Shown here: piece by piece, positions 1-64,000 of the stretch
Layout of the letters: every line of letters begins with the position of its first letter
How positions within the stretch are numbered: position 1 is the stretch's first letter
Source of the DNA: Chloroflexi bacterium bin125
GTDB lineage: Bacteria > Chloroflexota > Dehalococcoidia > Bin125
Length of the DNA: 64,000 bases
NCBI GenBank assembly: GCA_002239025.1
Contig: MPNM01000001.1
Span: 321,026 to 385,025, forward strand
Direction: 5' to 3'
Notes under the pieces: model-generated
Databases searched by the model: none
What the model was told of the DNA's origin: nothing
What the model saw: only the letters and a program-made list of their open reading frames with translations
Program-made: the position numbers and the translations under genes

Positions 1-519
1 GGTCAGAGCTTCACGGTCGATCTCACGGCCGGCGTGGAACGGGTCGAGAAAGCGCTCCGCTCGAGCGTCATGATCGTCGTACTTGACGAGGAAGTGAAAC
101 GGTGCGCCAACGCCGTGCAGCTCAAGTCCGACTCGTCGTGCGACCTCGATCATCAGGACGGCGAGGGTGATCGGCATGCCGTGACCGGTTTCGAGCGCCG
201 AGTGCAAGCAGCAATTGGCGGGATCGTAGTAGGTGTCGGTGTCGCCGCGAAAGTGGTGCTCCTGAAACAGCACCTGACACAAGCGCTCAACCTGTTCCGG
301 CTCAGAAGTTGATGGGGGCGTGCGCATCTCCTCGGCGAGTGCGTCGAGTCGACTTAGCGCGGCCAACTGATTGAACTTCGGCTCGACAATCCGTCCGATC
401 AGGAAGCAACACAAATCGAGGCGAACGGCGTGTTCATGACCTCTGGCAAGGGTGCCGAACTGCCTGGCCAGTTTCAGATTGTCAAGTTTTACGAAACGTT
501 GCGTTACATCCTCGTTCAT
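1..519 (-). CDS. SirB1-family transglutaminase-like protein (3' end cut by window)
   Basis: Reading the minus strand from ATG at 519 gives 173 uninterrupted codons that run off the window edge, so only the N-terminal part is present. Residues around 105-150 match the SirB1/Transglut_core2 pattern: a PANCCL segment with the likely nucleophile Cys, GMPITLAVLMIEVARRVGL, then GVGAPFHFLV and a DPF motif. Members often have TPR repeats further on, which would lie outside the window. Biochemical role is not established for the family. An in-frame TAG lies four codons upstream, so this ATG is the first possible start. No Shine-Dalgarno is visible, but TAGCCT lies six bases upstream, suggesting a leaderless mRNA. 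Confidence 0.85.
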   Translation of the reverse strand, partial: MNEDVTQRFVKLDNLKLARQFGTLARGHEHAVRLDLCCFLIGRIVEPKFNQLAALSRLDALAEEMRTPPSTSEPEQVERLCQVLFQEHHFRGDTDTYYDPANCCLHSALETGHGMPITLAVLMIEVARRVGLELHGVGAPFHFLVKYDDHDARAERFLDPFHAGREIDREALT

Positions 520-525
520 GAATCG

Positions 526-531
526 AGGCTA
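526..531 (-). promoter_or_regulatory. Candidate -10 box of a leaderless promoter (SirB1-like gene)
   Basis: On the minus strand TAGCCT is followed by exactly six bases and the ATG at 519, with no Shine-Dalgarno between. The same hexamer and spacing precede the gene starting at 52695. Inferred from geometry only; no good -35 element is evident. Confidence 0.45.
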
Positions 532-607
532 TCAGGCAGAGCAGGGGTCAGCGGACGTATGATGAATGTAAGTCGCACGGTTCAGAGCGAGGGGCGTGTT
601 GGCTGAA

Positions 608-2176
608 ATGCCAGACGAGAATTCAGATTCGACACGGGATTCATGGGCCAGCACTACCCGTGGCAAGTCGGGAAGTGCGAATGGCCGGACAAATGGACGG
701 GGGAAGTCCCCCCCAGCCAAGAAACAACAACTGACGCGCGCCGGACAACCGATTGATCGTCGGCAGCGCCTGCGCATTCCACCTCATCACGTCACCAAGC
801 AGACACCGCATGACCGCGTACACAACTGGGAAGAGGTGTACTACGGCTACACCGCCGGCCCAGCCATGTTCGAGGCGCAGCGCTGCATTCAGTGTCCTGC
901 CGCGCCTTGCACCGTGGCCTGCCCGGTCGATAACGACATCCCGGGTGCGCTCGCCTTTCTCGAGATTGGCAAGCTCGCCGATGCCGCAGCAGTCTTCCGT
1001 CAGACCTCAGAAATGCCCGAGCTCTGTGGCCGACTTTGTCCGCAGGAAGCACTTTGCGAGGGCTCATGCGTAGTCGGCAAGAACGCCAAGCCCGTCGCGA
1101 TCGGCAAGCTCGAGGCGTTCCTGGGTGACTGGGATCGTGAGCAACGAGGCGGCTTCCCGGTTCCGACTCCGGAGATGGAGACCGGACAGCGTGTTGCGGT
1201 TGTTGGCTCGGGACCTGCTGGGCTGGCCGCCGCTGAGCAGATGCGAGCAGCCGGTCACGCGGTCACCGTGTTTGAGGCCTGGCCCTCGGCCGGCGGAGTG
1301 CTGCGCTACGGGATCCCCAACTTCAAAACGGCGAAAGACATCGTCGACGAGAAGGTTAAAGCGCTGCAAGCTGCCGGTGTGGAGTTCCGATTCGACACTC
1401 GAATCGGCACTGACATCGGTTGGGACGAGCTCTCCTATTGGGACGCAGTCTTCCTGGGCCACGGCGCCAGCATGGGTAAGCGACTTGGCCTTGATGGCGA
1501 GCGACTCGCTCGAGTCTATAGCGCGACAGAGTTCCTGGTACGCGCAAATCTCGGCGACGATCTACTACCCGCAGCACTGTGGACTGCGCCCGATGTAGGA
1601 CGCAAGGTCGTAGTCGTCGGGGGCGGCGACACGTCAATGGACTGTGTCCGCTCCGCGGTGCGCCTCGGCGCAGAGCAGGTGACACTGCTGTACCGGCGCA
1701 CCGAGAACGAGATGATGGGCCGAGAAGAAGAGCGCCGCCACGCCCGCGAAGAGGGTGTGATCTTCGAGTACCTGACCACGCCGGTCGGACTGATCAAGAA
1801 AGACGGTGCCGTCGTCGGCGTTGAATGTGTGCGGATGAGCCTGGGCGAGCCGGACGAGAGTGGTCGGCGTCGCCCACAACCTGTGCCCGGTTCAGAATTT
1901 GTTGTCGACTGCGACGCGTTCGTCGTGGCAGTGGGATACGACGTTGGACGCGATGTCTACGGAGACTCTGGTATCGATGTCAACGACTGGGGCGAAGTCC
2001 TGGTTGACGAGCAAGGACGCACGTCGAAGCCAGGCGTGTTCGCCGGTGGCGACAACGTGATTGGGGCCGACCTGGTCGTCACCGCTTTGCGCGGCGCGCA
2101 TGCCGCGATTCCGGCAATGCTGACATTCCTCGAAGAGCAGCAGATGGAGCGCGCGCTGGCCATGGCGGCTGGCTAG
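608..2176 (+). CDS. GltD/NfnB-type FAD- and NAD(P)H-dependent oxidoreductase (glutamate synthase small-subunit family)
   Basis: About 522 residues from ATG 608; GTG 596 is an alternative start. Counting from 596, the N-terminal domain has the cysteine pattern CIQCPAAPC, then C-x3-C and CEGSC around residues 97-158, the double [4Fe-4S] site of GltD-like proteins. An FAD dinucleotide fold (VVGSGPAGL, about 202-210) and a second NAD(P)H fold (VVGGGDTSMDC, about 343) follow. These proteins pass electrons from NAD(P)H through FAD and Fe-S clusters to a partner such as GltB or NfnA. No large glutamate synthase subunit is nearby, so the partner is unknown; it may act with a ferredoxin. The first 60 residues are basic, low-complexity and not conserved. 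It converges on the cupin gene with only 15 bases between. Confidence 0.85.
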   Translation: MPDENSDSTRDSWASTTRGKSGSANGRTNGRGKSPPAKKQQLTRAGQPIDRRQRLRIPPHHVTKQTPHDRVHNWEEVYYGYTAGPAMFEAQRCIQCPAAPCTVACPVDNDIPGALAFLEIGKLADAAAVFRQTSEMPELCGRLCPQEALCEGSCVVGKNAKPVAIGKLEAFLGDWDREQRGGFPVPTPEMETGQRVAVVGSGPAGLAAAEQMRAAGHAVTVFEAWPSAGGVLRYGIPNFKTAKDIVDEKVKALQAAGVEFRFDTRIGTDIGWDELSYWDAVFLGHGASMGKRLGLDGERLARVYSATEFLVRANLGDDLLPAALWTAPDVGRKVVVVGGGDTSMDCVRSAVRLGAEQVTLLYRRTENEMMGREEERRHAREEGVIFEYLTTPVGLIKKDGAVVGVECVRMSLGEPDESGRRRPQPVPGSEFVVDCDAFVVAVGYDVGRDVYGDSGIDVNDWGEVLVDEQGRTSKPGVFAGGDNVIGADLVVTALRGAHAAIPAMLTFLEEQQMERALAMAAG

Positions 2177-2191
2177 CTCTCCGCATTGGGC

Positions 2192-2638
2192 CTATTCGGC
2201 TGGCGAGCAGCCGGGCGCTCCGGGAATATCCACCTCTGCCACGATTTCTTCCGCCGCATTGCGGCAGAGCACGACTTCAGCGTCGCGGTCCTCGCGTGGG
2301 TTGCTGATCTGGTGGATCGACCGCGGCGGCACGTATAGGAAGTCGCCGGTCTCAACCTCGTGTACGTGTTCCAGCTTCTCGCCGTAGGCCATCACGATCG
2401 GTCCCTGGAGAATGTACATGGCCGTCTCGCAGTTGACGTGCCAGTGCGGTGTTGAGTACATCCCAGGGGGAATCTTTTGGCGAGTCATGAAGACTTCTTC
2501 TGAGCCAGACAGGTCACCGGAGACGCCAAACTGAATGGCCATACCGGAGCGATGGCTTGACCACTCCGCCTGCTGGCCGGCGGTCATCACAATGACGCCG
2601 TCGAGCGGGCCATCGGCTTCGGGTAGTTGTTCCGTCAT
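2192..2638 (-). CDS. Cupin-domain protein
   Basis: 148 residues, a single small cupin barrel. Cupin motif 1 is visible as PHWHVNCETAMYILQG (about residues 64-79), giving two His and a Glu as metal ligands, and motif 2 as GDFLYVPPRSIHQISN with the last His ligand. The substrate cannot be read from the sequence; single-domain cupins include dioxygenases, isomerases and small-molecule sensors. The gene is isolated, convergent with the flavoprotein gene and about 200 bases downstream of the next minus-strand gene. No signal peptide, so probably cytoplasmic. Confidence 0.85.
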   Translation of the reverse strand: MTEQLPEADGPLDGVIVMTAGQQAEWSSHRSGMAIQFGVSGDLSGSEEVFMTRQKIPPGMYSTPHWHVNCETAMYILQGPIVMAYGEKLEHVHEVETGDFLYVPPRSIHQISNPREDRDAEVVLCRNAAEEIVAEVDIPGAPGCSPAE

Positions 2639-2771
2639 GCGGCACTCCCAACCTCATCGATTCGAGCCTTGTCGATCGAGAACGACGATATCAGCAGGTC
2701 GCGAATAGTCTCCAATCCCTGCCCTCGCGCAAGGAAGATCTGCGCTGTCTCAGGGAGTAGCGAAGAACCAA

Positions 2772-2805
2772 GCGAGATTCCCGCGACGGAGCGCCGTAAT
2801 GACGG
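2772..2805. repeat. Solo right arm of the CGTCAT/GCGAGAT inverted-repeat family
   Basis: The sequence begins GCGAGATTCCCGCGACGG and ends GTAATGACGG, a diverged copy of the right arm seen complete at 31366-31463 and 59290-59387. No matching left arm is found nearby. It is the only recognisable thing in the 200-base gap between the cupin gene and the lipoprotein gene. Confidence 0.6.
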
Positions 2806-2839
2806 AGTTGGATTGGCGGATAGCTGGTGCTCTTGCGAA

Positions 2840-4189
2840 TTAGCTAGGCGGGCCGATGCTGTGGGCCCAGTCGTCGACCAGCCAATGACCTCCGAGCTGG
2901 ATTAGCTCGAAACGCATCCAGTCGCTCTCGGAGAACTGGAAGTAGACGCGACCGCGGGATGAGTTCAACACATCTCCGAAGGAGACCGACTGCAGAATCT
3001 CGCCGCCCAGGTCGATCGACTGGATTTTCTGGATGTCGCGGCCAACATCTCCTGTGTCGTCCCAGCCCCAGATCGTCAATGCTTCAGGTCCCGCCAGGGC
3101 GAGAATCGTGGCCGAGTCGCCATCGCGTAACGCCTGCAGGAAGGTCAGCGCCGCTCCGGCGAGGTCTGACGCGACCGCTTCGTTGACTGCGCTGGTCGGC
3201 AGACCCTCTTCGACCGTGACTCGATATGCGCCAATCAGTTGGCGCTGACCCTCCTTGTTGGATGCAGGCCATACCTCGACGCGCCAGAGACCGGCGGCAT
3301 CTGCGGTGAAGTAAATCTCTGAGTCGAGTCCGTGTCCACCGTCGTCGTCGATCTGCAGGAGGTTGCCGTCGGGCTGGAAGACCTGTGCGAAGACGTCAAC
3401 ACCGGTGTCGCCATCGACCAGCACAAAGATCTGTTGATCCACTTGCGCCTGGAATTCGAACACATCTACGTCGTCGGGCGAATTGAGACGTCCATTGGCG
3501 TTTGAGCCGACTGAGATGATGGCATTGTCATCGTCAACGCCGATTGTCAGGGTCTGGACTTCGATGACAAAGTCGCCGATGCCATTGGAATCAAACGGTT
3601 GTACTCGGATGAACTGCAGTCCCTCGGTGGGGATCTGGGCGATAATCAGCGAGTCGCGGTTGGTGGTCGAGAGATCGTCGTTGATCGCGATCTCAGTGCC
3701 GTCGGGCTGTAGCAGCGTGGCGATCGGATCCATACCGCCTGTTCCGTCGACGAAGATGCGCAGCCAGGCCCCGGTCGCTGCCTGGAAGCGGAATTGACGC
3801 TCAGTCTCGCCTGGGTCGATCGACGAGGCGAAGCGCTCGCCTTCGACCAGGATCTCGCGGTCCGGGTCGCTTACTGCGGCTTGGGAATCGTCCGACTCCT
3901 GAGCGGTCTCTTGTTCAGTTTCCGCTGGTTCAGGTTGAGAGGCTTGCGCTTGCTCGGGTTCGGCTTCAGCTTCCTGCTGCTCAGCCGGCTGGTCGGATTC
4001 CTGTTGCTGCGCAGCGTCAATGGGCTGCGCCTGTGCATCCTCGGCCTGGGCGGCCGATTGTTGCGCCTGTTGTTCCTCGCTGACTTCTGGCGGATCGTCG
4101 CCACAGGCAACGACTGTTGTGGCCAGAAGGATCGCGGCGGTTACGATCCCAATCGCGGCGCGTGGAACACGCTGACTCATTTGCAACAT
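2840..4189 (-). CDS. PPC-domain lipoprotein with glutamine/glutamate-rich linker
   Basis: 449 residues; an AGGA Shine-Dalgarno six bases before ATG 4189 decides the start. The N-terminus is a type II signal peptide with lipobox VVAC followed by GDD, so the mature protein should be lipid-anchored outside the membrane. Residues 38-105 are a low-complexity Q/E/A/S spacer. Two beta-sandwich repeats resembling bacterial pre-peptidase C-terminal (PPC) domains follow (about 112-215 and 218-330), each with an F-x-F / LLQPDG / D-D-D pattern. The last 100 residues look like an NTF2-like or DUF4878-type domain ending in GGHWLVDDW. No catalytic domain is visible; a surface binding or stress role is a guess. 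Confidence 0.75.
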   Translation of the reverse strand: MLQMSQRVPRAAIGIVTAAILLATTVVACGDDPPEVSEEQQAQQSAAQAEDAQAQPIDAAQQQESDQPAEQQEAEAEPEQAQASQPEPAETEQETAQESDDSQAAVSDPDREILVEGERFASSIDPGETERQFRFQAATGAWLRIFVDGTGGMDPIATLLQPDGTEIAINDDLSTTNRDSLIIAQIPTEGLQFIRVQPFDSNGIGDFVIEVQTLTIGVDDDNAIISVGSNANGRLNSPDDVDVFEFQAQVDQQIFVLVDGDTGVDVFAQVFQPDGNLLQIDDDGGHGLDSEIYFTADAAGLWRVEVWPASNKEGQRQLIGAYRVTVEEGLPTSAVNEAVASDLAGAALTFLQALRDGDSATILALAGPEALTIWGWDDTGDVGRDIQKIQSIDLGGEILQSVSFGDVLNSSRGRVYFQFSESDWMRFELIQLGGHWLVDDWAHSIGPPS

Positions 4190-4266
4190 CGGAGTTCCTA
4201 ATCCCTACCGCCTGATTTCCACTATACGAGCAACGAGTGCAAGTCGGCGTTGGGTGGTCATCTTGA

Positions 4267-4296
4267 TTGAATGGCATAAGCCGGCGTAGATATACT
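4267..4296 (+). promoter_or_regulatory. Candidate sigma-70 promoter for the ferredoxin gene
   Basis: TTGAAT at 4267-4272 and TATACT at 4291-4296 are separated by 18 bases, about 40 bases ahead of the ferredoxin start and pointing towards it. It lies in the divergent gap with the lipoprotein gene. Based on sequence match only. Confidence 0.5.
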
Positions 4297-4333
4297 GGTC
4301 GGAGCGCTTCGGAGGAACGCAGAGGAGTTGGCC

Positions 4334-4831
4334 GTGGCCTACGACATTGTTGAGACGTGTATCGGCTGTACCGCCTGCACGAATCGTTGCCCGACGAATG
4401 CCATCTGGGGCGAGCGCAACACGATTCACTACATCGACCCGGCGCTCTGCATCGACTGCGGCGCCTGTGGCGCGGTTTGCCCGGTCGAGTGCATCCTCGA
4501 CGACGACGGCGATATCTGCCGCAAGTTCGCCAAGAAGGAGTGGCCCAAGGCTGAGGTCGATCCCGACAAGTGCATCGGCTCAGGCTGCGAAATCTGTATC
4601 AACGTCTGCCCGTTCGACGCGCTGGAACTGAACTTCACCGAAGAAGCATCCGACTTCTTCGGTCAGGCGGTCGTGATCGAGAAAAACTGCACGGGCTGCC
4701 GCCTCTGCGAACAGTCCTGCGGTTGGGACGCGGTCCACATCTTCCCGCGCCGCGATGAGCTGAAGAAGCTCCACTACCCGGGCGACAAGCCTACGCCGGG
4801 CCAAGAGAAGTTCCTGCGCAGCAAGGCCTAA
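4334..4831 (+). CDS. Ferredoxin with four 4Fe-4S cysteine motifs
   Basis: 165 residues from GTG 4334, preferred because AGAGGAG lies six bases upstream; TTG 4328 would abut that site. Four cysteine motifs can be read: CIGCTACTNRCP, CIDCGACGAVCP, a variant CIGSGCEICINVCP with four residues between the first two Cys, and CTGCRLCEQSCG. This would allow four [4Fe-4S] clusters, twice the number in ordinary bacterial-type ferredoxins, in two paired halves. No membrane segment or redox partner domain is present, so it is probably a soluble electron carrier. The natural partner is not adjacent; the GltD-like flavoprotein 2 kb away on the same strand is one candidate. A terminator closes the gene. Confidence 0.85.
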   Translation: MAYDIVETCIGCTACTNRCPTNAIWGERNTIHYIDPALCIDCGACGAVCPVECILDDDGDICRKFAKKEWPKAEVDPDKCIGSGCEICINVCPFDALELNFTEEASDFFGQAVVIEKNCTGCRLCEQSCGWDAVHIFPRRDELKKLHYPGDKPTPGQEKFLRSKA

Positions 4832-4857
4832 CGGCTGACGCTCAGCCAATCACGCAA

Positions 4858-4888
4858 AAGGGCGACCCTCGTGGTCGCCCTTCTTGTT
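4858..4888 (+). terminator. Rho-independent terminator after the ferredoxin gene
   Basis: A perfect 10-bp stem (AAGGGCGACC with GGTCGCCCTT), a 5-base loop and a T-rich tail CTTGTT, 27 bases past the stop codon. Confidence 0.85.
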
Positions 4889-4917
4889 CTTCGGATCCCA
4901 AACTGCTCGAACAGCTA

Positions 4918-5038
4918 CGTCATAGCCGCGCTTGTCGCGGAGCCTGCCCCTGGCTTGAACGGGGGTTTCTCGCTGCTTCGAGCACAGACGTCCGTGCTAC
5001 GTGCCGCGAGATTGCCGCGACGGAGCGCGGGCATGACG
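4918..5038. repeat. Composite inverted-repeat element, long subtype (about 121 bp)
   Basis: The left arm starts CGTCATAGCCGCGCTTGTCG and carries an extra segment with GCCTGCCCC...GAACGGGGG; the right arm GCGAGATTGCCGCG... ends in CATGACG. The arms are near inverted copies of each other. It fills the gap between convergent genes ending at 4831 and 5111. The same long subtype occurs at 50233-50354. Confidence 0.75.
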
Positions 5039-5110
5039 AAGGGGAGAGGCTGCTTAGGAGCTCTCCGATGAGCGGAGCAAGGAACCAGTAAGCGTGCGAG
5101 GTGCTGTCGC

Positions 5111-6151
5111 TTAGCGGTGGACCTCTTCCAGGCTGTCCCGATGTAGCGCGGCCTCGAGATCAACATCGTTCTCGAGCGCGCCGTACTCCAGTAAGACGTC
5201 GGTGAGGGCGCGGAACTGCTGCTGCGTGAACCAGCCGACTCCGTTGGCCCGGGTCAGATCGTTCTGTGCATTGATGAGTTCCGTGTCGAGGATGAACTGT
5301 TCGTGCACCAGGTCGGGGGCCGGATCCTCGGGCAGGAACTTGGCTGTGGATTCGATTGCAGCTTCCGGATCGTCGTTCGCGAACTCGAATGCACGGACAG
5401 TGGCGCGCAGGAATCGTTCGAGTTTCTCGATATTGTCGTCGTCCTCGAGGAACTCCTCGCTGACCACGTAGACCACGCCGAGCGTCGGGACGCCGTCGTC
5501 AGCAGCTTCGAAGACTGCGATGTCTTGGCCCATGCTGCGCGATAACGTGTCGGGCTCGTTCGAGAGGAAGACGGGGTAGACCTCGACCTGCTGCTCGACC
5601 AGCACGACCGGGTTGAAGCCGACATCGATCATGTTCATGTCTTCGGTGGTCAGGCCATGTGCCGAGAGCATCGCGTGGAACTCGGCCTGGATGATGCCTT
5701 TGAAGCCCACATCGCGGCCAGCGAAGTCGGCGGGCGATTCGATACCAGATGACTTGAGCACGGCGTAACCGAAGTCGCCCCGCTGTCCGAAGAGCATGAC
5801 CGCGACGTATGGCGCACCGGTGTTGGCGCGAATCTGCAACATCTCGGATGCTGGCAACGTGGTGATGTCGACCTCGCCGGTCAGGACGAGGCTCTTGTGC
5901 GCACCGCTGAAGTTGGCGTGCTGAATGTCGACCTCGAGGTTCTCATCGGCGAAGAACCCCTGGTCCTCGGCGACGTAGACGGCAACGAACGGGAGGTTGG
6001 CCTGGGCCTTGAATCCGGCCATGTAGGACATGGTCAAGACATCGTCTGGGTCATCTCCGGAACAGGCGATCGTGAGCAAAGCCGCCACTGCGGCGACAAA
6101 TGCAAGCACGATCAGTAGACGATTGCGAACGGAAACGGACATCTGGAACAT
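5111..6151 (-). CDS. ABC transporter substrate-binding lipoprotein, NMT1/THI5-like
   Basis: 346 residues from ATG 6151; the frame stays open upstream but that stretch is basic low-complexity, whereas MFQMSVSVRNRLL opens a type II signal peptide with lipobox LTIAC. AAGGAG lies about ten bases upstream. The mature protein matches NMT1/SsuA-like binding proteins: an early segment NLPFVAVYVAEDQGFFADE, a middle VGFKG, and a SNEPDTL segment. Relatives in this family bind pyrimidine precursors of thiamine, riboflavin or sulfonates; the ligand here cannot be fixed, though the overall pattern recalls vitamin or precursor binders such as RibY. It is the last gene of the minus-strand importer operon. 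Confidence 0.85.
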   Translation of the reverse strand: MFQMSVSVRNRLLIVLAFVAAVAALLTIACSGDDPDDVLTMSYMAGFKAQANLPFVAVYVAEDQGFFADENLEVDIQHANFSGAHKSLVLTGEVDITTLPASEMLQIRANTGAPYVAVMLFGQRGDFGYAVLKSSGIESPADFAGRDVGFKGIIQAEFHAMLSAHGLTTEDMNMIDVGFNPVVLVEQQVEVYPVFLSNEPDTLSRSMGQDIAVFEAADDGVPTLGVVYVVSEEFLEDDDNIEKLERFLRATVRAFEFANDDPEAAIESTAKFLPEDPAPDLVHEQFILDTELINAQNDLTRANGVGWFTQQQFRALTDVLLEYGALENDVDLEAALHRDSLEEVHR

Positions 6152-6305
6152 GGGCGCTGGGCTCCTTGGGCTGTTCGGACGCCGGGCGCTTCTTCTTGCC
6201 GGGCCGGCTAGCCGGAGCCGCTTCCGTGGGGTTGCCACGGCGATAGCGACCGCTACCAGCGTAGGAACGACATTGGTATCGGGCAAGCGGTGCGCGGTGG
6301 AAAGC

Positions 6306-6584
6306 CTAGGCGTCGCGTTGCAGCGGTTTCGGATCTCGCAAGACGGAGGACTTGAACCACCAGCCATCAACGGCGTCGCGGCGAAACTCGGCGATCAGAC
6401 GGTGTTCTCGACGCACCTTCAGGTCGGTGCCGAGGTCGACATCGTCGCCTTCCAACTCCAGCACCAATCCGTCGTTGGAGAACTTGATCACCACGGCATC
6501 TGCCTGCCGCGGGGCCTGGCGCTGAGGCAAGCGGTAATCGGTGCGTTCACTGTCACCATCGGATGGTTCGGCAGGGGTAGTCAT
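6306..6584 (-). CDS. Small hypothetical protein inside the ABC importer operon
   Basis: 92 residues, starting 20 bases after the permease stop with GGAG six bases ahead of ATG 6584, and followed after 154 bases by the binding-protein gene. The composition is hydrophilic and looks protein-like: VVIKFSNDGLVLELEGDD then VRREHRLIAEFRRDAVDGWW, likely a small beta-rich fold. No membrane segment, signal peptide or known motif. Its place between permease and binding-protein genes suggests a role tied to the imported compound, but no function can be assigned. It could be a spurious frame, although the start signal and operon spacing argue against that. Confidence 0.55.
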   Translation of the reverse strand: MTTPAEPSDGDSERTDYRLPQRQAPRQADAVVIKFSNDGLVLELEGDDVDLGTDLKVRREHRLIAEFRRDAVDGWWFKSSVLRDPKPLQRDA

Positions 6585-6604
6585 AGTTGCTCCATCGATT
6601 GAGC

Positions 6605-7453
6605 TTATGAGGCAGCGACAGGCTGGTCGAGACGCCAGGAGAACAGCCGCTCGGCCAGAACCACTGCCGTCGAGAGCGTCACACCAATCATGGTTAGCAT
6701 CAACACCGCAGCGAAGACGCGGTCCAATCTCAGGTTGTTCTGTTCGAACCAGATCAGCGCACCGAGCCCGCCCTGGCCGGCAGCAAAGAACTCGGCCACG
6801 ACCGCTCCGATCAGCGACAGCGTGACCGAAATCTTAAGCGAGGCGAACAGATAGGGCACCGCAGCCGGCAGCCGCAGGTGGCGGAACACTTCCCAGGTCG
6901 AAGCATCGACCGAACGGAAGAAGTCGTGCATGCGCGGATCGACATCGCGGAAGCCGGCGATCGCATTGATCAGGACGGGGAAATAGGTAATCAGCGCCGC
7001 AATTGCGACCTTCGGCTCCCATCCGTAGCCCAGCCAAATGATGAACAGCGGGATGAAGGCGACGACAGGCGTCACTTTGACCATGATTGCGATCGGCAGG
7101 ACGGCCCGCTCGAGGATTTGCGAGTGCGCGACCCCAGCCGCCAGGATGGTGGCGGCTGCGCTCCCGAGGGCCAGGCCTCCAAGTGAGATCGCCATTGTCT
7201 GCATGCCTTCGCGGAAGTAGACGCCGAAGTCCGAGACGAAGTTTTCGATCACTGAGGTCGGCCGCGGCATGATCCAGATCGAGACCTCGCCGATCCGGAC
7301 CCAGAGTTCGACCGAGACGGCAAACAGCAACAGCGCGATCAGAGGAGGCAGAATCCAGGACAGCGCCGGCCGCAGGTCGGGCAGCGCCATGGGAATCCGG
7401 CTCCCGGTTGTTGCTGGGCGTTGTTCCAGTTCACTGATCGGTTCTGAGATCAT
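6605..7453 (-). CDS. ABC transporter permease (SsuC/ThiX-like)
   Basis: 282 residues from ATG 7453, eight bases after the ATPase stop codon. The frame is open for 91 more codons upstream but that part overlaps the ATPase gene and is Arg/His-rich shadow. Hydrophobic segments beginning LSWILPPLIALLLFAVSVEL, plus at least four more, and a cytoplasmic EAA-type loop around YFPVLINAIAGFRDVDP match BPD-type permeases of the nitrate/taurine/thiamine-precursor class. It would form the membrane channel with the ATPase upstream and the NMT1-like binding protein downstream. Confidence 0.9.
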   Translation of the reverse strand: MISEPISELEQRPATTGSRIPMALPDLRPALSWILPPLIALLLFAVSVELWVRIGEVSIWIMPRPTSVIENFVSDFGVYFREGMQTMAISLGGLALGSAAATILAAGVAHSQILERAVLPIAIMVKVTPVVAFIPLFIIWLGYGWEPKVAIAALITYFPVLINAIAGFRDVDPRMHDFFRSVDASTWEVFRHLRLPAAVPYLFASLKISVTLSLIGAVVAEFFAAGQGGLGALIWFEQNNLRLDRVFAAVLMLTMIGVTLSTAVVLAERLFSWRLDQPVAAS

Positions 7454-7461
7454 GGGCGACT

Positions 7462-8343
7462 TCAGGCAGCGTCCAGAGGGACGGCGGTGGTCGTTGGCGA
7501 ACGCAGCGCGGCGCGAACGATGGCGGTGTCGTTGATGAAGCGGTCGGCGTGTTCGTGTTCGGGTCGTCGCGGTCGCGGCGCGGTGATCGGAATGTCGGCG
7601 ATGATCCGGCCCGGACGCGGCGACATGACAAGGACACGATCGGCGATGGCGACGGCTTCGGCGACCGAATGAGTGACGAACACCGCCGAACGCGGAGGAT
7701 CGGTGGGATCGTGAGAGATGCTCCATAGGCGCTGCAGCTCGTAGCGCATTTGCTCGCGCGTGATCTCGTCGAGTGCAGCAAAGGGTTCGTCCAGGAGCAG
7801 CAAGGGCGGATCGATCGCGAGCGCACGCGCCAGCGCAGCTCGCTGTTGCATGCCACCCGACAGTTCTGCCGGCCGGTAGCGTTCGAATCCACGCAGGCCG
7901 ACGAGTTCGATCAGTTCATTGACATCAGTCGATGAGTGCGTTTCACGTGGATTGAGCTGCAGTCCAAGGCGGACATTGTCCTCGACGGATCGCCAGGCCA
8001 GCAGCGCCGGTTCCTGAAACACGAGACCCAGGCGCTTGTGGCGTTGGGCGTCCTTGGGGGTCTGGCCGAAGATTTTCACCACTCCATCTGAGGGAGGGGT
8101 CAGTCCGGCAATGATCCTCAGCAGCGACGTCTTTCCGCAACCGGAGGGTCCGACCAACGCGGTGAACTCTCCGGCGCGGATTGTCAGGTTGGTCGGATCC
8201 ACCGCCTGGAGTAGTGCGCCTTCCTTGGTCTCATAGGTCAGGCGGACTTCGCGCAGCCGCACCGCCGGCTCGGCATCCGGCTCGATCGGATGCTTGATCA
8301 CGAGTGGCGGTTTGGTCGTTGCGCTGGATGTCGTTGTCGTCAC
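7462..8343 (-). CDS. ABC transporter ATP-binding protein (SsuB/TauB/ThiZ-like)
   Basis: 293 residues, starting at GTG 8343 as first gene of the importer operon. Walker A GPSGCGKTS (65-73), Q-loop FQEPALL (about 109), signature LSGGMQQR (161-168), Walker B LLLLDEPF (181-188) and switch histidine in FVTHS (225) are all intact, so it should hydrolyse ATP. The first 25 residues are a Thr-rich extension. Order is ATPase, permease, small protein, binding protein. No thiamine, FMN or cobalamin riboswitch is recognisable in the 87-base divergent gap before npdG. Confidence 0.9.
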   Translation of the reverse strand: MTTTTSSATTKPPLVIKHPIEPDAEPAVRLREVRLTYETKEGALLQAVDPTNLTIRAGEFTALVGPSGCGKTSLLRIIAGLTPPSDGVVKIFGQTPKDAQRHKRLGLVFQEPALLAWRSVEDNVRLGLQLNPRETHSSTDVNELIELVGLRGFERYRPAELSGGMQQRAALARALAIDPPLLLLDEPFAALDEITREQMRYELQRLWSISHDPTDPPRSAVFVTHSVAEAVAIADRVLVMSPRPGRIIADIPITAPRPRRPEHEHADRFINDTAIVRAALRSPTTTAVPLDAA

Positions 8344-8436
8344 GGCGCTGACAGCGTTAGCAAGATGTGGCGTTAGCCTAGTTGTCGTGCGTTCGTCGAG
8401 AACGCTTTTCAGTTTAGGCGTAGATCGGGAGTGGGC

Positions 8437-9102
8437 ATGGCGACCATTGGCTTTATCGGCGGGACGGGACCCGAAGGACTGGGACTGGCGATGAGGCTCG
8501 CGATGGCGGGCGAACGAGTGTTGATTGGTTCACGCAGGATTGAACGGGCGGAAGATGCAGCCCAGACCGTCCGCGACGCTGTCTCGGAAGCGGGCGGAAC
8601 GCCAGATGCCGGCGGCGGTGTCAACCGTGATGTGGTTGAACAGTCCGATGTCGTGATCATCGTGGTGCCGTTCGATGGCCACGAGGCCACGCTCAACGAT
8701 CTGCGCGACACGATCGGCAACAAGCTCGTCATCGACGCCGCCGTGCCGCTGACGATGGAGAACCGCGTCCCAGGAATCTCGGATGTCGAGCAGGGATCTG
8801 CGACTGAACAGGCGCAGGCGCTGCTGCCCGACGCCAAAGTGGTGGGCGCGTTTCATAACCTGAGCGCCCGGAAACTTCAGAAACTCACCGACCCAATGGA
8901 AGGCGACGTGCTGATCACGGCGGACGACGCCGACGCGAAGCAGGCCGTTGTAGAGCTCGTCGGCAAGATGCCAGATCTGCGCCCGATCGATGCTGGTCCG
9001 CTGTCGATGTCGAAGTTCGTTGAAGACCTGACCGCGCTGATCATCGGCATGAACATGCGCTACAAGACACAGGCCGCAGTACGGATGGTGGGGGTCGACT
9101 GA
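8437..9102 (+). CDS. npdG: NADPH-dependent F420 reductase (F420H2:NADP oxidoreductase)
   Basis: 221 residues from ATG 8437, with GGGAG five bases upstream; GTG 8431 is less likely. The N-terminus ATIGFIGGTGPEGLGLAMRL is the GxGxxG NADP-binding strand of NpdG/Fno proteins, which here begins with the diagnostic GGTGPEG. ALLPDAKVVGAFHNLSA and the C-terminal half fit the same family. The enzyme exchanges hydride between NADPH and coenzyme F420 in the cytoplasm. Its stop overlaps the cofE start by one base, so the two are translationally coupled, and their pairing supports the F420 assignment. Confidence 0.9.
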   Translation: MATIGFIGGTGPEGLGLAMRLAMAGERVLIGSRRIERAEDAAQTVRDAVSEAGGTPDAGGGVNRDVVEQSDVVIIVVPFDGHEATLNDLRDTIGNKLVIDAAVPLTMENRVPGISDVEQGSATEQAQALLPDAKVVGAFHNLSARKLQKLTDPMEGDVLITADDADAKQAVVELVGKMPDLRPIDAGPLSMSKFVEDLTALIIGMNMRYKTQAAVRMVGVD

Positions 9103-9863
9103 TGGCGCCTCCATCCGAGTACCGAGTCTTCGCGGTTGGAGGAATTCCCGAGATCGTTGACGGCGATGATCTCGCTCAGATCATCGACACCGCGCTCACG
9201 GCGCAGGAGACGCCGCTCGAAGCAGGCGACGTCCTCGTAGTCACTCAGAAGATCGTGTCCAAGGCTGAAGGTCGCGTGATCCGGCTCGATGACGTTTCAG
9301 CCGGCGAATTCGCCGCAGACTGGGCACAGGACTGGGAAAAGGACGCGCGCGCAGTCGAGTTGGTTTTACGCGAGTCGAAGCGAATCGTACGGATGACCAG
9401 GGGACTGATCGTCTCGGAGACACGCCACGGCTGGGTTTGCGCAAATGCGGGTGTCGATCAGTCCAACGTTGGCGGCGGTGAAGCGGTCGCGCTGTTACCA
9501 ATTGATTCGTCAGCCTCCGCGCTGGCGATACGGCAGGGTCTGGTGGCTCGTGGACAGGTTGATGTGCCCGTGATCGTAACCGACACCTTTGGTCGGCCGT
9601 GGCGCAACGGACTGATGAACGTAGCCATCGGCGTGAGCGGGATGAATCCGATCCGCTCCTACATCGGCGAGGTTGACGCCGAGGGCTATGACCTGCGCGT
9701 AACCGAGATGGCAATTGTGGACGAGTTGGCTTCGGCAGCAGAGCCGGTGATGAACAAACTGGACAAGGTGCCGGTCGCCGTCGTGCGTGGACTCGATGTC
9801 CCGGTTGAGGAATACGACCATTCAGCCCTGGTGCGACCGGCAGAGATGGATCTGTTCAGATAA
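9102..9863 (+). CDS. cofE: Coenzyme F420:L-glutamate ligase
   Basis: 253 residues, close to the length of stand-alone archaeal CofE and without the nitroreductase-like C-terminal domain of actinobacterial FbiB. Motifs seen: DVLVVTQKIVSKAEGR (about 47-62), GLIVSETRHGWVCANAGVD, and VIVTDTFGRPWRNGLMNVAIG. It adds glutamate residues, with GTP, to F420-0. ATG overlaps the npdG stop in TGATG. No other F420 biosynthesis gene (cofC, cofD, cofG/H) lies in the window. Two START-like genes follow in the same run. Confidence 0.92.
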   Translation: MAPPSEYRVFAVGGIPEIVDGDDLAQIIDTALTAQETPLEAGDVLVVTQKIVSKAEGRVIRLDDVSAGEFAADWAQDWEKDARAVELVLRESKRIVRMTRGLIVSETRHGWVCANAGVDQSNVGGGEAVALLPIDSSASALAIRQGLVARGQVDVPVIVTDTFGRPWRNGLMNVAIGVSGMNPIRSYIGEVDAEGYDLRVTEMAIVDELASAAEPVMNKLDKVPVAVVRGLDVPVEEYDHSALVRPAEMDLFR

Positions 9864-9872
9864 GGCAGCAAG

Positions 9873-10328
9873 ATGGCCGCGGCGTTCAGTATCCAAGCTG
9901 ACTTTGATTGCTCGCTGGACCAGCTATGGTCATTCATCTCCCACGTGCCTAACCAGGATCATTGGGTCTTCGGCATGTCCGATTCCGAGGTAGTCGGCGG
10001 TGGTGAGGTCGGCGTTGGCTCCGAGATCGTCGGTACGTCGACGGAACGTGGCGAGTCCTTGCGGGTGACGATGGTGGTCAAGGAATTCGATGCGCCTACG
10101 AGGGTGTCCTGGGAAAACACTGATGGACACACGCCATTCGTCACCGTCATCACGTGTTCAGGCAACGAAACAACCTCGAGGATGAAGTACGAAGTCACGT
10201 TGTTCCCCAAGGCGATGTTGATGAGAGTCATGATGGGTCCGTTGCGTCCGCTGGGCAGCATCGTCGCCAACAAGATGCTGAGGGACGAGATTGCGCACCT
10301 ACGCCAGGCCATGGGACTGCGTGCCTGA
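9873..10328 (+). CDS. SRPBCC (START/polyketide-cyclase-like) protein, copy 1
   Basis: 151 residues, nine bases after cofE. The helix-grip pattern is visible: an N-terminal strand, LDQLWSFISHVPNQDHWVFG, and a C-terminal helix rich in Met/Leu. SRPBCC proteins bind hydrophobic ligands in a deep cavity; the ligand is unknown. The segment NQDHWVFGMSDSEVVG is almost repeated in the next gene, so the two are tandem duplicates. Being last in an npdG-cofE operon suggests a ligand or cofactor connected with F420-dependent chemistry (inference). Confidence 0.8.
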   Translation: MAAAFSIQADFDCSLDQLWSFISHVPNQDHWVFGMSDSEVVGGGEVGVGSEIVGTSTERGESLRVTMVVKEFDAPTRVSWENTDGHTPFVTVITCSGNETTSRMKYEVTLFPKAMLMRVMMGPLRPLGSIVANKMLRDEIAHLRQAMGLRA

Positions 10329-10792
10329 TGGTCAGTATCGCGACCAGCGGGTCGGTCACGATCGCGCGAGACACTGCGGATGTTTGGGCCTACGTCTCGG
10401 ATGTCACCAACCAGGATCACTGGGTCGACGGCATGTCGGACTCCGAAATCGTCGGTAATGGGTCGATTGGTCGTGGCACGCAGATTCGAGGGACGTACAC
10501 ATACGGAGGCGGCTCGGCCCCTGTGCTGATGACCGTTACAGAGTTCCGTGAGGGCAAGCGGCTCGCGATCGACGCGTCCGAGGGTCCATTCCCATTCAGT
10601 GGACTGCTATCACTCGAGCAGGCAGGCGGCGAAACCGTGGTCACCAACTCTATGACGGCGGGCAGCGATCACATCGTGACATCAATCATGTTCACACTGT
10701 TGCGGCCAGTGATGGAGATGATGATGGGCCGACAACTGCGCAAAGAGCTGCGACAACTGAAGGACATCCTCGAGTCGGGTGGCGTCGAGTAG
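10328..10792 (+). CDS. SRPBCC (START/polyketide-cyclase-like) protein, copy 2
   Basis: 154 residues from ATG 10328, which overlaps the previous TGA by one base; the frame is open further upstream but that region is the previous gene in another frame. Shares NQDHWVDGMSDSEIVG with copy 1 and the same helix-grip outline, with a C-terminal amphipathic helix containing MEMMMG. The two copies diverge strongly outside the shared motif, so the duplication is old, or the motif is under selection. Same operon as npdG and cofE. Confidence 0.8.
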   Translation: MVSIATSGSVTIARDTADVWAYVSDVTNQDHWVDGMSDSEIVGNGSIGRGTQIRGTYTYGGGSAPVLMTVTEFREGKRLAIDASEGPFPFSGLLSLEQAGGETVVTNSMTAGSDHIVTSIMFTLLRPVMEMMMGRQLRKELRQLKDILESGGVE

Positions 10793-10851
10793 GGACTGCG
10801 TGCTAAGTGCTGAATCACACTGAAAAGTACGCCGCCAAACTATTGTCAAAC

Positions 10852-10875
10852 CAGCGCTTGTCGCGGGAATGACGG
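10852..10875. repeat. Truncated arm of the inverted-repeat family
   Basis: CAGCGCTTGTCGCGGGAATGACGG is a shortened fusion of the left-arm centre and the right-arm end. It lies in the 121-base gap between the convergent genes ending at 10792 and 10914, where I see nothing else. Confidence 0.5.
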
Positions 10876-10913
10876 AGTGATGGTTGTAGCGAGGCGTGTT
10901 GACAGAACCAGAC

Positions 10914-11495
10914 CTACGGATCCCGCTCGTCGGTATAGGCAATCTCGAAGTCGTCAAACAGCGCAGCGGCTTCTGAGGAAGCTGCCACTGTTCGCTCGTG
11001 GGCGGATAGGAAGGCATCACGCTCGTTGTCCTGGAGTGCATTGAACTGAGCGTTGTAGCCGCTGTGTAGCTGAGCGATGCCGGTCAGATATCGATTGTGC
11101 CAGTCCAGGGCATGTTCTGGCGGTTCGAGATCAAACAACGCGTCCCGGAAGCGTTCAATCGTGGGAAGTCCGCGACGCAGGTTCTCGCGGTGCACTCGGC
11201 AATCGACGTTGTCCTCGACGCAACCCGTAGCAACCTCAGGATCGACCATCGTTTGAATCTCAACCGTCGCGCGCGATACGAGGTTGCAGAGTTGATCAAA
11301 GTAGCTACCCAGCGGATAGTCGCAAGCGGCATTGACGGATGGTCCAACAGGTGCAGGATCGCCCTCGAAAATGTCGAGTTCGCGCAGCAGGAACAGTGCT
11401 GCAATGAAGCCGATGATTGCGCCGACAATTGGGATCAGCAGCGACGGCGCCTGGCGGCGGCGTCCTGAACCCGATGACGGTCGGTTAGAGGACAT
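10914..11495 (-). CDS. Small membrane-anchored protein of unknown function
   Basis: 193 residues from ATG 11495; a TTG ten codons earlier is possible. An N-terminal basic stretch is followed by one hydrophobic segment, LLIPIVGAIIGFIAALFLL (about residues 18-36), so it should be anchored with its C-terminal part outside. That part contains four Cys (AACDYP, LCNL, GCVED, DCRVH) which could form disulfides, and is otherwise helical. The start lies inside the last codons of the alpha/beta hydrolase gene (11-base overlap), indicating coupled expression. I do not recognise the family. Confidence 0.6.
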   Translation of the reverse strand: MSSNRPSSGSGRRRQAPSLLIPIVGAIIGFIAALFLLRELDIFEGDPAPVGPSVNAACDYPLGSYFDQLCNLVSRATVEIQTMVDPEVATGCVEDNVDCRVHRENLRRGLPTIERFRDALFDLEPPEHALDWHNRYLTGIAQLHSGYNAQFNALQDNERDAFLSAHERTVAASSEAAALFDDFEIAYTDERDP

Positions 11496-12318
11496 CGTTG
11501 AGGAAATCGCGGACGGCCTCGACAAACGCCTCCGGTTGGTCGCCAGCGACCGAATGACCCGCTTCGGGGATCGTCACCAGCTTGACCACAGGCACCTTCT
11601 CGGCGAACTCTTCTGCCTGTTCCCGCTTGAGGACGGGGCTGTTCTCCCCATGCAGCAATAGCGTCGGCACGGTCAGCGCCATCGCAGTCTCCCAGATGCC
11701 GGTGCGGGCATCGGCGACGCCACGGAAGTCTGCTTCGCGAAAGCGCTCGTCGAACATCTTGGCCATCTTGCCGTCGGGTGTTTCACGGAGGGAGACTGCG
11801 AGTCGTTTACGGATGCCTTCTTTGGAGCGGAATGGGTAGTACTGGTGGGTCATATCGACCCAGGCGTCGAGCGAGTCCAGCTCGTACGGTCCGGCCACGA
11901 ACTGGCGGACCTGACTGACGCCGTCAACGTTCACTCCCGGGCCGACATCGATCAGTATCAACGCTCGCAGTTGATCAGGGTGCTCTGCGGCGAAGGTCAT
12001 CGCGTTCATGCCGCCCATCGAGTGTCCGATCACGACCGGACGGTCCAGACTCTGACTCTCGATGAAGCCGCGAATGTCGTCGGCCATGTGATCGCGTGAG
12101 TAATCACTCAACTCCGCAGCACGATCAGAGTGGCCGTGTCCGCGCTGATCAATTGCGTACCAATGAAGCTGGTCGGAGAGCGCGGGCCCGACCTCGTCGA
12201 ATGAATGACAATTCAGTGCGAATCCGTGCAGAGCTACAGCACTGACCGCGGCGTCGCCGCCGTGATCAACGTAGTGAAGTTGGAGATCATTGACATTGAT
12301 GCTGACACCCGTAGTCAT
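11485..12318 (-). CDS. Alpha/beta-hydrolase fold protein
   Basis: 277 residues. Fold marks: oxyanion-hole segment ALHGFALNCHSF (about 29-40), Asp/Arg strand AIDQRGHGHSD, nucleophile elbow VIGHSMGGMNA (Ser about 98), acid in LLLHGENSPVL region, and catalytic His in IPEAGHSVAGD near the C-terminus. Esterase, epoxide hydrolase or haloalkane-type activities all occur in this group and the substrate cannot be told. No signal peptide. Its 3' end overlaps the start of the small membrane protein gene. Confidence 0.88.
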   Translation of the reverse strand: MTTGVSINVNDLQLHYVDHGGDAAVSAVALHGFALNCHSFDEVGPALSDQLHWYAIDQRGHGHSDRAAELSDYSRDHMADDIRGFIESQSLDRPVVIGHSMGGMNAMTFAAEHPDQLRALILIDVGPGVNVDGVSQVRQFVAGPYELDSLDAWVDMTHQYYPFRSKEGIRKRLAVSLRETPDGKMAKMFDERFREADFRGVADARTGIWETAMALTVPTLLLHGENSPVLKREQAEEFAEKVPVVKLVTIPEAGHSVAGDQPEAFVEAVRDFLNDVL

Positions 12319-12375
12319 GGCAAGCCTTCAGTTCATGTACTCACCGATAGCCGTCGCTTATAGACTACGTGGGCC

Positions 12376-14133
12376 ATGCGAGAGCGAGAAACGACCCTGC
12401 GCTACGCCGTCGATGAGCGGCCGCCTCTGATCATTGGGGCTGGGCTGGGGCTGCAGAACGCGCTGTTCGTGATCTCGGGCGCGATCTTCCTGCCGATTCT
12501 GATGCGCTCGCTGGATATTGTGACCACCGAGCAGGCGGCCTTCCTCGTCTCGGCGACGCTGCTGACGGCCGGTCTGTCAACGGCGATCCAGGCGATTCGG
12601 CTCGGACGGGTGGGCTCCGGCTACATGCTGTTCATGGGCACGTCAGGCGCGTTCTTCGCAGCGACGATGGACGCAATCGAACTGGCTGGGATCGGCTTCG
12701 TCGCGGCGTTGGCACTGATTGCCGCACCGACCGAGTGGTTGGTCGCCCACTTCTTTCGAGTGCTGCGCAACGTCTTTACCCCAACCGTAGGCGGCGTGGT
12801 GGTCATGTCGGTGGCGGTGTTGGTGGTCCCAATCTCGCTCGATCAATGGCAAGGCTCATTCGTTGAAGGCAAGGAAGGTTCGACAGAGTTCCTGTTAATC
12901 GGTGCAGTGGCAGCAGCCGTGATGGTCTCGATGATCATCTGGGCGCCTCCGCGTTATCGGTTGTGGTCGCCGATCCTGGGGCTGGCGGCTGGTTCGCTGA
13001 CGGCCCTGGCAACCGGCGACTGGCACTTCACACAGACGAGCGAAGCGGCGATCGTGGGCTTCCCGATCGGTGAGTGGGAAACGCCCACCTTCCCGCTGAC
13101 GGGAGAGGCCTTCGCCGTGCTCGGTGCGTTCATCATCGCAACGCTGGCTGGCACGTTTGAGACGGTGGGGGACGCGATTGCCGTGCAGCGGGTGTCACAG
13201 CGGAATTTCCGGCGGATCGACTACGAATCCGTCCGTGGATCGCTGAACGCTGACGCGGTCGGCAACGCCCTGGCGGGAATCATGTGTACGACACCAAACA
13301 CGACATATTCGTCGCCGACCGGGATGATTCCGGTGATCGGTGTGGCCTCTCGCTGGGTCGCGCTCTACGGCGGGGCGCTGATGGTCGTGATGGCCTTTTT
13401 CCCGGTGTTGACAGGGTTTGTGCTGGACTTGCCTCTGGCCGCGATCGGATCGGTGACGTTCATCACGATGCTGCTGCTGTTTGTGATGGGGCTGCAGCTT
13501 GCGGTGTCGGGTGGTATCAACGGTCGGACGACGCTGATCATCGGCGTCGCGTTTTGGGGCGGATTCGCGGCGCAGAACGGGTTGTTCTTTACGGACAAGA
13601 TCCCCGAGGCGCTAGAGCCGATCGCAGGCAACTCAATCTCAGCGTCGTCGGTATTGGCAGTGGCGCTAACGGCGCTGTTCCGACTCGCGCCACGCAAGCG
13701 TCTGCGTTGGCGCGGACGCGCCGACGCTGAGGAACTACCCGGCTTGCTGGAGTTCGCCCAGCAGTCGGCCGAGTCGATGCGTCTGCCGGCACGAGCCGCG
13801 AACCATCTGGAGCTGTGTCTCGAGGAAGTCTTCACGTACCTCTCGGAGCAGGGGGAAGTGGACCGGGTCCTGAGGATCGAGCTATCCCCGGACGACAGCG
13901 TGGTCGAAGTGATGGTCACTGATCACTCGGAGGCCCGTGATATTGAGATGCCTAACGTGCCGCCCGACCTGGTGGAAGCAGAGAGCGACGAACTGCGCGA
14001 TCTGGGGCTCGTGCTGTTGAACGAGATGGCGTCGCATGTGAACCACACGACGATTTCGGACTGGCAGTACATCAGCTTCGAGATCTCCAAGTCGTCCGAG
14101 CTGGCGCCGCCGCCCGCGACCGTCGACATCTGA
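12376..14133 (+). CDS. NCS2-family nucleobase permease fused to a degenerate GHKL (HATPase_c_2-like) domain
   Basis: 585 residues. Residues 15-435 are a polytopic NCS2 (uracil/xanthine permease type) domain with about twelve hydrophobic segments, including [13 protein letters not shown] and the substrate-motif region [11 protein letters not shown]. The usual asparagine-glycine (NVG) of that motif reads PTG here. Residues 452-575 form a separate cytoplasmic domain resembling RsbW/SpoIIAB-like ATPases: [12 protein letters not shown] stands where an E-x-x-x-N N-box should be and [11 protein letters not shown] resembles the G2 box. The expected Asn is Tyr488 and the G1 box DxGxG reads DHSEA (516-520), so ATP hydrolysis is doubtful. 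Probably a sensor or docking module on the transporter. Start ATG 12376 has only a weak Shine-Dalgarno. Confidence 0.85.
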
Positions 14134-14143
14134 TTGGACAGTT

Positions 14144-14671
14144 GTGAACTGGTTGGAACTCTCGGACGAGGCGCTGTTGGCGCAGTGCCGATTCGAGCGA
14201 TTTCGCGTGTCAGGTCCCGGCGGTCAGCATCGCAACAAGACCGACTCTGCGGTTCGACTGACCCACGAGCCAAGCGGGGTCGTCGGATTCGCTTCCGAGC
14301 GACGGTCTCAGCATCAAAACCGGTTGGTGGCACTCAAGCGGGTGCGCCGAAACATCGCGATCGAGGTGCGGTCAGATGTTGACCTCGAGATGTATCACCC
14401 ACCGCGAACGCTGCAGCGGATTGTGCCTCGGTCAGTTCAGACAGAGATACCGGGCAAGGATCGCGTGGGGCCCAAGCATCGCGAATTTTGGACCGGCGCT
14501 GGACCGCTCCTGGATCTGTTCAGTGCCGTGAATGGTTCAACCAGCGACTGTGCGTCGCAGATCGGTTGCTCCTCGAATCAGTTGACGAAGCTGTTCGCTT
14601 CTGAGCCGCATCTCTGGGCCGCCGCCAACGCGATTCGAGAACAGCACCGACTCAGTCTGCTGCGTCGATGA
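14144..14671 (+). CDS. Stand-alone RF-1-domain protein with GGQ motif (release-factor-like)
   Basis: 175 residues from GTG 14144, ten bases after the permease fusion. The domain shows [19 protein letters not shown] (about 22-40), including the GGQ loop that triggers peptidyl-tRNA hydrolysis, and [16 protein letters not shown]. There is no codon-recognition domain, as in ArfB/YaeJ rescue factors, but the C-terminal tail is a helical segment of about 65 residues ([18 protein letters not shown]) rather than the short Lys/Arg-rich tail of ArfB. It may hydrolyse peptidyl-tRNA on stalled or split ribosomes; the target state is unknown. Confidence 0.82.
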
Positions 14672-15047
14672 CGGCGTCGGCTTCGATCTCGACGATCATG
14701 TCGGGATGGATCAACGCGCTGACTTCAACCATCGTCGCGGCGGGGCGAACGTCGGCAAAGGCAGCGTGATGCGCCTCGCCCACAGCCGGGTACTGCCTGA
14801 TGTCAGTGATGAAGATGCGTGTGCGGACAACATCGGCGAGTGTGCTGTCCAGCTCGGCCAGGGCAGACGCGATGATTGCCAGACAACGTTCCGTCTGAGG
14901 TCCGGCGCCACCTGGCGTGACCGAGCCGTCCGGCTCAATTGCTGCAGTTCCGCTGACGTGAATCAGATTGCCGACTCGGACGGCGCGGGCGTAGCCGAAT
15001 TGAGTTTCGAAGGGACTGGCTGATTGGCTGCTTCGGCGTGTAGTCAC
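14652..15047 (-). CDS. RidA-family (YjgF/YER057c/UK114) protein lacking the deaminase arginine
   Basis: 131 residues from GTG 15047, which overlaps the hpnE stop in GTGA; upstream frame is hpnE shadow. Features: [31 protein letters not shown] and [26 protein letters not shown]. In canonical RidA the PARS-C-VEV segment supplies the Arg that binds the imine substrate; here it reads PAATMVEV, so the enamine/imine deaminase activity of RidA is unlikely and this belongs to a non-RidA subgroup. Last gene of the hopanoid cluster. Its 3' end overlaps the convergent RF-like gene by 20 bases. Confidence 0.85.
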
Positions 15048-16471
15048 AGTCGCTGATCCAGTTCTTCCAGGATGACCCGCGCGGCGGCGCGTCCGCTGCG
15101 GACGGCAGACTCCATCGTCGCTGGCCATCCGGTGGCAGTCCACGCTCCGGCGAGGGCCAGGTTGCGAATCGATGTCCGCGGCCGGACTCGGTGCGCGTTC
15201 ATACCCGGCTTTGGCCGGAACGTCGCTTCCGCTTCCTTGACGACACGGGTCGCCAGCAGTTTCGCGCCACTGGTCCGCCGCAATGCTCGCCGCACAGCGC
15301 GTTCGACTCGTTCGATGATCGCCGCTTGGGGCAGATTCACGATGTCGTGCGCTCCGCTAAGCGAGACCGAAACCCAGAATGGCGGAGTCTGCCAGCCATG
15401 AATCTGAGAGCGGTTGAAGATGAACTGCGCGTCTGAGTCGAGTGAGGCAACGAAATCTCGTCTCATCACCGCCCGGTCCCACTGCATGTGGACATTGACA
15501 ATCGGACTGACCTCATGTTGGCTCAGGCGCCAGAACGGTTCGCGCCTGCGCCAGGCAGCGGGGATCAGGTTGAACGCTGCGTGTGGAGGCAAGGCAACGA
15601 TCACTCCGGCCACGTCCAGATGCTCGTCATGGCGGTATTGAATCCCGGACACATCCGATCCGGTCGTGATCAACCCGGCGACGCTGGCGTTGAGCTCGAT
15701 ACGGGCGCCTCGTGGTCGCAGATACTCAAGCGCCGAGTCGGCAACCTCACCCAGACCGCGAGTGAACACACCGATATCCGCAGCCCGTGGATCGCGGCTG
15801 AACCCGTCCTGGAAGACCTGGATCGCCTGGGTGGCCGATACGTCTGCGCAGCGGTCGTTGCAGGTTGGCAAGATGATCAAATCCCAGAATCGCTCAATCA
15901 CTCGCTGTGTCTGGTAGTGGTCTCGCAGCCAGACGCCGAACGACTGTCGATCGAGGGCCAGGCGCTCGAAGTCGCTCATCCGACGGATTGGCTCAAAGGC
16001 GAGAGCGAGGCGTGCCTTCTCGGCGACGCTGAGGTGCTCGTATGTGATCAGCGACGGAGCCATGTGCAATGGTGCGGGCAGCAGCCGCAGACCAAGTCGG
16101 GTCAGAGCTCGTGGTTGATCGGCAGAAATCATACTGACGTGATGCCCGGTGGAATCCGGATCGGTCACCGCGACCTCCAGGTGATCCTGGTAGCGAACGA
16201 TGTCCGGACATCCAATGCGCTCCAGCAATGACTGAAACTCAGTACAGCAGCGCATCGTGATGTGCTGCCCGTTGTCGAGGGTGACATCGTGTTTGGGATC
16301 GTCGAATGAGTACGCTTTGCCGCCGACGTACGGACGTCGCTCAAGCAGGACAACATTCTGACCGGCGTCGACCAGATCGATCGATGCGCTGAGACCGGCT
16401 AGTCCGCCTCCAATGACGGCGATCGGTGGATTACCAAACTGAACCACGATCGTGTTAGCCGATGCGGGCAA
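15044..16471 (-). CDS. hpnE: Hydroxysqualene dehydroxylase
   Basis: 475 residues. FAD-binding GGGLAGLSAS at 21-30, followed by LERRPYVGGKAYSF, the amine-oxidase/phytoene-desaturase signature, and a C-terminal NLALAGAWTATGWPATMESAVRSG segment contacting FAD. HpnE reduces hydroxysqualene to squalene as third step of the HpnC-HpnD-HpnE route. Its placement directly after hpnC and hpnD supports this over a carotenoid desaturase. The start overlaps the hpnD end by 17 bases. The first 15 residues are unconserved and a later start is possible. Confidence 0.92.
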   Translation of the reverse strand: MPASANTIVVQFGNPPIAVIGGGLAGLSASIDLVDAGQNVVLLERRPYVGGKAYSFDDPKHDVTLDNGQHITMRCCTEFQSLLERIGCPDIVRYQDHLEVAVTDPDSTGHHVSMISADQPRALTRLGLRLLPAPLHMAPSLITYEHLSVAEKARLALAFEPIRRMSDFERLALDRQSFGVWLRDHYQTQRVIERFWDLIILPTCNDRCADVSATQAIQVFQDGFSRDPRAADIGVFTRGLGEVADSALEYLRPRGARIELNASVAGLITTGSDVSGIQYRHDEHLDVAGVIVALPPHAAFNLIPAAWRRREPFWRLSQHEVSPIVNVHMQWDRAVMRRDFVASLDSDAQFIFNRSQIHGWQTPPFWVSVSLSGAHDIVNLPQAAIIERVERAVRRALRRTSGAKLLATRVVKEAEATFRPKPGMNAHRVRPRTSIRNLALAGAWTATGWPATMESAVRSGRAAARVILEELDQRL

Positions 16472-17360
16472 AGTTGGGCAGCGCGCCCATCAGCCACAGC
16501 TCGAGCAGCCGAACAACGCGCCCTGCCCTCGACGGCGAGACACGCTGGCTGAAGACGTCGTATTCGCGCGCCACAATTGCGTCGAGGATCATGCGGTAGA
16601 CACCCTGCAACCCGTTGCAGCAGGCCCGGCTGCGAGGTCCGTTCAGGAGTGGGATGAGCTGATCACCTTCGTGATAGAAGCCGTAGGCGCGCTGAGCGTA
16701 GTCGGCCATCAGGTTGCGAAACGGTTCGTTGTAGACGCCGCCGAGTATGTCGGATTCGGAGACTCCGTGTCGGTCGAGATCTTCGAGCGCGATGTAGATG
16801 CGTCCTCGCTCCGCATCTTCTTTCACATCTCGCATGATGTTGGTGATTTGCAGCGCTTTACCCATCGCAACCGCCGAACTGATCGCTAGCTGTGTCTGGG
16901 AGCGGTCGTAGCCAAAGATGCAGATGCAGATCAGGCCAATCACCGACGCGGCACGGTAGCAATATTGCTCTAGCTCGCTCCAGGTCTCATAGCGGGTGAA
17001 TGTGAGGTCCTGTTCCATCCCGGCGACCAATTCCTCGAAGTGCTCTCGGGGAATGTCAAAACGTTCAATCGCGTCCGCGAGTCCATGAGCCAACCAGGCT
17101 GGATCCGCATCGCCGCCGTGATACGCGGCGTGAAGCAATCCGTGTGCCTGATGCAATGCCCGTGCGCGCTCCTCCTGGGATCCAGCATCGTCGACCGCGT
17201 CATCAACCGTGCCGGCGTAGGCGTAGGCGGCATAGATCGCGAGGCGTTTGTGTTGCGGCAACGCGGAGAAGGCAATGTAGAAGTTCGTCGCCCGTTTCCG
17301 GGTGAAGGCCTGACACTCGCGATAGGCGTCGGCGACAAGTGGATCGATGCGTCGTTGCAT
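16455..17360 (-). CDS. hpnD: Presqualene diphosphate synthase
   Basis: 301 residues of the trans-isoprenyl diphosphate head-to-head condensing fold. First aspartate-rich motif VDDAVDD (52-58) and second motif NIMRDVKEDAERGRIYI (174-190), which bind the Mg-diphosphates, are intact. It joins two farnesyl diphosphates into presqualene diphosphate. It starts seven bases after hpnC. The YAYAGTVDD segment and position between hpnC and hpnE distinguish it from HpnC and from phytoene synthase. Confidence 0.92.
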   Translation of the reverse strand: MQRRIDPLVADAYRECQAFTRKRATNFYIAFSALPQHKRLAIYAAYAYAGTVDDAVDDAGSQEERARALHQAHGLLHAAYHGGDADPAWLAHGLADAIERFDIPREHFEELVAGMEQDLTFTRYETWSELEQYCYRAASVIGLICICIFGYDRSQTQLAISSAVAMGKALQITNIMRDVKEDAERGRIYIALEDLDRHGVSESDILGGVYNEPFRNLMADYAQRAYGFYHEGDQLIPLLNGPRSRACCNGLQGVYRMILDAIVAREYDVFSQRVSPSRAGRVVRLLELWLMGALPNFARIG

Positions 17361-17367
17361 TGTGGCG

Positions 17368-18288
17368 TCAGGTTAGTTTGAGTTTGAGCCCGGCGCGCAA
17401 CGCGAGCCAGGCGCGGGTCGACTTGCTGACTCTTGGCCGCCGGCTGAGTGTGTCGTAGTTCTGACGCTCGATGGCCTTGAGCACAGCGCGCCCGCCGTCG
17501 GTGAACAGTTGCAGGTCGATGGCCAGCTCGGGCGGAACTTCATCGATCAGTCGTTCACCCTTGCGGAACCAGGCCTCGGCCCGATCAACCTGGAACCGCA
17601 TCATCGTGCGAAACCCTTGCGGACACTGCTGTCGGCGAATCCCCTGGGCGATGTCGTCCACAGTCAGGTCAAACGCACGCAGGTCATCCAGAGGCAGATA
17701 GATTCTGCCGGTGCCGAGGAAGTCGCGGCGAACATCCTGCCAATGGTTGGCAATCTGGAGTGCTGTACACGTGGCGTCGGAGAGATCGCGGCGATAGCGG
17801 CCTTCTTCGCTTTCCGTGTCGATGTCCCACAGTGCGAGCACCATCTCGCCGACGGGATTCGCCGAGAGGTCGCAGTAGGACAGGACATCCTGGAACGTGT
17901 CGTAGCGGGACTTCTGCTGGTCGAGCCGATTCGCTTCGATCAGGCGGCGGAACGGACCGGCCTTGAGCGGCTTGGTCTCGGCGACACGTTGCAGTGCGAT
18001 GTTGATTGGGTGCTGCGGTTGATCGCCGGCGAATCCCCGCTCAAGGTCTTCCTGCCAGAGATCGAGACGTGCGATGCGATCTTCTGGTGAGCCTTCGGTT
18101 TCGTCGCCGATGTTGTCGGTGTAGCGACAGAACGCGTACACCGTGAACATCGGCGCTCGTAGCTCGCGAGGGAGGAACCAACTGACCACGGTGAAGTTCT
18201 CACCGTGCCGACGTGTATAACGCTGGCACCAACGGAGCGCGTCGGCGGCATCGCCGGCGAACTCCGTCGGAATGTGCGTCGTGGTCAT
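17368..18288 (-). CDS. hpnC: Hydroxysqualene synthase
   Basis: 306 residues. Same fold as HpnD with a first motif YTDNIGDE (57-63) and second motif IANHWQDVRRDFLGTGRIYLP (around residue 185). The early NFTVVSWFLPRELRAPM segment and the NHWQD variant of the second motif are typical of HpnC. It converts presqualene diphosphate to hydroxysqualene. 24 bases downstream of the dodecin gene and seven upstream of hpnD in one minus-strand run. Confidence 0.92.
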   Translation of the reverse strand: MTTTHIPTEFAGDAADALRWCQRYTRRHGENFTVVSWFLPRELRAPMFTVYAFCRYTDNIGDETEGSPEDRIARLDLWQEDLERGFAGDQPQHPINIALQRVAETKPLKAGPFRRLIEANRLDQQKSRYDTFQDVLSYCDLSANPVGEMVLALWDIDTESEEGRYRRDLSDATCTALQIANHWQDVRRDFLGTGRIYLPLDDLRAFDLTVDDIAQGIRRQQCPQGFRTMMRFQVDRAEAWFRKGERLIDEVPPELAIDLQLFTDGGRAVLKAIERQNYDTLSRRPRVSKSTRAWLALRAGLKLKLT

Positions 18289-18312
18289 CGGCGCGTGATG
18301 CCTGCAATCTGC

Positions 18313-18552
18313 CTAGTCGTCGTTCAGATCGCTGGGGTCCAGCACACGGAAGCCGACGCCCACCTTAACCTGGAACCAACCAATCTCACCATCGTTCATG
18401 GCGCCGCGGATTTCGCGGACCTCAAACCAATCCAGGTTCTTGAGTGTCTCTCCAGCACGCTCGACCGCGTTGCGAATGGCCTGATCGACGCCTTCGGATG
18501 AGGATCCGACCAGCTCGACGATCTTGTACGTGTGGTCGCGATGCTCTGCCAT
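18313..18552 (-). CDS. Dodecin-family flavin-binding protein
   Basis: 79 residues, the usual dodecin length. HTYKIVELVGSSSEGVDQAI (8-27) and LDWFEVREIRGAM (about 40-52) give the alpha-beta-beta pattern; the Trp in DWFEV is the residue that stacks on flavin in known dodecins. Dodecins form dodecameric shells that store FMN, FAD or riboflavin. GGAGG lies upstream of the ATG. It sits between the GNAT gene and hpnC, so in this genome it may buffer flavin for FAD-dependent HpnE (inference). Confidence 0.9.
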   Translation of the reverse strand: MAEHRDHTYKIVELVGSSSEGVDQAIRNAVERAGETLKNLDWFEVREIRGAMNDGEIGWFQVKVGVGFRVLDPSDLNDD

Positions 18553-18610
18553 GCCGTCCTCCAGTTCCTACTGACCAGTTGTGGTCCAGGTACCAGTATT
18601 CCGCGTAGAA

Positions 18611-19282
18611 CTACCCAGCGCCCAATTCGTGGTCGAGTATTTCGTAACACGCCCAACAGAGTTGCTTGCCTTGCATCGGGATTAACGTCAGCACCGGCTG
18701 TCCGCATTCTTCACAAACCAGCCGTTGGTTGGTATCGAAGCGCATCACGACGAGGTCGTGCAACTCACCATCGGACGAGGCGACGTGCCTTGTCAGCACC
18801 GCGTCCTCGACGAAACCGAGGCGCTCGAAAATCATTCTTGCGCCAACCTGGTCGGGTGTCATCTGGGCAATGATCTTGGCCACGTCGTCGGAGAGCGCGC
18901 TCTCAAACGCCAGGCCCAGCAGGACGTGTCCCAGACCCAGGCGGCGGGCCGACACGTCGACCATGACTCGAATTTCAGCCACGTGACGGGTCCAGCGCAG
19001 GCGGCCGCGCTCGATCGTCGTATAGCCGATGATGTCGCCGTTCTCTTCGGCCACGACCGAGCGGACTCGTCCGGCTTCCGTTTCATGAATCCAGTCGCCG
19101 ATGTCGGCGACGTTGGTGATGTCGCGTTCCTGGAACAGCAGATCTTCGTTGGGCTGCCGGCGTCCAAAGTCCAGCAGCGCGTTGCCGTCGTTGGCAGCGA
19201 GGTGACGCAGATGGATCGTTCGTTCTCCGCGGCGCATGTCGCGAGGCAACTGGTGCATCTCAATATCTGGAGTCGTGGTCAT
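18611..19282 (-). CDS. GNAT acetyltransferase with C-terminal four-cysteine zinc-ribbon-like tail
   Basis: 223 residues from ATG 19282, with GGGAG upstream; another ATG-less extension of five residues exists. Residues 1-180 are a GNAT fold: LRHLAANDGNALLDF, RVMVDVSARRLGLGHVLLGLA (acetyl-CoA loop, here R-x-L-G-L-G) and GARMIFERLGFVEDAVL. The tail has CEECGQPVLTL and CWACYEI, two CxxC knuckles 20 residues apart, a likely zinc site. The acetylated substrate is unknown. It lies between shc and dodecin in the hopanoid cluster, 127 bases after shc, so it could also start from its own promoter. Confidence 0.85.
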   Translation of the reverse strand: MTTTPDIEMHQLPRDMRRGERTIHLRHLAANDGNALLDFGRRQPNEDLLFQERDITNVADIGDWIHETEAGRVRSVVAEENGDIIGYTTIERGRLRWTRHVAEIRVMVDVSARRLGLGHVLLGLAFESALSDDVAKIIAQMTPDQVGARMIFERLGFVEDAVLTRHVASSDGELHDLVVMRFDTNQRLVCEECGQPVLTLIPMQGKQLCWACYEILDHELGAG

Positions 19283-19409
19283 GCTGCCCACTCCCACTAC
19301 TGGTCATACCTGTTCAGTGAACTGTCATGTTAGCCGTTCCGCTGAGCGACCAAAGAGTCAGCCTCACGTTCTGTCACGACCTGCGTCGGAAGGTCGCTGA
19401 TTCAAGAGA

Positions 19410-21344
19410 TCAGCGTGGAACGATCGCGCGGTCGTAGCGCCCGAGGGCCATCAGCGGAAAGTAGTGACGGTACAGGTGGTAGTTGATCATGAAATCGCTG
19501 GGGAAACCGGTACCTGTGAACTCCGGCTCGTCCCAGGTGCCGTCCTCGCGCTGACGCTCGATCAAGTACCGAACACCCTTCGCGACCGATTCATGCTCCG
19601 CCTCGCCGGCGGCGATCAATGCCATTAACGCCCAGGCGGTTTGCGAAGGTGTCGAAGGACCCAGACCGCGCAGGGATGGATCTGCGTAGGTATCGCAGGA
19701 CTCGCCCCAGCCGCCGTCGGAAAGTTGATGACGGAAGAGCCACTCGACCGCATTGCGCACTGGCGGCGCCGACATTGGTTCGCCCAGCGCCTGCAGCGCA
19801 GGCAGCGACGCTCCCAGTCCGTAGATGTAGTTGACGCCCCAGCGACCCCACCACGATCCGTCTGGTTCCTGTAACTCGTAGAGAAACCGAAGCCCGCGAC
19901 TGGCTGGCGGATACTGTCCGCTGTAGCCCAACTGTCCGATGTACTCAAGCGCGTGCGCGGTGACGTCGGCCGTGGGCGGATCGAGCAACTCGCCGAAGTC
20001 GGCGAAGGGAATTTCGGCGAGGAAGGTTTTCTCGTTGTCGACATCGAACGCGCCCCAGCCGCCGTTCGACGATTGCATGGATAGCATCCAGTGCAGCCCA
20101 CGGTCGAGCGCGAGCTGACGCTCGGACTCGAGACCGGGCATCGGAATACGCTCTAGCGCCATCATGACCACGGCGGCGTCGTCGACATCGGGGTAGACAT
20201 CGTTGTCGAACTCGAACGCCCAGCCGCCCGGCGGGGTGTCGGGGTTCTTCACCTGCCAGTCGCCGCCGGCGAGCACCTGCTCGCGCAGCATCCAACGGGC
20301 GGCGTTCTGCAGCGCAGGATGTTCAGGGTCCAGACCGGCGTCGAGTAACCCGATGGCGGCCAGGCAAGTGTCCCACACCGGTGACTGGCAGCTCTCTGTC
20401 CAGATATGCGTTCCGTCGTTGTTGTCTTGCTTCCAGGTAAAGCGATCGAAACCGGCCAGCGCTCGACGGATGACGGGATGATCGAGCGAGTAACCCATCG
20501 CCCGCAGCGCCAGGATGGCGTAGACCCAGGGCGGCTGAATCCCGCCCCAGCATCCGTCCGCCTCCTGACGGTCGAGCAGCCAGCGTTCCGAAAATGCGAG
20601 CGCGCGATGTTCGAAGGGACGGATGTTGTTGCGGTCGAGGAGCCGCAGCAACGTGTCAACGGCGAAGAACACGCCCTTGGCCGAGAAGAACTTCTTGGGC
20701 AGCGGCACTGCAAACTTGTGTCTGTCGGACGGCTTGACCCAGAGTTCGGGAACGCCCGCACCGGCCGGTAGCGTGGCCGTAGGCCGCAAGGTCATGATTA
20801 CGGTGATGCCAACGATCGTGGCGCGAGCCCAGCTCGCGAACTCGTAGAGATTGACCGGCAGCCAGGAGGGCAGCAAGTTGATCCAGGGCGGCATCGCGGG
20901 CAGGCGGTCCCAATCGAATTCGCCGAACATCGCCAGCCAGATCTTCGTAAAGACCCGCACCTTGACAATGCCGCCGTGTTCCAGAATCCACTCGCGAGCT
21001 CTGGTCATGTGTGGAGAGTCGGGGTCGTCGCCGACGAGTTTGAGCGCGAAGTACGCCTCGACCGAGGTCGAGATGTCTCCAGGACCGTCGAGGTATTGCG
21101 CCCAGAAACCTTGCGGTCGCTGTTGCGCCCTGAGATAGCGAGCGATGCCATCCCATTGCTCACGGTCACCGATGCCGAGGTGGTGCGTCAGCAGGAGATA
21201 CTCGGCTGTAATCGACGGGTTCGACTCAAGTTCGCCCCACCAGAAGCCGGAGGGATCCTGCTGGTCGATCAACCAGTTCGTCGCACGCTCGATTGTGCGC
21301 GAGAGCGCACTGTCGGTGACCGATGTTCGGGCGCTCGTGGTCAT
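19410..21344 (-). CDS. shc: Squalene-hopene cyclase
   Basis: 644 residues, full family length. The catalytic DVDD motif is at 386-389, inside NDVYPDVDDAAVVMMAL, and several QW repeats are seen (for example QDPSGFWWGELE at 29-40, QEPDGSWWGRWG, QLSDGGWGESC, QREDGTW). The enzyme cyclises squalene to hopene/hopanol at the inner membrane; a hydrophobic insertion around 175-190 (ATIVGITVIMTL) may be the membrane-entry segment. It follows the prenyl synthase by nine bases and precedes the rest of the hopanoid genes. Confidence 0.95.
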   Translation of the reverse strand: MTTSARTSVTDSALSRTIERATNWLIDQQDPSGFWWGELESNPSITAEYLLLTHHLGIGDREQWDGIARYLRAQQRPQGFWAQYLDGPGDISTSVEAYFALKLVGDDPDSPHMTRAREWILEHGGIVKVRVFTKIWLAMFGEFDWDRLPAMPPWINLLPSWLPVNLYEFASWARATIVGITVIMTLRPTATLPAGAGVPELWVKPSDRHKFAVPLPKKFFSAKGVFFAVDTLLRLLDRNNIRPFEHRALAFSERWLLDRQEADGCWGGIQPPWVYAILALRAMGYSLDHPVIRRALAGFDRFTWKQDNNDGTHIWTESCQSPVWDTCLAAIGLLDAGLDPEHPALQNAARWMLREQVLAGGDWQVKNPDTPPGGWAFEFDNDVYPDVDDAAVVMMALERIPMPGLESERQLALDRGLHWMLSMQSSNGGWGAFDVDNEKTFLAEIPFADFGELLDPPTADVTAHALEYIGQLGYSGQYPPASRGLRFLYELQEPDGSWWGRWGVNYIYGLGASLPALQALGEPMSAPPVRNAVEWLFRHQLSDGGWGESCDTYADPSLRGLGPSTPSQTAWALMALIAAGEAEHESVAKGVRYLIERQREDGTWDEPEFTGTGFPSDFMINYHLYRHYFPLMALGRYDRAIVPR

Positions 21345-21353
21345 GCCCGTACG

Positions 21354-22406
21354 CTACCGATCCCGCTCCAGGGTGAAGCGTGCCAACTCCTCGAGATCGG
21401 CGACTGCCGCTGCGCGAGGATCGCTGCTGGACAGTTCCTCAAGGAACGCCTCGTATTCTTCACGCGCAGCTCGATCGGTCGCCTCGTCGGCGCCGATTTC
21501 TCCCAGCATGTTGTGGACCCACTCAACCTGTTCGTCGGGCAAGTCCGCGCCATCATCAGCAAGATCGGCGGCGTAGATCTCGACCAGGGCTCGCCTGGCT
21601 TCGGCCGGCGCGTGACTCAGGGTGTAAAGAATCGGGAAAGACTTCTTGCGACGCCGGATGTCGGCGTCGGTCGGTTTGCCCAGCGCGTCGGGATCGGCCC
21701 AGATGCCGAGCCAGTCATCGCGCATCTGGAAGCAGCGTCCCAGGCGCTTACCCGCCCGATCCAGCGCGTCGGCCTGTTCAGGTGTCGCGCCGGCGAGCGT
21801 CGCGCCAATTGAAAGCGAGACGCCCATCATTGCCCCGGTCTTGCGCTCGACCATGGCCAGATATTCCTCAACCTGGACGTCCATGCGTTGTTCAAATGTC
21901 AAGTCGAGGTACTGGCCCTCGATCATCAACATCGTCGCCTGGTTCAGACGACGGATCGCTTCGAGCACGGCCTCGGAGGAAGCGCCGTGCAACAAGGCGC
22001 GTCGCATTGCTGTGTCGGCGAGTTCGCGCATCAGATCGCCGGTGTTGATTGCCTGCGCCACACCCCAAACGCGCCAGACGGTTGGTCGGCCGCGACGCTC
22101 AATGTCGCCGTCCTGCACGTCGTCGTGGACGAGTGAGAAGTTGTGCACGATTTCGACGGCTGCTGCACCGGCGGTGGCTCGTCGCAGGGCTGCCGGTTCG
22201 TCGGTGATCGCCTCGGCGCCGAGCATCGTCAGTGCTGCTCGCGCGCCTTTGCCTGATGCGCTGGCGGGTTGGCCACGCTCATCCATCCAGCCGAGCGCAT
22301 AACGGCCCATGTCGTAGATCGGCAAATCGACTTCGGGAAACGCTGCCCGCATTTCGGCCTGCACTACTTCGTGGTACCTGCTCAGGGCCTCCGGGGTGGT
22401 GGTCAT
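21354..22406 (-). CDS. Polyprenyl (farnesyl/geranylgeranyl-type) diphosphate synthase
   Basis: 350 residues. First aspartate-rich motif HDDVQDGDIERRGRPT with DDVQD at 95-99, second motif RDDWLGIWAD (229-238) followed by KPTDADIRRRKKSFP, both intact. First gene of the hopanoid run, so the likely product is farnesyl diphosphate for HpnD; chain length cannot be proved from the sequence. A GAGGA Shine-Dalgarno lies upstream of ATG 22406. Confidence 0.9.
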   Translation of the reverse strand: MTTTPEALSRYHEVVQAEMRAAFPEVDLPIYDMGRYALGWMDERGQPASASGKGARAALTMLGAEAITDEPAALRRATAGAAAVEIVHNFSLVHDDVQDGDIERRGRPTVWRVWGVAQAINTGDLMRELADTAMRRALLHGASSEAVLEAIRRLNQATMLMIEGQYLDLTFEQRMDVQVEEYLAMVERKTGAMMGVSLSIGATLAGATPEQADALDRAGKRLGRCFQMRDDWLGIWADPDALGKPTDADIRRRKKSFPILYTLSHAPAEARRALVEIYAADLADDGADLPDEQVEWVHNMLGEIGADEATDRAAREEYEAFLEELSSSDPRAAAVADLEELARFTLERDR

Positions 22407-22557
22407 GATGTCCTCAACTGAGACAAACAGGCGCTACTGTACACGCTCACAGCCCCGTGCTCGCAACCCTGATGGACGCCACGTACAGGACGTACAGGAA
22501 GCACAGGGTCGCAGAACTGCGACGGCAGACGAAAGGCCTGAGATGTCATGACTGAAC

Positions 22558-23787
22558 TCAAGACGAATCTGTTGGCAGATTGGGCGGGAAAAACGAGATG
22601 CTGCCAGCGGAGACGCGGCGCGGCGGGGCGGATCCGTCGGTTGGGACGATGTAACAGCCGTTTTGCGGTCCAAACCCGCGACGGCCGGAACCGCCGTTGC
22701 CCAGCGCCAGGCCGGCGAACGTGATCCACCGTCCACAGGGGCTGACAATCTGGTGCGAATGGGCGAACTGGTCGTGGAAGTTGAGCATGGTGGCGAACTC
22801 GGCCGACGGCTGGAATCGCGCCAGTCGCATACTGCCCACATATTCGCCGTTGCGGTTGAGGTCGTAGCGGGTTAGGGCAATCATCGTGCTCGACGGCTGC
22901 GGTTCAAATGCGAAGACGGCGCTGCCGTCGGGTGCCCAGAAAATGCCGTTGATGGAGCGATCGATGATCGGTTGTTGTGCGCCCGTCGCAGGATCGAGGA
23001 TGGTCAGGGAGCGGCCTTCGGCATCGCCGGGCGCGAGAGTCAGCACAGCCAGGCGGTCGTCGCTGCGCGAGGTGACGAACGAAGCGGGACCCGTCAGTTC
23101 CATCAGTTCCTCGTGTGCCGCTCCGCTGCCGATCTCGCTTCGCTGAGCGCGAACCACGATCGCTCCGCCGCCGGGGCGCGGCTTGGCAAAGTAGATGGCC
23201 GATCCGTCCGGGGACCAGGCGGGCGAGCGGAAACTGGGCCGTACCCGTTGAATCTGGTTCGGACCCTCTGAACCGGCCGACAGATCGAAGAGCACGAGTT
23301 GCGCCGCTCGGTGAACAAGGATGGCCCGGCCATCGGGCGCCCAGGCGAAGTAGAGCGGGGCACCGTCGACGAGGCGTTGCGGTCGGCCCTGTCCACTGGC
23401 GGCGACCAGGTTGACGGCCAGACCGCTGCCGACATTGCCGACAACCGCCAGCGCCCGGCCGGATGGGGCCCAGTTGACGTAATGTGCCAGCCCGGCGGCG
23501 ATCACCTGAAGTCCATCGCGCGGGTTCTGGAAGACAGTCTCGGCAGGACCTTCATTGAGCGGGGTTCGCCATAGCTCCAACTTGGGTTCCTCGCGTCGCT
23601 GCGACGAGGCAGAGACCGTGATCTGTTCGCCGTCGGGCGACCAGGATGGCCACATGAACACCATTTGTTCAGTGCGCATATCGAGACGCGTCTCGACGTT
23701 GGCCTGCCAATCGCCGCCCTCGCCGGAGATCTGTGCGATCAACAGGGATGCGTCGTCGGAGATCAGCGCAAGCGGTGTCGGCGTCAT
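22558..23787 (-). CDS. WD40-like (PD40/TolB-type) beta-propeller protein
   Basis: 409 residues from ATG 23787, five bases after the cobalamin adenosyltransferase stop; a GTG at 23796 would overlap that stop. Repeats of the form P-x-W-S-P-D-G recur (WPSWSPDGEQI, FAWAPDGRAI, PAWSPDGSAI, IFWAPDGSAV), the signature of PD40 blades as in TolB and peptidase propellers. There is no signal peptide, so this is probably a cytoplasmic propeller, and no catalytic domain follows. Role unknown. Translation coupling with the adenosyltransferase may be only positional. Confidence 0.78.
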   Translation of the reverse strand: MTPTPLALISDDASLLIAQISGEGGDWQANVETRLDMRTEQMVFMWPSWSPDGEQITVSASSQRREEPKLELWRTPLNEGPAETVFQNPRDGLQVIAAGLAHYVNWAPSGRALAVVGNVGSGLAVNLVAASGQGRPQRLVDGAPLYFAWAPDGRAILVHRAAQLVLFDLSAGSEGPNQIQRVRPSFRSPAWSPDGSAIYFAKPRPGGGAIVVRAQRSEIGSGAAHEELMELTGPASFVTSRSDDRLAVLTLAPGDAEGRSLTILDPATGAQQPIIDRSINGIFWAPDGSAVFAFEPQPSSTMIALTRYDLNRNGEYVGSMRLARFQPSAEFATMLNFHDQFAHSHQIVSPCGRWITFAGLALGNGGSGRRGFGPQNGCYIVPTDGSAPPRRVSAGSISFFPPNLPTDSS

Positions 23788-23792
23788 ATCTC

Positions 23793-24365
23793 TCACTGCT
23801 GCGCCGCATCCACCGCGTTGCCGGCCCGGGAACGAATTGCATCGACGCCAGCTTGTTGCTCTTCATATCGAGCCAGGTCGAAGAGCACGGAAGACGCTCG
23901 ATTGAGGTAACGGATCGTATCGTCATTGACTGGGTGGCCATGACCGCGCAGGCGTACGGTTTCGCGTTCGGCTCGACGGATTGTCGTGCGCGCCAGATCA
24001 AGCGCAGCCGACCCGGGGGAACCACCGGGTAAGACGAACTCGTTTGGCGGCGGTGCGAGCCGTTCCAGCTCGGCAGCCCATGACTCCAACTGGTCGACAT
24101 CATCACCGCCAGTGGTGAAGTCGTCGGGAATCGGCTTGCCCGGAGCCACCGCGAGTTCCGCCATGATTAAGTAGAGGCGTCGCTGGATGTCAATGGCAAT
24201 CTCTCGGGTGCGAGGATCCGTTGACAACGCCCGACCTAGGCCGAGCGCGGACGACGCCTCGTCTATGGCGCCGTAGGCCTCTGGCTGAGGATGGTCTTTG
24301 GGGATCCGTCCTCCGCCCCAGAGCGTTGTGGAACCATCGTCACCCGAGCGCGTGTAGTGCGGCAT
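23793..24365 (-). CDS. PduO-type ATP:cob(I)alamin adenosyltransferase
   Basis: 190 residues from ATG 24365; the longer frame upstream is unconserved. Begins MPHYTRSGDDGSTTLWGGGR, the ATP-binding motif of PduO-type enzymes, followed by EAYGAIDEASSALGLGRAL and near the end RGHGHPVNDDTIRYLNRASSVLF with the conserved Asn-Arg. It transfers the adenosyl group of ATP to cob(I)alamin to make coenzyme B12. No Shine-Dalgarno; TACACT lies six bases upstream, indicating a leaderless mRNA, and no cobalamin riboswitch is present. Confidence 0.92.
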   Translation of the reverse strand: MPHYTRSGDDGSTTLWGGGRIPKDHPQPEAYGAIDEASSALGLGRALSTDPRTREIAIDIQRRLYLIMAELAVAPGKPIPDDFTTGGDDVDQLESWAAELERLAPPPNEFVLPGGSPGSAALDLARTTIRRAERETVRLRGHGHPVNDDTIRYLNRASSVLFDLARYEEQQAGVDAIRSRAGNAVDAAQQ

Positions 24366-24371
24366 GGAGTG

Positions 24372-24377
24372 AGTGTA
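24372..24377 (-). promoter_or_regulatory. Candidate -10 box of a leaderless promoter (cobalamin adenosyltransferase)
   Basis: TACACT on the minus strand, six bases before ATG 24365, with no Shine-Dalgarno in between. Confidence 0.45.
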
Positions 24378-24414
24378 TCTGGCGATGTGCCGCCGACGTG
24401 CCCGGTTTGTGCAA

Positions 24415-24774
24415 CTAGTCGAGCGCGGCAGGTTGTAGTTCGGTCCAGGCGCCGAGCAACTCAGGCGTGGTACTGATCCCGAGGATGATCTTGCCCTTCT
24501 TGCGTGGGCGGCGGTCATCGACATAACCGAGGAACTGGAATAGCGCGTCACCGTTTGCATCGACGAGTCGCCAGGTTCGGTCGGGCGCATCGGGGTCGAG
24601 CAGCGGAGAACCTGAGTCTTCGGGCAAGGCGATCACACGGCCCTGGTCGACGCCGCAGCCGGCCGGCGCGAAGCCTGTCCACTCCGCCTCCTTCAGACCC
24701 GTCACCGCTGTCCATTCGTCTGAGCCCACAGTGAGCTGCACCTCAAGAGCGCAAGTGTCGATTTGGCGGGCCAT
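24415..24774 (-). CDS. Hypothetical protein, 119 residues
   Basis: ATG 24774 is chosen because CAGGAGC lies seven bases upstream; the frame continues upstream only as shadow of the macrodomain gene. The protein is acidic and soluble, with MARQIDTCALEVQLTVGSDE, WTAVTGLKEAEWTGF and a basic patch DDRRPRKKGKIILG. It has no signal peptide or membrane segment and I do not recognise a family. It starts 31 bases after the macrodomain gene, so the two are probably co-transcribed. Confidence 0.65.
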   Translation of the reverse strand: MARQIDTCALEVQLTVGSDEWTAVTGLKEAEWTGFAPAGCGVDQGRVIALPEDSGSPLLDPDAPDRTWRLVDANGDALFQFLGYVDDRRPRKKGKIILGISTTPELLGAWTELQPAALD

Positions 24775-24805
24775 GTTGAGCTCCTGCTCGTTGGGTAGCT
24801 GCTGG

Positions 24806-25339
24806 TTACTTATGAGACTCGGCGGCCGATAGGACGGATTGCGCCACCCGCTCGAAGGCTTCGAACGCCCTCTGGTCGAAGAGTACGAAGCGTACGGTGC
24901 GTAGGCTGCGGTTGCCTCCGGAATGCGAGAGGCAAACCTCGAGCATGATCTGAGCCGCGTGCTCGTAGTCGAATCCGCCCACGCCCGTTCCCAGCGCGGG
25001 GAAGGCAATCGAGGCCACGCCAAGCTCTTCCGCCCGCTTGAGCGCGTTGTCGGTCGATGAGCGGATCTTGTCGGCCGATGTGTGTAGGTCCTGGCCCATC
25101 GCCGCGGCATGAATCACATGCTGGCAAGCAAGATTGCCCGGACCGGTGACGACCGCTTCGCCTACCCCAATCGGTCCCTGGCGAATCGCTTCGTCCTCAA
25201 TCTCGCGGCCGCCGGCGCGAACAATCGCCCCTGCCGTTCCAGCACCCATCCAGAGATGGTTGTTGGCGGCGTTGACGATTGCGTCAACTTCCTGTTTGGT
25301 GATGTCGCCCTGAATGATCTCGATGTTGGTGTCGGTCAT
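24806..25339 (-). CDS. Macrodomain protein (O-acetyl-ADP-ribose deacetylase type)
   Basis: 177 residues, a single macrodomain. IEIIQGDITKQEVDAIVNAANNHLWMGAGTAGAI carries the ADP-ribose-binding GDIT, the NAAN catalytic Asn and the G-x-G-x-A-G-A-I loop (written here as four short motifs in residues 7-38); IAFPALGTGVGGFDYEHAA binds the diphosphate. Such proteins remove acetyl or ADP-ribose groups from O-acetyl-ADP-ribose or proteins. It heads a two-gene run with the hypothetical protein downstream. A GGAG lies 14 bases before the ATG. Confidence 0.9.
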   Translation of the reverse strand: MTDTNIEIIQGDITKQEVDAIVNAANNHLWMGAGTAGAIVRAGGREIEDEAIRQGPIGVGEAVVTGPGNLACQHVIHAAAMGQDLHTSADKIRSSTDNALKRAEELGVASIAFPALGTGVGGFDYEHAAQIMLEVCLSHSGGNRSLRTVRFVLFDQRAFEAFERVAQSVLSAAESHK

Positions 25340-25425
25340 GTCCGGCGGCTCCAGATGTCCCGTGGACTGTTGCCGTGAATCTGCTGCTCGTCTGCTAGCA
25401 ATCTACTAGCCGACGGCCTGGCCGA

Positions 25426-26406
25426 CTACTTGATGGCCAAACCATTCGGTGGACTACCGGTTCCGCCATGCACATTGAGCGGCGCGGCGGCAAAGAATGA
25501 CTCGTACACACCGTCCTCTGCGCAATCGTCGGCCAGGTCGTCGAGGGTGAACATCTCACCGATCGCCATGCCGAACCGACCGATGATCCAATGATGGAGG
25601 AAGCCGTCCGGATCGGCAAAGTTGGGCGGTGGCCATGATTCCAGCGCCGGGTTGTCGGAGCATACCGCGGCCGGGTGGTGGTCGAACAGATAAGCGGCCA
25701 TCTCTTCCGAGCAGCCCAGTCCCGGGAAGGCCAGATTGGGCATCTGCGAGAGTGCCTGACGCGTTCCCATGTCGGTCTGCTCGTACCAACCGATCCAGCC
25801 GATCCGGATCAGCAGCACGTCGCCGGTCTGCAGCTCGACACCTTGTGCGGCGCGGCAGGCCTCGAGTTCATCTGGTGTGATCGGCCGGTACTCGTCCATC
25901 GGCAGCGGCTGACCCTGAGACTCAAACCAGCGACCGACGTCGAGCAGCACAGCGCGTCCGGCAATACCCCGCTTGGCCCAATGCTCGATGCCCAACTTGG
26001 GCGCGTCGCGGTTCTCGATTAGCCACTCGTTGGTGACGCCGCCCCAGAACCCGTGCTCAAAGTCGCCCACGTGCGTCAGCGCGTCCCACTGCGACGACTG
26101 CTGAGTGTAGAAATTGTCCAGCACATCGTCTCCGTGGTGTCCGAAACCGGCGCGGCGCATCACGGTGTGCCGGACCGCCCCACGGTTGTACAGCGGTGGG
26201 CTGGGCTGAGACTGGTCCCAGTTCATCGGGAACATCGAGCCCTTGCGAATCAGCGAAGCGGCCTGGGTGATTCGCTCCGGAGTCTGCAGGTTGAACATGC
26301 CAACCTGGTCGTCGTCGCCAAACAGCCCCCAGGCCGTCTTGGCCGGATTACCCGGCTTGTAAGGGAGCTGGTCATACGTCGGGAGTTGGTCGGGTATGTT
26401 GGCCAT
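25426..26406 (-). CDS. Cyclase-family (kynurenine-formamidase-like) hydrolase
   Basis: 326 residues from ATG 26406, with a GTG one codon earlier. The family motif usually reads HxGTHxDxPxH; here the equivalent is SSQWDALTHVGDFEHGFWGG (about 105-124), retaining Asp and two His as probable metal ligands but with Gln-Trp in place of the first His region. AVLLDVGRW and GDVLLIRIGWIG are further family strands, and a C-terminal AAPLNVHGGTGSP closes the site. Substrate is unknown; relatives hydrolyse formylkynurenine or open cyclic amides and imides. Confidence 0.8.
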   Translation of the reverse strand: MANIPDQLPTYDQLPYKPGNPAKTAWGLFGDDDQVGMFNLQTPERITQAASLIRKGSMFPMNWDQSQPSPPLYNRGAVRHTVMRRAGFGHHGDDVLDNFYTQQSSQWDALTHVGDFEHGFWGGVTNEWLIENRDAPKLGIEHWAKRGIAGRAVLLDVGRWFESQGQPLPMDEYRPITPDELEACRAAQGVELQTGDVLLIRIGWIGWYEQTDMGTRQALSQMPNLAFPGLGCSEEMAAYLFDHHPAAVCSDNPALESWPPPNFADPDGFLHHWIIGRFGMAIGEMFTLDDLADDCAEDGVYESFFAAAPLNVHGGTGSPPNGLAIK

Positions 26407-26453
26407 CACTTGTCCAGAATCGATCAGAACGAATTTGGCTGAAGTCTAGCTGT

Positions 26454-27677
26454 TTAGTCCAACAGTCCCGGATAGAGGATCTGCTTGATCTGGCCTCGGA
26501 AGTTGAACGTTCCCGACGGCATGAATTGAGTCAAGAAGATGACGATCATGTCTTCGACCGGGTCGATCCAGAAGATGGTGCTCGCCGCGCCGCCCCAGTA
26601 GTACTCGCCGAGTGAGCCGACGTTCTGGGTTCGGGGGATGTCGACGATCATGGCGAAGCCGAGGCCGAATCCTACGCCGTCGTTGGCCGTCTCCGAGAAA
26701 CTGCCCAGCGCTCGTTCCGATAGATCCTGCCCATCGGGCAGATGATTCATCGTCATCAGCTCGATCGTCTTCGGACCAAGCAGACGCGCCCCATCCAGTT
26801 CGCCGCCGTTGAGCAACATCTGGCAGAAGCGGTGATAGTCGTGCGCTGTCGAGACCAGGCCACCGCCACCGGAGAAGAACGTCTGCGGTTCGGCGTAGTT
26901 GCTGGTCGCCGGATCGTCGAGCAGGCGCAGCTTGCGATCAGGGCCGCGCTCATAGTTGGCGGCGAAACGGTCGATCTTCTCCGGCGGCACATCGAAGCCG
27001 GTGTCCTCCATGCCCAGGGGATCGAAGATGTGTTCCTGCAGATACTCGTCGAACCGCTGACCCGAGATCGCTTCCACGAGGTAACCGCAGACATCGGTCG
27101 AGACGCCGTAGTTCCAGTTGTCGCCGGGCGAGAACTTGAGTGGCATCTCGGCCAGACGATCGATCATCGACTGGAGGTCGCGGCCTTCCATCGTTCCGGC
27201 CTGGTAGACATCGGCCTTGTTGTAGGCGCGCTCAAGCTGACCCTCCATGAAGCCGTACGTCAGCCCGCTCTGGTGCGAGAGCACGTCGCGGACGGACATC
27301 GGACGATCGACGGGCCGGGTCTCGAAGTTGGGCCAGTCGCCGCCGCACATGACCTGTAGGTCGCGCCACTGTGGGATGAAGCGGCTGACCGGATCGGTGA
27401 GCTGAAACATGCCTTGCTCGTGCAGTTGCATCAGCGCGACCGAGGTGATCGGCTTCGTCATCGAGTAGAAGCGGAAGATGGTGTCAGTCGCCATCGGCTT
27501 GTTGCGCTCGCGGTCCATGCTGCCCATGGCCGAGAGATGCGCGGTCTCACCATGCCGCGAGATCAGGGTCAGACAACCCGCGATCTTCTCCGGCTGTACG
27601 TAACGGCTGAGCAGATGTTGGTCGAGACGCGCCAGCGCATCGATCGAGATTCCGGTGTTGCCCGCTGTGGCTGTCAT
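26454..27677 (-). CDS. Serine hydrolase of the beta-lactamase/EstB family, intact copy
   Basis: 407 residues from ATG 27677; TTG 27743 and ATG 27719 are longer options without better ribosome signals. The SxxK motif is SMTKP (with Ser nucleophile and Lys), the Tyr motif is NYG in DNWNYGVSTDVCGY, and near the C-terminus GGAASTIFWIDP replaces KTG. The family includes EstB esterases, D-aminopeptidases and class C relatives. No signal peptide, so probably cytoplasmic. Immediately downstream of a broken tandem paralogue. Confidence 0.88.
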   Translation of the reverse strand: MTATAGNTGISIDALARLDQHLLSRYVQPEKIAGCLTLISRHGETAHLSAMGSMDRERNKPMATDTIFRFYSMTKPITSVALMQLHEQGMFQLTDPVSRFIPQWRDLQVMCGGDWPNFETRPVDRPMSVRDVLSHQSGLTYGFMEGQLERAYNKADVYQAGTMEGRDLQSMIDRLAEMPLKFSPGDNWNYGVSTDVCGYLVEAISGQRFDEYLQEHIFDPLGMEDTGFDVPPEKIDRFAANYERGPDRKLRLLDDPATSNYAEPQTFFSGGGGLVSTAHDYHRFCQMLLNGGELDGARLLGPKTIELMTMNHLPDGQDLSERALGSFSETANDGVGFGLGFAMIVDIPRTQNVGSLGEYYWGGAASTIFWIDPVEDMIVIFLTQFMPSGTFNFRGQIKQILYPGLLD

Positions 27678-27735
27678 AGTCTGTGTCACTTTCGTCGGTT
27701 GCCGAGCTGACCTCGGCATGGGTGGAAGCCCGGAC

Positions 27736-28971
27736 TCAGTCAATGAGTCCCGGATAAAGGACCTGCTTGATCTGATCGCGGAAGGGATACGCGTCGGAGG
27801 GCATGAACTGGGTCATGAATACCACCACGATGTCCTCGACCGGATCGATCCAGAAGATCGTACTGGCAGAGCCCTCCCACCAGTACTCGCCAACGGATCC
27901 GAGGTTCTGCATACGCGGCAAATCCAGCGCCACGGCGAAACCAAGGCCGAAACCGATGCCATCGTTTGCCGGCTCAGCCCACGTCCCGAGCGCGCAGGAG
28001 GAGAGTTCACCGTTGTCGGGCAGATGATTCATCGTCATCAACTCGACGGTCTTCGGTCCAAGGATGCGCGCCCCGTCGAGCGTTCCGCCATTGAGCATCA
28101 TCTGACAGAAGCGCCGATAATCCTGTGCGGTCGAGACCAGACCTCCGCCGCCGGAGAGGAACGTCGGAGGCTCGAGAAACTCGCCAGCGCCGAACAGATC
28201 GGTCTGCTGCAATTCGCCATCCGGACCAAGCTCGTAGTTGGCTGCCAGGCGATGATGCTTCTCGACAGGGACATGAAAGCCGGTGTCGACCATCTCCAGC
28301 GGTTCGAAGATGTGCTCCTCGAGATACTCATCGAATCGCTGACCGCTGATTTCCTGCACCAGATATCCGCAGACATCGGTCGAGAGGCCGTAGTTCCAGT
28401 GGTCGCCGGGTGAGAACTTGAGCGGCAGATCGGCGAGCCGGTCGATCATCGACTGCAGGTCGCGTCCCCGCATCGTTCCGGCCCGGTAGACTTAGCGCTC
28501 GAAGTAGCCGGTCTCAACCGGCCCGCCCATGAAGCCGTATGTCAGGCCCGATTGGTGCGAGAGCAGATCGCGCATCGTCATTGGACGGTCGGGCGGTCTG
28601 GTCACGTAATCGGGATAATCGCCGCCGGCCAGCACTTGCAAGTCGCGCCACTGCGAGATGAAGCGGCTGACCGGATCGCTGAGCTGGAACAGGCCGCGCT
28701 CGTAGAGCTGCATCATCGCGACGGACGTGATTGGCTTGGACATCGAGTAGATGCGGAAGATGGCGTCCTCAGCCATTGGCTTGCCGAGTTCGCGGTCCAT
28801 CATGCCTAGCGCAGCAAAGTGGACAATCTCTCCACGGCGAGCGACCAGCGTCACACATCCGGCAATCCGCCCCGGCTGGAGGTATCGCGAGAGAAGCAAT
28901 TGGTCGAGCCGGGCCAACGCCCCGCCGTCAATGCCAGAGTTGTCTGCCGGAGGCACGTTCGCTCGTTCCAT
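27736..28971 (-). pseudogene. Serine hydrolase (EstB family) interrupted by an in-frame TAA
   Basis: A full-length paralogue of the next gene. Reading from ATG 28971 gives RIYSMSKPITS (the SxxK site), then ends in GYFER followed by TAA at 28492-28494. The same frame continues with VYRAGTMRGRDLQ through NYG and to the normal C-terminus at 27736. The intact copy has Asp at the codon where TAA stands (KADVYQAGTM), and the alignment needs no gap, so this is one nonsense change, not a frameshift. The second half could restart at ATG 28473. Otherwise both halves keep family residues, so the event is recent, or a sequencing/assembly error. Confidence 0.8.
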
Positions 28972-29025
28972 GAAGCCCGCTCGAACTGAGGCTAGTCGAC
29001 AAGCCAACTCCACTCCCTTCCGGCG

Positions 29026-29058
29026 CCCTCTCCACCCGGGAGAGGGCTAGGGTGAGGG
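29026..29058. repeat. CCCTCTCC/GAGAGGG palindromic repeat
   Basis: CCCTCTCCACCCGGGAGAGG followed by GCTAGGGTGAGGG: a hairpin with a 3' extension, of a kind scattered through many bacterial genomes. It occupies the divergent gap between the broken hydrolase and the first carboxylesterase. Confidence 0.6.
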
Positions 29059-29139
29059 CCCCGGATCCCAGCTCCACCTCATCCAACCTATGCGAGGCCT
29101 TCGTGGCGAAGTCCGTACATTGTGCGAGAGGTCCGCACC

Positions 29140-30645
29140 ATGACAACAATCATCGAAACCACGCTCGGACGCATCCAGGGCACCTCAGAGGATGACCTGC
29201 ATATCTTCCGAGGCATCCCCTTCGCCGCACCGCCCGTCGGCGAACTCCGTTTTCGCGCGCCGCAGCCTCATCCAGGCTGGGACGGCCTGCGCGACGCCAC
29301 CGAGTTCGGAGCGATCCCGCTGCAGGAAGGCATGGACGCGCTCGACGCCATCCTGCCCTCCGCGCCGCAACCGCAGAGCGAAGACTGCCTCTTCCTCAAC
29401 GTCTGGACTCCGGGGATCGATGAAGCTGCGCGTCCAGTGATGGTCTGGATTTACGGTGGCGCATTCACGCTCGGATCGGGCAGCGAGCCCATGTATTCAG
29501 GGGCCAACCTGTCCCGGCGAGGCGATGTGGTCGTGGTCACGATCAACTACCGGCTCGGCGTCATGGGATTCCTGCATGAGCCGGCGCTGGGAGAGACCAA
29601 CTTCGGTATGCGCGACATGGTCGCAGCCCTGCGCTGGGTTCGCGAAAATATCGCCAACTTTGGTGGCGATCCAAACAACGTGACAATCTTCGGTGAGTCG
29701 GCTGGCGGAGCGGCAGTTGCCTGCCTGCTCGTCTCCCCCGAGTCGCAGGGCCTGGTGCACAGGGCAATCGGGATGAGCACCGCCGGAGACCACGGGATCC
29801 TGTTCGAAGGCACGCAGCCAACAACCGACCAGTTATATGCACAGCTTGGCATTGACTCTGGAGACCCAGAGTTGTTGCGTAGATTGCCCGCGGCGGACCT
29901 GCTCGCGGCGCAGGCTGCAATCGAGGCTGCGGCGTTCGAGGACCTGAGTGAGATGTGGTCGGTGCGACTTCCCTTTGGACCAGCGATTGATGGCGCGTTC
30001 CTTACGGAGCCGCCGCTCGCGACCGCTGCCGGTGCGAGCGCTGCCAGTGGCATCCCGCTGCTGTCGGGCAACCCCGACGAAGAGATGAAGCTGATCCGAG
30101 CCATGATGCCGCCAGAGACGCTGAGCGAGGCGGACGTGATGGCGCGGCTGGAACAGATCCCCGGTGGCGCCGAGCGAGTCTATGAGGCATACCGCTCGGC
30201 ACGAGCGGACCGCGACGAATCCAGCACGCCCGACGAGATTCTCGACGCAATCGCCAGCGACTATCTCGAGATCATGCCCTCGCTAAGATTCGCCGATGCC
30301 TGGGCGCGAGGTGGAGCGCCGACGTTTGGTTACACGCTCGACTGGAAGTCGCCCATGAACGACGGCGCGCTTGGTTCGTGCCATGCGCTCGATATCCCGT
30401 TCGCCTTTGGAAACCACAGGGTGGCTCCGGATTTCGCCGGGAGTGGTCCCGAGGCGGATGAGTTGGCCAACACCATGATGGATGTCTGGGCCAGGTTTGC
30501 CCGAACGGGAAACCCGTCGATCGAAGGGCTGAAGTGGCAGCCGTACGAGCCCGAAGCACGGGCGCAAATGATGCTCGGACCACATCCGAGGATTGAAACT
30601 GAATGGCGCGCGACAGAACGCGCCGTCTGGGATGGCGTGTTCTAG
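29140..30645 (+). CDS. Type-B carboxylesterase, copy 1
   Basis: 501 residues from ATG 29140, with GAGAGG eight bases upstream; a GTG six codons earlier is less likely. Motifs: FRGIPFAAPPVGELRF, SEDCLFLNVWTP, oxyanion-hole IYGGAF, nucleophile elbow FGESAGGAA (Ser about 191), an acid Glu in SGNPDEEMKL, and the His in LGSCHALDIPFAFG near the C-terminus. These enzymes hydrolyse carboxylic esters or carbamates. No signal peptide. It is closely related to the gene at 31546, with a DM13 gene between them. Confidence 0.92.
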   Translation: MTTIIETTLGRIQGTSEDDLHIFRGIPFAAPPVGELRFRAPQPHPGWDGLRDATEFGAIPLQEGMDALDAILPSAPQPQSEDCLFLNVWTPGIDEAARPVMVWIYGGAFTLGSGSEPMYSGANLSRRGDVVVVTINYRLGVMGFLHEPALGETNFGMRDMVAALRWVRENIANFGGDPNNVTIFGESAGGAAVACLLVSPESQGLVHRAIGMSTAGDHGILFEGTQPTTDQLYAQLGIDSGDPELLRRLPAADLLAAQAAIEAAAFEDLSEMWSVRLPFGPAIDGAFLTEPPLATAAGASAASGIPLLSGNPDEEMKLIRAMMPPETLSEADVMARLEQIPGGAERVYEAYRSARADRDESSTPDEILDAIASDYLEIMPSLRFADAWARGGAPTFGYTLDWKSPMNDGALGSCHALDIPFAFGNHRVAPDFAGSGPEADELANTMMDVWARFARTGNPSIEGLKWQPYEPEARAQMMLGPHPRIETEWRATERAVWDGVF

Positions 30646-30728
30646 ACCCAGGCCGGTTGGCGCAGGCGTACGTTGGTAACAAAGCAAAATCGCTCCAATA
30701 TGTATGCCCCAATCGGAAGGAGAACGCG

Positions 30729-31358
30729 ATGAGACACCTCAAGCGACTGATCAAATGGCTCTGGACGACGAGGAACGGGCGAATCACGCTGCTCGGCATG
30801 GTGGCCGCCGCGATCCCACTGCTGTTGCTGGCAGGATGGCTAATCCGGCCGCTCTTCGTTGACACCGTTGTTGATGAAGCCTTCCCGCTCGGCGCCGATG
30901 CCACCATTCCCGAGGAGCTCAGCGAAGATCAAGCGCGGGTCATGATGTCGGCAGCATCGAAGCTCGAAATCGAAGTCGATGAATCGATGACGCAGGCGAT
31001 GAGCGCCGCGACGCAGCTCAAGAGCGGCGGTTTCGTCGATGGCGACGCCTTCCACCAGGGCCAGGGCACGGCCACGATCTACCAGCTTGAAGACGGCTCC
31101 CACGTCTTGCGCTTCGAGGACTTCCGAGTGACCAATGGACCTGCACTGTTCGTCCTCGTCAGTCCGCATCCCAATCCGGGCGGTCGAGGCGACATCTCCG
31201 ACGCCGGCTACACCGAACTCGCACGGCTCAAGGGCAACGTCGGCAATCAGAACTACGTCCTGCCCGACGACCTCTCGCCCGACGACGTGAACTCAGTGAT
31301 CATCTATTGCAAGCCGTTCCGGGTGGTGTTTAGCGTGGCAGCGCTCAACGCCAACTGA
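30729..31358 (+). CDS. DM13-domain membrane-anchored protein
   Basis: 209 residues from ATG 30729, with AAGGAG six bases upstream; the frame is open further upstream without support. One N-terminal membrane segment, ITLLGMVAAAIPLLLLAGWL (about 19-38), anchors the protein. The C-terminal half is a DM13 domain: GQGTATIYQLEDGSHVLRFE, FRVTNGPALFVLVSP, and VIIYCKPFRVVFSVA with the nearly invariant Cys. DM13 domains are proposed to act in redox or hydroxylation chemistry outside the membrane. Between two carboxylesterase genes on the same strand. Confidence 0.88.
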   Translation: MRHLKRLIKWLWTTRNGRITLLGMVAAAIPLLLLAGWLIRPLFVDTVVDEAFPLGADATIPEELSEDQARVMMSAASKLEIEVDESMTQAMSAATQLKSGGFVDGDAFHQGQGTATIYQLEDGSHVLRFEDFRVTNGPALFVLVSPHPNPGGRGDISDAGYTELARLKGNVGNQNYVLPDDLSPDDVNSVIIYCKPFRVVFSVAALNAN

Positions 31359-31365
31359 TACGAAG

Positions 31366-31463
31366 CCGTCATACCCGCGCTTGTCGCGGGTATCTCGCTC
31401 TATTGGGCGGCACTGTTCGTGCATTACTCGGCGAGATTGCCGCGGCAAGCGCGGCAATGACGG
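31366..31463. repeat. Composite inverted-repeat element, short subtype (98 bp)
   Basis: Left arm CCGTCATACCCGCGCTTGTC...ATCTCGC, about 32 bases of unrelated core, then right arm GCGAGATTGCCGCGGCAAGC...ATGACGG. The right arm is the inverted copy of the left with few changes, and each arm contains its own hairpin (CCCGCG/CGCGGG type). Same length as the element at 59290, with a different core. Confidence 0.85.
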
Positions 31464-31545
31464 AACTCTGAGTCAACTAATGGCCGAAGGAAGCAGGCCT
31501 TAGTCTGGACACCGAACAGGTGATTGTCCGGATTGGAGCCCTGAA

Positions 31546-33051
31546 ATGGCCGCGATTGTTCAAACTGAAGCGGGACGAGTCCACGGATCATCCGAGAACG
31601 GATTGAGCGTTTACCGCGGTATCCCCTACGCGGCTCCACCAGTCGCCGATTTGCGCTTCCGAGTCGCGCGGCCGCATCCGGGTTGGGATGATGTGGTGGA
31701 CTGCGAGTCCTTCCGAGCCATCGCGCCACAGGTTCCCAACGAGGCACTGGACTCCATGCTCGGTCAGGCCGCGCAAGAGCAGTCCGAGGATTGCCTCTTT
31801 CTCAACGTCTGGACGCCCGCTACCGACGATGCAGCACGACCAGTCATGGTCTGGATCCACGGCGGCGCATTCACCATCGGTTCGGGCAGTGATGTCCTCT
31901 ACGACGGCGCAATGCTGGCTTCGCGCGGCGATGTCGTCGTGGTGACGATCAACTATCGGCTCGGAGCGCTGGGATTCCTGCACCTGCCGGCGCTGGAGGA
32001 GTCGAACTTCGGCATGCGCGACCAAGTCGCCGCGCTGCGCTGGGTGCGTGACAACATTGCCAGCTTCGGCGGCGATCCGGACAACATCACGATCTTTGGT
32101 GAGTCGGCCGGCGGCATGTCGGTGGCCTCGCTGATGGGCTCGCCCGAGGCGCAGGGCCTGTTCCACAAGGCGATTCCGCAGTCGGGCGCCGGGCATCACG
32201 GCATTGAAGATGTGCAGGCAGTTGATCATGGTCAACAGTTCTGCGAGTTGCTGGGCGTTGAACCGGGCGACGCTGCCGGGCTGCAGTCGGCATCTGTTGC
32301 CGACATCCTGGCTGCCCAGGCCAAGCTCGAAGAGCAGATGTTGTACGTCGCGATGGAAGCCGGCAAGCAGCCGGAGATGCCCTTCCGACCAATTATCGAC
32401 GGCGAATTCCTAAAGGAAATGCCAATCAACGCTGTAAGAGCGGGACAGGCTGACGGCGTCGCGGCGCTGATCGGATGTCTGGACGAAGAGAGCAAGCTCT
32501 TCGCGGCCATGGTTCCGACCGAGCCACCCAATGAAGAAGATGCCATCGCTGTGATGGACGGTCTGCATGGTGACGGTCGTCGCCTGTACGACATCTACCG
32601 CGCCGCTCGTGAGGCGCGCGGGGAATTGGCCACGCCGTACGAGATCCAGACGGCCGCCTCGGGCGACGAACTGTTCCGTATTCCTGCCATGCGCCTGCTC
32701 GATGCTCAGTCACAGCACAACGAGCAGACCTGGTGCTACCTGTTCGACTGGAAGTCGCCGATGCTCGATGGAGCCCTCGGCTCCTGCCACGCACTCGATA
32801 TTCCTTTCGTCTTCGGTACGCACCAGGTCGCCGCCGCATTCGCCGGCGAGGGAGTCGCGGCAAACGGACTGGCCGAGTTGACGATGGACACGTGGCTCGC
32901 GTTTGCTCGCACCGGTGATCCGTCAACCAGCAACCTGCCCTGGCCGAAGTGGGATTCGGAATCGCGCCAGACGGTCGTTCTGGGTGAGTCGGCGAGGGTC
33001 GAAGAAGACTTCCGCGCTGAGGAGATCTCGGCATGGGAAGGCGTGCTGTAG
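31546..33051 (+). CDS. Type-B carboxylesterase, copy 2
   Basis: 501 residues, GGAG seven bases before ATG 31546. The same architecture as copy 1: YRGIPYAAPPVADLRF, SEDCLFLNVWTPA, IHGGAFTIGSG, nucleophile FGESAGGMS, and LGSCHALDIPFVFG carrying the catalytic His. Shared phrases such as DWKSPM and LGSCHALDIPF show the two are paralogues by duplication, with substitutions spread evenly, so both are probably functional. It is separated from the DM13 gene by a 98-bp repeat element. Confidence 0.92.
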   Translation: MAAIVQTEAGRVHGSSENGLSVYRGIPYAAPPVADLRFRVARPHPGWDDVVDCESFRAIAPQVPNEALDSMLGQAAQEQSEDCLFLNVWTPATDDAARPVMVWIHGGAFTIGSGSDVLYDGAMLASRGDVVVVTINYRLGALGFLHLPALEESNFGMRDQVAALRWVRDNIASFGGDPDNITIFGESAGGMSVASLMGSPEAQGLFHKAIPQSGAGHHGIEDVQAVDHGQQFCELLGVEPGDAAGLQSASVADILAAQAKLEEQMLYVAMEAGKQPEMPFRPIIDGEFLKEMPINAVRAGQADGVAALIGCLDEESKLFAAMVPTEPPNEEDAIAVMDGLHGDGRRLYDIYRAAREARGELATPYEIQTAASGDELFRIPAMRLLDAQSQHNEQTWCYLFDWKSPMLDGALGSCHALDIPFVFGTHQVAAAFAGEGVAANGLAELTMDTWLAFARTGDPSTSNLPWPKWDSESRQTVVLGESARVEEDFRAEEISAWEGVL

Positions 33052-33061
33052 GCCGTCAAGC

Positions 33062-33103
33062 GCTCCCCCGTTGAGGGAGCTGTCGCGGAGCGACTGAGGG
33101 GGC
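33062..33103. repeat. Palindromic GAGGGAGCTGTCG-type repeat, left member of an inverted pair
   Basis: GCTCCCCCGTTGAGGGAGCT, then GTCGCGGAGCGACTGAGGGGGCT. A hairpin-forming repeat; a shorter relative with CCCGTTGCGGGAGCTGTCG is at 62874. It pairs with the inverted copy at 33131. Confidence 0.6.
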
Positions 33104-33130
33104 TGCTGGCGGACGTGCGGCGGTGAATCC

Positions 33131-33174
33131 TGCCCCCCTCCGCCCCTGCGGGGCACCTCCCCCAAGGGGGGAGG
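33131..33174. repeat. Palindromic repeat, right (inverted) member of the pair
   Basis: TGCCCCCCTCCGCCCCTGCG followed by GGGCACCTCCCCCAAGGGGGG. Read on the other strand it parallels the element at 33062 (CCTTGGGGGAGGTG against CCGTTGAGGGAGCTG). Together they fill the gap between convergent genes ending at 33051 and 33191. Confidence 0.55.
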
Positions 33175-33190
33175 TCTTGCTTGGGGACCG

Positions 33191-34489
33191 TTAGGCGATG
33201 ATGCCGCGGGACCTTAGATCAGCGAGTTCGTCCTTGCTGTAGCCGGCGCTCGCGACGATGTCGTCGGTGTCTCGGCCGAGGGGTGGCGATGAACCCTGGG
33301 CGGCTGTGGGCGTGGCGCTCATCTTGAGCAATGGACCGACCTGGCGCTGAGGGCCGGACAGGTCGTGGTTGAGATCAACGACCATGTCGTTGGCCTCGAT
33401 CTGTGGATCGTTAGCCAGTTCCTCGGGGAATTGAATCGGTCCGCTGGGAACACCGTGAGCTTCGAAGCGTTCCAGCCAGTAGTCGGTGGTCTGAGATCGG
33501 ACGTGCGCCTCGACTTCGCGCACGCTTGCTGCCGCGCGTGCGAGTTGCTCAGGATCGGTCGCGTCGAGGTTGGGATCGGCGAAGCCGAGGAACTCGGTTT
33601 CCAGCGCGTCACGGACCTTGGCCCAGAGTGAGGCGGAAAGGGCGCCGATTGCGACGGCGCCGTCGCGCGTCTCGTAGCAGCGGTAGTAGATGTTCAGCGC
33701 GCCCAGTGCGCCACGATCCTTGTAGACATCTTGCAACTGGGCGTAGGGTGCGCCTTCGGCACGCAGTTCGTTGATCCGGGCCATCTTGGCCGCTGGCAAC
33801 TCGTCGGCGAGCGGCAGCTGCATCACGCTGCTGCCCTGCATTGCTAGAGCTGTATTGAGCAAGGTTGTCTCGACCATCTGACCCTCACCGGTCTGCTGGC
33901 GATGAAACAGCGCCGCGCACACGCCTAGGGCGATCACGATGCCAGTGCCGTAGTCGGCGACCGGGGATGAGACGGGAGACGGCGCTGTGCCGTTGTCGTC
34001 GAGCTTGCCATCCAGCGCCATCAGTCCGGTCACTGCCTGCGCGACGATGTCGTAGCCGGGTCGCTGCGCCCATGGACCTTGACGACCAAATGCGGTGTTG
34101 TCGACGTAAATCAGATCCGGACGGATGGCGCGCAGCGTGTCGTAATCGAGTCCGAGCCGGGCGGCGACGTCGGGCCGGTAGTTGATCACGACGACATCAA
34201 TGTCAGGGACCAGCTTGTGCACGATGGCTTGCGCCTCTGGGTCGCGCATTGCCAGGACGAGTGAGCGTTTCCCGCGGTTGAGTGACTGAAACCACTTCGA
34301 TTCACCCGGCATGAATTGCGAGAACTGACGCCAGGCTTCGCCCTCGGGCGGCTCGACCTTGATCACTTCGGCACCCATGTCGGCAAGGTTCTGGCAGCCG
34401 AACGGTCCGGCGATGATCTGTGAGAATTCGAGCACACGGATGCCGCTGAGCGGTCCGCCGTGGGGTGCGCCGTCGTGCGTGGTGGTCAT
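33191..34489 (-). CDS. Family III CoA-transferase (CaiB/BaiF)
   Basis: 432 residues. PLSGIRVLEFSQIIAGPFGCQNLADMGAEVIKVEPP (spanning residues 13-48, cited in pieces: VLEFSQ, AGPFG, ADMGAEVIKVEPP) is the CoA-binding start of the family, and GYDIVAQAVTGLMAL with preceding QGPWAQRPG follows. The catalytic Asp of the family is seen in NTAFGRQGPWAQRPGYD, at the usual position. It moves CoA between organic acids. AAAGGG precedes ATG 34489. Enoyl-CoA hydratase and acyl-CoA dehydrogenase genes elsewhere in the window would suit the same kind of acid catabolism. Confidence 0.9.
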   Translation of the reverse strand: MTTTHDGAPHGGPLSGIRVLEFSQIIAGPFGCQNLADMGAEVIKVEPPEGEAWRQFSQFMPGESKWFQSLNRGKRSLVLAMRDPEAQAIVHKLVPDIDVVVINYRPDVAARLGLDYDTLRAIRPDLIYVDNTAFGRQGPWAQRPGYDIVAQAVTGLMALDGKLDDNGTAPSPVSSPVADYGTGIVIALGVCAALFHRQQTGEGQMVETTLLNTALAMQGSSVMQLPLADELPAAKMARINELRAEGAPYAQLQDVYKDRGALGALNIYYRCYETRDGAVAIGALSASLWAKVRDALETEFLGFADPNLDATDPEQLARAAASVREVEAHVRSQTTDYWLERFEAHGVPSGPIQFPEELANDPQIEANDMVVDLNHDLSGPQRQVGPLLKMSATPTAAQGSSPPLGRDTDDIVASAGYSKDELADLRSRGIIA

Positions 34490-34568
34490 GGTCGTTACCC
34501 TTTCGCTCTAGCCTCTAACCCTCATACAAGTTGAGCGGCGCCCTCCGACTCGGAATTGGACGCCGCCG

Positions 34569-36362
34569 ATGAAGCGAGTTGATGCAGTGCAAGCAGTATC
34601 TGGCATAACGATGTTACGGGTGACTGGCCTGCTCATTGCGGCGTTGCTCATGGCGACGCTGGCAGCTTCATGTAGGGACACAATCCCGGAGCGCTCGGAT
34701 GTGCCGGTGACGACGGTGACGCCTGCGGAGACGCTGTTTCGTGACGCGACAGAATCGTCGGGGCTGATGTATGTCCAGCATGTGGCCCGGGAACCGGGCA
34801 ACTGCCTGTTTGACAACGTGTCGAGAGAGACCGAGGCAGAGCAACAAGGCACGCTGTGTGACGCCGAACGGATGACTGGTGGGGCGGCCGCAGGAGACTT
34901 CGACGGTGACGGTGCGATAGACCTCATCGTGACGCGGCTCGACGGACATGACCTGCTCTATCGAAATCGCGGCGACGGCCAGTTTGAGGAGGTCTCGGCA
35001 GAAGTGGGGCTTGGCGACTGGGACCTCGCCTCGAACGGCGCTCTGTGGGGCGACATCGACAACGACGGCGATCTCGACCTGTTCATCACCACGGTTGGCG
35101 ACACGCGTCACTACCTGTTCATCAATCAAGGCGGCGAATTCTCGGAAGAGGCGATCGAACGGGGGACGGCGGTCGAGACGGGCGATCGGCGGATCGGATT
35201 TTCGGCCTCGTTCGGCGATTACGATCGCGACGGATTCCTCGATTTGCACGTGACCGAGTGGCGGCCCTCGCAACTGGTCGGTGAGGCGACCGCAGGTGTG
35301 CGCTTGCTGCGCAATCGGGGCGCGGAAGCCCCGGGATTCTTTGAGGATGTGACTGAGGCGGCGGGTGTCGCGATGGATCAAGTGGTTTCGCAGACGCAAC
35401 AGGACCTGACTGAGGGAACGTTTGCGTTTGGCTCGACGTTTGTCGATCTCGACGGCGACGGCTGGCCGGAGCTGGCAGTGGCTTCGGACTTTGGCACAAG
35501 TCGGCTGTTCTGGAACAACGGTGACGGTACGTTCTCGGACGGCACGCTGGATGCGCGTGTGGGCACTGCTCAGAATGCGATGGGCACCACATTCGGTGAC
35601 TATGACGCCGATGGCGACCTGGACTGGTTCGTGACCTCGGTGTTCTCCTTCCGCAGCGGCAGTCCCGGATCGGGCGAGCAAGGGTTGCGCAACGGGAATC
35701 GGTTGTATCGCAACGATGGTGATCGTCGGTTTACCGATGCGACGGATCGCGCTGGCGTCCGCAACGGCTCCTGGGGCTGGGGTGCGGCGTTCTTTGATGC
35801 CGACAATGACGGTGACCTCGATCTGACCATGACCAACGGCATGGAGATGATGCCCGGCTTCGACGCCGATGCGATGCGCTTCTGGGAGAACGACGGATCG
35901 GGCCGGTTCCGCGGCCGAAGCGCCGATGTCGGACTGAATGACATCGCCGATGGCAAAGGGCTGTTGGTCTTTGACGCTGATAGCGATGGCGACCTGGACG
36001 TGTTTGTGGTCACTAACGCGTCAGTGCCAATCTTCTACAAGAATCAGTCGCGAGGCGCGGGAGGTTGGCTGCGGATTTCGCTTGAGGGGACGACGAGCAA
36101 TCGACAGGGTTATGGCGCAGAGGTCGCGGTCAATGCGTCAGGATTGCCGGAGCAGATCCGGCAGATGGGCGTCTCAAGCCACTTCCTGGGTCAGAGTGAA
36201 GATGCGCTTCACTTCGGCCTGGCCGATGCTGTAGCGGCCGATGTGATTATCCGCTGGCCGGCCAGTGGACTGGTCACCACGCTGAACGGCGTGGCTGCCA
36301 ACAGCTGGATTCACGTGACCGAGGGCGAGCCGGGCTACGAAGAGATCATGCCTCGGCGTTGA
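34569..36362 (+). CDS. CRTAC1/UnbV-like lipoprotein with FG-GAP (VCBS) repeats
   Basis: 597 residues. The signal peptide LLIAALLMATLAASC ends in a lipobox-like LAASC, so it is probably surface-anchored. At least seven repeats carry the Ca-binding loop D-x-D-x-D-G-x-x-D (GDFDGDGAIDL, GDIDNDGDLDL, GDYDRDGFLDL, VDLDGDGWPEL, GDYDADGDLDW, FDADNDGDLDL, FDADSDGDLDV), giving a beta-propeller. The C-terminal 100 residues are an ASPIC/UnbV domain with FGLADAVAADVIIRWPASG. These proteins are thought to bind ligands or matrix; no enzyme activity is known. The 3' end overlaps the convergent LLM gene by 17 bases. Confidence 0.9.
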   Translation: MKRVDAVQAVSGITMLRVTGLLIAALLMATLAASCRDTIPERSDVPVTTVTPAETLFRDATESSGLMYVQHVAREPGNCLFDNVSRETEAEQQGTLCDAERMTGGAAAGDFDGDGAIDLIVTRLDGHDLLYRNRGDGQFEEVSAEVGLGDWDLASNGALWGDIDNDGDLDLFITTVGDTRHYLFINQGGEFSEEAIERGTAVETGDRRIGFSASFGDYDRDGFLDLHVTEWRPSQLVGEATAGVRLLRNRGAEAPGFFEDVTEAAGVAMDQVVSQTQQDLTEGTFAFGSTFVDLDGDGWPELAVASDFGTSRLFWNNGDGTFSDGTLDARVGTAQNAMGTTFGDYDADGDLDWFVTSVFSFRSGSPGSGEQGLRNGNRLYRNDGDRRFTDATDRAGVRNGSWGWGAAFFDADNDGDLDLTMTNGMEMMPGFDADAMRFWENDGSGRFRGRSADVGLNDIADGKGLLVFDADSDGDLDVFVVTNASVPIFYKNQSRGAGGWLRISLEGTTSNRQGYGAEVAVNASGLPEQIRQMGVSSHFLGQSEDALHFGLADAVAADVIIRWPASGLVTTLNGVAANSWIHVTEGEPGYEEIMPRR

Positions 36363-37407
36363 CCTCGTTGACCAGGTGCATGAGCCGCTCCAGGTTGGCG
36401 ATCCGGTCGCGAACCGTTTCACCCTCGACGCCGGCTCGGAACGTGTTGACCCCGGCGTCTCGGTAGACGCGCAGCCGGTCGGCGACCTCGGCGTCGTTGC
36501 CGATCGCGTTGATCTTGAAGGCCAGTTCGACCGGGACACGCTCTCGGGCAAGGTCTCGTTCTCCGGAGATCCAGAGTCGCTGGACTTCCTTGGCAGCGTC
36601 GGCCCAGCCCTGGCGACAGAAGGCGTCGTTGTAGAAGTTGGTCTTGGCCGAGCCCATCGCACCCAGGGTGAAGGCGATGCCGCGTGCGTGACGCGCTGCG
36701 TCTTTTTCGGGGTCGTCGCTGAAGACGACGCCTCCGCCGGCTTCGAGGTCGATCTCGTCCATGCTGCGTCCGGCGCGTTCCGCGCCGATGCGGATGTCGT
36801 CGAAGAAGACGTCGGCGGTTTCGGGGACGAAGGAAGAGGCGAGCCAGCCGTCGCCGAATTCGCCGCACATCTGCAGGCTGCGACGGCCCAGAGAGGCCAT
36901 GTAGATCGGCGGTGGCTCAACGGGCGGTGAGCCGGAGCGGATCGCCTTGCCTTCGCCGTCGGGCAAGGGCAGTGTGTAGTGGCGTCCGTTGTAGACGACA
37001 CGCTCGCCGTTGCAGACCATGCGCACGATCTCGGCAGTTTCCTTGAGTCGAGAAACGGCGCCGGCGAAGGGTACGCCGTGCCAGCCCTCGACGACCTGCG
37101 GACCTGAGGTGCCCAGACCGAGCATGAAGCGTCCGCCGGACATCGACTGCAGGCTCATCGCGGTCATGCCGACCAGCGCGGGCGTGCGTGTTCCGCCCTG
37201 GATGATGCCGGTGCCGAGCTTGATTGTTTCGGTCTTGCCGGCGAGGTAGGCGAGCGGCGTGATGCCGTCGTAGCCCCATGCCTCTGCCGACCAGATCGAA
37301 TAGACACCCAGTTTCTCCGCCTCCTGTGCGTAGAGCGCGGCAGAGTCCCAGTCGTCGATGTGGTCTCGGTGGAGACCGATTGCGACCCGCATTGGTTGTC
37401 GTGTCAT
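36346..37407 (-). CDS. LLM-class (probably F420-dependent) oxidoreductase
   Basis: 353 residues, a luciferase-like TIM barrel. VYSIWSAEAWGYDGITPLAYLAGKTE, IKLGTGIIQGGTRTPA, MSGGRFMLGLGTSGPQVVEGWHG mark strands 2-4 as in F420-dependent methylene-H4MPT reductase-like proteins (each cited segment lies within residues 33-110). The substrate is unknown. Given npdG and cofE nearby, F420 is a more likely cofactor than FMN, but that is inference. The start overlaps the upstream DinB-like stop in ATGA, so the pair is co-translated. Confidence 0.88.
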   Translation of the reverse strand: MTRQPMRVAIGLHRDHIDDWDSAALYAQEAEKLGVYSIWSAEAWGYDGITPLAYLAGKTETIKLGTGIIQGGTRTPALVGMTAMSLQSMSGGRFMLGLGTSGPQVVEGWHGVPFAGAVSRLKETAEIVRMVCNGERVVYNGRHYTLPLPDGEGKAIRSGSPPVEPPPIYMASLGRRSLQMCGEFGDGWLASSFVPETADVFFDDIRIGAERAGRSMDEIDLEAGGGVVFSDDPEKDAARHARGIAFTLGAMGSAKTNFYNDAFCRQGWADAAKEVQRLWISGERDLARERVPVELAFKINAIGNDAEVADRLRVYRDAGVNTFRAGVEGETVRDRIANLERLMHLVNEVNAEA

Positions 37408-37952
37408 GCGGGGTAGCCCTCGGTCTCTTTGATCGCGTTGACCTGGTTGGCGTGATCGATGTCGTGTACGCGCTGGAAGATGAACCAGCCGCGACCGTGC
37501 AGCTCGCCGAAGAATCCGTGCGGTGACGTGGGCTCAAAGGCAGGCGGCTCAGGCAGTCCATCGATCACGTTGGCGAAGATCCTGGAATCATCGAGCAACG
37601 CAGTGACAATGTCGGGGAATGGCATATCGGCTTCGCGCTGGGCTGGGTCAACAGCGCCGATTCCCTGTGGCGAGGCAGTTGGCTCGCGGCCATTGGCGAG
37701 ATCGGTGACCAGGTTGGCGACACGTCGCGAGCCGTCGAGCACGTGCTGGGCGACCTCTTCGATGCTCCAGTCGTCCGCTGCGGGTTTCCAGGCGGCTTGC
37801 TCGGGGGTGACGCGGTTGAGCGTGTTGAGGAACTCGACGCGCCCAGAGACAACGCGCGGCCATAGCTCGAGCCAGGTGTACTTCTCGGCCTGGGAGAGCA
37901 TGTAGCCGGAGACGCGCTGGCGTTCCTCGTCGGCGATTGGTCGTTGGGGCAT
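37404..37952 (-). CDS. DinB-like (DfsB/thiol-transferase fold) protein
   Basis: 182 residues forming a four-helix bundle of the DinB superfamily. Metal-ligand histidines are seen in WSIEEVAQHVLDGSRR (about 66-81) and FQRVHDIDHANQVNA near the C-terminus. Relatives are divalent-metal hydrolases or mycothiol/bacillithiol-dependent transferases. An AGAAAGAG Shine-Dalgarno precedes ATG 37952. Its stop overlaps the LLM oxidoreductase start. Confidence 0.85.
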   Translation of the reverse strand: MPQRPIADEERQRVSGYMLSQAEKYTWLELWPRVVSGRVEFLNTLNRVTPEQAAWKPAADDWSIEEVAQHVLDGSRRVANLVTDLANGREPTASPQGIGAVDPAQREADMPFPDIVTALLDDSRIFANVIDGLPEPPAFEPTSPHGFFGELHGRGWFIFQRVHDIDHANQVNAIKETEGYPA

Positions 37953-37981
37953 AGTTGCGGTCTCTTTCTGGGTGCGGGACC

Positions 37982-38061
37982 CCCCTCTGCCTTCGGCATC
38001 TCCCCCCAGAGGGGGGAGAAAAGGAGAGTGGCAGCATCTCCACCCGCAAAGGGTGGAGATG
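37982..38061. repeat. Two adjacent GC-rich palindromes
   Basis: The first hairpin pairs CTCCCCCC with GGGGGGAG; the second (38035-38061) is a perfect 11-bp stem CATCTCCACCC with GGGTGGAGATG around GCAAA. They lie between the enoyl-CoA hydratase stop and the DinB-like start and may terminate the former. Similar in style to the repeats at 29026 and 33062. Confidence 0.6.
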
Positions 38062-38075
38062 GGGAGCGTGCTGGG

Positions 38076-38897
38076 CTAGCGGCCCTGGAAGTCTGGGTCT
38101 CTTTTTTCCATGAAGGAGCGAACGCCTTCTTTGAAGTCGTCGGAGCGGAAGAGGGGCAGAAGCTGGAGGTAGATGTGGTCGACGGCGGCCTCGAAGGGTT
38201 CGTCCATACCGAGGCGCATCATGCGTTTGGTGGCCTGAACGGAGAGTGGGGCATTGGCGGCGATCTCTTCGGCCAGCTCCATGGTGCGGGTCATGAGATC
38301 GTCGTGATCGACGACCTCGTTGACCAGCCCGATGTCGAGCGATTCCTGTGCGTCGAGCACGCGGCCGCGGAAGGCGACCTCGGCGGCTCTTGCCCAACCG
38401 AGCAGTCGCGGCAGAATCCAGGTGCCACCAGACTCGGGCAGGACGCCTCGACGGGCGAAGACGGCGCCCATCTTGGCACGGTCGGAGGCGATGCGAATGT
38501 CGGCCAGCAGGGCCATGTCCATGCCGTAGCCGGCCGCTGCGCCGTTGAGCGCGCAGATGACGGGCTTGTCCATCTTCTGCAGCACGACCGGTGGGGCGTC
38601 GCGCAGGTCGAAGAGCGAGTAGCCGGGCGCGCCAATGTTGCTGTCGCCGTCACCCTGAAGGCGCTGCTGCTGGTCGACGAGGTCGAGTCCTGAGCAGAAG
38701 CCGCGGCCGGAACCGGTCAGGACGATGACGCGAATGTGTGGCTCGCGCTGGCAGGCGATGAGTTGAGCGGAGAGCGCCTCGAGCATCTCGTTGGTGATCG
38801 CGTTGAGTCGTTCCGGTCGGTTGAGCGTGATGATCGCGACATGTCCGCGCTCCTCATAGAGCAGCGTTTCGGTCGCAGGAGCGGTCAAGGTGGTCAT
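38076..38897 (-). CDS. Enoyl-CoA hydratase/isomerase family protein
   Basis: 273 residues, crotonase fold. VAIITLNRPERLNAITNEML, SGRGFCSGLDL (oxyanion hole), ALNGAAAGYGMDMALLADIR, and RRGVLPESGGTWILPRLLG with the Glu acid/base at about residue 160. The first catalytic Glu of classic hydratases (G-x-x-x-G-G-G-x-E-L-A) is replaced in AAAGYGMDMAL by Asp-Met, so the reaction may be isomerase or hydrolase rather than hydration. AGGAG precedes the ATG, and a promoter with TACACT lies upstream. Confidence 0.88.
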   Translation of the reverse strand: MTTLTAPATETLLYEERGHVAIITLNRPERLNAITNEMLEALSAQLIACQREPHIRVIVLTGSGRGFCSGLDLVDQQQRLQGDGDSNIGAPGYSLFDLRDAPPVVLQKMDKPVICALNGAAAGYGMDMALLADIRIASDRAKMGAVFARRGVLPESGGTWILPRLLGWARAAEVAFRGRVLDAQESLDIGLVNEVVDHDDLMTRTMELAEEIAANAPLSVQATKRMMRLGMDEPFEAAVDHIYLQLLPLFRSDDFKEGVRSFMEKRDPDFQGR

Positions 38898-38927
38898 TTG
38901 GACTCCTGGGTTGTTGACGTTTCAATG

Positions 38928-38955
38928 AGTGTATAGGTGGCTCTGAGCGTGTCAT
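38928..38955 (-). promoter_or_regulatory. Candidate promoter for the enoyl-CoA hydratase gene
   Basis: On the minus strand ATGACA, 16 bases, TACACT, ending 30 bases before the ATG at 38897, leaving room for the AGGAG ribosome site. Confidence 0.5.
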
Positions 38956-38993
38956 GGCGACCGAGAGCGGGTGCCTTGACATTCGAGTCGGCT

Positions 38994-39184
38994 GAGGGAC
39001 GGCTGACGGGTGATGTCGTTGATGGCCTTGGGAGGTTCGTGATTCCTGCCTGCGCAGGAATCACGGAGGGGGAGTGCAGGTTTCGGGAAGGGGGATCGCG
39101 TGGCGACGGTTGGGGGACGACTGGCCGGTGTTGTCGTTGATGGGGATGGGTGGTTCGTGATTCCTGCCTACGCAGGAATGACGG
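38994..39184. repeat. Direct duplication of a hairpin-bearing unit (118-bp period)
   Basis: Two similar units start at about 38994 and 39112. Each has GGGACG-CTG, then TCGTTGATGG, then GGTTCGTGATTCCTGCCT. The hairpins are ATTCCTGC/GCAGGAAT, with loops CTGC (39042-39061) and CTAC (39160-39179), exactly 118 bases apart. The gene-free stretch 38898-39245 contains this, the tandem triplet below and the enoyl-CoA hydratase promoter; no gene is seen in it. Confidence 0.75.
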
Positions 39185-39236
39185 AAGGGGGCGCAGGAGT
39201 GATAGAAGGGGGCGCAGGGGTGACGGAGGGGAGTGT
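39175..39236. repeat. Three degenerate 21-bp tandem repeats
   Basis: GGAATGACGGAAGGGGGCGC, then GGAGTGATAGAAGGGGGCGC, then a shorter GGGGTGACGGAGGGG copy, at 39175, 39196 and 39217. They end nine bases before the clpC stop region. Confidence 0.7.
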
Positions 39237-39245
39237 GAACTGACC

Positions 39246-41690
39246 CTATGTGGTTGTAGAGAGCTCGGGAGTTTTGTTGTTCGCCGCCGTCTTAGCCTCG
39301 AAGGTGTAGTCGCCCTGGGAGTGGTCGACGACGATGGTTGCGCCTTCCGGGAAATCGCCGGCGATCAGGAGTTTGCTGAGCGGGTTTTCGATTCTTCTCT
39401 GGAAAACTCTGCGCAGCGGGCGAGCCCCGAAGGCTGGGTCGTAGCCGTCTCTGGCGAGTTGTCGGCGTGCTGATGCTGTGAGTTCGATGTCTCGGCCGCT
39501 ATCGGCGAGGCGGCTTCGTTCCTCGTGGGTGATCAGGTCAACGATCTCGAGCAGCTCTTCCTCACTGAGCGGGTCGAAGACGACGATTTCGTCGACACGG
39601 TTGAGAAACTCGGGGCGGAAGAAGTCCCGCAGGGCGCGTTCGGAGTCACGTGCTCGCTCGTCATGGGAGCCGGCGAAGCCAAGATTGTTGGTTGGCCGTG
39701 AGCTGGTGCCAAGGTTGCTGGTCATGATCACGACCGTATTGCGGAAGTCGACAGTGCGTCCCTGACCGTCGGTGATCCGGCCGTCATCGAGCACCTGGAG
39801 CAGCAGGTTGAAGACGTCGGGGTGGGCCTTCTCGATCTCGTCCAGCAGGACGACGCGGAACGGTCTCCGGCGGATGAGTTCGGTCAGGCCGCCGCCGTCG
39901 TCGTAGCCGACGTAGCCGGGAGGCGCGCCGACGATTCGGCTGACGGTGTGACGCTCATGGTACTCGGACATATCAAGCCGGACGAGGGCGTCCTCGGAGT
40001 CAAAGAGGTACTCGGCCAGAGCCTTTGCCAGTTCAGTCTTGCCGACGCCAGTGGGTCCGACGAAGATGAACGAGCCGATCGGCCGGGTGGGATCCTTGAG
40101 TCCAGCTCGGGCTCGTCGGATGGCGTCGGAGACGACGGTGACGGCGTCGGACTGGCCGATCACGCGGTCGTGCAGTTCTTCTTCGATTCTGAGCAGCCGC
40201 GCTTCGTCGTCGGCGAGCATTCGGCTGACGGGAATGCCGGTCATATCGCCGACGAGTTCAGCGATGTCGCGTTCGTAGACGGTGTCTTGCTCGGCATGCT
40301 CCGCGTTCCAGTGGTCGCGGCTGGCCTGGACCTCGTCCTGGATGGCGAGCAGTTCCTGTTTGATTCGGGCGGCGGTCTCGTAATCCTCGCGCTGGGCGGC
40401 GGCCTCCTGCTCCTGCTTGAGTTCGTCGACTCGGCGGCGCAGCTCGACCACGCGCGCCGGCGGCGACTGGTTATCGATCACGAGTCGTGAGGCGGCCTCG
40501 TCGATCAGGTCGATGGCCTTGTCGGGTAGGTGTCGTTCGGTCAGGTAGCGCTGGGAGAGCCGCACAGCGGCTTCGATCGCCTCCTCGCTGATGGAGACTC
40601 CATGGTGCGACTCGTAGCGCGGCTTGAGCGCGGAGAGGATTGCGATTGCATCCTCGGTTGACGGTTCCTCGAGGTAGACGGGCGCGAAGCGTCGTTCGAG
40701 CGCGGAGTCTTTCTCGATGTGGCGACGGTACTCGTCGAGCGTGGTCGCTCCAACGACGTGTAGCTCGCCTCGGGCAAGGGGTGGTTTGAGCATGTTGGCG
40801 GCGTCGATTGCGCCCTCGGCTGCGCCGGCGCCGACGACAGTGTGCAGCTCGTCGATGAAGAGGATGACTTCGCCTTCGGATTCGCGCACTTCATCGATGA
40901 CGGACTTCAGGCGTTCCTCGAATTCTCCGCGGAACTTGGCTCCCGCGAGCAGGACGCCCATGTCGAGGGACATCAGTCGCTTGCCGCTCAGATTCTCCGG
41001 CACGTCGTCGGCGGACATGCGCTGGGCGAGGGCCTCGGCGATGGCGGTCTTGCCGACGCCAGCCTCACCGATGATGACCGGGTTGTTCTTGGTCCGTCGG
41101 TTGAGGATTTGCAGGACACGGCGGATTTCGGTGTCGCGTCCGGTCACAGGATCGAGTTTGCCCTCGGCAGCGAGCCGAGTGACATCGGTTGCGTAGCGGT
41201 TGAGGGCGTCGTAGTGGGACTCGGCGTCGGGTTGATCAACTCGGCGAGAGCCGCGGATCTGCTGGAGGGCCTTGTAGAGGCGCTCTGCGGTGATGCCGTG
41301 GGAGCGGATGATCTGCGTGGCGGGGCCGCCCGAGTCACCGGTCAATGCGATCAGGATGTGTTCCACACCGACGTATTCGTCGTTGAGTCGTTCGGCTTCG
41401 ACGTTGGCTCGCTCGAGCAGCTGAACGACGCGCGGCGTGACGGTGAGCTGGACCACGTCGTAGCTGAGTCTCGGCGCGGCGTCTATTACTGTGTCGGCGT
41501 CGGCGCGGAGCCGGGCGCGGTCAACATTGAGCGCGTTGAGCAGGTCGTGGGCGAGTCCGTCCTCGACGCGGGCGATGCTGGCGAGCAGGTGCTCAACGTC
41601 CCATTGGGCGTGCCGCTTTTCGCGCACGAGGTTCTGGGAGGCTTCGAGCAGTTGCTGTGCCTGGTTGGTGAATCGGTCTCGTCGCATCAT
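39246..41690 (-). CDS. clpC: ClpC-type AAA+ unfoldase (Clp/Hsp100)
   Basis: 814 residues. Clp_N repeats (5-145), Walker A GEAGVGKT (208-215), [12 protein letters not shown], second Walker A GPTGVGKT (545-552), and [13 protein letters not shown]. The linker between the AAA modules (about 408-480) is short and has a UVR-like [15 protein letters not shown], not the 120-residue coiled coil of ClpB. After the second TSNLG is an LGF tripeptide (670-672), the ClpP-docking loop. So it should feed substrates to ClpP rather than act as a disaggregase, although clpB is the usual third gene of hspR operons. The start overlaps the hspR stop (ATGATGA). Confidence 0.88.
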
Positions 41691-42043
41691 CGTCTTCGCT
41701 CCGTTCCCTGATGTCGCTCACGTTCGAAGGGCACAGCCGGGAGTTGCTGGTCGCGGTGACGTTGCAGCTCCCGCCTGAGTTGTCGGTTTTCGGTCTGCAG
41801 TTCGTCGATCTGTTGTCGCAGTCGCAGGATGATGTCGGCGCCGGCGAGGTTGACGCCGAGTTCGTCGATCAAACGGCGAATCATCAGCAGCCGCTCGATG
41901 TCGGCCTGGCTGTAGAGGCGTTGGCGGCCCGACGTGCGTGCGGGAATGAGCAGGCCTTCCCGCTCGTAGGTACGCAGCGTTTGCTGGTGCACACCGACCA
42001 ATTGAGCGGCAATGCGAATCGTGTAAACGGGTTGGTCGGTCAC
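41687..42043 (-). CDS. hspR: HspR, MerR-family heat-shock repressor
   Basis: 118 residues. The MerR helix-turn-helix is YTIRIAAQLVGVHQQTLRTYEREGLL (7-32, seen in parts: IAAQLVGVHQQTLR and YEREGLL), followed by SGRQRLYSQADIERL and the IRRLIDELGVNLAGADIIL stretch typical of HspR, then a coiled coil RQQIDELQTENRQLRREL. HspR represses its own operon with DnaK or DnaJ as co-factor in known systems. It is placed between dnaJ and clpC with 4-base overlaps at both ends. Confidence 0.92.
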   Translation of the reverse strand: MTDQPVYTIRIAAQLVGVHQQTLRTYEREGLLIPARTSGRQRLYSQADIERLLMIRRLIDELGVNLAGADIILRLRQQIDELQTENRQLRRELQRHRDQQLPAVPFERERHQGTERRR

Positions 42044-43053
42044 GAGGGTTCGCCTTCCTCGTTGGGCTCGACGTTGTCATCGAGGTCGCGGAGTTGTTTG
42101 AAGAGGTCGATCTGTTCGGGCGTGAGTTGCTTTGGCAGTTGCAGCGAGACTTCCGCGAGGATGTCGCCGCGACCTTCACGCTTGAAGCGCGGCATGCCTT
42201 GTCCGCCGAGCCGGAAGACGCGGCCGTTCTGTGTCCCGGGCGGAATTCTCAGTGCCAGTCCGCCGCTACCGCTGAGCGAACGGACGACGGCTTCGCCCCC
42301 CAGCACGGCAGTCGTGACCGGAACGTCGACGAAGACGTGGACGTCGTCGCCTCGGCGTTCGAAGACCGGGTCGTCGTCGACGCTGATTGCCAGGTAGAGG
42401 TCACCAGACTGACCTTGCGGGCCGTACGGAGAGTCTTCGCCTTTGCCGGAGATCTTGATCCGCGAGCCGGAGTCGACGCCCGGTGGGATGGTGACTTCAA
42501 TGCGTGATCCGCCGCCGCGCTGCACGGTTCTCGTGGTGCCTCGGAAGGCTTCGCGCAGGGAGACGGTGAGGTTGTGCTCGATGTCTCGGCCTCGCGTGGG
42601 CGCCTGCGGGGTTCTCGCGCCACCCTGGCCGCCGAACAGGTTTCCGAGGAGATCGCCAATGTCGCCGGCGTCACCGAACTGTTCGCCGAAGTCGAATTGG
42701 ATGTTTCCTCGTTGACCGCCAACACGCTGGCCACCAAGAGGCTGGCTGCCGCCGAATCCGCCAAAGCCGCTAAACCCGCCTGGTCCGCCTGGTCCACCGC
42801 GCTGCCGCTGCATTTCTTCGAGCTGCTCCGCGTGCTCCCACTGATCGCCCCACTTGTTGTATGCGTCGCGCTTCTTCGCGTCGGAGAGGACGTCGTGTGC
42901 GGCGTTGACTTCTTTGAAGCGCGCCTCCGCGTTGGGATCACCGCTGTTGACATCGGGGTGGTACTGGCGGGCAAGCTTGCGGTAAGCGGAAGTGATGTCG
43001 CGTTCGGAGGCGTCGTGAGACACGCCGAGGATCTGGTAGAAGTCGCCGGGCAT
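42040..43053 (-). CDS. dnaJ: DnaJ-type co-chaperone without zinc fingers (CbpA-like)
   Basis: 337 residues. The J domain is residues 3-70 with HPD at 32-34, then a Gly/Phe-rich region (85-145), and two DnaJ C-terminal beta domains (RDIEHNLTVSLREAFRG onward, IPPGVDSGSRI). The four CxxCxGxG zinc repeats of classic DnaJ are absent, giving CbpA/DnaJ2 architecture. AAGGA lies before ATG 43053. First gene of the dnaJ-hspR-clpC operon, divergent from hsp20; no dnaK or grpE is in the window. Confidence 0.92.
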   Translation of the reverse strand: MPGDFYQILGVSHDASERDITSAYRKLARQYHPDVNSGDPNAEARFKEVNAAHDVLSDAKKRDAYNKWGDQWEHAEQLEEMQRQRGGPGGPGGFSGFGGFGGSQPLGGQRVGGQRGNIQFDFGEQFGDAGDIGDLLGNLFGGQGGARTPQAPTRGRDIEHNLTVSLREAFRGTTRTVQRGGGSRIEVTIPPGVDSGSRIKISGKGEDSPYGPQGQSGDLYLAISVDDDPVFERRGDDVHVFVDVPVTTAVLGGEAVVRSLSGSGGLALRIPPGTQNGRVFRLGGQGMPRFKREGRGDILAEVSLQLPKQLTPEQIDLFKQLRDLDDNVEPNEEGEPS

Positions 43054-43068
43054 CGCGGAATCCTTTCT

Positions 43069-43093
43069 TGATAGTTAGACTATCAGATATAGT
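43069..43093. promoter_or_regulatory. Overlapping palindromes in the dnaJ/hsp20 divergent control region
   Basis: TGATAGT and ACTATCA (43069-43085) flank a 3-base spacer; the second half then pairs again with ATAGT at 43089-43093 across CAGAT. This gives three alternating half-sites of the ATAGT type at 43071, 43079 and 43089. It sits just before the dnaJ ribosome site. No match to the known HspR box (CTTGAGT, seven bases, ACTCAAG) is present, so this is a candidate operator for HspR of this lineage. Confidence 0.5.
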
Positions 43094-43225
43094 GTCAGGA
43101 AGTGAGTTATGTGTCCCATAGAACAATTCAGGCATTTGAAATGCTGAGTGGATCTATATAAGGTTTCATCAGTGGTCCGGATCAAGAGTGATTTGATTCG
43201 GCAAAAGCAGCTCAGAAAGGGACGA

Positions 43226-43732
43226 ATGATGAGCAAGATTCTGATTCGCGATCCATATGCCGAGTTCGACAGCCTGTTCTCGGGCCAGTTCCCCAGCGCG
43301 TTCGGCCGTCGCCTTGGGCGGGTCTCGGCGCCGGCTCCGACCTCGAAGTGGACGCTGCCCGTGAATGTCTACGAGACGGACGAAGGCGTCGGTATCGAGG
43401 CCTGGGTGCCGGGCTTCAAGGAAGATGAGATCTCGGTGACCGTCGATGATGGTCAACTGCGCATTCACGCCGAGCGATCATCCGACGAGGAGTCGGAGAA
43501 CGGAACAGGCGAGGATCGCAAGTACCGCCGGCGCGAGGTGACGCGCACCGTGCTCTCGCGCAGTTTCCGCCTGGACCCGTCGTACGACGCTTCGAAGATC
43601 GCCGCCCACCTGGCCAACGGCGTGCTGGAGTTGTCGCTGCCGAAGTCGGAGGAGGCAGAGCCGCAGCGCATCGCGATTAACACCGGCGCCGTCAGTGAGG
43701 CGGTCGCCGAGGTTGTCGAGGACGAGGGCTAA
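43226..43732 (+). CDS. Small heat-shock protein (Hsp20/alpha-crystallin family)
   Basis: 168 residues from ATG 43226 (a second ATG follows directly), chosen for AGAAAGGGA just upstream; the frame is open 26 codons earlier without support. The alpha-crystallin domain runs about 37-145: WTLPVNVYETDEGVGIEAWVPG, KEDEISVTVDDGQLRIHAE and the A-x-x-x-NGVLELSLPK motif (ANGVLELSLPK). It is an ATP-independent holdase. Divergent from dnaJ across about 170 bases containing the palindromes, so probably co-regulated with that operon. Confidence 0.93.
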   Translation: MMSKILIRDPYAEFDSLFSGQFPSAFGRRLGRVSAPAPTSKWTLPVNVYETDEGVGIEAWVPGFKEDEISVTVDDGQLRIHAERSSDEESENGTGEDRKYRRREVTRTVLSRSFRLDPSYDASKIAAHLANGVLELSLPKSEEAEPQRIAINTGAVSEAVAEVVEDEG

Positions 43733-43756
43733 TCTCTGGCGCGGCAATGTCATCGG

Positions 43757-43803
43757 CCACAGATGGCTCCTCCGTCGAGATGGCGGAGGAGCCATTGTGG
43801 TTT
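43757..43803 (+). terminator. Rho-independent terminator after hsp20
   Basis: Stem ATGGCTCCTCCG with CGGAGGAGCCAT (12 bp), extended by CCACA/TGTGG across a one-base bulge, 9-base loop, then TTT. Its last T bases also belong to the next gene's candidate -10 box. Confidence 0.8.
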
Positions 43804-43808
43804 AACCT
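43803..43808 (+). promoter_or_regulatory. Candidate -10 box of a leaderless promoter (2H-like gene)
   Basis: TAACCT, six bases before ATG 43815, no Shine-Dalgarno; directly abuts the hsp20 terminator. Confidence 0.35.
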
Positions 43809-43814
43809 GAATTC

Positions 43815-44378
43815 ATGGTTCAGCGGATGTTGGCTCTCGTGCCCGATGAGCAGGCTCGCGCCCAGATTGACCTGGTTCGAGCGTTGTATGACCGTGAGCA
43901 GGTAGATGCGACGCCGCCGCATATCCCTGTGACGGACGAGTTCGACGATCACTACGGGCTGGAAGATCTGCAGCAGATGCTGGAAATCATCCTCGGTCTG
44001 TTTCATCCGTTCATGCTGGAGTTGGGCGCCCCGCAGTCGTGGTACGACGATGGCGAACATTTGCTGCAGATGGTCGCCGAGCAGGGCGCTGAGGACGCGC
44101 AGAGAATCTCTTCGATTGTGTATCGCGATCTGTATCCCGAGCAGACGCCGAATGCGCTGATTCGCTCGCGCTCGCCGCTTGAGCGCACCGCGCTAACGGT
44201 GGGTCGGTTCCGCCGCGAAGCCGAGGCGCTGTCGGCGGCGGATTCACTGTCGGCCCAGCGCTACTTCCTGGTAGTCACGCACGTGGGCGTGTTTGACGCC
44301 GTCGAGCAGTCAGAAGGTCCGAAGGGCTGGTCGCTGAGGCGGTCTCTGCCATTGGGATCAATGATGGCGGACTTCTAG
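43815..44378 (+). CDS. 2H-phosphoesterase-like (2'-5' RNA ligase-like) protein
   Basis: 187 residues. LALVPDEQARAQIDLVRALYD (about 6-26) followed by PPHIPVTDEF (about 34-43) and late in the protein YFLVVTHVGVFDAV resemble the two H-x-[ST]-x repeats of the 2H superfamily with the strand-helix start of 2'-5' RNA ligases. Both second positions are altered (HIPV and HVGV), so the usual H-x-T/S catalytic dyads are incomplete. The match is by pattern only. A substrate cannot be named. An ATG at residue 5 is an alternative start. Confidence 0.5.
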   Translation: MVQRMLALVPDEQARAQIDLVRALYDREQVDATPPHIPVTDEFDDHYGLEDLQQMLEIILGLFHPFMLELGAPQSWYDDGEHLLQMVAEQGAEDAQRISSIVYRDLYPEQTPNALIRSRSPLERTALTVGRFRREAEALSAADSLSAQRYFLVVTHVGVFDAVEQSEGPKGWSLRRSLPLGSMMADF

Positions 44379-44450
44379 TCGTTCAGGCGTCGGTTGCGGT
44401 TCGGTTGGAGTACTCTGAGCGCACAATCAAGGCAGCTCGGGAGGTGTCCC

Positions 44451-45152
44451 ATGCCGGTCGTGACTGTTTCCAGCCAGTACGGCGCAGGAGCGCGTGATGT
44501 TTCGCGGCGTTTGAGTCGCGATCTGGGGCTCGAATACATCGATCAAACCGTGTTGGTCGACGCGTCGCGCCAACTTGGGCGGACCGTCTCGGAGGTTGCC
44601 GAGAAGGATGAGCGCACCGACTCGTTGCGCGCCCGATTGGGCCATTTCCTGCAGCGCGCGTTGGAACGGTCGGCCGCCGGCGGCGCGATCGATCCGATGC
44701 TCGGCTCCGGCAACCTGGAGCTGATGCTCTCGCAGAGCTACCAGGAGCTGACCGACAGCGGATCAGGCGTGGTCGATGACCGCGCCATCCTGGCGACGAC
44801 ATCGCAAATCATCGAGTCGATCGCGCAGCGCGGGAATGTCGTGATCATCGGGCGAGGCAGCCAGATGATCCTGCGCGGCATTCCCGATGCCACTCATGTG
44901 CAGCTTGTCGCTGAGCCGGAGGTTGCGCTTGCTCGCGTGCAGGAGTGGGAGGGCATCGACGAGATCGCTGCGTCCCGCCGGATCGAGGAGTTCAACAAAG
45001 GCCGCGCCGAGTTCCACCGCAAGTTCTGGCAGGTCGATGTCTGGTCGCCGCTGCACTACGACATGGTGATCAACACAACGCATTTGACCTACGTGCAGGC
45101 GGCGCAGTTGGTCGCGTCGGTGGTTGAGAAGAAGGCAGCGGCTACAGTCTGA
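44451..45152 (+). CDS. Cytidylate-kinase-like family protein
   Basis: 233 residues from ATG 44451, with GGGAGG eight bases upstream. It opens with VVTVSSQYGAGARDVSRRLS, the modified P-loop of the cytidylate_kin2 family (usual form S-x-x-G-S-G-G), then YIDQTVL, and VVIIGRGSQMIL plus RIEEFNKGRAEFHRKFW further on. In this family the last Gly-Lys-Ser/Thr of the P-loop is often replaced, as here (GAGARD), so the kinase activity is uncertain. Function in the cell is not known. Confidence 0.82.
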   Translation: MPVVTVSSQYGAGARDVSRRLSRDLGLEYIDQTVLVDASRQLGRTVSEVAEKDERTDSLRARLGHFLQRALERSAAGGAIDPMLGSGNLELMLSQSYQELTDSGSGVVDDRAILATTSQIIESIAQRGNVVIIGRGSQMILRGIPDATHVQLVAEPEVALARVQEWEGIDEIAASRRIEEFNKGRAEFHRKFWQVDVWSPLHYDMVINTTHLTYVQAAQLVASVVEKKAAATV

Positions 45153-45171
45153 GCGGCTCGAAGCGCCGGGC

Positions 45172-45447
45172 TTAGCTGACGAGTGAGCGCAGCACGTCCT
45201 CAGCGGCGATCAGCCTTGGCGCCATGCCGAAGGGTCCGTGGATCTGCAGCCCCTCGGCGTCGAGCGATTCTCGCGGGCCGATGGCCTCGCGGTAGTTGGC
45301 CATGACCGGATGATCTTCGCCGACGGCGTCGGACAGCAGTTCCTCGGTGGAATCGCGCCAGCGCATGAAGTCTTCGGTGGTCGGACCGATGGCGCGGATG
45401 TAGCGGGAACGCTCAAGGAGTAGGTCGATTTGTTCGTTCAGGTTCAT
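45172..45447 (-). CDS. Small hypothetical protein, 91 residues
   Basis: The frame is open much further upstream, but the protein-like portion starts at ATG 45447: MNLNEQIDLLLERSRYIRAI, TTEDFMRWRDSTEELLSDAVG, then a C-terminal FGMAPRLIAAEDVLRSLVS. Probably helical and soluble. No family recognised. There is no Shine-Dalgarno, but TACACT stands seven bases upstream, a leaderless arrangement. It lies between the convergent kinase-like gene and the co-directional acetyltransferase. Confidence 0.6.
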   Translation of the reverse strand: MNLNEQIDLLLERSRYIRAIGPTTEDFMRWRDSTEELLSDAVGEDHPVMANYREAIGPRESLDAEGLQIHGPFGMAPRLIAAEDVLRSLVS

Positions 45448-45454
45448 GCCGCAA

Positions 45455-45460
45455 AGTGTA
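45455..45460 (-). promoter_or_regulatory. Candidate -10 box of a leaderless promoter (91-residue protein)
   Basis: TACACT on the minus strand, seven bases before ATG 45447, no Shine-Dalgarno. Confidence 0.4.
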
Positions 45461-45482
45461 TCGCAGGGTTGCGAATTGCCGC

Positions 45483-46088
45483 TCAGGGCCAACGTTCCAC
45501 GGAAGCGCCTGCCCGGTCGTTCCAACGGAGTTCGATCGGTTGGGGCTGTTTGAGGCCTGCGGGGTCGCTTGCGCCAGGGAATGAAGCGGAGGGCGTCTCG
45601 ATGCTCATCAGGATCCCGTCCTCGTTCGGCTTGGAATAGAGATTGCGGCGCACGGCTTCTTCCTGGAAGCCTCGAGAGCGGTACAGGGTTCGAGCGGCGA
45701 CGTTGGACTCCCGAACCTCGAGCTGAATAACCTCGCATTCCAGTCGCTGCGCCAGTCGGAAGACGCAATTGAGCAGGATGGCGCCGAGCCCTTGTCCATG
45801 ACGTTCAGGATCGACGGCGAAGGTGCAGAGCTGCAGTTGATCGACGATGTGCCAGGTTCCGAAGTAGCCCAGCAAGGCCGAATTGGACCCCAGCAAGGCC
45901 GAATTGGACCCCAGCAAGGCCGAATTGGACCCGGCGGAATCCGTCAGGACATAGAAGATGCTGATCGGCGAGTCGCTGATTTCACCAACGAAGTGTCGTC
46001 GGCTCCAGCCGGATTCACCGAAAGCGCGCTGATCCAGGGCGGTCACTTCATCGACATCTTTGAGCGTCATTGGGCGTAGCAGGAGCAT
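45483..46088 (-). CDS. RimI-like GNAT acetyltransferase with an internal heptapeptide triplication
   Basis: 201 residues from ATG 46088 (MLLLRPMTLKDVDEVTAL); ATG 46145 would add 19 residues. GNAT marks: ALDQRAFGESGWSRRHF, then FAVDPERHGQGLGAILL (acetyl-CoA loop R-H-G-Q-G-L-G) and EVRESNVAARTLYRSRGF, the RimI pattern for N-terminal acetylation of ribosomal or other proteins. Between beta strands, where the fold has a loop, GSNSALL is repeated three times by an in-frame DNA triplication. The C-terminus has an extra 35-residue tail. The loop site is tolerant, so the enzyme may still work. Confidence 0.85.
   Translation of the reverse strand: MLLLRPMTLKDVDEVTALDQRAFGESGWSRRHFVGEISDSPISIFYVLTDSAGSNSALLGSNSALLGSNSALLGYFGTWHIVDQLQLCTFAVDPERHGQGLGAILLNCVFRLAQRLECEVIQLEVRESNVAARTLYRSRGFQEEAVRRNLYSKPNEDGILMSIETPSASFPGASDPAGLKQPQPIELRWNDRAGASVERWP
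45868..45930. repeat. Three perfect 21-bp tandem repeats inside the RimI-like gene
   Basis: CCCAGCAAGGCCGAATTGGA plus C, three identical copies at 45868, 45889 and 45910. In frame, each adds seven residues (GSNSALL on the minus strand). The perfect identity suggests a recent expansion or an unstable tract. Confidence 0.95.
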
Positions 46089-46206
46089 GTCGAGCACGTG
46101 TCGGAGGAAGTTGGACGCAGAGATATTGGCCCGGATAGAGAGCATGGGAAATGCGTCAGAGTTAACCAGCAGGGTGTTGCCGGCTATCCCAGAACCAGAG
46201 CGCCAC

Positions 46207-46212
46207 TATACT
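46207..46212 (+). promoter_or_regulatory. Candidate -10 box close to the ABC exporter start
   Basis: TATACT ends four bases before ATG 46217 and no Shine-Dalgarno is present, suggesting a leaderless or downstream-started mRNA. Confidence 0.4.
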
Positions 46213-46216
46213 GCTG

Positions 46217-48157
46217 ATGAAGTATGACTCAGTTTCAACGGCGAGCCGACGCCGGGGCGATGACAGCAGACCGCCCGGTCGGGAGCCGAAGTTGACCGCC
46301 TTGACAGCAGATGTCCAGCCCGGCCGCAAGTGGCGGCTGCCGATCTCGGTTCTGATTATCGGGCGCGTGATGCGCTTTGCCCTGCCCTATTGGAAGGGCC
46401 TGACGATTACGGCCATCGCGATTCTGGCGACCGCCGCGTTCGCTATCGCGACACCGTGGCTGTTGCAGTTCGCCGTTGACACAGCGATCTCGACTGAGAT
46501 CGTCGACGGACAGACTCAGGTGGCGATCACCGGCTGGTTAGTTGCGGTCGCAGGCGTCGCGCTCGTCGGCGCTGCCTTGCTGCGCGGCACGACCATGTTT
46601 GTACAGCGATACCTGGCCGAATGGGTTGGCCAGACGGTCGCCTATGACCTGCGCAACGCCATCTATCAGCGTCTACAGACGCTGTCGTTCCGCTTCCACG
46701 ACGGCGCGGAGACAGGCCAGATCATGGTCCGCGCGACCCAGGACGTGGAAGTTGTGCGAATGTTTATCAACTTCGGCGGGGTGCAGCTGACCTTCACCGT
46801 GGTGTTGGGTGTCGCAACCCTGATCATCATGTTGTCGATCAATTGGCCGCTGGCGCTCATGGTCTGGGCGATCATGATTATCATCTCCATCCGCTCGGCA
46901 GTGATCGCCCGACGCCTGCGCCCCATCTGGAATGACGTGCAGGAGTCGCAGGCGCAGCTCGGCACCGTGTTGCAGGAAGCGCTCTCCGGCATCCGCGTGG
47001 TCAAAGCGTTTGGACGTTCAGAGTTCGAGGGGCAGAAGTTCGGCCGCACGGCTGGATGGCTGCAGCAACGCTCGTACGACGCGTCGATGGTGCAAGCGGT
47101 CAACATGCCGCTGATGACGGCGCTGGGCGCAGTCACGATTGTGCTCACGATCTGGTACGGCGGCCGCGAGGTCGTGGCCGGCACCTTCACCGTTGGCGAA
47201 CTGACGATGTTCCTGATGTTCCTGACCATCCTGCAGATGCCGATTCGCGGCCTCGGCTGGATGGTGATGATGGTCCCGCGCGCGGCGACGGCCGGCATGC
47301 GCATCTTCGAGATTCTGGACCAGGAATCAGAAGTGCAGGACAACCCGGATGCAGTTGCTCCGGCACAGCCGCAGGGACATGTCAAGTTTGATCAGGTGAG
47401 TTTCTCCTATGACCCGCGTTCGCCCGTGCTGGGCGGGATCGACTTCGAAGCCAAGCCGGGCGAACTGATCGCGTTGCTTGGACTGACTGGCAGTGGCAAA
47501 TCGACGGTGGTCAACCTGATTCCTCGGTTCTACGACGTGAGCGCCGGGCAGGTCACGTTTGATGGCCAGGATGTCCGCGATTGGCCACTGGAAGCGCTGC
47601 GCCAGCAGGTCGCAATTGTGCAGCAGGAAGTGTTCCTCTTCGCGGCCACGCTGAAAGAGAACATCGCCTACGGTCGGCCCGACGCGACAGATGAAGAGAT
47701 CGAAGCCGCAGCCAAGCTGGCCCGCATCCATCACTTCATCAATCGATTGCCGGAGAAGTACGACACCTGGGTCGGTGAGCGTGGGGCAAACTTCTCGGGC
47801 GGCCAGAAGCAGCGGATTGCGATTGCTCGCGCGTTGTTGATGGACCCTCGGGTGTTGATTTTCGACGACTCGACCTCGTCGGTGGATGCTGCGACCGAGT
47901 TTGAAATTCAGCAGGCCATGGCCGCACTGATGCGTGGGCGTACGACGTTCGTGATTGCTCACCGATTGCGCTCGCTGCGCGAGGCGGACCAGATCCTGGT
48001 GTTGGACAAAGGAAAGATCGTCCAGAAGGGCAAGCACGACGAACTATTGGCGCAGGGCGGCCTCTACCACGAGATCTATGAGCTGGAGCTGCGCGACCAG
48101 GAGTCGTCACAGGCGTCTCCGTTGGAAGCCGCAGCGGTAGCGGGCGGGAGCGGCTGA
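46217..48157 (+). CDS. ABC exporter half-transporter (ATPase-permease), subunit 1, degenerate-site partner
   Basis: 646 residues. Six hydrophobic segments (about 35-345; ALPYWKGLTITAIAILATAAF first), then the nucleotide-binding domain: Walker A GLTGSGKST (422-430), signature SGGQKQR (about 528), Walker B VLIFDDSTSSVD. The catalytic Glu after Walker B is Asp, the mark of the degenerate site in heterodimeric exporters such as BmrC and TM287. The partner is encoded one base downstream. Substrate unknown; multidrug or lipid export are possible. The first 25 residues are unconserved. Confidence 0.92.
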   Translation: MKYDSVSTASRRRGDDSRPPGREPKLTALTADVQPGRKWRLPISVLIIGRVMRFALPYWKGLTITAIAILATAAFAIATPWLLQFAVDTAISTEIVDGQTQVAITGWLVAVAGVALVGAALLRGTTMFVQRYLAEWVGQTVAYDLRNAIYQRLQTLSFRFHDGAETGQIMVRATQDVEVVRMFINFGGVQLTFTVVLGVATLIIMLSINWPLALMVWAIMIIISIRSAVIARRLRPIWNDVQESQAQLGTVLQEALSGIRVVKAFGRSEFEGQKFGRTAGWLQQRSYDASMVQAVNMPLMTALGAVTIVLTIWYGGREVVAGTFTVGELTMFLMFLTILQMPIRGLGWMVMMVPRAATAGMRIFEILDQESEVQDNPDAVAPAQPQGHVKFDQVSFSYDPRSPVLGGIDFEAKPGELIALLGLTGSGKSTVVNLIPRFYDVSAGQVTFDGQDVRDWPLEALRQQVAIVQQEVFLFAATLKENIAYGRPDATDEEIEAAAKLARIHHFINRLPEKYDTWVGERGANFSGGQKQRIAIARALLMDPRVLIFDDSTSSVDAATEFEIQQAMAALMRGRTTFVIAHRLRSLREADQILVLDKGKIVQKGKHDELLAQGGLYHEIYELELRDQESSQASPLEAAAVAGGSG

Positions 48158-48158
48158 G

Positions 48159-50171
48159 ATGGGCATGATGGGCGGCGGCATGGCCGGCGGTTGGACGTCC
48201 AACCTGGGCGGCGGCGGACACGGTCCGCGCAGCGCCTGGGCTTCATCGGCATCAATGGCTGACGGTTGGGACAAGGAATACGGATCGCTCTACAACCCGA
48301 GACTGGTGCGTCGCTTTGGCCGCTATATCGGACCACACAAGAAGCGCCTGGCAGCGGCAATCCTCGCCAACATCATTTTCGCGATGGCGCTCAACGTCCA
48401 GGTGTTCGTCGTCTACCGGGCGATGCAGGGCGCACTGGACAACGGCGTGGCCTCGGAGTTGGACACGATCGGGATTGCCTTCGGCGTGATCGTCCTGGTG
48501 TCGTGGGCCAGCGAGTTTGTGCGCCAGTGGTTGATGGCCAACATCGGGCATCCCATATTGCGCCAGATGCGGCAGGATGTCTTTGATCACCTGATGCGCC
48601 TCGAGCACCGGTTCTACGACCGTGGTGAGGTTGGCGCGATCATGTCGCGCGTCACTTCCGATGTGCAGGTGCTGCAGGAAATGCTGACGTCAGGCGTGCT
48701 GACGGTGATCGGCGACATTTTCGGGCTCGTGATCATCATGGGCGTGTTCCTGTTCATCGACTGGCAGCTCGCGCTTGGCGCGTTTGCGGTGTTGCCGATT
48801 CTGATTGTTGCGATGGCGTTTTGGAGCAAGCGTGCTCGCAAGGCATTCCTCGAGACGCGCGTCGCGATTGCGGCCGTGAACTCGACGCTGAACGAAGACC
48901 TGAACGGCGTTCGCGTGGTTCAGAGCCTGAACCGAGAGTCGGAGAACGCTCGCCGATTCGACCGGATCAACAACTGGAATCTGCGCGCGACCCGCCGCGC
49001 CGGGCTGCTCTCGGCAGCGATCATGCCGCTGGTTGAGATCCTGATTGCCGTCGCGACAGCAATCATCATCGCGATTGCTGTGGCTCGACTAAGCAACGGC
49101 ACGTTGACGGAGGCGGCCGGAATCGCCAGCATCGTCGCCTTTGCGATTGGGATTCAGCGCTTCTTCGACCCGGTCCGCGACCTCGTGCTGCAGTACACGA
49201 TGTTCCAGCGCGCAATGGCCGGCGCCGAGCGGGTGTTTGAAGTGCTCGACACGGAGCCGGAGATCGAGGACTCGCCGGAAGCGAGAGACCTGCCAGATGT
49301 CGCCGGTCACGTTCAATTCGACAACGTGTCGTTGGAGTACGTGGAAGGCGTTCGCGTCCTGTTCGACTTTGACCTGGAAGTGCAGCCGGGTGAAACAGTG
49401 GCGCTTGTCGGCGAGACCGGCGCAGGCAAGACGTCGATTACCTCGTTAATCACTCGCAACTACGAAGTGACCGAGGGCGCAGTCCGAATCGACGGGCACG
49501 ACGTGCGTGAGGTCACGCGAGCGTCGTTGGTACCGCGTGTGGGCGTGGTCTTGCAGGACCCGTTCCTGTTCTCGGGCACGGTGCTCGACAACATTATGTA
49601 TGGCAATCTCGAAGCGACGCGCGAACAGGCGATCGCTGCGGCGAAGGTTGTCGGCGCCGACCAGTGGATCGAGCGTCTGTCACAGAGCTACGACACGCCG
49701 CTGGCGGAGCGCGCCCAGAACCTGTCGATTGGACAACGTCAGCTAGTGGCGTTTGCCCGCGCGATCCTCAGCGACCCGCGCATCCTGATTCTGGATGAAG
49801 CGACGGCAAATGTCGATTCACAAACCGAGGCGCTGATCCAGGAAGCGATCGCACGCGTGATGCGGGGACGTACTGCATTCGTGATCGCTCACCGGCTCTC
49901 GACGATTCGCGCCGTGGACCGGATCATTGTGCTGGAGTACGGACGGATCCTTGAACAGGGGTCGCACGATGAGTTGCTGGAGCTGGACGGGCACTACGCC
50001 AAGCTCTACCGAATGATGTACGCAGCGCAGGAGTCGGTCGAGTTTGACGAGGACGCAGCGCTGGCAGTGTTGGATCGAATGCGAGAGCGTACCAGTTCAA
50101 ATGGGCGTAACGGCACCAACGGAACCCGCGCGTCTTCGGAGAAGAATGAGCCTGCGTTAGCGCTCGACTAA
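48159..50171 (+). CDS. ABC exporter half-transporter, subunit 2, catalytic-site partner
   Basis: 670 residues, starting one base after the subunit 1 stop. It opens with a Gly/Met-rich stretch MGMMGGGMAGGW, then about 45 residues before the first of six membrane segments. The ATPase half has Walker A GETGAGKTS (418-426), signature LSIGQRQ (about 522) and Walker B ILILDEATANVD with the catalytic Glu. The non-canonical LSIGQ is expected to complete the degenerate site formed by subunit 1, while subunit 1's SGGQ completes the active one. A 30-residue polar tail (NGRNGTNGTRASSEK) ends the protein. Confidence 0.92.
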   Translation: MGMMGGGMAGGWTSNLGGGGHGPRSAWASSASMADGWDKEYGSLYNPRLVRRFGRYIGPHKKRLAAAILANIIFAMALNVQVFVVYRAMQGALDNGVASELDTIGIAFGVIVLVSWASEFVRQWLMANIGHPILRQMRQDVFDHLMRLEHRFYDRGEVGAIMSRVTSDVQVLQEMLTSGVLTVIGDIFGLVIIMGVFLFIDWQLALGAFAVLPILIVAMAFWSKRARKAFLETRVAIAAVNSTLNEDLNGVRVVQSLNRESENARRFDRINNWNLRATRRAGLLSAAIMPLVEILIAVATAIIIAIAVARLSNGTLTEAAGIASIVAFAIGIQRFFDPVRDLVLQYTMFQRAMAGAERVFEVLDTEPEIEDSPEARDLPDVAGHVQFDNVSLEYVEGVRVLFDFDLEVQPGETVALVGETGAGKTSITSLITRNYEVTEGAVRIDGHDVREVTRASLVPRVGVVLQDPFLFSGTVLDNIMYGNLEATREQAIAAAKVVGADQWIERLSQSYDTPLAERAQNLSIGQRQLVAFARAILSDPRILILDEATANVDSQTEALIQEAIARVMRGRTAFVIAHRLSTIRAVDRIIVLEYGRILEQGSHDELLELDGHYAKLYRMMYAAQESVEFDEDAALAVLDRMRERTSSNGRNGTNGTRASSEKNEPALALD

Positions 50172-50232
50172 GATTGCCTCCCTTTCCCCTTGCGGTGACC
50201 TTTGAACCAAGGTCAAGTGCGTGCCTACAGAT

Positions 50233-50354
50233 CCGTCATACCCGCGCTTGTCGCGGAGCCTGCCCCCGGCTTGAACGGGGGTATCTTGCTGATTCCACCA
50301 CTACGTCTGTGCTGTGCGCGTCGAGATTGCCCCGACGGAGCACGGCAATGACGG
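50233..50354. repeat. Composite inverted-repeat element, long subtype (122 bp)
   Basis: CCGTCATACCCGCGCTTGTC opens the left arm, which has the same extra GCCTGCCCCCGGCTTGAACG segment as the copy at 4918; the right arm GAGATTGCCCCGACGGAGCA...ATGACGG ends it. It lies between the convergent ABC exporter and ruvB genes. Confidence 0.8.
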
Positions 50355-50402
50355 GGTGGATGTCCGTTGTGGTGTCTCTGCAAGGGGGACTTGTGGCCGG
50401 TC

Positions 50403-51485
50403 TCAACCAGAACCAGCTTCGAAGAGTGTTCCCTGGTCTGGCGAGGATTCCTGCGGCGTGAGACCGAGGTGGCTCCAGGCGGCGGGCATCGCGACTCGGC
50501 CTCTGGGTGTTCGGGCGAGGAATCCGAGCTGGATCAGGTATGGCTCGTAGACGTCCATCACGGTGTCGGTGTCCTCAGCGACTGCGGCGGCCAGCGTGTC
50601 CAAACCGACAGGGCCTCCGTTGAAGCCTTCGATCAAGGCTCGCAGCAGGCCTCGGTCGTGCTCGTCGAGGCCGAGTTCGTCAACTCGGAGCCCACGCAGT
50701 GCCTCGTCGGCCACGGCTGAAGTGATCACGCCATCGGCGCGGACCTCGGCGAAGTCCCGAACGCGTCGTAGCAGTCTGTTGGCGATTCGCGGCGTCCCTC
50801 GAGCGCGTTCTGCCAGCGTCCTGGCACCGGCCGATTCCAGTTCGACTTCCAGCGCTTCGGCTGAGCGAATGATGACCTGTTCCAGCTCAGGCGTCGAGTA
50901 AAAGTCCAGCCGCTGGACCATGCCAAAGCGGTCGCGGAGCGGCGGCGAGATCATCGCATAGCGGGTCGTCGCACCGATCAATGTGAATGGTTTTACCGAG
51001 AGCTGCACACTGCGCGCTGCCGGCCCGCTGCCGATCATCATGAAGAGCTGGAAGTCTTCCATGGCCGAGTAGAGGACTTCCTCAGCGGAGCGCGGCACGC
51101 GGTGAATCTCGTCAATGAACAGGACGTCGTGCGTCTGCATGGTGGTGAGGATCGCGGCAATGTCGCCGGCACGCTGAATCGCGGGCCCGCTGGTCGGTCG
51201 CAGGTTGACTCCCAGTTCCCTGGCCACAATCCGGGCCAGTGTGGTCTTGCCCAGGCCTGGCGGTCCATATAGCAGGAGATGGTCGAGTGCTTCGTCACGG
51301 CCTTTCGCTGCATCGACGGCGATCCTGATGGCCTCGTGCACAGTAGATTGGCCGACGAATTCGTCCAGCCTCGTCGGCCGCAGCGCACGGTCCTGGGCGT
51401 CGACTTCCGTTGCGTCGGCGTCGATCACGCGCCCGACGGCAGCACCGTCCTCGTGTTGGTCGTCCTGGGTGTCCTGCGTGGTCAT
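50403..51485 (-). CDS. ruvB: Holliday junction branch-migration ATPase
   Basis: 360 residues. [11 protein letters not shown] (36-46), Walker [10 protein letters not shown] (74-82), Walker B FIDEIHR (123-129), sensor 1 GATTR (171-175), RNRLLRR-type Arg finger region [16 protein letters not shown] and the C-terminal winged-helix part [17 protein letters not shown] are all present. It drives RuvA-bound Holliday junctions. No ruvA or ruvC is adjacent. The start overlaps the yqeK stop in ATGA, so it is third in a membrane protein-yqeK-ruvB operon. The N-terminal 30 residues are an acidic extension. Confidence 0.95.
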
Positions 51486-52084
51486 TGCGAGCGCCGCAGA
51501 AATGCGTTACGGCTGGCAACGGCGAGCGGGTGCAGCGGTTGTCCGCTGTTTAGTTGACTGGTCAGTCGACGCTCAAGGAACATCGCCGCTGCCGCGTACA
51601 GGTCGGTCTCGGCCGCCGCAGCGACCGCGGCCAGACCCGGATCGCGCCTGACCTTACGAGGGTCAATCTTGTCGGCCAAGAACATCGCAATCGACTCAAG
51701 TGAGTAGTCCGGATGTGCGGTGGTGTGAAAGGCGATCGCGTCGAGAATCTCGTCGTGCTGAACTTCAATCACATCACGGGCGTAGGCAGCGGCCAGGGGT
51801 CCGTGAAGAATGATCGGCGCCGCCTCTTCGTGTTCGGTGATGGGCACGCGGTAGTGGCGAGCCAGGGCGATGAGTTCGCCATCACCGCAGTGCCGAAACA
51901 GGTCGTGGCCCGCAGCGGATGCCGAGCAGATGTCGCGGTCCAGCTCGTGCACGGCGGCGAGACGCAACGCGCCTTTCACCACCCGATGCGTATGCCGCTG
52001 AAGTTTCTCAGGCCGGTCGAGCATCGCCTGCTCGAAGCGTTCTCGGATCTCGATGGGGTCGGTCAGGCGTCCCGCTGTAGTCAT
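51482..52084 (-). CDS. yqeK: YqeK-like HD-domain phosphohydrolase
   Basis: 200 residues. HD-domain residues are [13 protein letters not shown] (31-43), GHDLFRH (HD pair, about 59-60), [21 protein letters not shown] and [27 protein letters not shown], the last being characteristic of YqeK (seen in pieces AFHTTAH and MFLADKIDP). Bacterial YqeK hydrolyses diadenosine tetraphosphate to ADP. It usually sits with nadD and rsfS; here it lies between a membrane protein gene and ruvB, overlapping both by four bases. Confidence 0.85.
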
Positions 52085-52695
52085 CGACGGCCTCGACGTG
52101 GCCGATCGTCGGCCGGACGCTCAAGCTGGACCCCCACAAAGTCAGAGACGGCCACCCCGACATCGAGCGCTTCCTGTTCGGTCGGGAACCTGCCGATGCG
52201 CATCAGGTTGCCGTCGGCGAATGCGATGTTTGCCGTGTGTGTGCCGCTGAACTGGAGCAGAATCGGCCTGGAACGTTGATGAGTCAGAGTGATCGTTTCG
52301 ATGTCGTAGAGCTCGAAGTTCCAGTTGCGATTGACCATCCAGAGAATCGACTGGTGGACCTTGCCGATGTCCTCGGAGAGATCAAAGTCGACCTCGAGGA
52401 CGTCACCGCCGACGACGCCAAGGATCGCCCAGAGGATCCCACCACCGAAGTAGCCGGCGGCGGCCCCGATGATGGCTGCGCCCAGGGGATCGGGCTGTCC
52501 AAAGCTGAACACGGCGATCAATGCGACAATGCCAGCCGGAATCGCGCCGTAGGCCCAGTTGGGCAGCGGCGACCAGAAGGTGCGGAGGCGCATCGTATCC
52601 TGATTGGGGAACGAGAGGCGCACGATCGAGGACCGTGTCCTGGGAGCCGCCGGTTCGGACATCTCAGCAGGGCGTCGGCGTCGTCTGCGGGCCAT
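52081..52695 (-). CDS. Two-segment membrane protein of unknown function
   Basis: 204 residues. A basic N-terminus (MARRRRRRPAE) is followed by membrane segments WAYGAIPAGIVALIAVFSFG (about 46-65) and PLGAAIIGAAAGYFGGGILWAIL (about 70-92, Gly-rich), then a soluble domain of about 100 residues with LEVDFDLSEDIGKVHQSILW. I do not recognise the family. It overlaps yqeK by four bases and starts the operon. No Shine-Dalgarno; TAGCCT stands six bases upstream, as before the SirB1-like gene. Confidence 0.7.
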   Translation of the reverse strand: MARRRRRRPAEMSEPAAPRTRSSIVRLSFPNQDTMRLRTFWSPLPNWAYGAIPAGIVALIAVFSFGQPDPLGAAIIGAAAGYFGGGILWAILGVVGGDVLEVDFDLSEDIGKVHQSILWMVNRNWNFELYDIETITLTHQRSRPILLQFSGTHTANIAFADGNLMRIGRFPTEQEALDVGVAVSDFVGVQLERPADDRPRRGRR

Positions 52696-52701
52696 GATTA
52701 G

Positions 52702-52707
52702 AGGCTA
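52702..52707 (-). promoter_or_regulatory. Candidate -10 box of a leaderless promoter (membrane protein-yqeK-ruvB operon)
   Basis: TAGCCT on the minus strand, six bases before ATG 52695. Identical in sequence and spacing to the box at 526-531. Confidence 0.45.
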
Positions 52708-52711
52708 TCCG

Positions 52712-52930
52712 ATGAGACGGTTGGTGGGATTGCTGGCGGCGACGGCGGTCTGGGTCCTGTGTATGTCGCCGGCGCTGGCCGAGGGACTTGTGATGTCGGG
52801 CAGCCGCTACTCGGCGCCGCTATGGACGTGGATCGCGGCGATCGTGGTTGCGGTAGGGCTTAGCATCGTTGGCCTGGCGATTGGGTGGTGGTTCCTGCGC
52901 AAGCGGTCGCAGCTGGGATCGTCGGAGTAG
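52712..52930 (+). CDS. Small membrane protein with signal peptide
   Basis: 72 residues from ATG 52712, with AGAGG eight bases upstream; the frame is open earlier without ribosome sites. The N-terminus LVGLLAATAVWVLCMSPALAEG reads as a signal peptide with an ALA-E cleavage site, and LWTWIAAIVVAVGLSIVGLA forms one membrane helix, ending in a short basic tail. Function unknown. It diverges from the membrane protein gene with only 16 bases between starts, so their promoters must overlap each other's coding ends. Confidence 0.6.
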   Translation: MRRLVGLLAATAVWVLCMSPALAEGLVMSGSRYSAPLWTWIAAIVVAVGLSIVGLAIGWWFLRKRSQLGSSE

Positions 52931-53054
52931 GACGTCTCTACAAATCCAGTTCCGTAGCACGATCAACTGGGACCCTCGGGGTCAATCAGTCGACGGGGGC
53001 TGAAGATGAAGTGAACCTGCCTGGGCGCAACGTGCACCCATTCGGAGAGATCTG

Positions 53055-53100
53055 ACAGAGACTGAAGAGGCCGCCCTCAGGCGGCCTCTTCAGTCTCTGT
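53055..53100. terminator. Perfect 21-bp hairpin, probable bidirectional terminator
   Basis: ACAGAGACTGAAGAGGCCGC plus C is exactly complementary to the following arm around a CTCA loop. There is no T tract. It is downstream of both the small membrane protein gene and the convergent acyl-CoA dehydrogenase gene. A shorter palindrome CCTCCCGAGGGAGG follows at about 53107. Confidence 0.65.
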
Positions 53101-53126
53101 GGGACAGCCTCCCGAGGGAGGAGCGC

Positions 53127-54257
53127 TTAGATCTCGAGCAGTTCGGCGACCTTCTCGCGGTGATGGTCGGCGTCGCCCCACATCAGCTCGGCCATCTTCT
53201 GGCGGCGGAAGTAGAGCTGGATGATGTACTCCTTGGTGAAGCCGATGCCACCATGAATCTGCTGACCGTGGGCGACGACGCGGCGAGTGGCGTCGGAGCA
53301 CCAGGCCTTGGCCATGGCGACCTGCAGGTCGGCGTCGTCTTCGCCCTCGGTGACGGCCCAGGCGGCGCGGTACATGATGAAGCGCGAGCCATCGACGTCG
53401 GTGATCATGTCGGCGGCCTTGTGCTGGATCGCCTGGAAGGAGCCGATCGGGCGACCGAACTGGATGCGCTCCTTGGCGTAGTCGACCGAGATTTCGAAGT
53501 CCCGCTGGGCCAAACCGACGAGATAGGCGCAGTAGGCGACGGTGAAGTAACGCTTGGCGATCTCAACCATGGCCCAGGCGTTGCCGGCCTCGCCGAGCAG
53601 GGCGTCGGCGCCGACGCGCACGCCGTCGAGCTTGACTTCGCACTGCTTGTCGGCGGCGATGGTTTGCAGAACGGTGGTCGACAGGCCCTCAGCGTTACCC
53701 GGAACGAGGAAGAGCGAAACGCCCTCGTCGCCTTCGGAGCCCGGAGTACGTGCGACGACCAGGATGGTGTCGGCGTTGTGGGCGTCGGGGATGAAGAGCT
53801 TGGTGCCATTGAGCACGTAACCATCGCCGTCGGCGGTAGCGGTTGTCTCAATGCCTGAGCTGTCGAAGCGGGCCGAAGGTTCGGTCAGAGCGAAGGTCAT
53901 CACGTGCTGACCCGAGGCGACGGCTGAGCAGTACTGCTGCTTCTGGGCGTCGCTGCCGATGGCCTCAACGAAGCCGGCGGTGAGGACAGTGTTGATGAAC
54001 GGTCCGGGAACCAGCGCGCGACCGAACTCTTCCAACAGCACGCAGAGGTCGAGGAAGGACAGACCGGCGCCGCCGAGCTCCTCAGCAGTGATCAGGCCCA
54101 TCCAACCCTGGTTGGCCATGCCGTTCCAGAGTTCGTCGGTGTAGCCGCGTTCGTCCTCTTCCATGTCACGCACGAGCTTTTCGGTGCACTCGTTGGTGAG
54201 GAAGTCGCGGGCGAAATTCTTCAGCAGTTCCTGCTCTTCGGTCAGTCCGAGGTCCAT
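53127..54257 (-). CDS. Acyl-CoA dehydrogenase family protein
   Basis: 376 residues from ATG 54257, with GGAGG five bases upstream; the frame is open 23 codons earlier without signal. MDLGLTEEQELLKNFARDFL opens the helical domain; FALTEPSARFDSSGIETTA is the flavin-binding loop, and KERIQFGRPIGSFQAIQHKAADM and QIHGGIGFTKEYIIQLYFRR follow. The usual catalytic Glu (in YEGT) is missing: the site reads AELMWGDADHH. This is seen in subfamilies working as heteromers with a second acyl-CoA dehydrogenase subunit; none is adjacent. Acyl substrate unknown. Confidence 0.88.
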   Translation of the reverse strand: MDLGLTEEQELLKNFARDFLTNECTEKLVRDMEEDERGYTDELWNGMANQGWMGLITAEELGGAGLSFLDLCVLLEEFGRALVPGPFINTVLTAGFVEAIGSDAQKQQYCSAVASGQHVMTFALTEPSARFDSSGIETTATADGDGYVLNGTKLFIPDAHNADTILVVARTPGSEGDEGVSLFLVPGNAEGLSTTVLQTIAADKQCEVKLDGVRVGADALLGEAGNAWAMVEIAKRYFTVAYCAYLVGLAQRDFEISVDYAKERIQFGRPIGSFQAIQHKAADMITDVDGSRFIMYRAAWAVTEGEDDADLQVAMAKAWCSDATRRVVAHGQQIHGGIGFTKEYIIQLYFRRQKMAELMWGDADHHREKVAELLEI

Positions 54258-54429
54258 GTCATCCTCCGTCGCGGCCCATCGATCGTTGACAGGTCCGCAG
54301 ATTGGTGTCTGGAACGGGCACGTCAAGCGTGCACAACGATTGTGAGGCTATCGGATACCCGCCTATTGCGCCAGAATTCACTAGCGATGCTGCTTCAGTT
54401 CATAACGCCGACAGCAATCGTTGGACAGA

Positions 54430-54435
54430 TACTCT
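54430..54435 (+). promoter_or_regulatory. Candidate -10 box of a leaderless promoter (amidase)
   Basis: TACTCT, six bases before ATG 54442, no Shine-Dalgarno between. Confidence 0.45.
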
Positions 54436-54441
54436 GCGGCT

Positions 54442-56559
54442 ATGAGCAAGCGTAGGCGCGAGCGAGACCTGCGCCCTGGTCTGATCAGATGGATCCTCCT
54501 GGTCGGCGTCCTGCTGGGAACTGGTCTGGCAGCGCCAGGGCTGCTGGCTCCGGAACCCTTGTCGGCACAGACATCGAACGTGCTAGTTCGCGACGGCACG
54601 ATCGGTGGGATCTCCGACGTCGACTGGTTCCCATTGTTTGCGCTCGTTGGCGAGAGCTTCGTCTTGACCCTGGAGCGCGAAACGCTTCGGGCTGGCCGGC
54701 TTGAGGTCTGGAAACCTGCTGTGGGCGACGCAGGTGCGCAACGGGTCGCACGCTCGGCGGGAGACGACAGTCCGCTGATCTGGACCGCCCCGGAGGGCGG
54801 CGCCTGGCGCGTCCGTGTCGCCGGGCTCGGAGCAGCGACCGGGACGTATCGCTTGCGGGTTACACGGCATTTGGACGCGATTGGCGCCCAACTGTCCACG
54901 GCTCAGGCGACGAGCTTCAACTCCGACGGCATTCTGATCGAACGATCGAGACTTGATAGCGCCGGTGATGTTGACTGGTTTGCGGTTCCCGTTTCTGCAC
55001 AAAATCGTTACCGAATCTGGTCTGTGGCGGGTTCGGTGAGAAGTTTGGCAGCTTCGGTTCGAGCGCCGTCGGCAGGGTCGTTCCAGGAAGTGGACGCGAT
55101 TGGCAACGCCTTCGGTGGGTTCCTGGAGCCTGAACAGGATGGCATTGCGATCCTCTCGGTTCGCGCAACCGAAGTTTGGATGATCGGCAGCTACGCCGTT
55201 GGCGTCACGCGCCTGGGAACCGCCGCCGAGCCCGAGGTTAGTCTGCCGCCACGGGAGACATCGCTGCTGCAGATCGCGTCGATTGAGGCATCCTCAACGG
55301 TTGGACAAGCGACATTCGATTTTCGCGGCGCATGGGGACCGATCCGGACAAACAGTGGCCTGAGAGTCTGGGTCGACACCGATCCCAGCACGGACGAAGA
55401 AGATGAGTGGGAGTATCTGCTGAGGTCGAATGATGGTAGACACGTTCGCATCTGGTCGTTTGCGGAGCGCAAGTGGATCGAAACGGATGATGTGGGGGCG
55501 AGCGGGTTCGACACATTGTTGCTGCGGTGGAGCGGGCGCACGGCGGATGCCCAGATTCGTTGGCAGGCCAGCGTCCGCAATAGCGACGGTACGTGGACCG
55601 TTTCCCGTCCAGGATTTCTTGCTGTTCCGCACCCGCGTCCAGCGTTGCCTCCGCTCTGGTTCGCTCGCGAGCGGATTGGCAGCGAGGATCCTCGATGGCA
55701 AGAGGAGCTGGAAGCAGCTGGTGTTGTGGTTCCAGACTTGAACGACGAGGCGGTGGTGGTCGCGCTCGACGCCGGTCACGGCGTTGACAACGGGGCGTGG
55801 GACAACGGGGTGCGCGAAGCGGATTCTAATCTCGATTTTGCGCTGCGAATCGAGGAATTGCTTGAGCAGAAGGGTGTGACTGTTGTCCAGACGCGGCGCA
55901 CAGCGGGCCGGCCGTATCTGAATCTTGATGAGGCAATCTGGCGGCCCGACTTACAAGCTCGCCCGCATCTCGCGCACCTGGCGAAGGCAGACGTGTTTGT
56001 CTCGATTCATTCCAATGCCAACTACCTGTTCGACATCACCGGTCTGGAAGCCTGGTATCTGCCTCGCTGGAACGGCGATGGCGAAAATCTCCGGCTGGCC
56101 GAGACCTTGCTGTCATATGTGCAGGAAGCGCTGACCAGATATGGCTATCCGCCCTCTGCGCTCACTTATGACACATCGTGCTGGGAGATCATCAACAATC
56201 TCTGCGATCCGATCTATGTGCTCGCGCCGTTCCTGCTGGTTGACGCAGACTCGGCTCGACGATTCGGCGTGGATCCTGAGGAGTTGGGTTTGTCCGAAGA
56301 CCCGTGGGGCGTTGCGCTCAACGAGTGGCTATGGCGCAGTGACATCACCGTGGGTGAACCGCCGATCGACCTGATCGATCCTGAAACGCAATCCGGGCCG
56401 GGCAAAATCGTTCGGGCGAACCTGATGCCAACCGCACTGCTGGAGTTGTTGTACGTCACGGATGAGCGCGAGGCGCAGCTGTTGCGCGATCCCGAGGCAC
56501 GGCAGTTGGTTGCACAGGCCATCGCGGACGCGATTCTGGATTTCCTCGACATCGAGTGA
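54442..56559 (+). CDS. Large secreted N-acetylmuramoyl-L-alanine amidase (Amidase_3) with N-terminal beta domains
   Basis: 705 residues from ATG 54442; TTG 54421 would add seven. A signal peptide or anchor (GLIRWILLVGVLLGTGLAAPG) comes first. Residues 40-410 are beta-rich repeats resembling PPC or jelly-roll modules: VDWFPLFALVGESFVL and VDWFAVPVSAQNRYRIW mark two of them, then an N-terminal non-catalytic domain with WVDTDPST. The catalytic domain follows: VVALDAGHGVDNG (Zn His about 446), READSN (Zn Glu about 459), FVSIHSNANY (Zn His about 521) and the late catalytic Glu in LLELLYVTDERE. It should cleave peptidoglycan stem peptides outside the membrane. The family is usually 200-450 residues. 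Confidence 0.85.
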   Translation: MSKRRRERDLRPGLIRWILLVGVLLGTGLAAPGLLAPEPLSAQTSNVLVRDGTIGGISDVDWFPLFALVGESFVLTLERETLRAGRLEVWKPAVGDAGAQRVARSAGDDSPLIWTAPEGGAWRVRVAGLGAATGTYRLRVTRHLDAIGAQLSTAQATSFNSDGILIERSRLDSAGDVDWFAVPVSAQNRYRIWSVAGSVRSLAASVRAPSAGSFQEVDAIGNAFGGFLEPEQDGIAILSVRATEVWMIGSYAVGVTRLGTAAEPEVSLPPRETSLLQIASIEASSTVGQATFDFRGAWGPIRTNSGLRVWVDTDPSTDEEDEWEYLLRSNDGRHVRIWSFAERKWIETDDVGASGFDTLLLRWSGRTADAQIRWQASVRNSDGTWTVSRPGFLAVPHPRPALPPLWFARERIGSEDPRWQEELEAAGVVVPDLNDEAVVVALDAGHGVDNGAWDNGVREADSNLDFALRIEELLEQKGVTVVQTRRTAGRPYLNLDEAIWRPDLQARPHLAHLAKADVFVSIHSNANYLFDITGLEAWYLPRWNGDGENLRLAETLLSYVQEALTRYGYPPSALTYDTSCWEIINNLCDPIYVLAPFLLVDADSARRFGVDPEELGLSEDPWGVALNEWLWRSDITVGEPPIDLIDPETQSGPGKIVRANLMPTALLELLYVTDEREAQLLRDPEARQLVAQAIADAILDFLDIE

Positions 56560-56771
56560 AGCCGTTGCGTTCTACGCCTGCGTTGGGCGCAACACCAGGT
56601 ATGTGTCGGTCGCAGCAGAGCAGATCGGTTCGTTTGCCTTGTTACCGGCGGAATGAGTACCGCAAATCTCGTGAAATCAGTCGCAAAGACAGGTACAGAT
56701 CGGGGGCATATGGTCGTTCTCAGACGGAAACACACAGGGTGTTTTCGATGGATCTGAGAGAGGCGGTTGAA

Positions 56772-57248
56772 ATGTCCAATGCAACGATGACCGACGTGAG
56801 GATGCCGGACACATTGATCGATCAGCAGCAGATCTTCCCCTACCTCACCTACGCCGACGCGCCGACAGCCATCGACTGGCTGCGCCGCGTGTTCGGGTTC
56901 GAGCTGGTCAGCTCCTACCCCGTGGACGACGGCCGGATCGCCCACGCTGCGCTCTGCTATGACGGTGTGTACATCATGCTCTCGTCAGAGTTGGAGCAGC
57001 TCGACAATCACGCTCCGAATGGCGAAACGGTTCCGACATCGCGCGTCCACATGCACGTGCATGATGTCGAGGAGCACTACCAGCGCTCACTGCTGGAGGG
57101 CGCCACAATCATTCAGGGTCTGCAAGACAAGTTCTGGGGTCTGCGCTCGTATCACGCCCTGGATCCCGAGGGCTACCGCTGGAGCTTCTGTCAGCGTGTG
57201 CAAGAGGTCCCGCGGGAGCACGTCGCGCAGTTGCTCCTCAACTGGTAA
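56772..57248 (+). CDS. VOC-family (PhnB/glyoxalase-like) protein 1
   Basis: 158 residues from ATG 56772, with AGAGG eight bases upstream; ATG 56748 and earlier frames lack signals. IFPYLTYADAPTAIDWLRRVFGFE, then GRIAHAALCYDGVYIM and YHALDPEGYRWSF give the beta-alpha-beta-beta-beta pattern of PhnB-like VOC proteins (short pieces of residues 20-150). The likely metal ligands His (AHAAL) and Glu (PEGYRW) are kept. Substrate unknown. It has its own terminator and is separate from copies 2-5. Confidence 0.82.
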   Translation: MSNATMTDVRMPDTLIDQQQIFPYLTYADAPTAIDWLRRVFGFELVSSYPVDDGRIAHAALCYDGVYIMLSSELEQLDNHAPNGETVPTSRVHMHVHDVEEHYQRSLLEGATIIQGLQDKFWGLRSYHALDPEGYRWSFCQRVQEVPREHVAQLLLNW

Positions 57249-57274
57249 CTGCCGATCTGCCGCATATGTCTTGT

Positions 57275-57313
57275 CGCCCCGTTCGGCGTTAATCCGAGCG
57301 GGGCGGCTTGTTT
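57275..57313 (+). terminator. Rho-independent terminator after VOC protein 1
   Basis: CGCCCCGTTCGG pairs with CCGAGCGGGGCG (12 bp with one G-T pair) around CGTTAAT, then GCTTGTTT. It separates the first VOC gene from the following four. Confidence 0.8.
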
Positions 57314-57314
57314 A

Positions 57315-57342
57315 TCAGAACATATATGCGCTACCGTTCTGA
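57315..57342. repeat. TCAGAAC/GTTCTGA inverted repeat before VOC protein 2
   Basis: A 7-bp inverted repeat with a 14-base AT-rich spacer (CATATATGCGCTAC region), 36 bases before the next start. Could be an operator over the promoter of genes 2-5; the candidate -10 CATATA lies inside. Confidence 0.35.
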
Positions 57343-57378
57343 GGTTGGTCGAGTAGGTCATGCCGAAGGAAGATTGCG

Positions 57379-57843
57379 ATGTCGGACGACGTGCAACTCG
57401 ATCATCAACGGATTGTTCCTGGTCTGACCTATGCCGACGCTCCGGCGGCGATCGAGTGGTTGTGCCGCGTCTTTGGGTTCGAAGAGGTTCGGCGGATGGA
57501 AGTCGGAGACGGCCGGATTGGCAACGCCGCGCTGAGCTTCGATGGCGAACAGATCATGCTGGCGTCAGCATTCGAGGAGGCAGGCTCGTTGTCTCCACGT
57601 GATTTGCCTGGTCTACACCAGCAGATCACGGTCTATGTTGACGATGTCGATGCGCACTTCGCTCATGCTCAGGCCGAGGGCGCTGAGATCCTGGCCGAGC
57701 CGACAGACCAGTTCTGGGGCGCCCGAAACTACTGGGTGCAGGATCTCGAGGGACACCGCTGGACGTTCCAGCAGCAGATCAGGCGCGTCCCGTTCGATGA
57801 GGAAGTTGAGGCGATGAAGAAGTTCGCGAGTGGTGAGGCCTGA
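57379..57843 (+). CDS. VOC-family protein 2
   Basis: 154 residues, AAGGAAG upstream of ATG 57379. Closely follows the pattern of copy 1: IVPGLTYADAPAAIEWLCRVFGFEE (about 10-34), GDGRIGNAALSFDGEQIM and QDLEGHRWTFQQQ. The His that other copies have in GHA/AHA is Asn here (GNAALSF), so metal binding is probably changed. First gene of a four-gene run with 2-, 22- and 10-base gaps. Confidence 0.82.
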   Translation: MSDDVQLDHQRIVPGLTYADAPAAIEWLCRVFGFEEVRRMEVGDGRIGNAALSFDGEQIMLASAFEEAGSLSPRDLPGLHQQITVYVDDVDAHFAHAQAEGAEILAEPTDQFWGARNYWVQDLEGHRWTFQQQIRRVPFDEEVEAMKKFASGEA

Positions 57844-57845
57844 CC

Positions 57846-58250
57846 ATGAGTGAGACGCAACGAGTCTTCCCATATCTGGCGTACGAGGACGCGGCGGCCG
57901 CGGTTGAGTGGCTCTGCCGGGTGTTTGGGTTTGAGCGGTTCGATGTGCAGGCGATTCCGGATGGTCGGATTGTGCATGCTGCGTTGTCGCTGCAGGGCGG
58001 ACAGATCATGCTGGCGTCGCTGTTCGATGGCGGCGGGTACCGATCGCCCAACGGCTTAGAAGCGTTGCCCAGCCATGTCCTGATTCATGTCGATGACGTC
58101 GAGTCGCACTTCCGCGATGCAAAGGCTGCCGGCGCGAACATCCTCTATGGACCAAAAGACCAGCCCTGGGGCGGGCGGCTCTACGAAGCAACCGATCTGG
58201 AGGGCCACCGCTGGGCGTTCCTCCAGGAGCACACGACCAACTCAGAATGA
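57846..58250 (+). CDS. VOC-family protein 3
   Basis: 134 residues, the shortest copy; starts two bases after the previous stop. VFPYLAYEDAAAAVEWLCRVFGFE, GRIVHAALSLQGGQIMLAS and TDLEGHRWAFLQEH show the same fold (short pieces). It lacks the C-terminal helix of about 20 residues found in copies 2, 4 and 5. Metal-ligand His and Glu are present. Substrate unknown. Confidence 0.82.
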   Translation: MSETQRVFPYLAYEDAAAAVEWLCRVFGFERFDVQAIPDGRIVHAALSLQGGQIMLASLFDGGGYRSPNGLEALPSHVLIHVDDVESHFRDAKAAGANILYGPKDQPWGGRLYEATDLEGHRWAFLQEHTTNSE

Positions 58251-58272
58251 GTCAGATTAAGGAGACGAAGTC

Positions 58273-58728
58273 ATGGTTCAGAATCCACCCGAGGGCACTC
58301 AACGGATTTTGCCGTACCTCAACTACGCGGATCCGAAGCCGGTGATTGAGTTCCTGATCAACGCCTTCGGGTTCGAGCAGGGACTGCTCCTCGATATGCC
58401 CGACGGGTCAGTCGGCCACTGCGAGCTGCAGATGAACGGCGAAACCCTCATGCTGTCAAGCGAGTTTCCAGAAGGCGGCCTGAGCAGTCCCAAGTCTCTA
58501 GGTGGAGTTCACGTCACGGTGCTCGTTTACGTTGACGACGTTGATGCTCACTTCGAACATGCCAAGGCGGCAGGGGCTCAGATCGTTGAGGAACCCACCG
58601 ACCAGTTCTACGGCGACCGCACGTACCGCGCACTCGACCCTGAAGGGGTCGGTTGGGAGTTCCACCAGCACGTTCGCGATGTGACGCCGGAAGAAATGGC
58701 CGCAGCGCTGGCCAGTATGGACGAATGA
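58273..58728 (+). CDS. VOC-family protein 4
   Basis: 151 residues with AAGGAG before ATG 58273. ILPYLNYADPKPVIEFLINAFGFEQ, then DMPDGSVGHCELQMNGETLM and ALDPEGVGWEFHQHVRDV; the last part differs from copies 2 and 3 and agrees with copy 5. A C-terminal acidic helix TPEEMAAALASMDE is shared with copy 5. Probably binds a hydrophobic small molecule or metal complex; not assignable. Confidence 0.82.
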   Translation: MVQNPPEGTQRILPYLNYADPKPVIEFLINAFGFEQGLLLDMPDGSVGHCELQMNGETLMLSSEFPEGGLSSPKSLGGVHVTVLVYVDDVDAHFEHAKAAGAQIVEEPTDQFYGDRTYRALDPEGVGWEFHQHVRDVTPEEMAAALASMDE

Positions 58729-58738
58729 GGCGTTTCCA

Positions 58739-59191
58739 ATGACCGAATCACCCGCACCAATTGAGCAACGAATCGTTCCGGCGTTGTCATACGACGACGC
58801 GCCGGCAGTAATCGAGTTTCTCTGTCGAGCCTTCGGGTTCGAGGAGAGATTCCGATTAGACATGCCCGATGGCAGTGTCGGCCATGCTTCGCTGACCATC
58901 GGCGGTGCTGAGATCACGTTGGCGTCGGCCTATCCAGAGGGCGGTCTCGGGGGGCCGGCGGGCTTGCCCCATCTGCACGCGAGCATATTGGTCTACGTGG
59001 ACGATGTTGACGCCCACTTCGCTCACGCGCAGTCGGAAGGCGCCACGATCCTTCAGGAGCCTGAAGATCAGTTCTACGGCGACCGCACGTATCGCGCCAC
59101 CGATCCTGAGGGCGGCCGCTGGTGGTTCCACCAACAGATGACGGAAGTGTCGGCCGAGGACATGCAAGCCTCGATTGACTCTGCCGAGTAA
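58739..59191 (+). CDS. VOC-family protein 5
   Basis: 150 residues, ten bases after copy 4. IVPALSYDDAPAVIEFLCRAFGFEE, DMPDGSVGHASLTIGGAEIT and ATDPEGGRWWFHQQM are the fold marks. Copies 4 and 5 share DMPDGSVGH and QFYGDRTYRA, so they are the closest pair in the set. Both metal ligands are kept. Last gene of the run, followed by a repeat element. Confidence 0.82.
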   Translation: MTESPAPIEQRIVPALSYDDAPAVIEFLCRAFGFEERFRLDMPDGSVGHASLTIGGAEITLASAYPEGGLGGPAGLPHLHASILVYVDDVDAHFAHAQSEGATILQEPEDQFYGDRTYRATDPEGGRWWFHQQMTEVSAEDMQASIDSAE

Positions 59192-59289
59192 CGAGCGCGG
59201 ATGATCGGCCGATAGTTGTCGTCTTGTCGGGGGCGTTTGCTGTTCCCGACTAGGGTGTCTTCACATGGGACCGCAAAGCCCGTAAGACC

Positions 59290-59387
59290 TCGTCATACCC
59301 GCGCTTGTCGCGGGTATCTCGCTGTTTCCAGCACCATTGTCTGTGAGGAACTCGGCGAGATTGCCGCGACAAGCGCGGCAATGACGG
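59290..59387. repeat. Composite inverted-repeat element, short subtype (98 bp)
   Basis: The cleanest copy: CGTCATACCCGCGCTTGTCG...ATCTCGC, 32 bases of core, GCGAGATTGCCGCGACAAGC...AATGACGG. Arms are inverted copies with few mismatches. It lies between convergent genes ending at 59191 and 59423. Confidence 0.88.
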
Positions 59388-59422
59388 AATTTTTCTTCAA
59401 GAGTGGCCGATGTGAGCAGACC

Positions 59423-60265
59423 CTAGTCGCCGTAGTTCACTCGGTGCGTCGTATTGATGCGAACAACAACGCCTGCTGACAGGTCGTTGCCGTCGTTACG
59501 TTCATCCGGATACTTGTCAAGCTTCCAGTAGAGCGGCGTGAGTTCGTCGAGCAGCTGGTGACCCTCGACTGCCGTCAACGATGCGCTGCCTCGTAGTTCG
59601 GTGTAACGGTACGGATTCGACACATCGTGAATACTGACTGCGATCGCGGGATTGCGACGCAGATGAAGCACTTTGAGGGTTGTCGGAACGGTCCAGAACT
59701 CGATGTCGTTCTCGCCGCCCGCTGCGCGGCGATGCCAGACGATCGATGAACGCGGCTGTCCGGATGAACTGACCGTGGCGATGTGCGCGAAGTGCGGCGG
59801 ATTCAAGAGGTCCGTGCCAGCCGGCGGCGGCTCAAGTACCTCACCGGGAGCGAAGTCCAGCGTGACGACGCGCTCGATGTCGACAGTGACACCCCAACCG
59901 TCGGCGTTTGCATCGCCCTTACCTGGATAGTCCGTGCCGATGTAGGTCTGCGAGATAACGTCGACGTCGTCCCAGTCGGAACGGGCCGAGAGCGAAGCCG
60001 TCCCCGCGATTTCCAAGGTTCGATACGGGTTGGACTCATCGTGGACCGAGATCGCCACGCGCGGCTCGCGCTGGATGTTGAGAGACTTGCGGAAGCGCTT
60101 GCCGGTGCTGAAGTACACCGACTCGATCGAGCCGTCGGCATTGACCACCTCTGGACGGAACCAGACCGGAGACGACTGCGGCGAACCGTCTCGGTTCACT
60201 GTCACGACATGAGCAAAGTGAGGCGCACCGCAGAGGTCGGCGAAATCGGCTGGAACAGAAGCCAT
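59423..60265 (-). CDS. Double-domain PPOX/F420-type flavin-fold protein, copy 1
   Basis: 280 residues made of two pyridoxamine-5'-phosphate-oxidase-like split barrels. The first half has FAHVVTVNRDGSPQSSPVWF and REPRVAISVHDESNPYRTLEI, the second FAHIATVSSSGQPRSSIVWH and NPAIAVSIHDVSNPYRYTEL. This is the Rv1155-type pattern of F420-binding split-barrel enzymes; single-domain members are about 130-150 residues and dimerise, so the tandem form may be a built-in dimer. Cofactor (F420, FMN or heme) not proved. Starts with GGAG before ATG 60265, 39 bases after its paralogue. Confidence 0.85.
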   Translation of the reverse strand: MASVPADFADLCGAPHFAHVVTVNRDGSPQSSPVWFRPEVVNADGSIESVYFSTGKRFRKSLNIQREPRVAISVHDESNPYRTLEIAGTASLSARSDWDDVDVISQTYIGTDYPGKGDANADGWGVTVDIERVVTLDFAPGEVLEPPPAGTDLLNPPHFAHIATVSSSGQPRSSIVWHRRAAGGENDIEFWTVPTTLKVLHLRRNPAIAVSIHDVSNPYRYTELRGSASLTAVEGHQLLDELTPLYWKLDKYPDERNDGNDLSAGVVVRINTTHRVNYGD

Positions 60266-60304
60266 GATGCTCTCCGGGCAGCAAGAGGTTGCGTTGGACG
60301 GCAG

Positions 60305-61129
60305 TCAGCCTACGCGGTGGGTCGTTTGCACTCGGATCGCGACGTTACCGGTTGAGCCGACATCCATGGGGAACGCGTCGAGTTTCCAGTAGAGACGGGT
60401 CAGCTCGTCGGCCATCCGACTCCCATCAACCTCGGCAATGCTCGCCCGCCCTCGGAGTTCCGTGTAACGGTACGGGTCCACTTCGTCGTGGATGCTGACG
60501 GCAACAGCGGGATTATTGCGCAGGTGCCTGGTCTTCAGCGTCTGATCGCTGGTCCAGAACTCGATGTCATTCTCGCCGCCGCCTTCAGGTCGTCGGTGCC
60601 AGACGACCGACGATCGCGGCTGACCGGTCGAACTGACTGTGGCTACGTGCGCAAAGTGGGGTGGGCTGAGCAAGTCGGATCCAGCCGCAGGAGGGTCCAC
60701 GGACGGCGGCTGTTCGCCGTCGTTGGGCAGGGTCACTCGTTCGATCTCGACGCTGACCAGCCAGCCGGCTGGGTCATCGCCCTTGTAGGGATAGTCCGTA
60801 CCGAGGTACTGGTTGGAGATGGCGTCAAGCTCATCCCACGAGGTGCGCGGCGCGAGCGACGCCGTGCCGACGATTTCGAGCATCCGGTAGGGCTGATCGG
60901 CGCCATGGATCGAGAGCGCGACGCGCGGCTCACGTTGCATGTTGAGTGTCTTGCGATAGCGCAGACCGGTGACGAAGAAGATCGACTCCACATCCCCGTT
61001 GGCGTTGACTCGCTCGGGGCGAATCCAGATCGGTGAGGACTGGGGCGAGCCGTCGCGGTTGACGGTGACCAGGTGCGCAAAGTGGGGCGCGCCGACGAGG
61101 TCGGCATGCTCGGCCGGGACGGATGCCAT
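60305..61129 (-). CDS. Double-domain PPOX/F420-type flavin-fold protein, copy 2
   Basis: 274 residues from ATG 61129, AAGGA eight bases upstream; the longer frame upstream is unconserved. Halves: FAHLVTVNRDGSPQSSPIWI with REPRVALSIHG, and FAHVATVSSTGQPRSSVVWH with NPAVAVSIHDEVDPYRYTEL. It resembles copy 1 along its whole length, so the two-domain form was duplicated as a unit. Same operon as a TPP enzyme and a small monooxygenase-like protein. Confidence 0.85.
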   Translation of the reverse strand: MASVPAEHADLVGAPHFAHLVTVNRDGSPQSSPIWIRPERVNANGDVESIFFVTGLRYRKTLNMQREPRVALSIHGADQPYRMLEIVGTASLAPRTSWDELDAISNQYLGTDYPYKGDDPAGWLVSVEIERVTLPNDGEQPPSVDPPAAGSDLLSPPHFAHVATVSSTGQPRSSVVWHRRPEGGGENDIEFWTSDQTLKTRHLRNNPAVAVSIHDEVDPYRYTELRGRASIAEVDGSRMADELTRLYWKLDAFPMDVGSTGNVAIRVQTTHRVG

Positions 61130-61149
61130 GGGAGATTCCTTTGCAAATG

Positions 61150-61179
61150 ACAGAGGCGGGGGTCTAACCCCGCCTCTGT
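61150..61179. terminator. Perfect 12-bp hairpin between the TPP enzyme and PPOX copy 2
   Basis: ACAGAGGCGGGG with CCCCGCCTCTGT around a 6-base loop. It lacks a strong T tract on the minus strand. It could end transcription after the TPP enzyme gene or stabilise the mRNA end while letting some transcription through. Confidence 0.55.
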
Positions 61180-61208
61180 AAGTGTTTCCAGGCGGAAGCG
61201 CTGCCGAA

Positions 61209-62852
61209 CTAGCGGCTGAGCGTCGCTGAGTAGCCACCGAAGCGGGCCTGACCCGGCATCGCGTGCTGCTCGACCTCGACATTGACGACGGCCGGAAGGC
61301 CGGATTCCATCGCCCGCTCGATTGCTGGGCCGATGTCCTCGGGCTTGGTCACGTGTTCACCGTGTCCGCCGAGGGCGATAGCGACGTCCTCGTAACGCTG
61401 GCCGTAGCCGAGGGTGCGGCCTGGCGTGTCGTTGGTGCCAGCGGTCCAGCCGGCGTTGTTTGAGATCACGATCGTGGCGGGCAAATTGTGCCGGACCATC
61501 GTGTCAATCTCCTGGACGTTCATCAGGAACGAACCATCGCCGACAAAGCCAATCACCTGGCGCTCAGGAGCGGCGGCCTTGGCCCCCAGCACGAACGGCA
61601 GTCCAACGCCCATGCAGCCGTTGGGACCCGGGTTGAGCCGGCCGCCTTCGGCAAACGAAGGAATGTACTGACGTGCAAATGCCAGCGTGGCGTTTCCGTC
61701 AACGCAGACGACCGCGTCGCGGTCCATGCGCTGCACGACCTCATCAGCGAGGCGCAGCGGGTGGATTGGCACGTCCGAAGATTGGGCCTGCTCGAGCGAT
61801 TGCTGGCGGCGGTTGTCGTCTGATTCGCGTAGCTCGGCAATCCAGTCGGTCGGCGGCGCAAGGTTGGCTTCCTTCGCGGCGGCGGTCAGTGCCACCAGCG
61901 CGCGCTTGGCGTCGGCGACCATACCGACGGTCGCTTCCTTGTTGTGGCCGATTTCGGTCGGGTCGGTGTCGACATGGATCACCTTGAGGTCGGGCGACCA
62001 GCGCGGCGGCAGGCCGGATCCGACGACGAAGTTGAGACGCGTCCCGACGACCAGCGCCACATCGGCGTCACGGAAGGCCTTCGAGCGAGCCGCGATGAAG
62101 CAGAGGTCGTGGTCCTCGGGGACCACACCACGGCCCTGCGGCGTCGTGTAGAAGGGAATCTGTGCGGTTTCGACGAACTCACGGAGTTCTGCCGACGCGT
62201 CCGACCAGAAGATGCCGGTGCCGGTCAGAACGATCGGTCGCTCGGCGTTGGCCAGCAGCTCGATTGCTTCCTTGACCTGGTCAGGGTCGGCGCCAGGGCG
62301 TGAACGCGCCGCGCCGGCGTCAGGGAACCAGACGGTTTCGTCATCGGACTGCTGGTAGAGCGTGTCGCCGGGCAGGTCGAGGTAGGTTGGCCCGGGCTTG
62401 GGTCCCTGGGACTCGCGGTAGGCGAGATTGAAGAACTCGGGCATCCGGGCCGAGTGTGTGACCCGGCTGGCCCAGCGGGTGACTGGAACTGCCATCGCGA
62501 GCTGGTCGTACTCCTGGAAGTCGTCGCGCTCAAACGACGAGAACGCGGCGGCCCCACCGAGGGCAACCATCGGCACGCCGTCGAGATACGCATTGGCGAC
62601 GCCAGTCAACAAGTTAGTAGTCGCCGGGCCGGAGGCGGCCATGCAGACGCCCGGCAGGCGCTTGACGCGCGCGTAGCCATGAGCGGCCATGGCGGCGCCC
62701 TGTTCGTGTCGACAGTCGATCGTACGGATGCCGTGCTCCGCGGCAAATCCGGCGGCTTCGATAATCGGTCCGCCCATGATGTAGAAGAGGTCTTCAACCC
62801 CCTCGTTCACCATCTGTCGGGCGAGAAGCTCAGAACCCATCTGGTCTGGCAT
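61209..62852 (-). CDS. Thiamine-diphosphate-dependent enzyme (acetolactate synthase/oxalyl-CoA decarboxylase-like)
   Basis: 547 residues in the three-domain TPP order. The N-terminal Glu that activates TPP is in CRHEQGAAMAAHGYAR (E50). The middle domain has VVGTRLNFVVG. The Mg/TPP motif is GDGSFLMNVQEIDTMVRHN starting at 438 and closing with VISNNAGW. Conserved FAD-site residues of true acetolactate synthases are not obvious, and no regulatory small subunit is adjacent, so a decarboxylase or carboligase role is as likely as amino-acid synthesis. AAAGGA precedes ATG 62852. Confidence 0.88.
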   Translation of the reverse strand: MPDQMGSELLARQMVNEGVEDLFYIMGGPIIEAAGFAAEHGIRTIDCRHEQGAAMAAHGYARVKRLPGVCMAASGPATTNLLTGVANAYLDGVPMVALGGAAAFSSFERDDFQEYDQLAMAVPVTRWASRVTHSARMPEFFNLAYRESQGPKPGPTYLDLPGDTLYQQSDDETVWFPDAGAARSRPGADPDQVKEAIELLANAERPIVLTGTGIFWSDASAELREFVETAQIPFYTTPQGRGVVPEDHDLCFIAARSKAFRDADVALVVGTRLNFVVGSGLPPRWSPDLKVIHVDTDPTEIGHNKEATVGMVADAKRALVALTAAAKEANLAPPTDWIAELRESDDNRRQQSLEQAQSSDVPIHPLRLADEVVQRMDRDAVVCVDGNATLAFARQYIPSFAEGGRLNPGPNGCMGVGLPFVLGAKAAAPERQVIGFVGDGSFLMNVQEIDTMVRHNLPATIVISNNAGWTAGTNDTPGRTLGYGQRYEDVAIALGGHGEHVTKPEDIGPAIERAMESGLPAVVNVEVEQHAMPGQARFGGYSATLSR

Positions 62853-62873
62853 GTTGTTGTCCTTTTCTAACGT

Positions 62874-62913
62874 TCCCGCTTCCCGTTGCGGGAGCTGTCG
62901 AAGGCTGAGGCGG
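62874..62913. repeat. CCCGTTGCGGGAGCTGTCG-type palindromic repeat
   Basis: CGCTTCCCGTTGCGGGAGCT then GTCGAAGGCTGAGGCGG, a relative of the repeat at 33062. It lies in the gap between the monooxygenase-like and TPP enzyme genes. Confidence 0.5.
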
Positions 62914-62947
62914 TCCTCTGCCTGGCGCTTCTGTACCGCAGGTCTGC

Positions 62948-63238
62948 TTAGTCAGCGACGTCGTAACGGTGCAGTACGGGGCGGCCGGTCGTAAACTCAC
63001 GGATTCCGGCCATGCCTGCCATTGCTTCGGATGTGCCGTGCGCCGTGAGGTCTTCCTCGGTCGCCCAGTTCTCGAAGAGCAGGTAGCGAGTGTCGTCCTC
63101 GACCGAACGGAAGAGGTCGTAGTTGTTGCAGCCTGAGTCCTCTGCCTTGACCTTGGCCGTCGCACCGGCCATGAAGGCTTCAAACGCGTCGCTCTGGCCC
63201 TCGCCAATGTTGAATTCCACTGTCAAACCGATTGCCAT
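62948..63238 (-). CDS. Antibiotic-biosynthesis/quinol-monooxygenase-like (ABM) protein
   Basis: 96 residues from ATG 63238, GGAG seven bases upstream; four extra residues are possible. A ferredoxin-like alpha+beta ABM fold: MAIGLTVEFNIGEGQSDAFE, CNNYDLFRSVEDDTRYLLFE and NWATEEDLTAHGTSEAM. Relatives (YgiN, ActVA-Orf6) oxidise quinols or aromatics without a cofactor, as dimers. First gene of the run leading into the TPP enzyme and the PPOX pair. Confidence 0.85.
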   Translation of the reverse strand: MAIGLTVEFNIGEGQSDAFEAFMAGATAKVKAEDSGCNNYDLFRSVEDDTRYLLFENWATEEDLTAHGTSEAMAGMAGIREFTTGRPVLHRYDVAD

Positions 63239-63349
63239 ATTCAGCTCCATTCAGTTGCGCGTGAGACACGGCACACGCCGCGTCCTGTGTGGACGTGTTC
63301 GCGCCAAATGATAGCGCTCGCCTCTTCTGGAGCTTGTCGGGACACGCCG

Positions 63350-63355
63350 TAGACT
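63350..63355 (+). promoter_or_regulatory. Candidate -10 box of a leaderless promoter (SDR gene)
   Basis: TAGACT, six bases before ATG 63362, no Shine-Dalgarno. Confidence 0.4.
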
Positions 63356-63361
63356 GCCGTC

Positions 63362-64000
63362 ATGCTTGAATCGCTGCGTATGGACGGTCGGCGAGTCATT
63401 GTGACCGGAGCCGGCCGAGGTCTGGGCCGGCAGATGGCGCTGCATCTCGCCGATGCCGGCGCCGACATCGTTTGCGCCGCGCGGACCGAGTCTCAGATCG
63501 CCGCGGTGGCATGGGAAATCGAGGCCAAGGGTCGTCGCGCGCTGGTGATTCCAACTGACGTGGCAGACTCCTCGCAAGTCGATGCGTTGGTAGAGCGGAC
63601 GATTGCTGAGTGGGGTGGTTTCGAAGTGATGCTCGCCAACGCCGGCGCGAGCGGCCCGGCTTCGATGAAACATGTCACCGAAATCACCGACGAGGATTGG
63701 CGGGAGACGGTCGACATCAACTTCTCCAGCGTCTTCTACAGCGCTCGCGCAGCCGCCCGGCACTTCCTCGCCGAAGCCAAGCCAGGCAACATCATCACTG
63801 TGTCATCGGGGACTTCCCTGCGTGGTAGCGGGCCCATCTTCTTTGTCGATGGGGCGGCCAAGGCCGGTGTGATCAATATGACTCAGTCGCTCGCCATACA
63901 ACTGGCGAAAGACCAGATCCGCGCGAACTGCATTGTGCCGGGTTTCATTGCCCAGAAGACGCTTGAGGATGCAGACGAAATCGAGGTCGCGCGCAACCGT
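63362..64000 (+). CDS. Short-chain dehydrogenase/reductase family protein (3' end cut by window)
   Basis: 213 codons run to the window edge. VIVTGAGRGLGRQMALHLAD (13-32) is the TGxxxGxG NAD(P) site, LANAGAS the NAG motif, and NIITVSSGTS the serine strand. The catalytic Tyr of the YxxxK motif is replaced: the site reads DGAAK with Asp163 and Lys167. So this copy either lost oxidoreductase activity or uses another base. Otherwise full-length and ordinary up to ANCIVPGF. Substrate unknown. Diverges from the ABM-like gene. Confidence 0.88.
   Translation, partial: MLESLRMDGRRVIVTGAGRGLGRQMALHLADAGADIVCAARTESQIAAVAWEIEAKGRRALVIPTDVADSSQVDALVERTIAEWGGFEVMLANAGASGPASMKHVTEITDEDWRETVDINFSSVFYSARAAARHFLAEAKPGNIITVSSGTSLRGSGPIFFVDGAAKAGVINMTQSLAIQLAKDQIRANCIVPGFIAQKTLEDADEIEVARNR

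Follow-up and report, generated by a model that had tools for sequence, protein, structure and literature searches.

The locus and its transporter half

The stretch of DNA analysed here (the window) comprises 64,000 nt of contig MPNM01000001.1 of Chloroflexi bacterium bin125. An open reading frame, here termed P0001, joins a transporter of the NCS2 type to a C-terminal tail of RsbW-like layout. The pertinent features, in window coordinates, are:

11485-12318, minus strand: alpha/beta hydrolase gene (PF00561, 2e-30), divergent from P0001 and 57 bp upstream of it
12376-14133, plus strand: the whole P0001 gene, an NCS2-type transporter with a C-terminal RsbW-like domain, 585 aa (reading frame and Pfam; full length in relatives)
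12376-13689, plus strand: NCS2 (UraA/UapA-type) transmembrane region, residues 1-438 (Pfam, UapA match, hydropathy)
13159-13161, plus strand: E262, the acidic residue of TM8 (alignments to UapA and within the family)
13312-13323, plus strand: TM10 signature position, where SPTG (313-316) replaces the NCS2 [Q/E]-N-x-G (UapA alignment)
13720-14088, plus strand: RsbW/SpoIIAB-like GHKL domain at residues 449-571, now without its catalytic residues (HATPase_c_2, fold match)
13822-13839, plus strand: N-box remnant EEVFTY (483-488), with Asn replaced by Tyr/His (family alignment)
13921-13941, plus strand: G1-box remnant DHSEARD (516-522) (RsbW comparison, family alignment)
13999-14010, plus strand: G2-box remnant DLGL (542-545), kept only in the P0001 clade (family alignment)
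14144-14671, plus strand: RF-1 domain protein, ribosome-rescue/release-factor-like (PF00472, 1.3e-17)

The 585 codons are uninterrupted, and within this one frame Pfam recognizes both parts above cut-off, Xan_ur_permease at residues 24-392 (5.9e-41, 140.9 bits against a cut-off of 27) and HATPase_c_2 at residues 449-556 (E 2.9e-9; 37.5 bits, gathering threshold 27.4). The in-frame union of transporter and GHKL domain, first read from the letters alone in an earlier note, is therefore secure. NCBIfam adds a weak match to the RsbA anti-sigma model over residues 442-558 (1.1e-6, under its cut-off).

Hydropathy peaks extend up to residue 439 with none after 441, a profile compatible with the 14-helix UraA fold, the full-length structural model (pLDDT 39) being too poor for use. 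The closest solved transporter is UapA, with matches of 7e-16 to 2.6e-14. In solved NCS2 proteins the N- and C-termini are both cytoplasmic, and the basic residues after the last hydrophobic segment of P0001 agree, by the positive-inside rule, with a cytoplasmic side for its tail, which we infer.

Comparison within the family used 69 full-length members of 567-589 aa, 11 of them forming the P0001 clade and 58 being paralogues. The TM8 acidic residue binds the nucleobase in characterized NCS2 proteins, and its counterpart E262 is a Glu in all 11 members of the P0001 clade; at this position the paralogues have E (24), K (23), Q (9) or R (2). The TM10 signature of NCS2 proteins is [Q/E]-N-x-G-x4-T. 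The AENNG/AQNNG stretch of UapA aligns with SSPTG in P0001, which goes on to read SPTGMIPVI, so that the altered transport motif already remarked on, PTG, is real, and the signature is missing from every one of the 69. For this reason P0001 is better called a member of a divergent NCS2-type subfamily than a standard nucleobase symporter. With this loss and the variation in TM8, the substrates of the tailed proteins are probably diverse, and to name them nucleobases would be unsafe.

What P0001 has in common with UraA, UapA, XanQ and PbuX (SLC23; PF00860) is thus the membrane region and the TM8 Glu. It departs from them not only in S-P-T-G but in having a folded C-terminal domain of ~140 residues and in falling below the NCBIfam pbuX and ncs2 cut-offs; further departures are the frequent Lys, Arg or Gln at TM8 in its paralogues, and a separate branch in the tree considered below.

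The RF-1 domain gene has the same direction as P0001 and starts 10 nt past its stop, a placement found in 9 relatives, and the two are perhaps cotranscribed. The alpha/beta hydrolase is common to 10 relatives, and the conserved neighbourhood as a whole consists of hydrolase, RF-1, F420 and isoprenoid genes. At 8431-9863 a gene for an F420-dependent NADP oxidoreductase adjoins one for F420-0:gamma-glutamyl ligase, indicating use of coenzyme F420 in this Dehalococcoidia-related bacterium. Two adjoining polyketide cyclase/SRPBCC genes at 9873-10792 are an apparent tandem duplication.

An RsbW-like fold without its ATP site

A model of the tail (residues 442-585, built with nine aligned relatives; mean pLDDT 76.5, pTM 0.72) has the RsbW layout, and the first 19 Foldseek matches to it are all RsbW, SpoIIAB or UsfX. 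Superposition with VIA-align gave Z values of 13.5 for RsbW (6m37), 13.3 for SpoIIAB (1tid) and 13.2 for UsfX (8ih8); compared with the 12-13.5 of this group, the value drops to about 7 for the ATPase domains of ordinary histidine (sensor) kinases. Direct matches of an RsbW profile to the tail profiles fall in register for P0001, yet at E 0.064 and 0.028 they are weak, so the assignment leans on Pfam and on structure comparison, which support a GHKL fold of RsbW/SpoIIAB type for the tail. On both counts the region behaves as the earlier note supposed, and the Pfam search, taken to E 10, matched no STAS domain in P0001.

The resemblance to RsbW and SpoIIAB (HATPase_c_2) covers the whole domain (Z 12.9-13.5) and includes the Glu at the base position. 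Where the tail parts company with them is in having no N-box Asn, no G1 glycines and only part of G2, in being attached to a transporter and in the absence of a cognate sigma factor or STAS gene adjacent to P0001. By sequence, too, the PDB entry closest to the tail of the P0001 clade, albeit weakly (E 0.06), is UsfX/RsbW of Mycobacterium tuberculosis (8ih8, 8jzt; Z 12-13), but UsfX, like RsbW1 and RsbW3, is a soluble anti-sigma factor or antagonist in a SigF switch, with no transporter fusion.

The extent of the loss is apparent from ungapped comparison of the motifs with an RsbW sequence identical to that of 6m36. The N-box, SEACTNAV in RsbW, is EEVFTYLS in P0001, where E484 preserves the catalytic-base Glu and Tyr488 takes the place of the Asn. 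The base-position Glu is unchanged in all 69 relatives; the Asn is found in a single paralogue and hence in 1/69. Tyr488 as noted earlier is correct for P0001 itself, but it does not typify the clade, in which His (8/11) outnumbers Tyr (3/11). In G1, DEGDSFD of RsbW corresponds to DHSEARD, with the Asp kept (D516) and the glycines gone, again as noted earlier; in G2, GGLGL corresponds to RDLGL, with LGL (543-545) kept and the preceding GG lost. The paralogues have gone further, all 58 being without the G1 Asp and 57 of them having Ser for the G2 Gly. Given the loss of the N-box Asn and of G1 residues, kinase or ATPase activity is unlikely, which favours the earlier idea of a non-hydrolysing tail; from these motifs a kinase role for the P0001 tail would be very unlikely. 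With none of the N, G1 and G2 boxes intact, it is not filed here as an RsbW/SpoIIAB kinase despite its fold.

Could the tail nevertheless bind ATP or ADP without hydrolysing it and so gate the transporter, the nucleotide sensing that had been proposed? The GHKL fold, and D516 and the G2 LGL of the P0001 clade, would be in keeping with this. However, the N-box Asn (the Mg2+ ligand), the G1 glycines and the G2 GG are gone, the residues of the phosphate and Mg2+ site being lost most thoroughly in the paralogues, and with so little of the ATP site left we regard such sensing as improbable.

A site re-made from newly invariant E, N, D and H residues, binding some other ligand or a metal, is a further thought. 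E483, E484, V555 and H557 (P0001 numbering) are invariant in 69/69 sequences, and the 58 paralogues without exception also keep E513, N522, D525 and D564. Against this, the P0001 clade differs at the latter positions (M513, D522, M525, Q/H564); a site of this kind, for which the residues would have to cluster in the fold, has, to our mind, a slightly slimmer chance still than nucleotide sensing.

Loss of catalytic residues might also be taken to mean that the domain is decaying, or that the fusion is a chance read-through or a chimeric assembly. The full-length protein, however, is present in 10 other, independent Dehalococcoidia/Chloroflexota MAGs at 63-92% identity and in the same gene order, which with the 69 full-length members disposes of read-through and chimerism; the fusion is real. 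Nor is the tail a vestige, the sense in which 'decayed' had been used of it: dN/dS over 28 pairs is 0.093 for the tail and 0.049 for the membrane part, and distances in the two parts are closely correlated (mirror-tree r 0.91, from 2346 pairs; among the deep ones 0.85). Artefact or vestige is accordingly a reading to which we give almost no credence. The tail is without ATP-site residues, yet selection on it is strong and purifying, its invariant residues hold throughout the 69 sequences, and it has diverged in step with the transporter to which it is joined.

Distribution and shared branching of the tailed proteins

Of 301 Chloroflexota genomes sampled, 31 have relatives of P0001, and a profile of the paralogue tails detects the domain in 29, spread over seven genera in five families. 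Those 29 genomes have 124 NCS2 places above cut-off and nearly all of them carry the tail, the exceptions being one copy from which it is clearly missing (G042:C9), another probably split between contigs (G069:C44) and the truncated C29 copy of the source genome. The search for other NCS2-HATPase fusions that the earlier note envisaged thus found them in quantity. Outside NCS2 genes the profile matches a few contig-end fragments and, weakly, one ORF of 684 aa (5e-6). Presence in nearly every NCS2 gene and in almost nothing else is what one would expect if the tail were an integral part of the transporter. NCS2 genes of any kind occur in 137 of the 301 genomes, most of those beyond the 29 being ORFs of ~430-520 aa with no match to the tail.

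Genomes with tailed paralogues mostly have 3-6 of them. All four NCS2 genes of the source genome belong to the tailed subfamily, its C29 copy being truncated: this paralogue (L066 5929-6879) ends after ~285 residues and is likely a pseudogene of the contig C7 copy. The domain is easily overlooked. Among 18 diverse paralogue tails just 4 give a HATPase_c_2 match in Pfam, and the paralogue tails had no match in the PDB at E up to 1, but the paralogue and P0001 tail profiles align with one another over their whole length (96.8% probability, E 2.3e-10).

Comparable proteins, with tails of ~140 aa, were found by tblastn on plasmids of the Proteobacteria Thiodictyon, Pseudoroseomonas and Azospirillum, in whose records they are annotated solely as 'solute carrier family 23 protein'. 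For these tails the evidence of kinship is suggestive: one matches HATPase_c_2 at E 0.0098 across positions 9-125 of 127, another a histidine-phosphotransferase model at 0.0047, and hhalign sets Proteobacterial and Chloroflexota tail profiles in register, though at low probability (E 0.0047 and 6.6e-4), while in hmmsearch the Proteobacterial tails score no better against the Chloroflexota profile than shuffled sequences. A Rhodococcus NCS2 protein with a long C-terminus was considered for membership and rejected, its tail being an unrelated OHCU decarboxylase; this fusion heads a urate catabolism operon in Rhodococcus qingshengii RQCS_2 (L108 4929-6842).

A tree built with IQ-TREE from the membrane part only (50 rows, including 20 conventional NCS2 proteins) unites the tailed proteins of Chloroflexota and Proteobacteria in one branch (97/86) separate from the 20, subject to caveats about the root and two long-branch rows. 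Having all tailed proteins on one branch is consistent with a single origin, and the simplest reading of the sequences would be one fusion before the tailed proteins of the two phyla split. No paper describing an NCS2-RsbW fusion was found in the mostly open-access literature searched, that on anti-sigma factors, NHLP and sponge Chloroflexi included, so the earlier statement that no such system is described stands. The tailed NCS2 proteins are apparently an undescribed transporter subfamily spanning two bacterial phyla, and the full-length copies examined all carry a kinase-fold tail without catalytic residues.

What the tail may do

In SulP/SLC26 transporters a membrane part of UraA-type fold leads into a STAS domain in the cytoplasm, a domain from the anti-sigma partner-switching set. 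P0001 has the same overall plan, but whereas the SulP tail is of the substrate side (SpoIIAA-like) that of P0001 is of the kinase side (SpoIIAB/RsbW-like). Transporters of the UraA fold would then have gained domains from either side of the SpoIIAA/SpoIIAB pair, SulP a STAS domain and tailed NCS2 an RsbW-like one, and the role of cytoplasmic domains on this fold becomes testable in a second system.

In the explanation we prefer, an RsbW/SpoIIAB-like domain would have become, probably once, a permanent cytoplasmic C-terminal part of an NCS2-type transporter, afterwards losing its ATP site while its fold persisted and other residues became conserved. It would act in cis without ATP hydrolysis, assembling with its counterpart in the second subunit of a transporter dimer, as we infer, or docking on a cytosolic protein or on the cytoplasmic side of the transporter itself, and would so set stability, gating or transport rate in the manner of STAS in SulP/SLC26. 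Constancy of the tail while the TM8 residue (E/K/R/Q) and the neighbouring genes vary makes its role appear independent of substrate and cis-acting. By this analogy an ATP-independent, cis-acting regulatory or assembly domain seems to us about an even call, with one Proteobacterial neighbourhood, that of Thiodictyon, counting against it by pointing to partner switching.

Partner switching here would mean that the kinase-dead tail captures a STAS protein or sigma factor at the membrane depending on transport state, linking uptake to transcription. The RsbW fold of the tail is itself an argument for this. Mycobacterium smegmatis RsbW1 and RsbW3 have the RsbW fold without kinase activity and retain partner binding (PMC7693655), a precedent for such binding by a dead RsbW fold, and kinase-dead proteins of the UsfX/RsbW1 type still bind sigma factor and antagonist (8ih8, 8jzt). 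Potential partners exist in the source genome: contig C5 has a canonical HATPase_c_2 gene paired with STAS, and C12 has a STAS gene on its own. It is the surroundings that speak against it in Chloroflexota. There is no STAS, SpoIIE or RsbW gene near P0001, whose conserved neighbours are the F420, hydrolase, RF-1 and isoprenoid genes, and no stand-alone STAS within 39 kb of the 124 NCS2 genes of the 29 genomes; SulP transporters near one clade aside, sigma or STAS partner genes are likewise missing beside the Chloroflexota relatives. Dedicated pairing is also unlikely with mostly 3-6 tailed paralogues per genome and a few stand-alone STAS proteins.

The expectation of STAS genes near such fusions, which thus fails for P0001 and, as to stand-alone genes, for Chloroflexota, holds on Thiodictyon plasmid pTs417 (NZ_CP020371.1, L112 20938-29483). 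There a remnant tailed NCS2 gene is followed after 32 nt by STAS, then by genes for a substrate-binding protein, SpoIIE (dCache/HAMP) and an RsbW-like ATPase, and the STAS-SpoIIE-RsbW row adjoins two complete tailed NCS2 genes. This row keeps the transceptor idea alive. Capture at the membrane is in our estimation unlikely, and the fuller scheme, in which the tail would bind or release a STAS or sigma protein by transport state with uptake being read out as transcription, a shade less likely again. If true, such a membrane-anchored switch would mirror the SulP carriers with their STAS tails, and tailed NCS2 proteins are a concrete candidate for a bacterial transceptor.

Several further observations concern the surroundings of tailed genes. 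Those on pTs417 also adjoin an NHLP RiPP precursor gene. In five genomes of one genus (G033, G077, G117, G157, G221) SulP-STAS transporters are encoded at a distance of 3-11 kb from tailed NCS2 genes, and in the source genome they are found near the truncated NCS2 copy (L066 123-6879). Paralogues have as neighbours, by family names recognized by eye and not by profile, a PKS cluster with phosphopantetheinyl transferase, DUF1330-like genes, or ABC substrate-binding proteins. One clade stands tail-to-tail with a large PKS cluster (hydrolase, Sfp-type transferase, carrier protein and PKS) at Chloroflexota loci L045, L049, L055, L059, L061, L070 and L081, and a small DUF1330-like gene adjoins tailed paralogues on the same strand at eight loci (L064, L065, L053, L058, L068, L071, L083 and L046).
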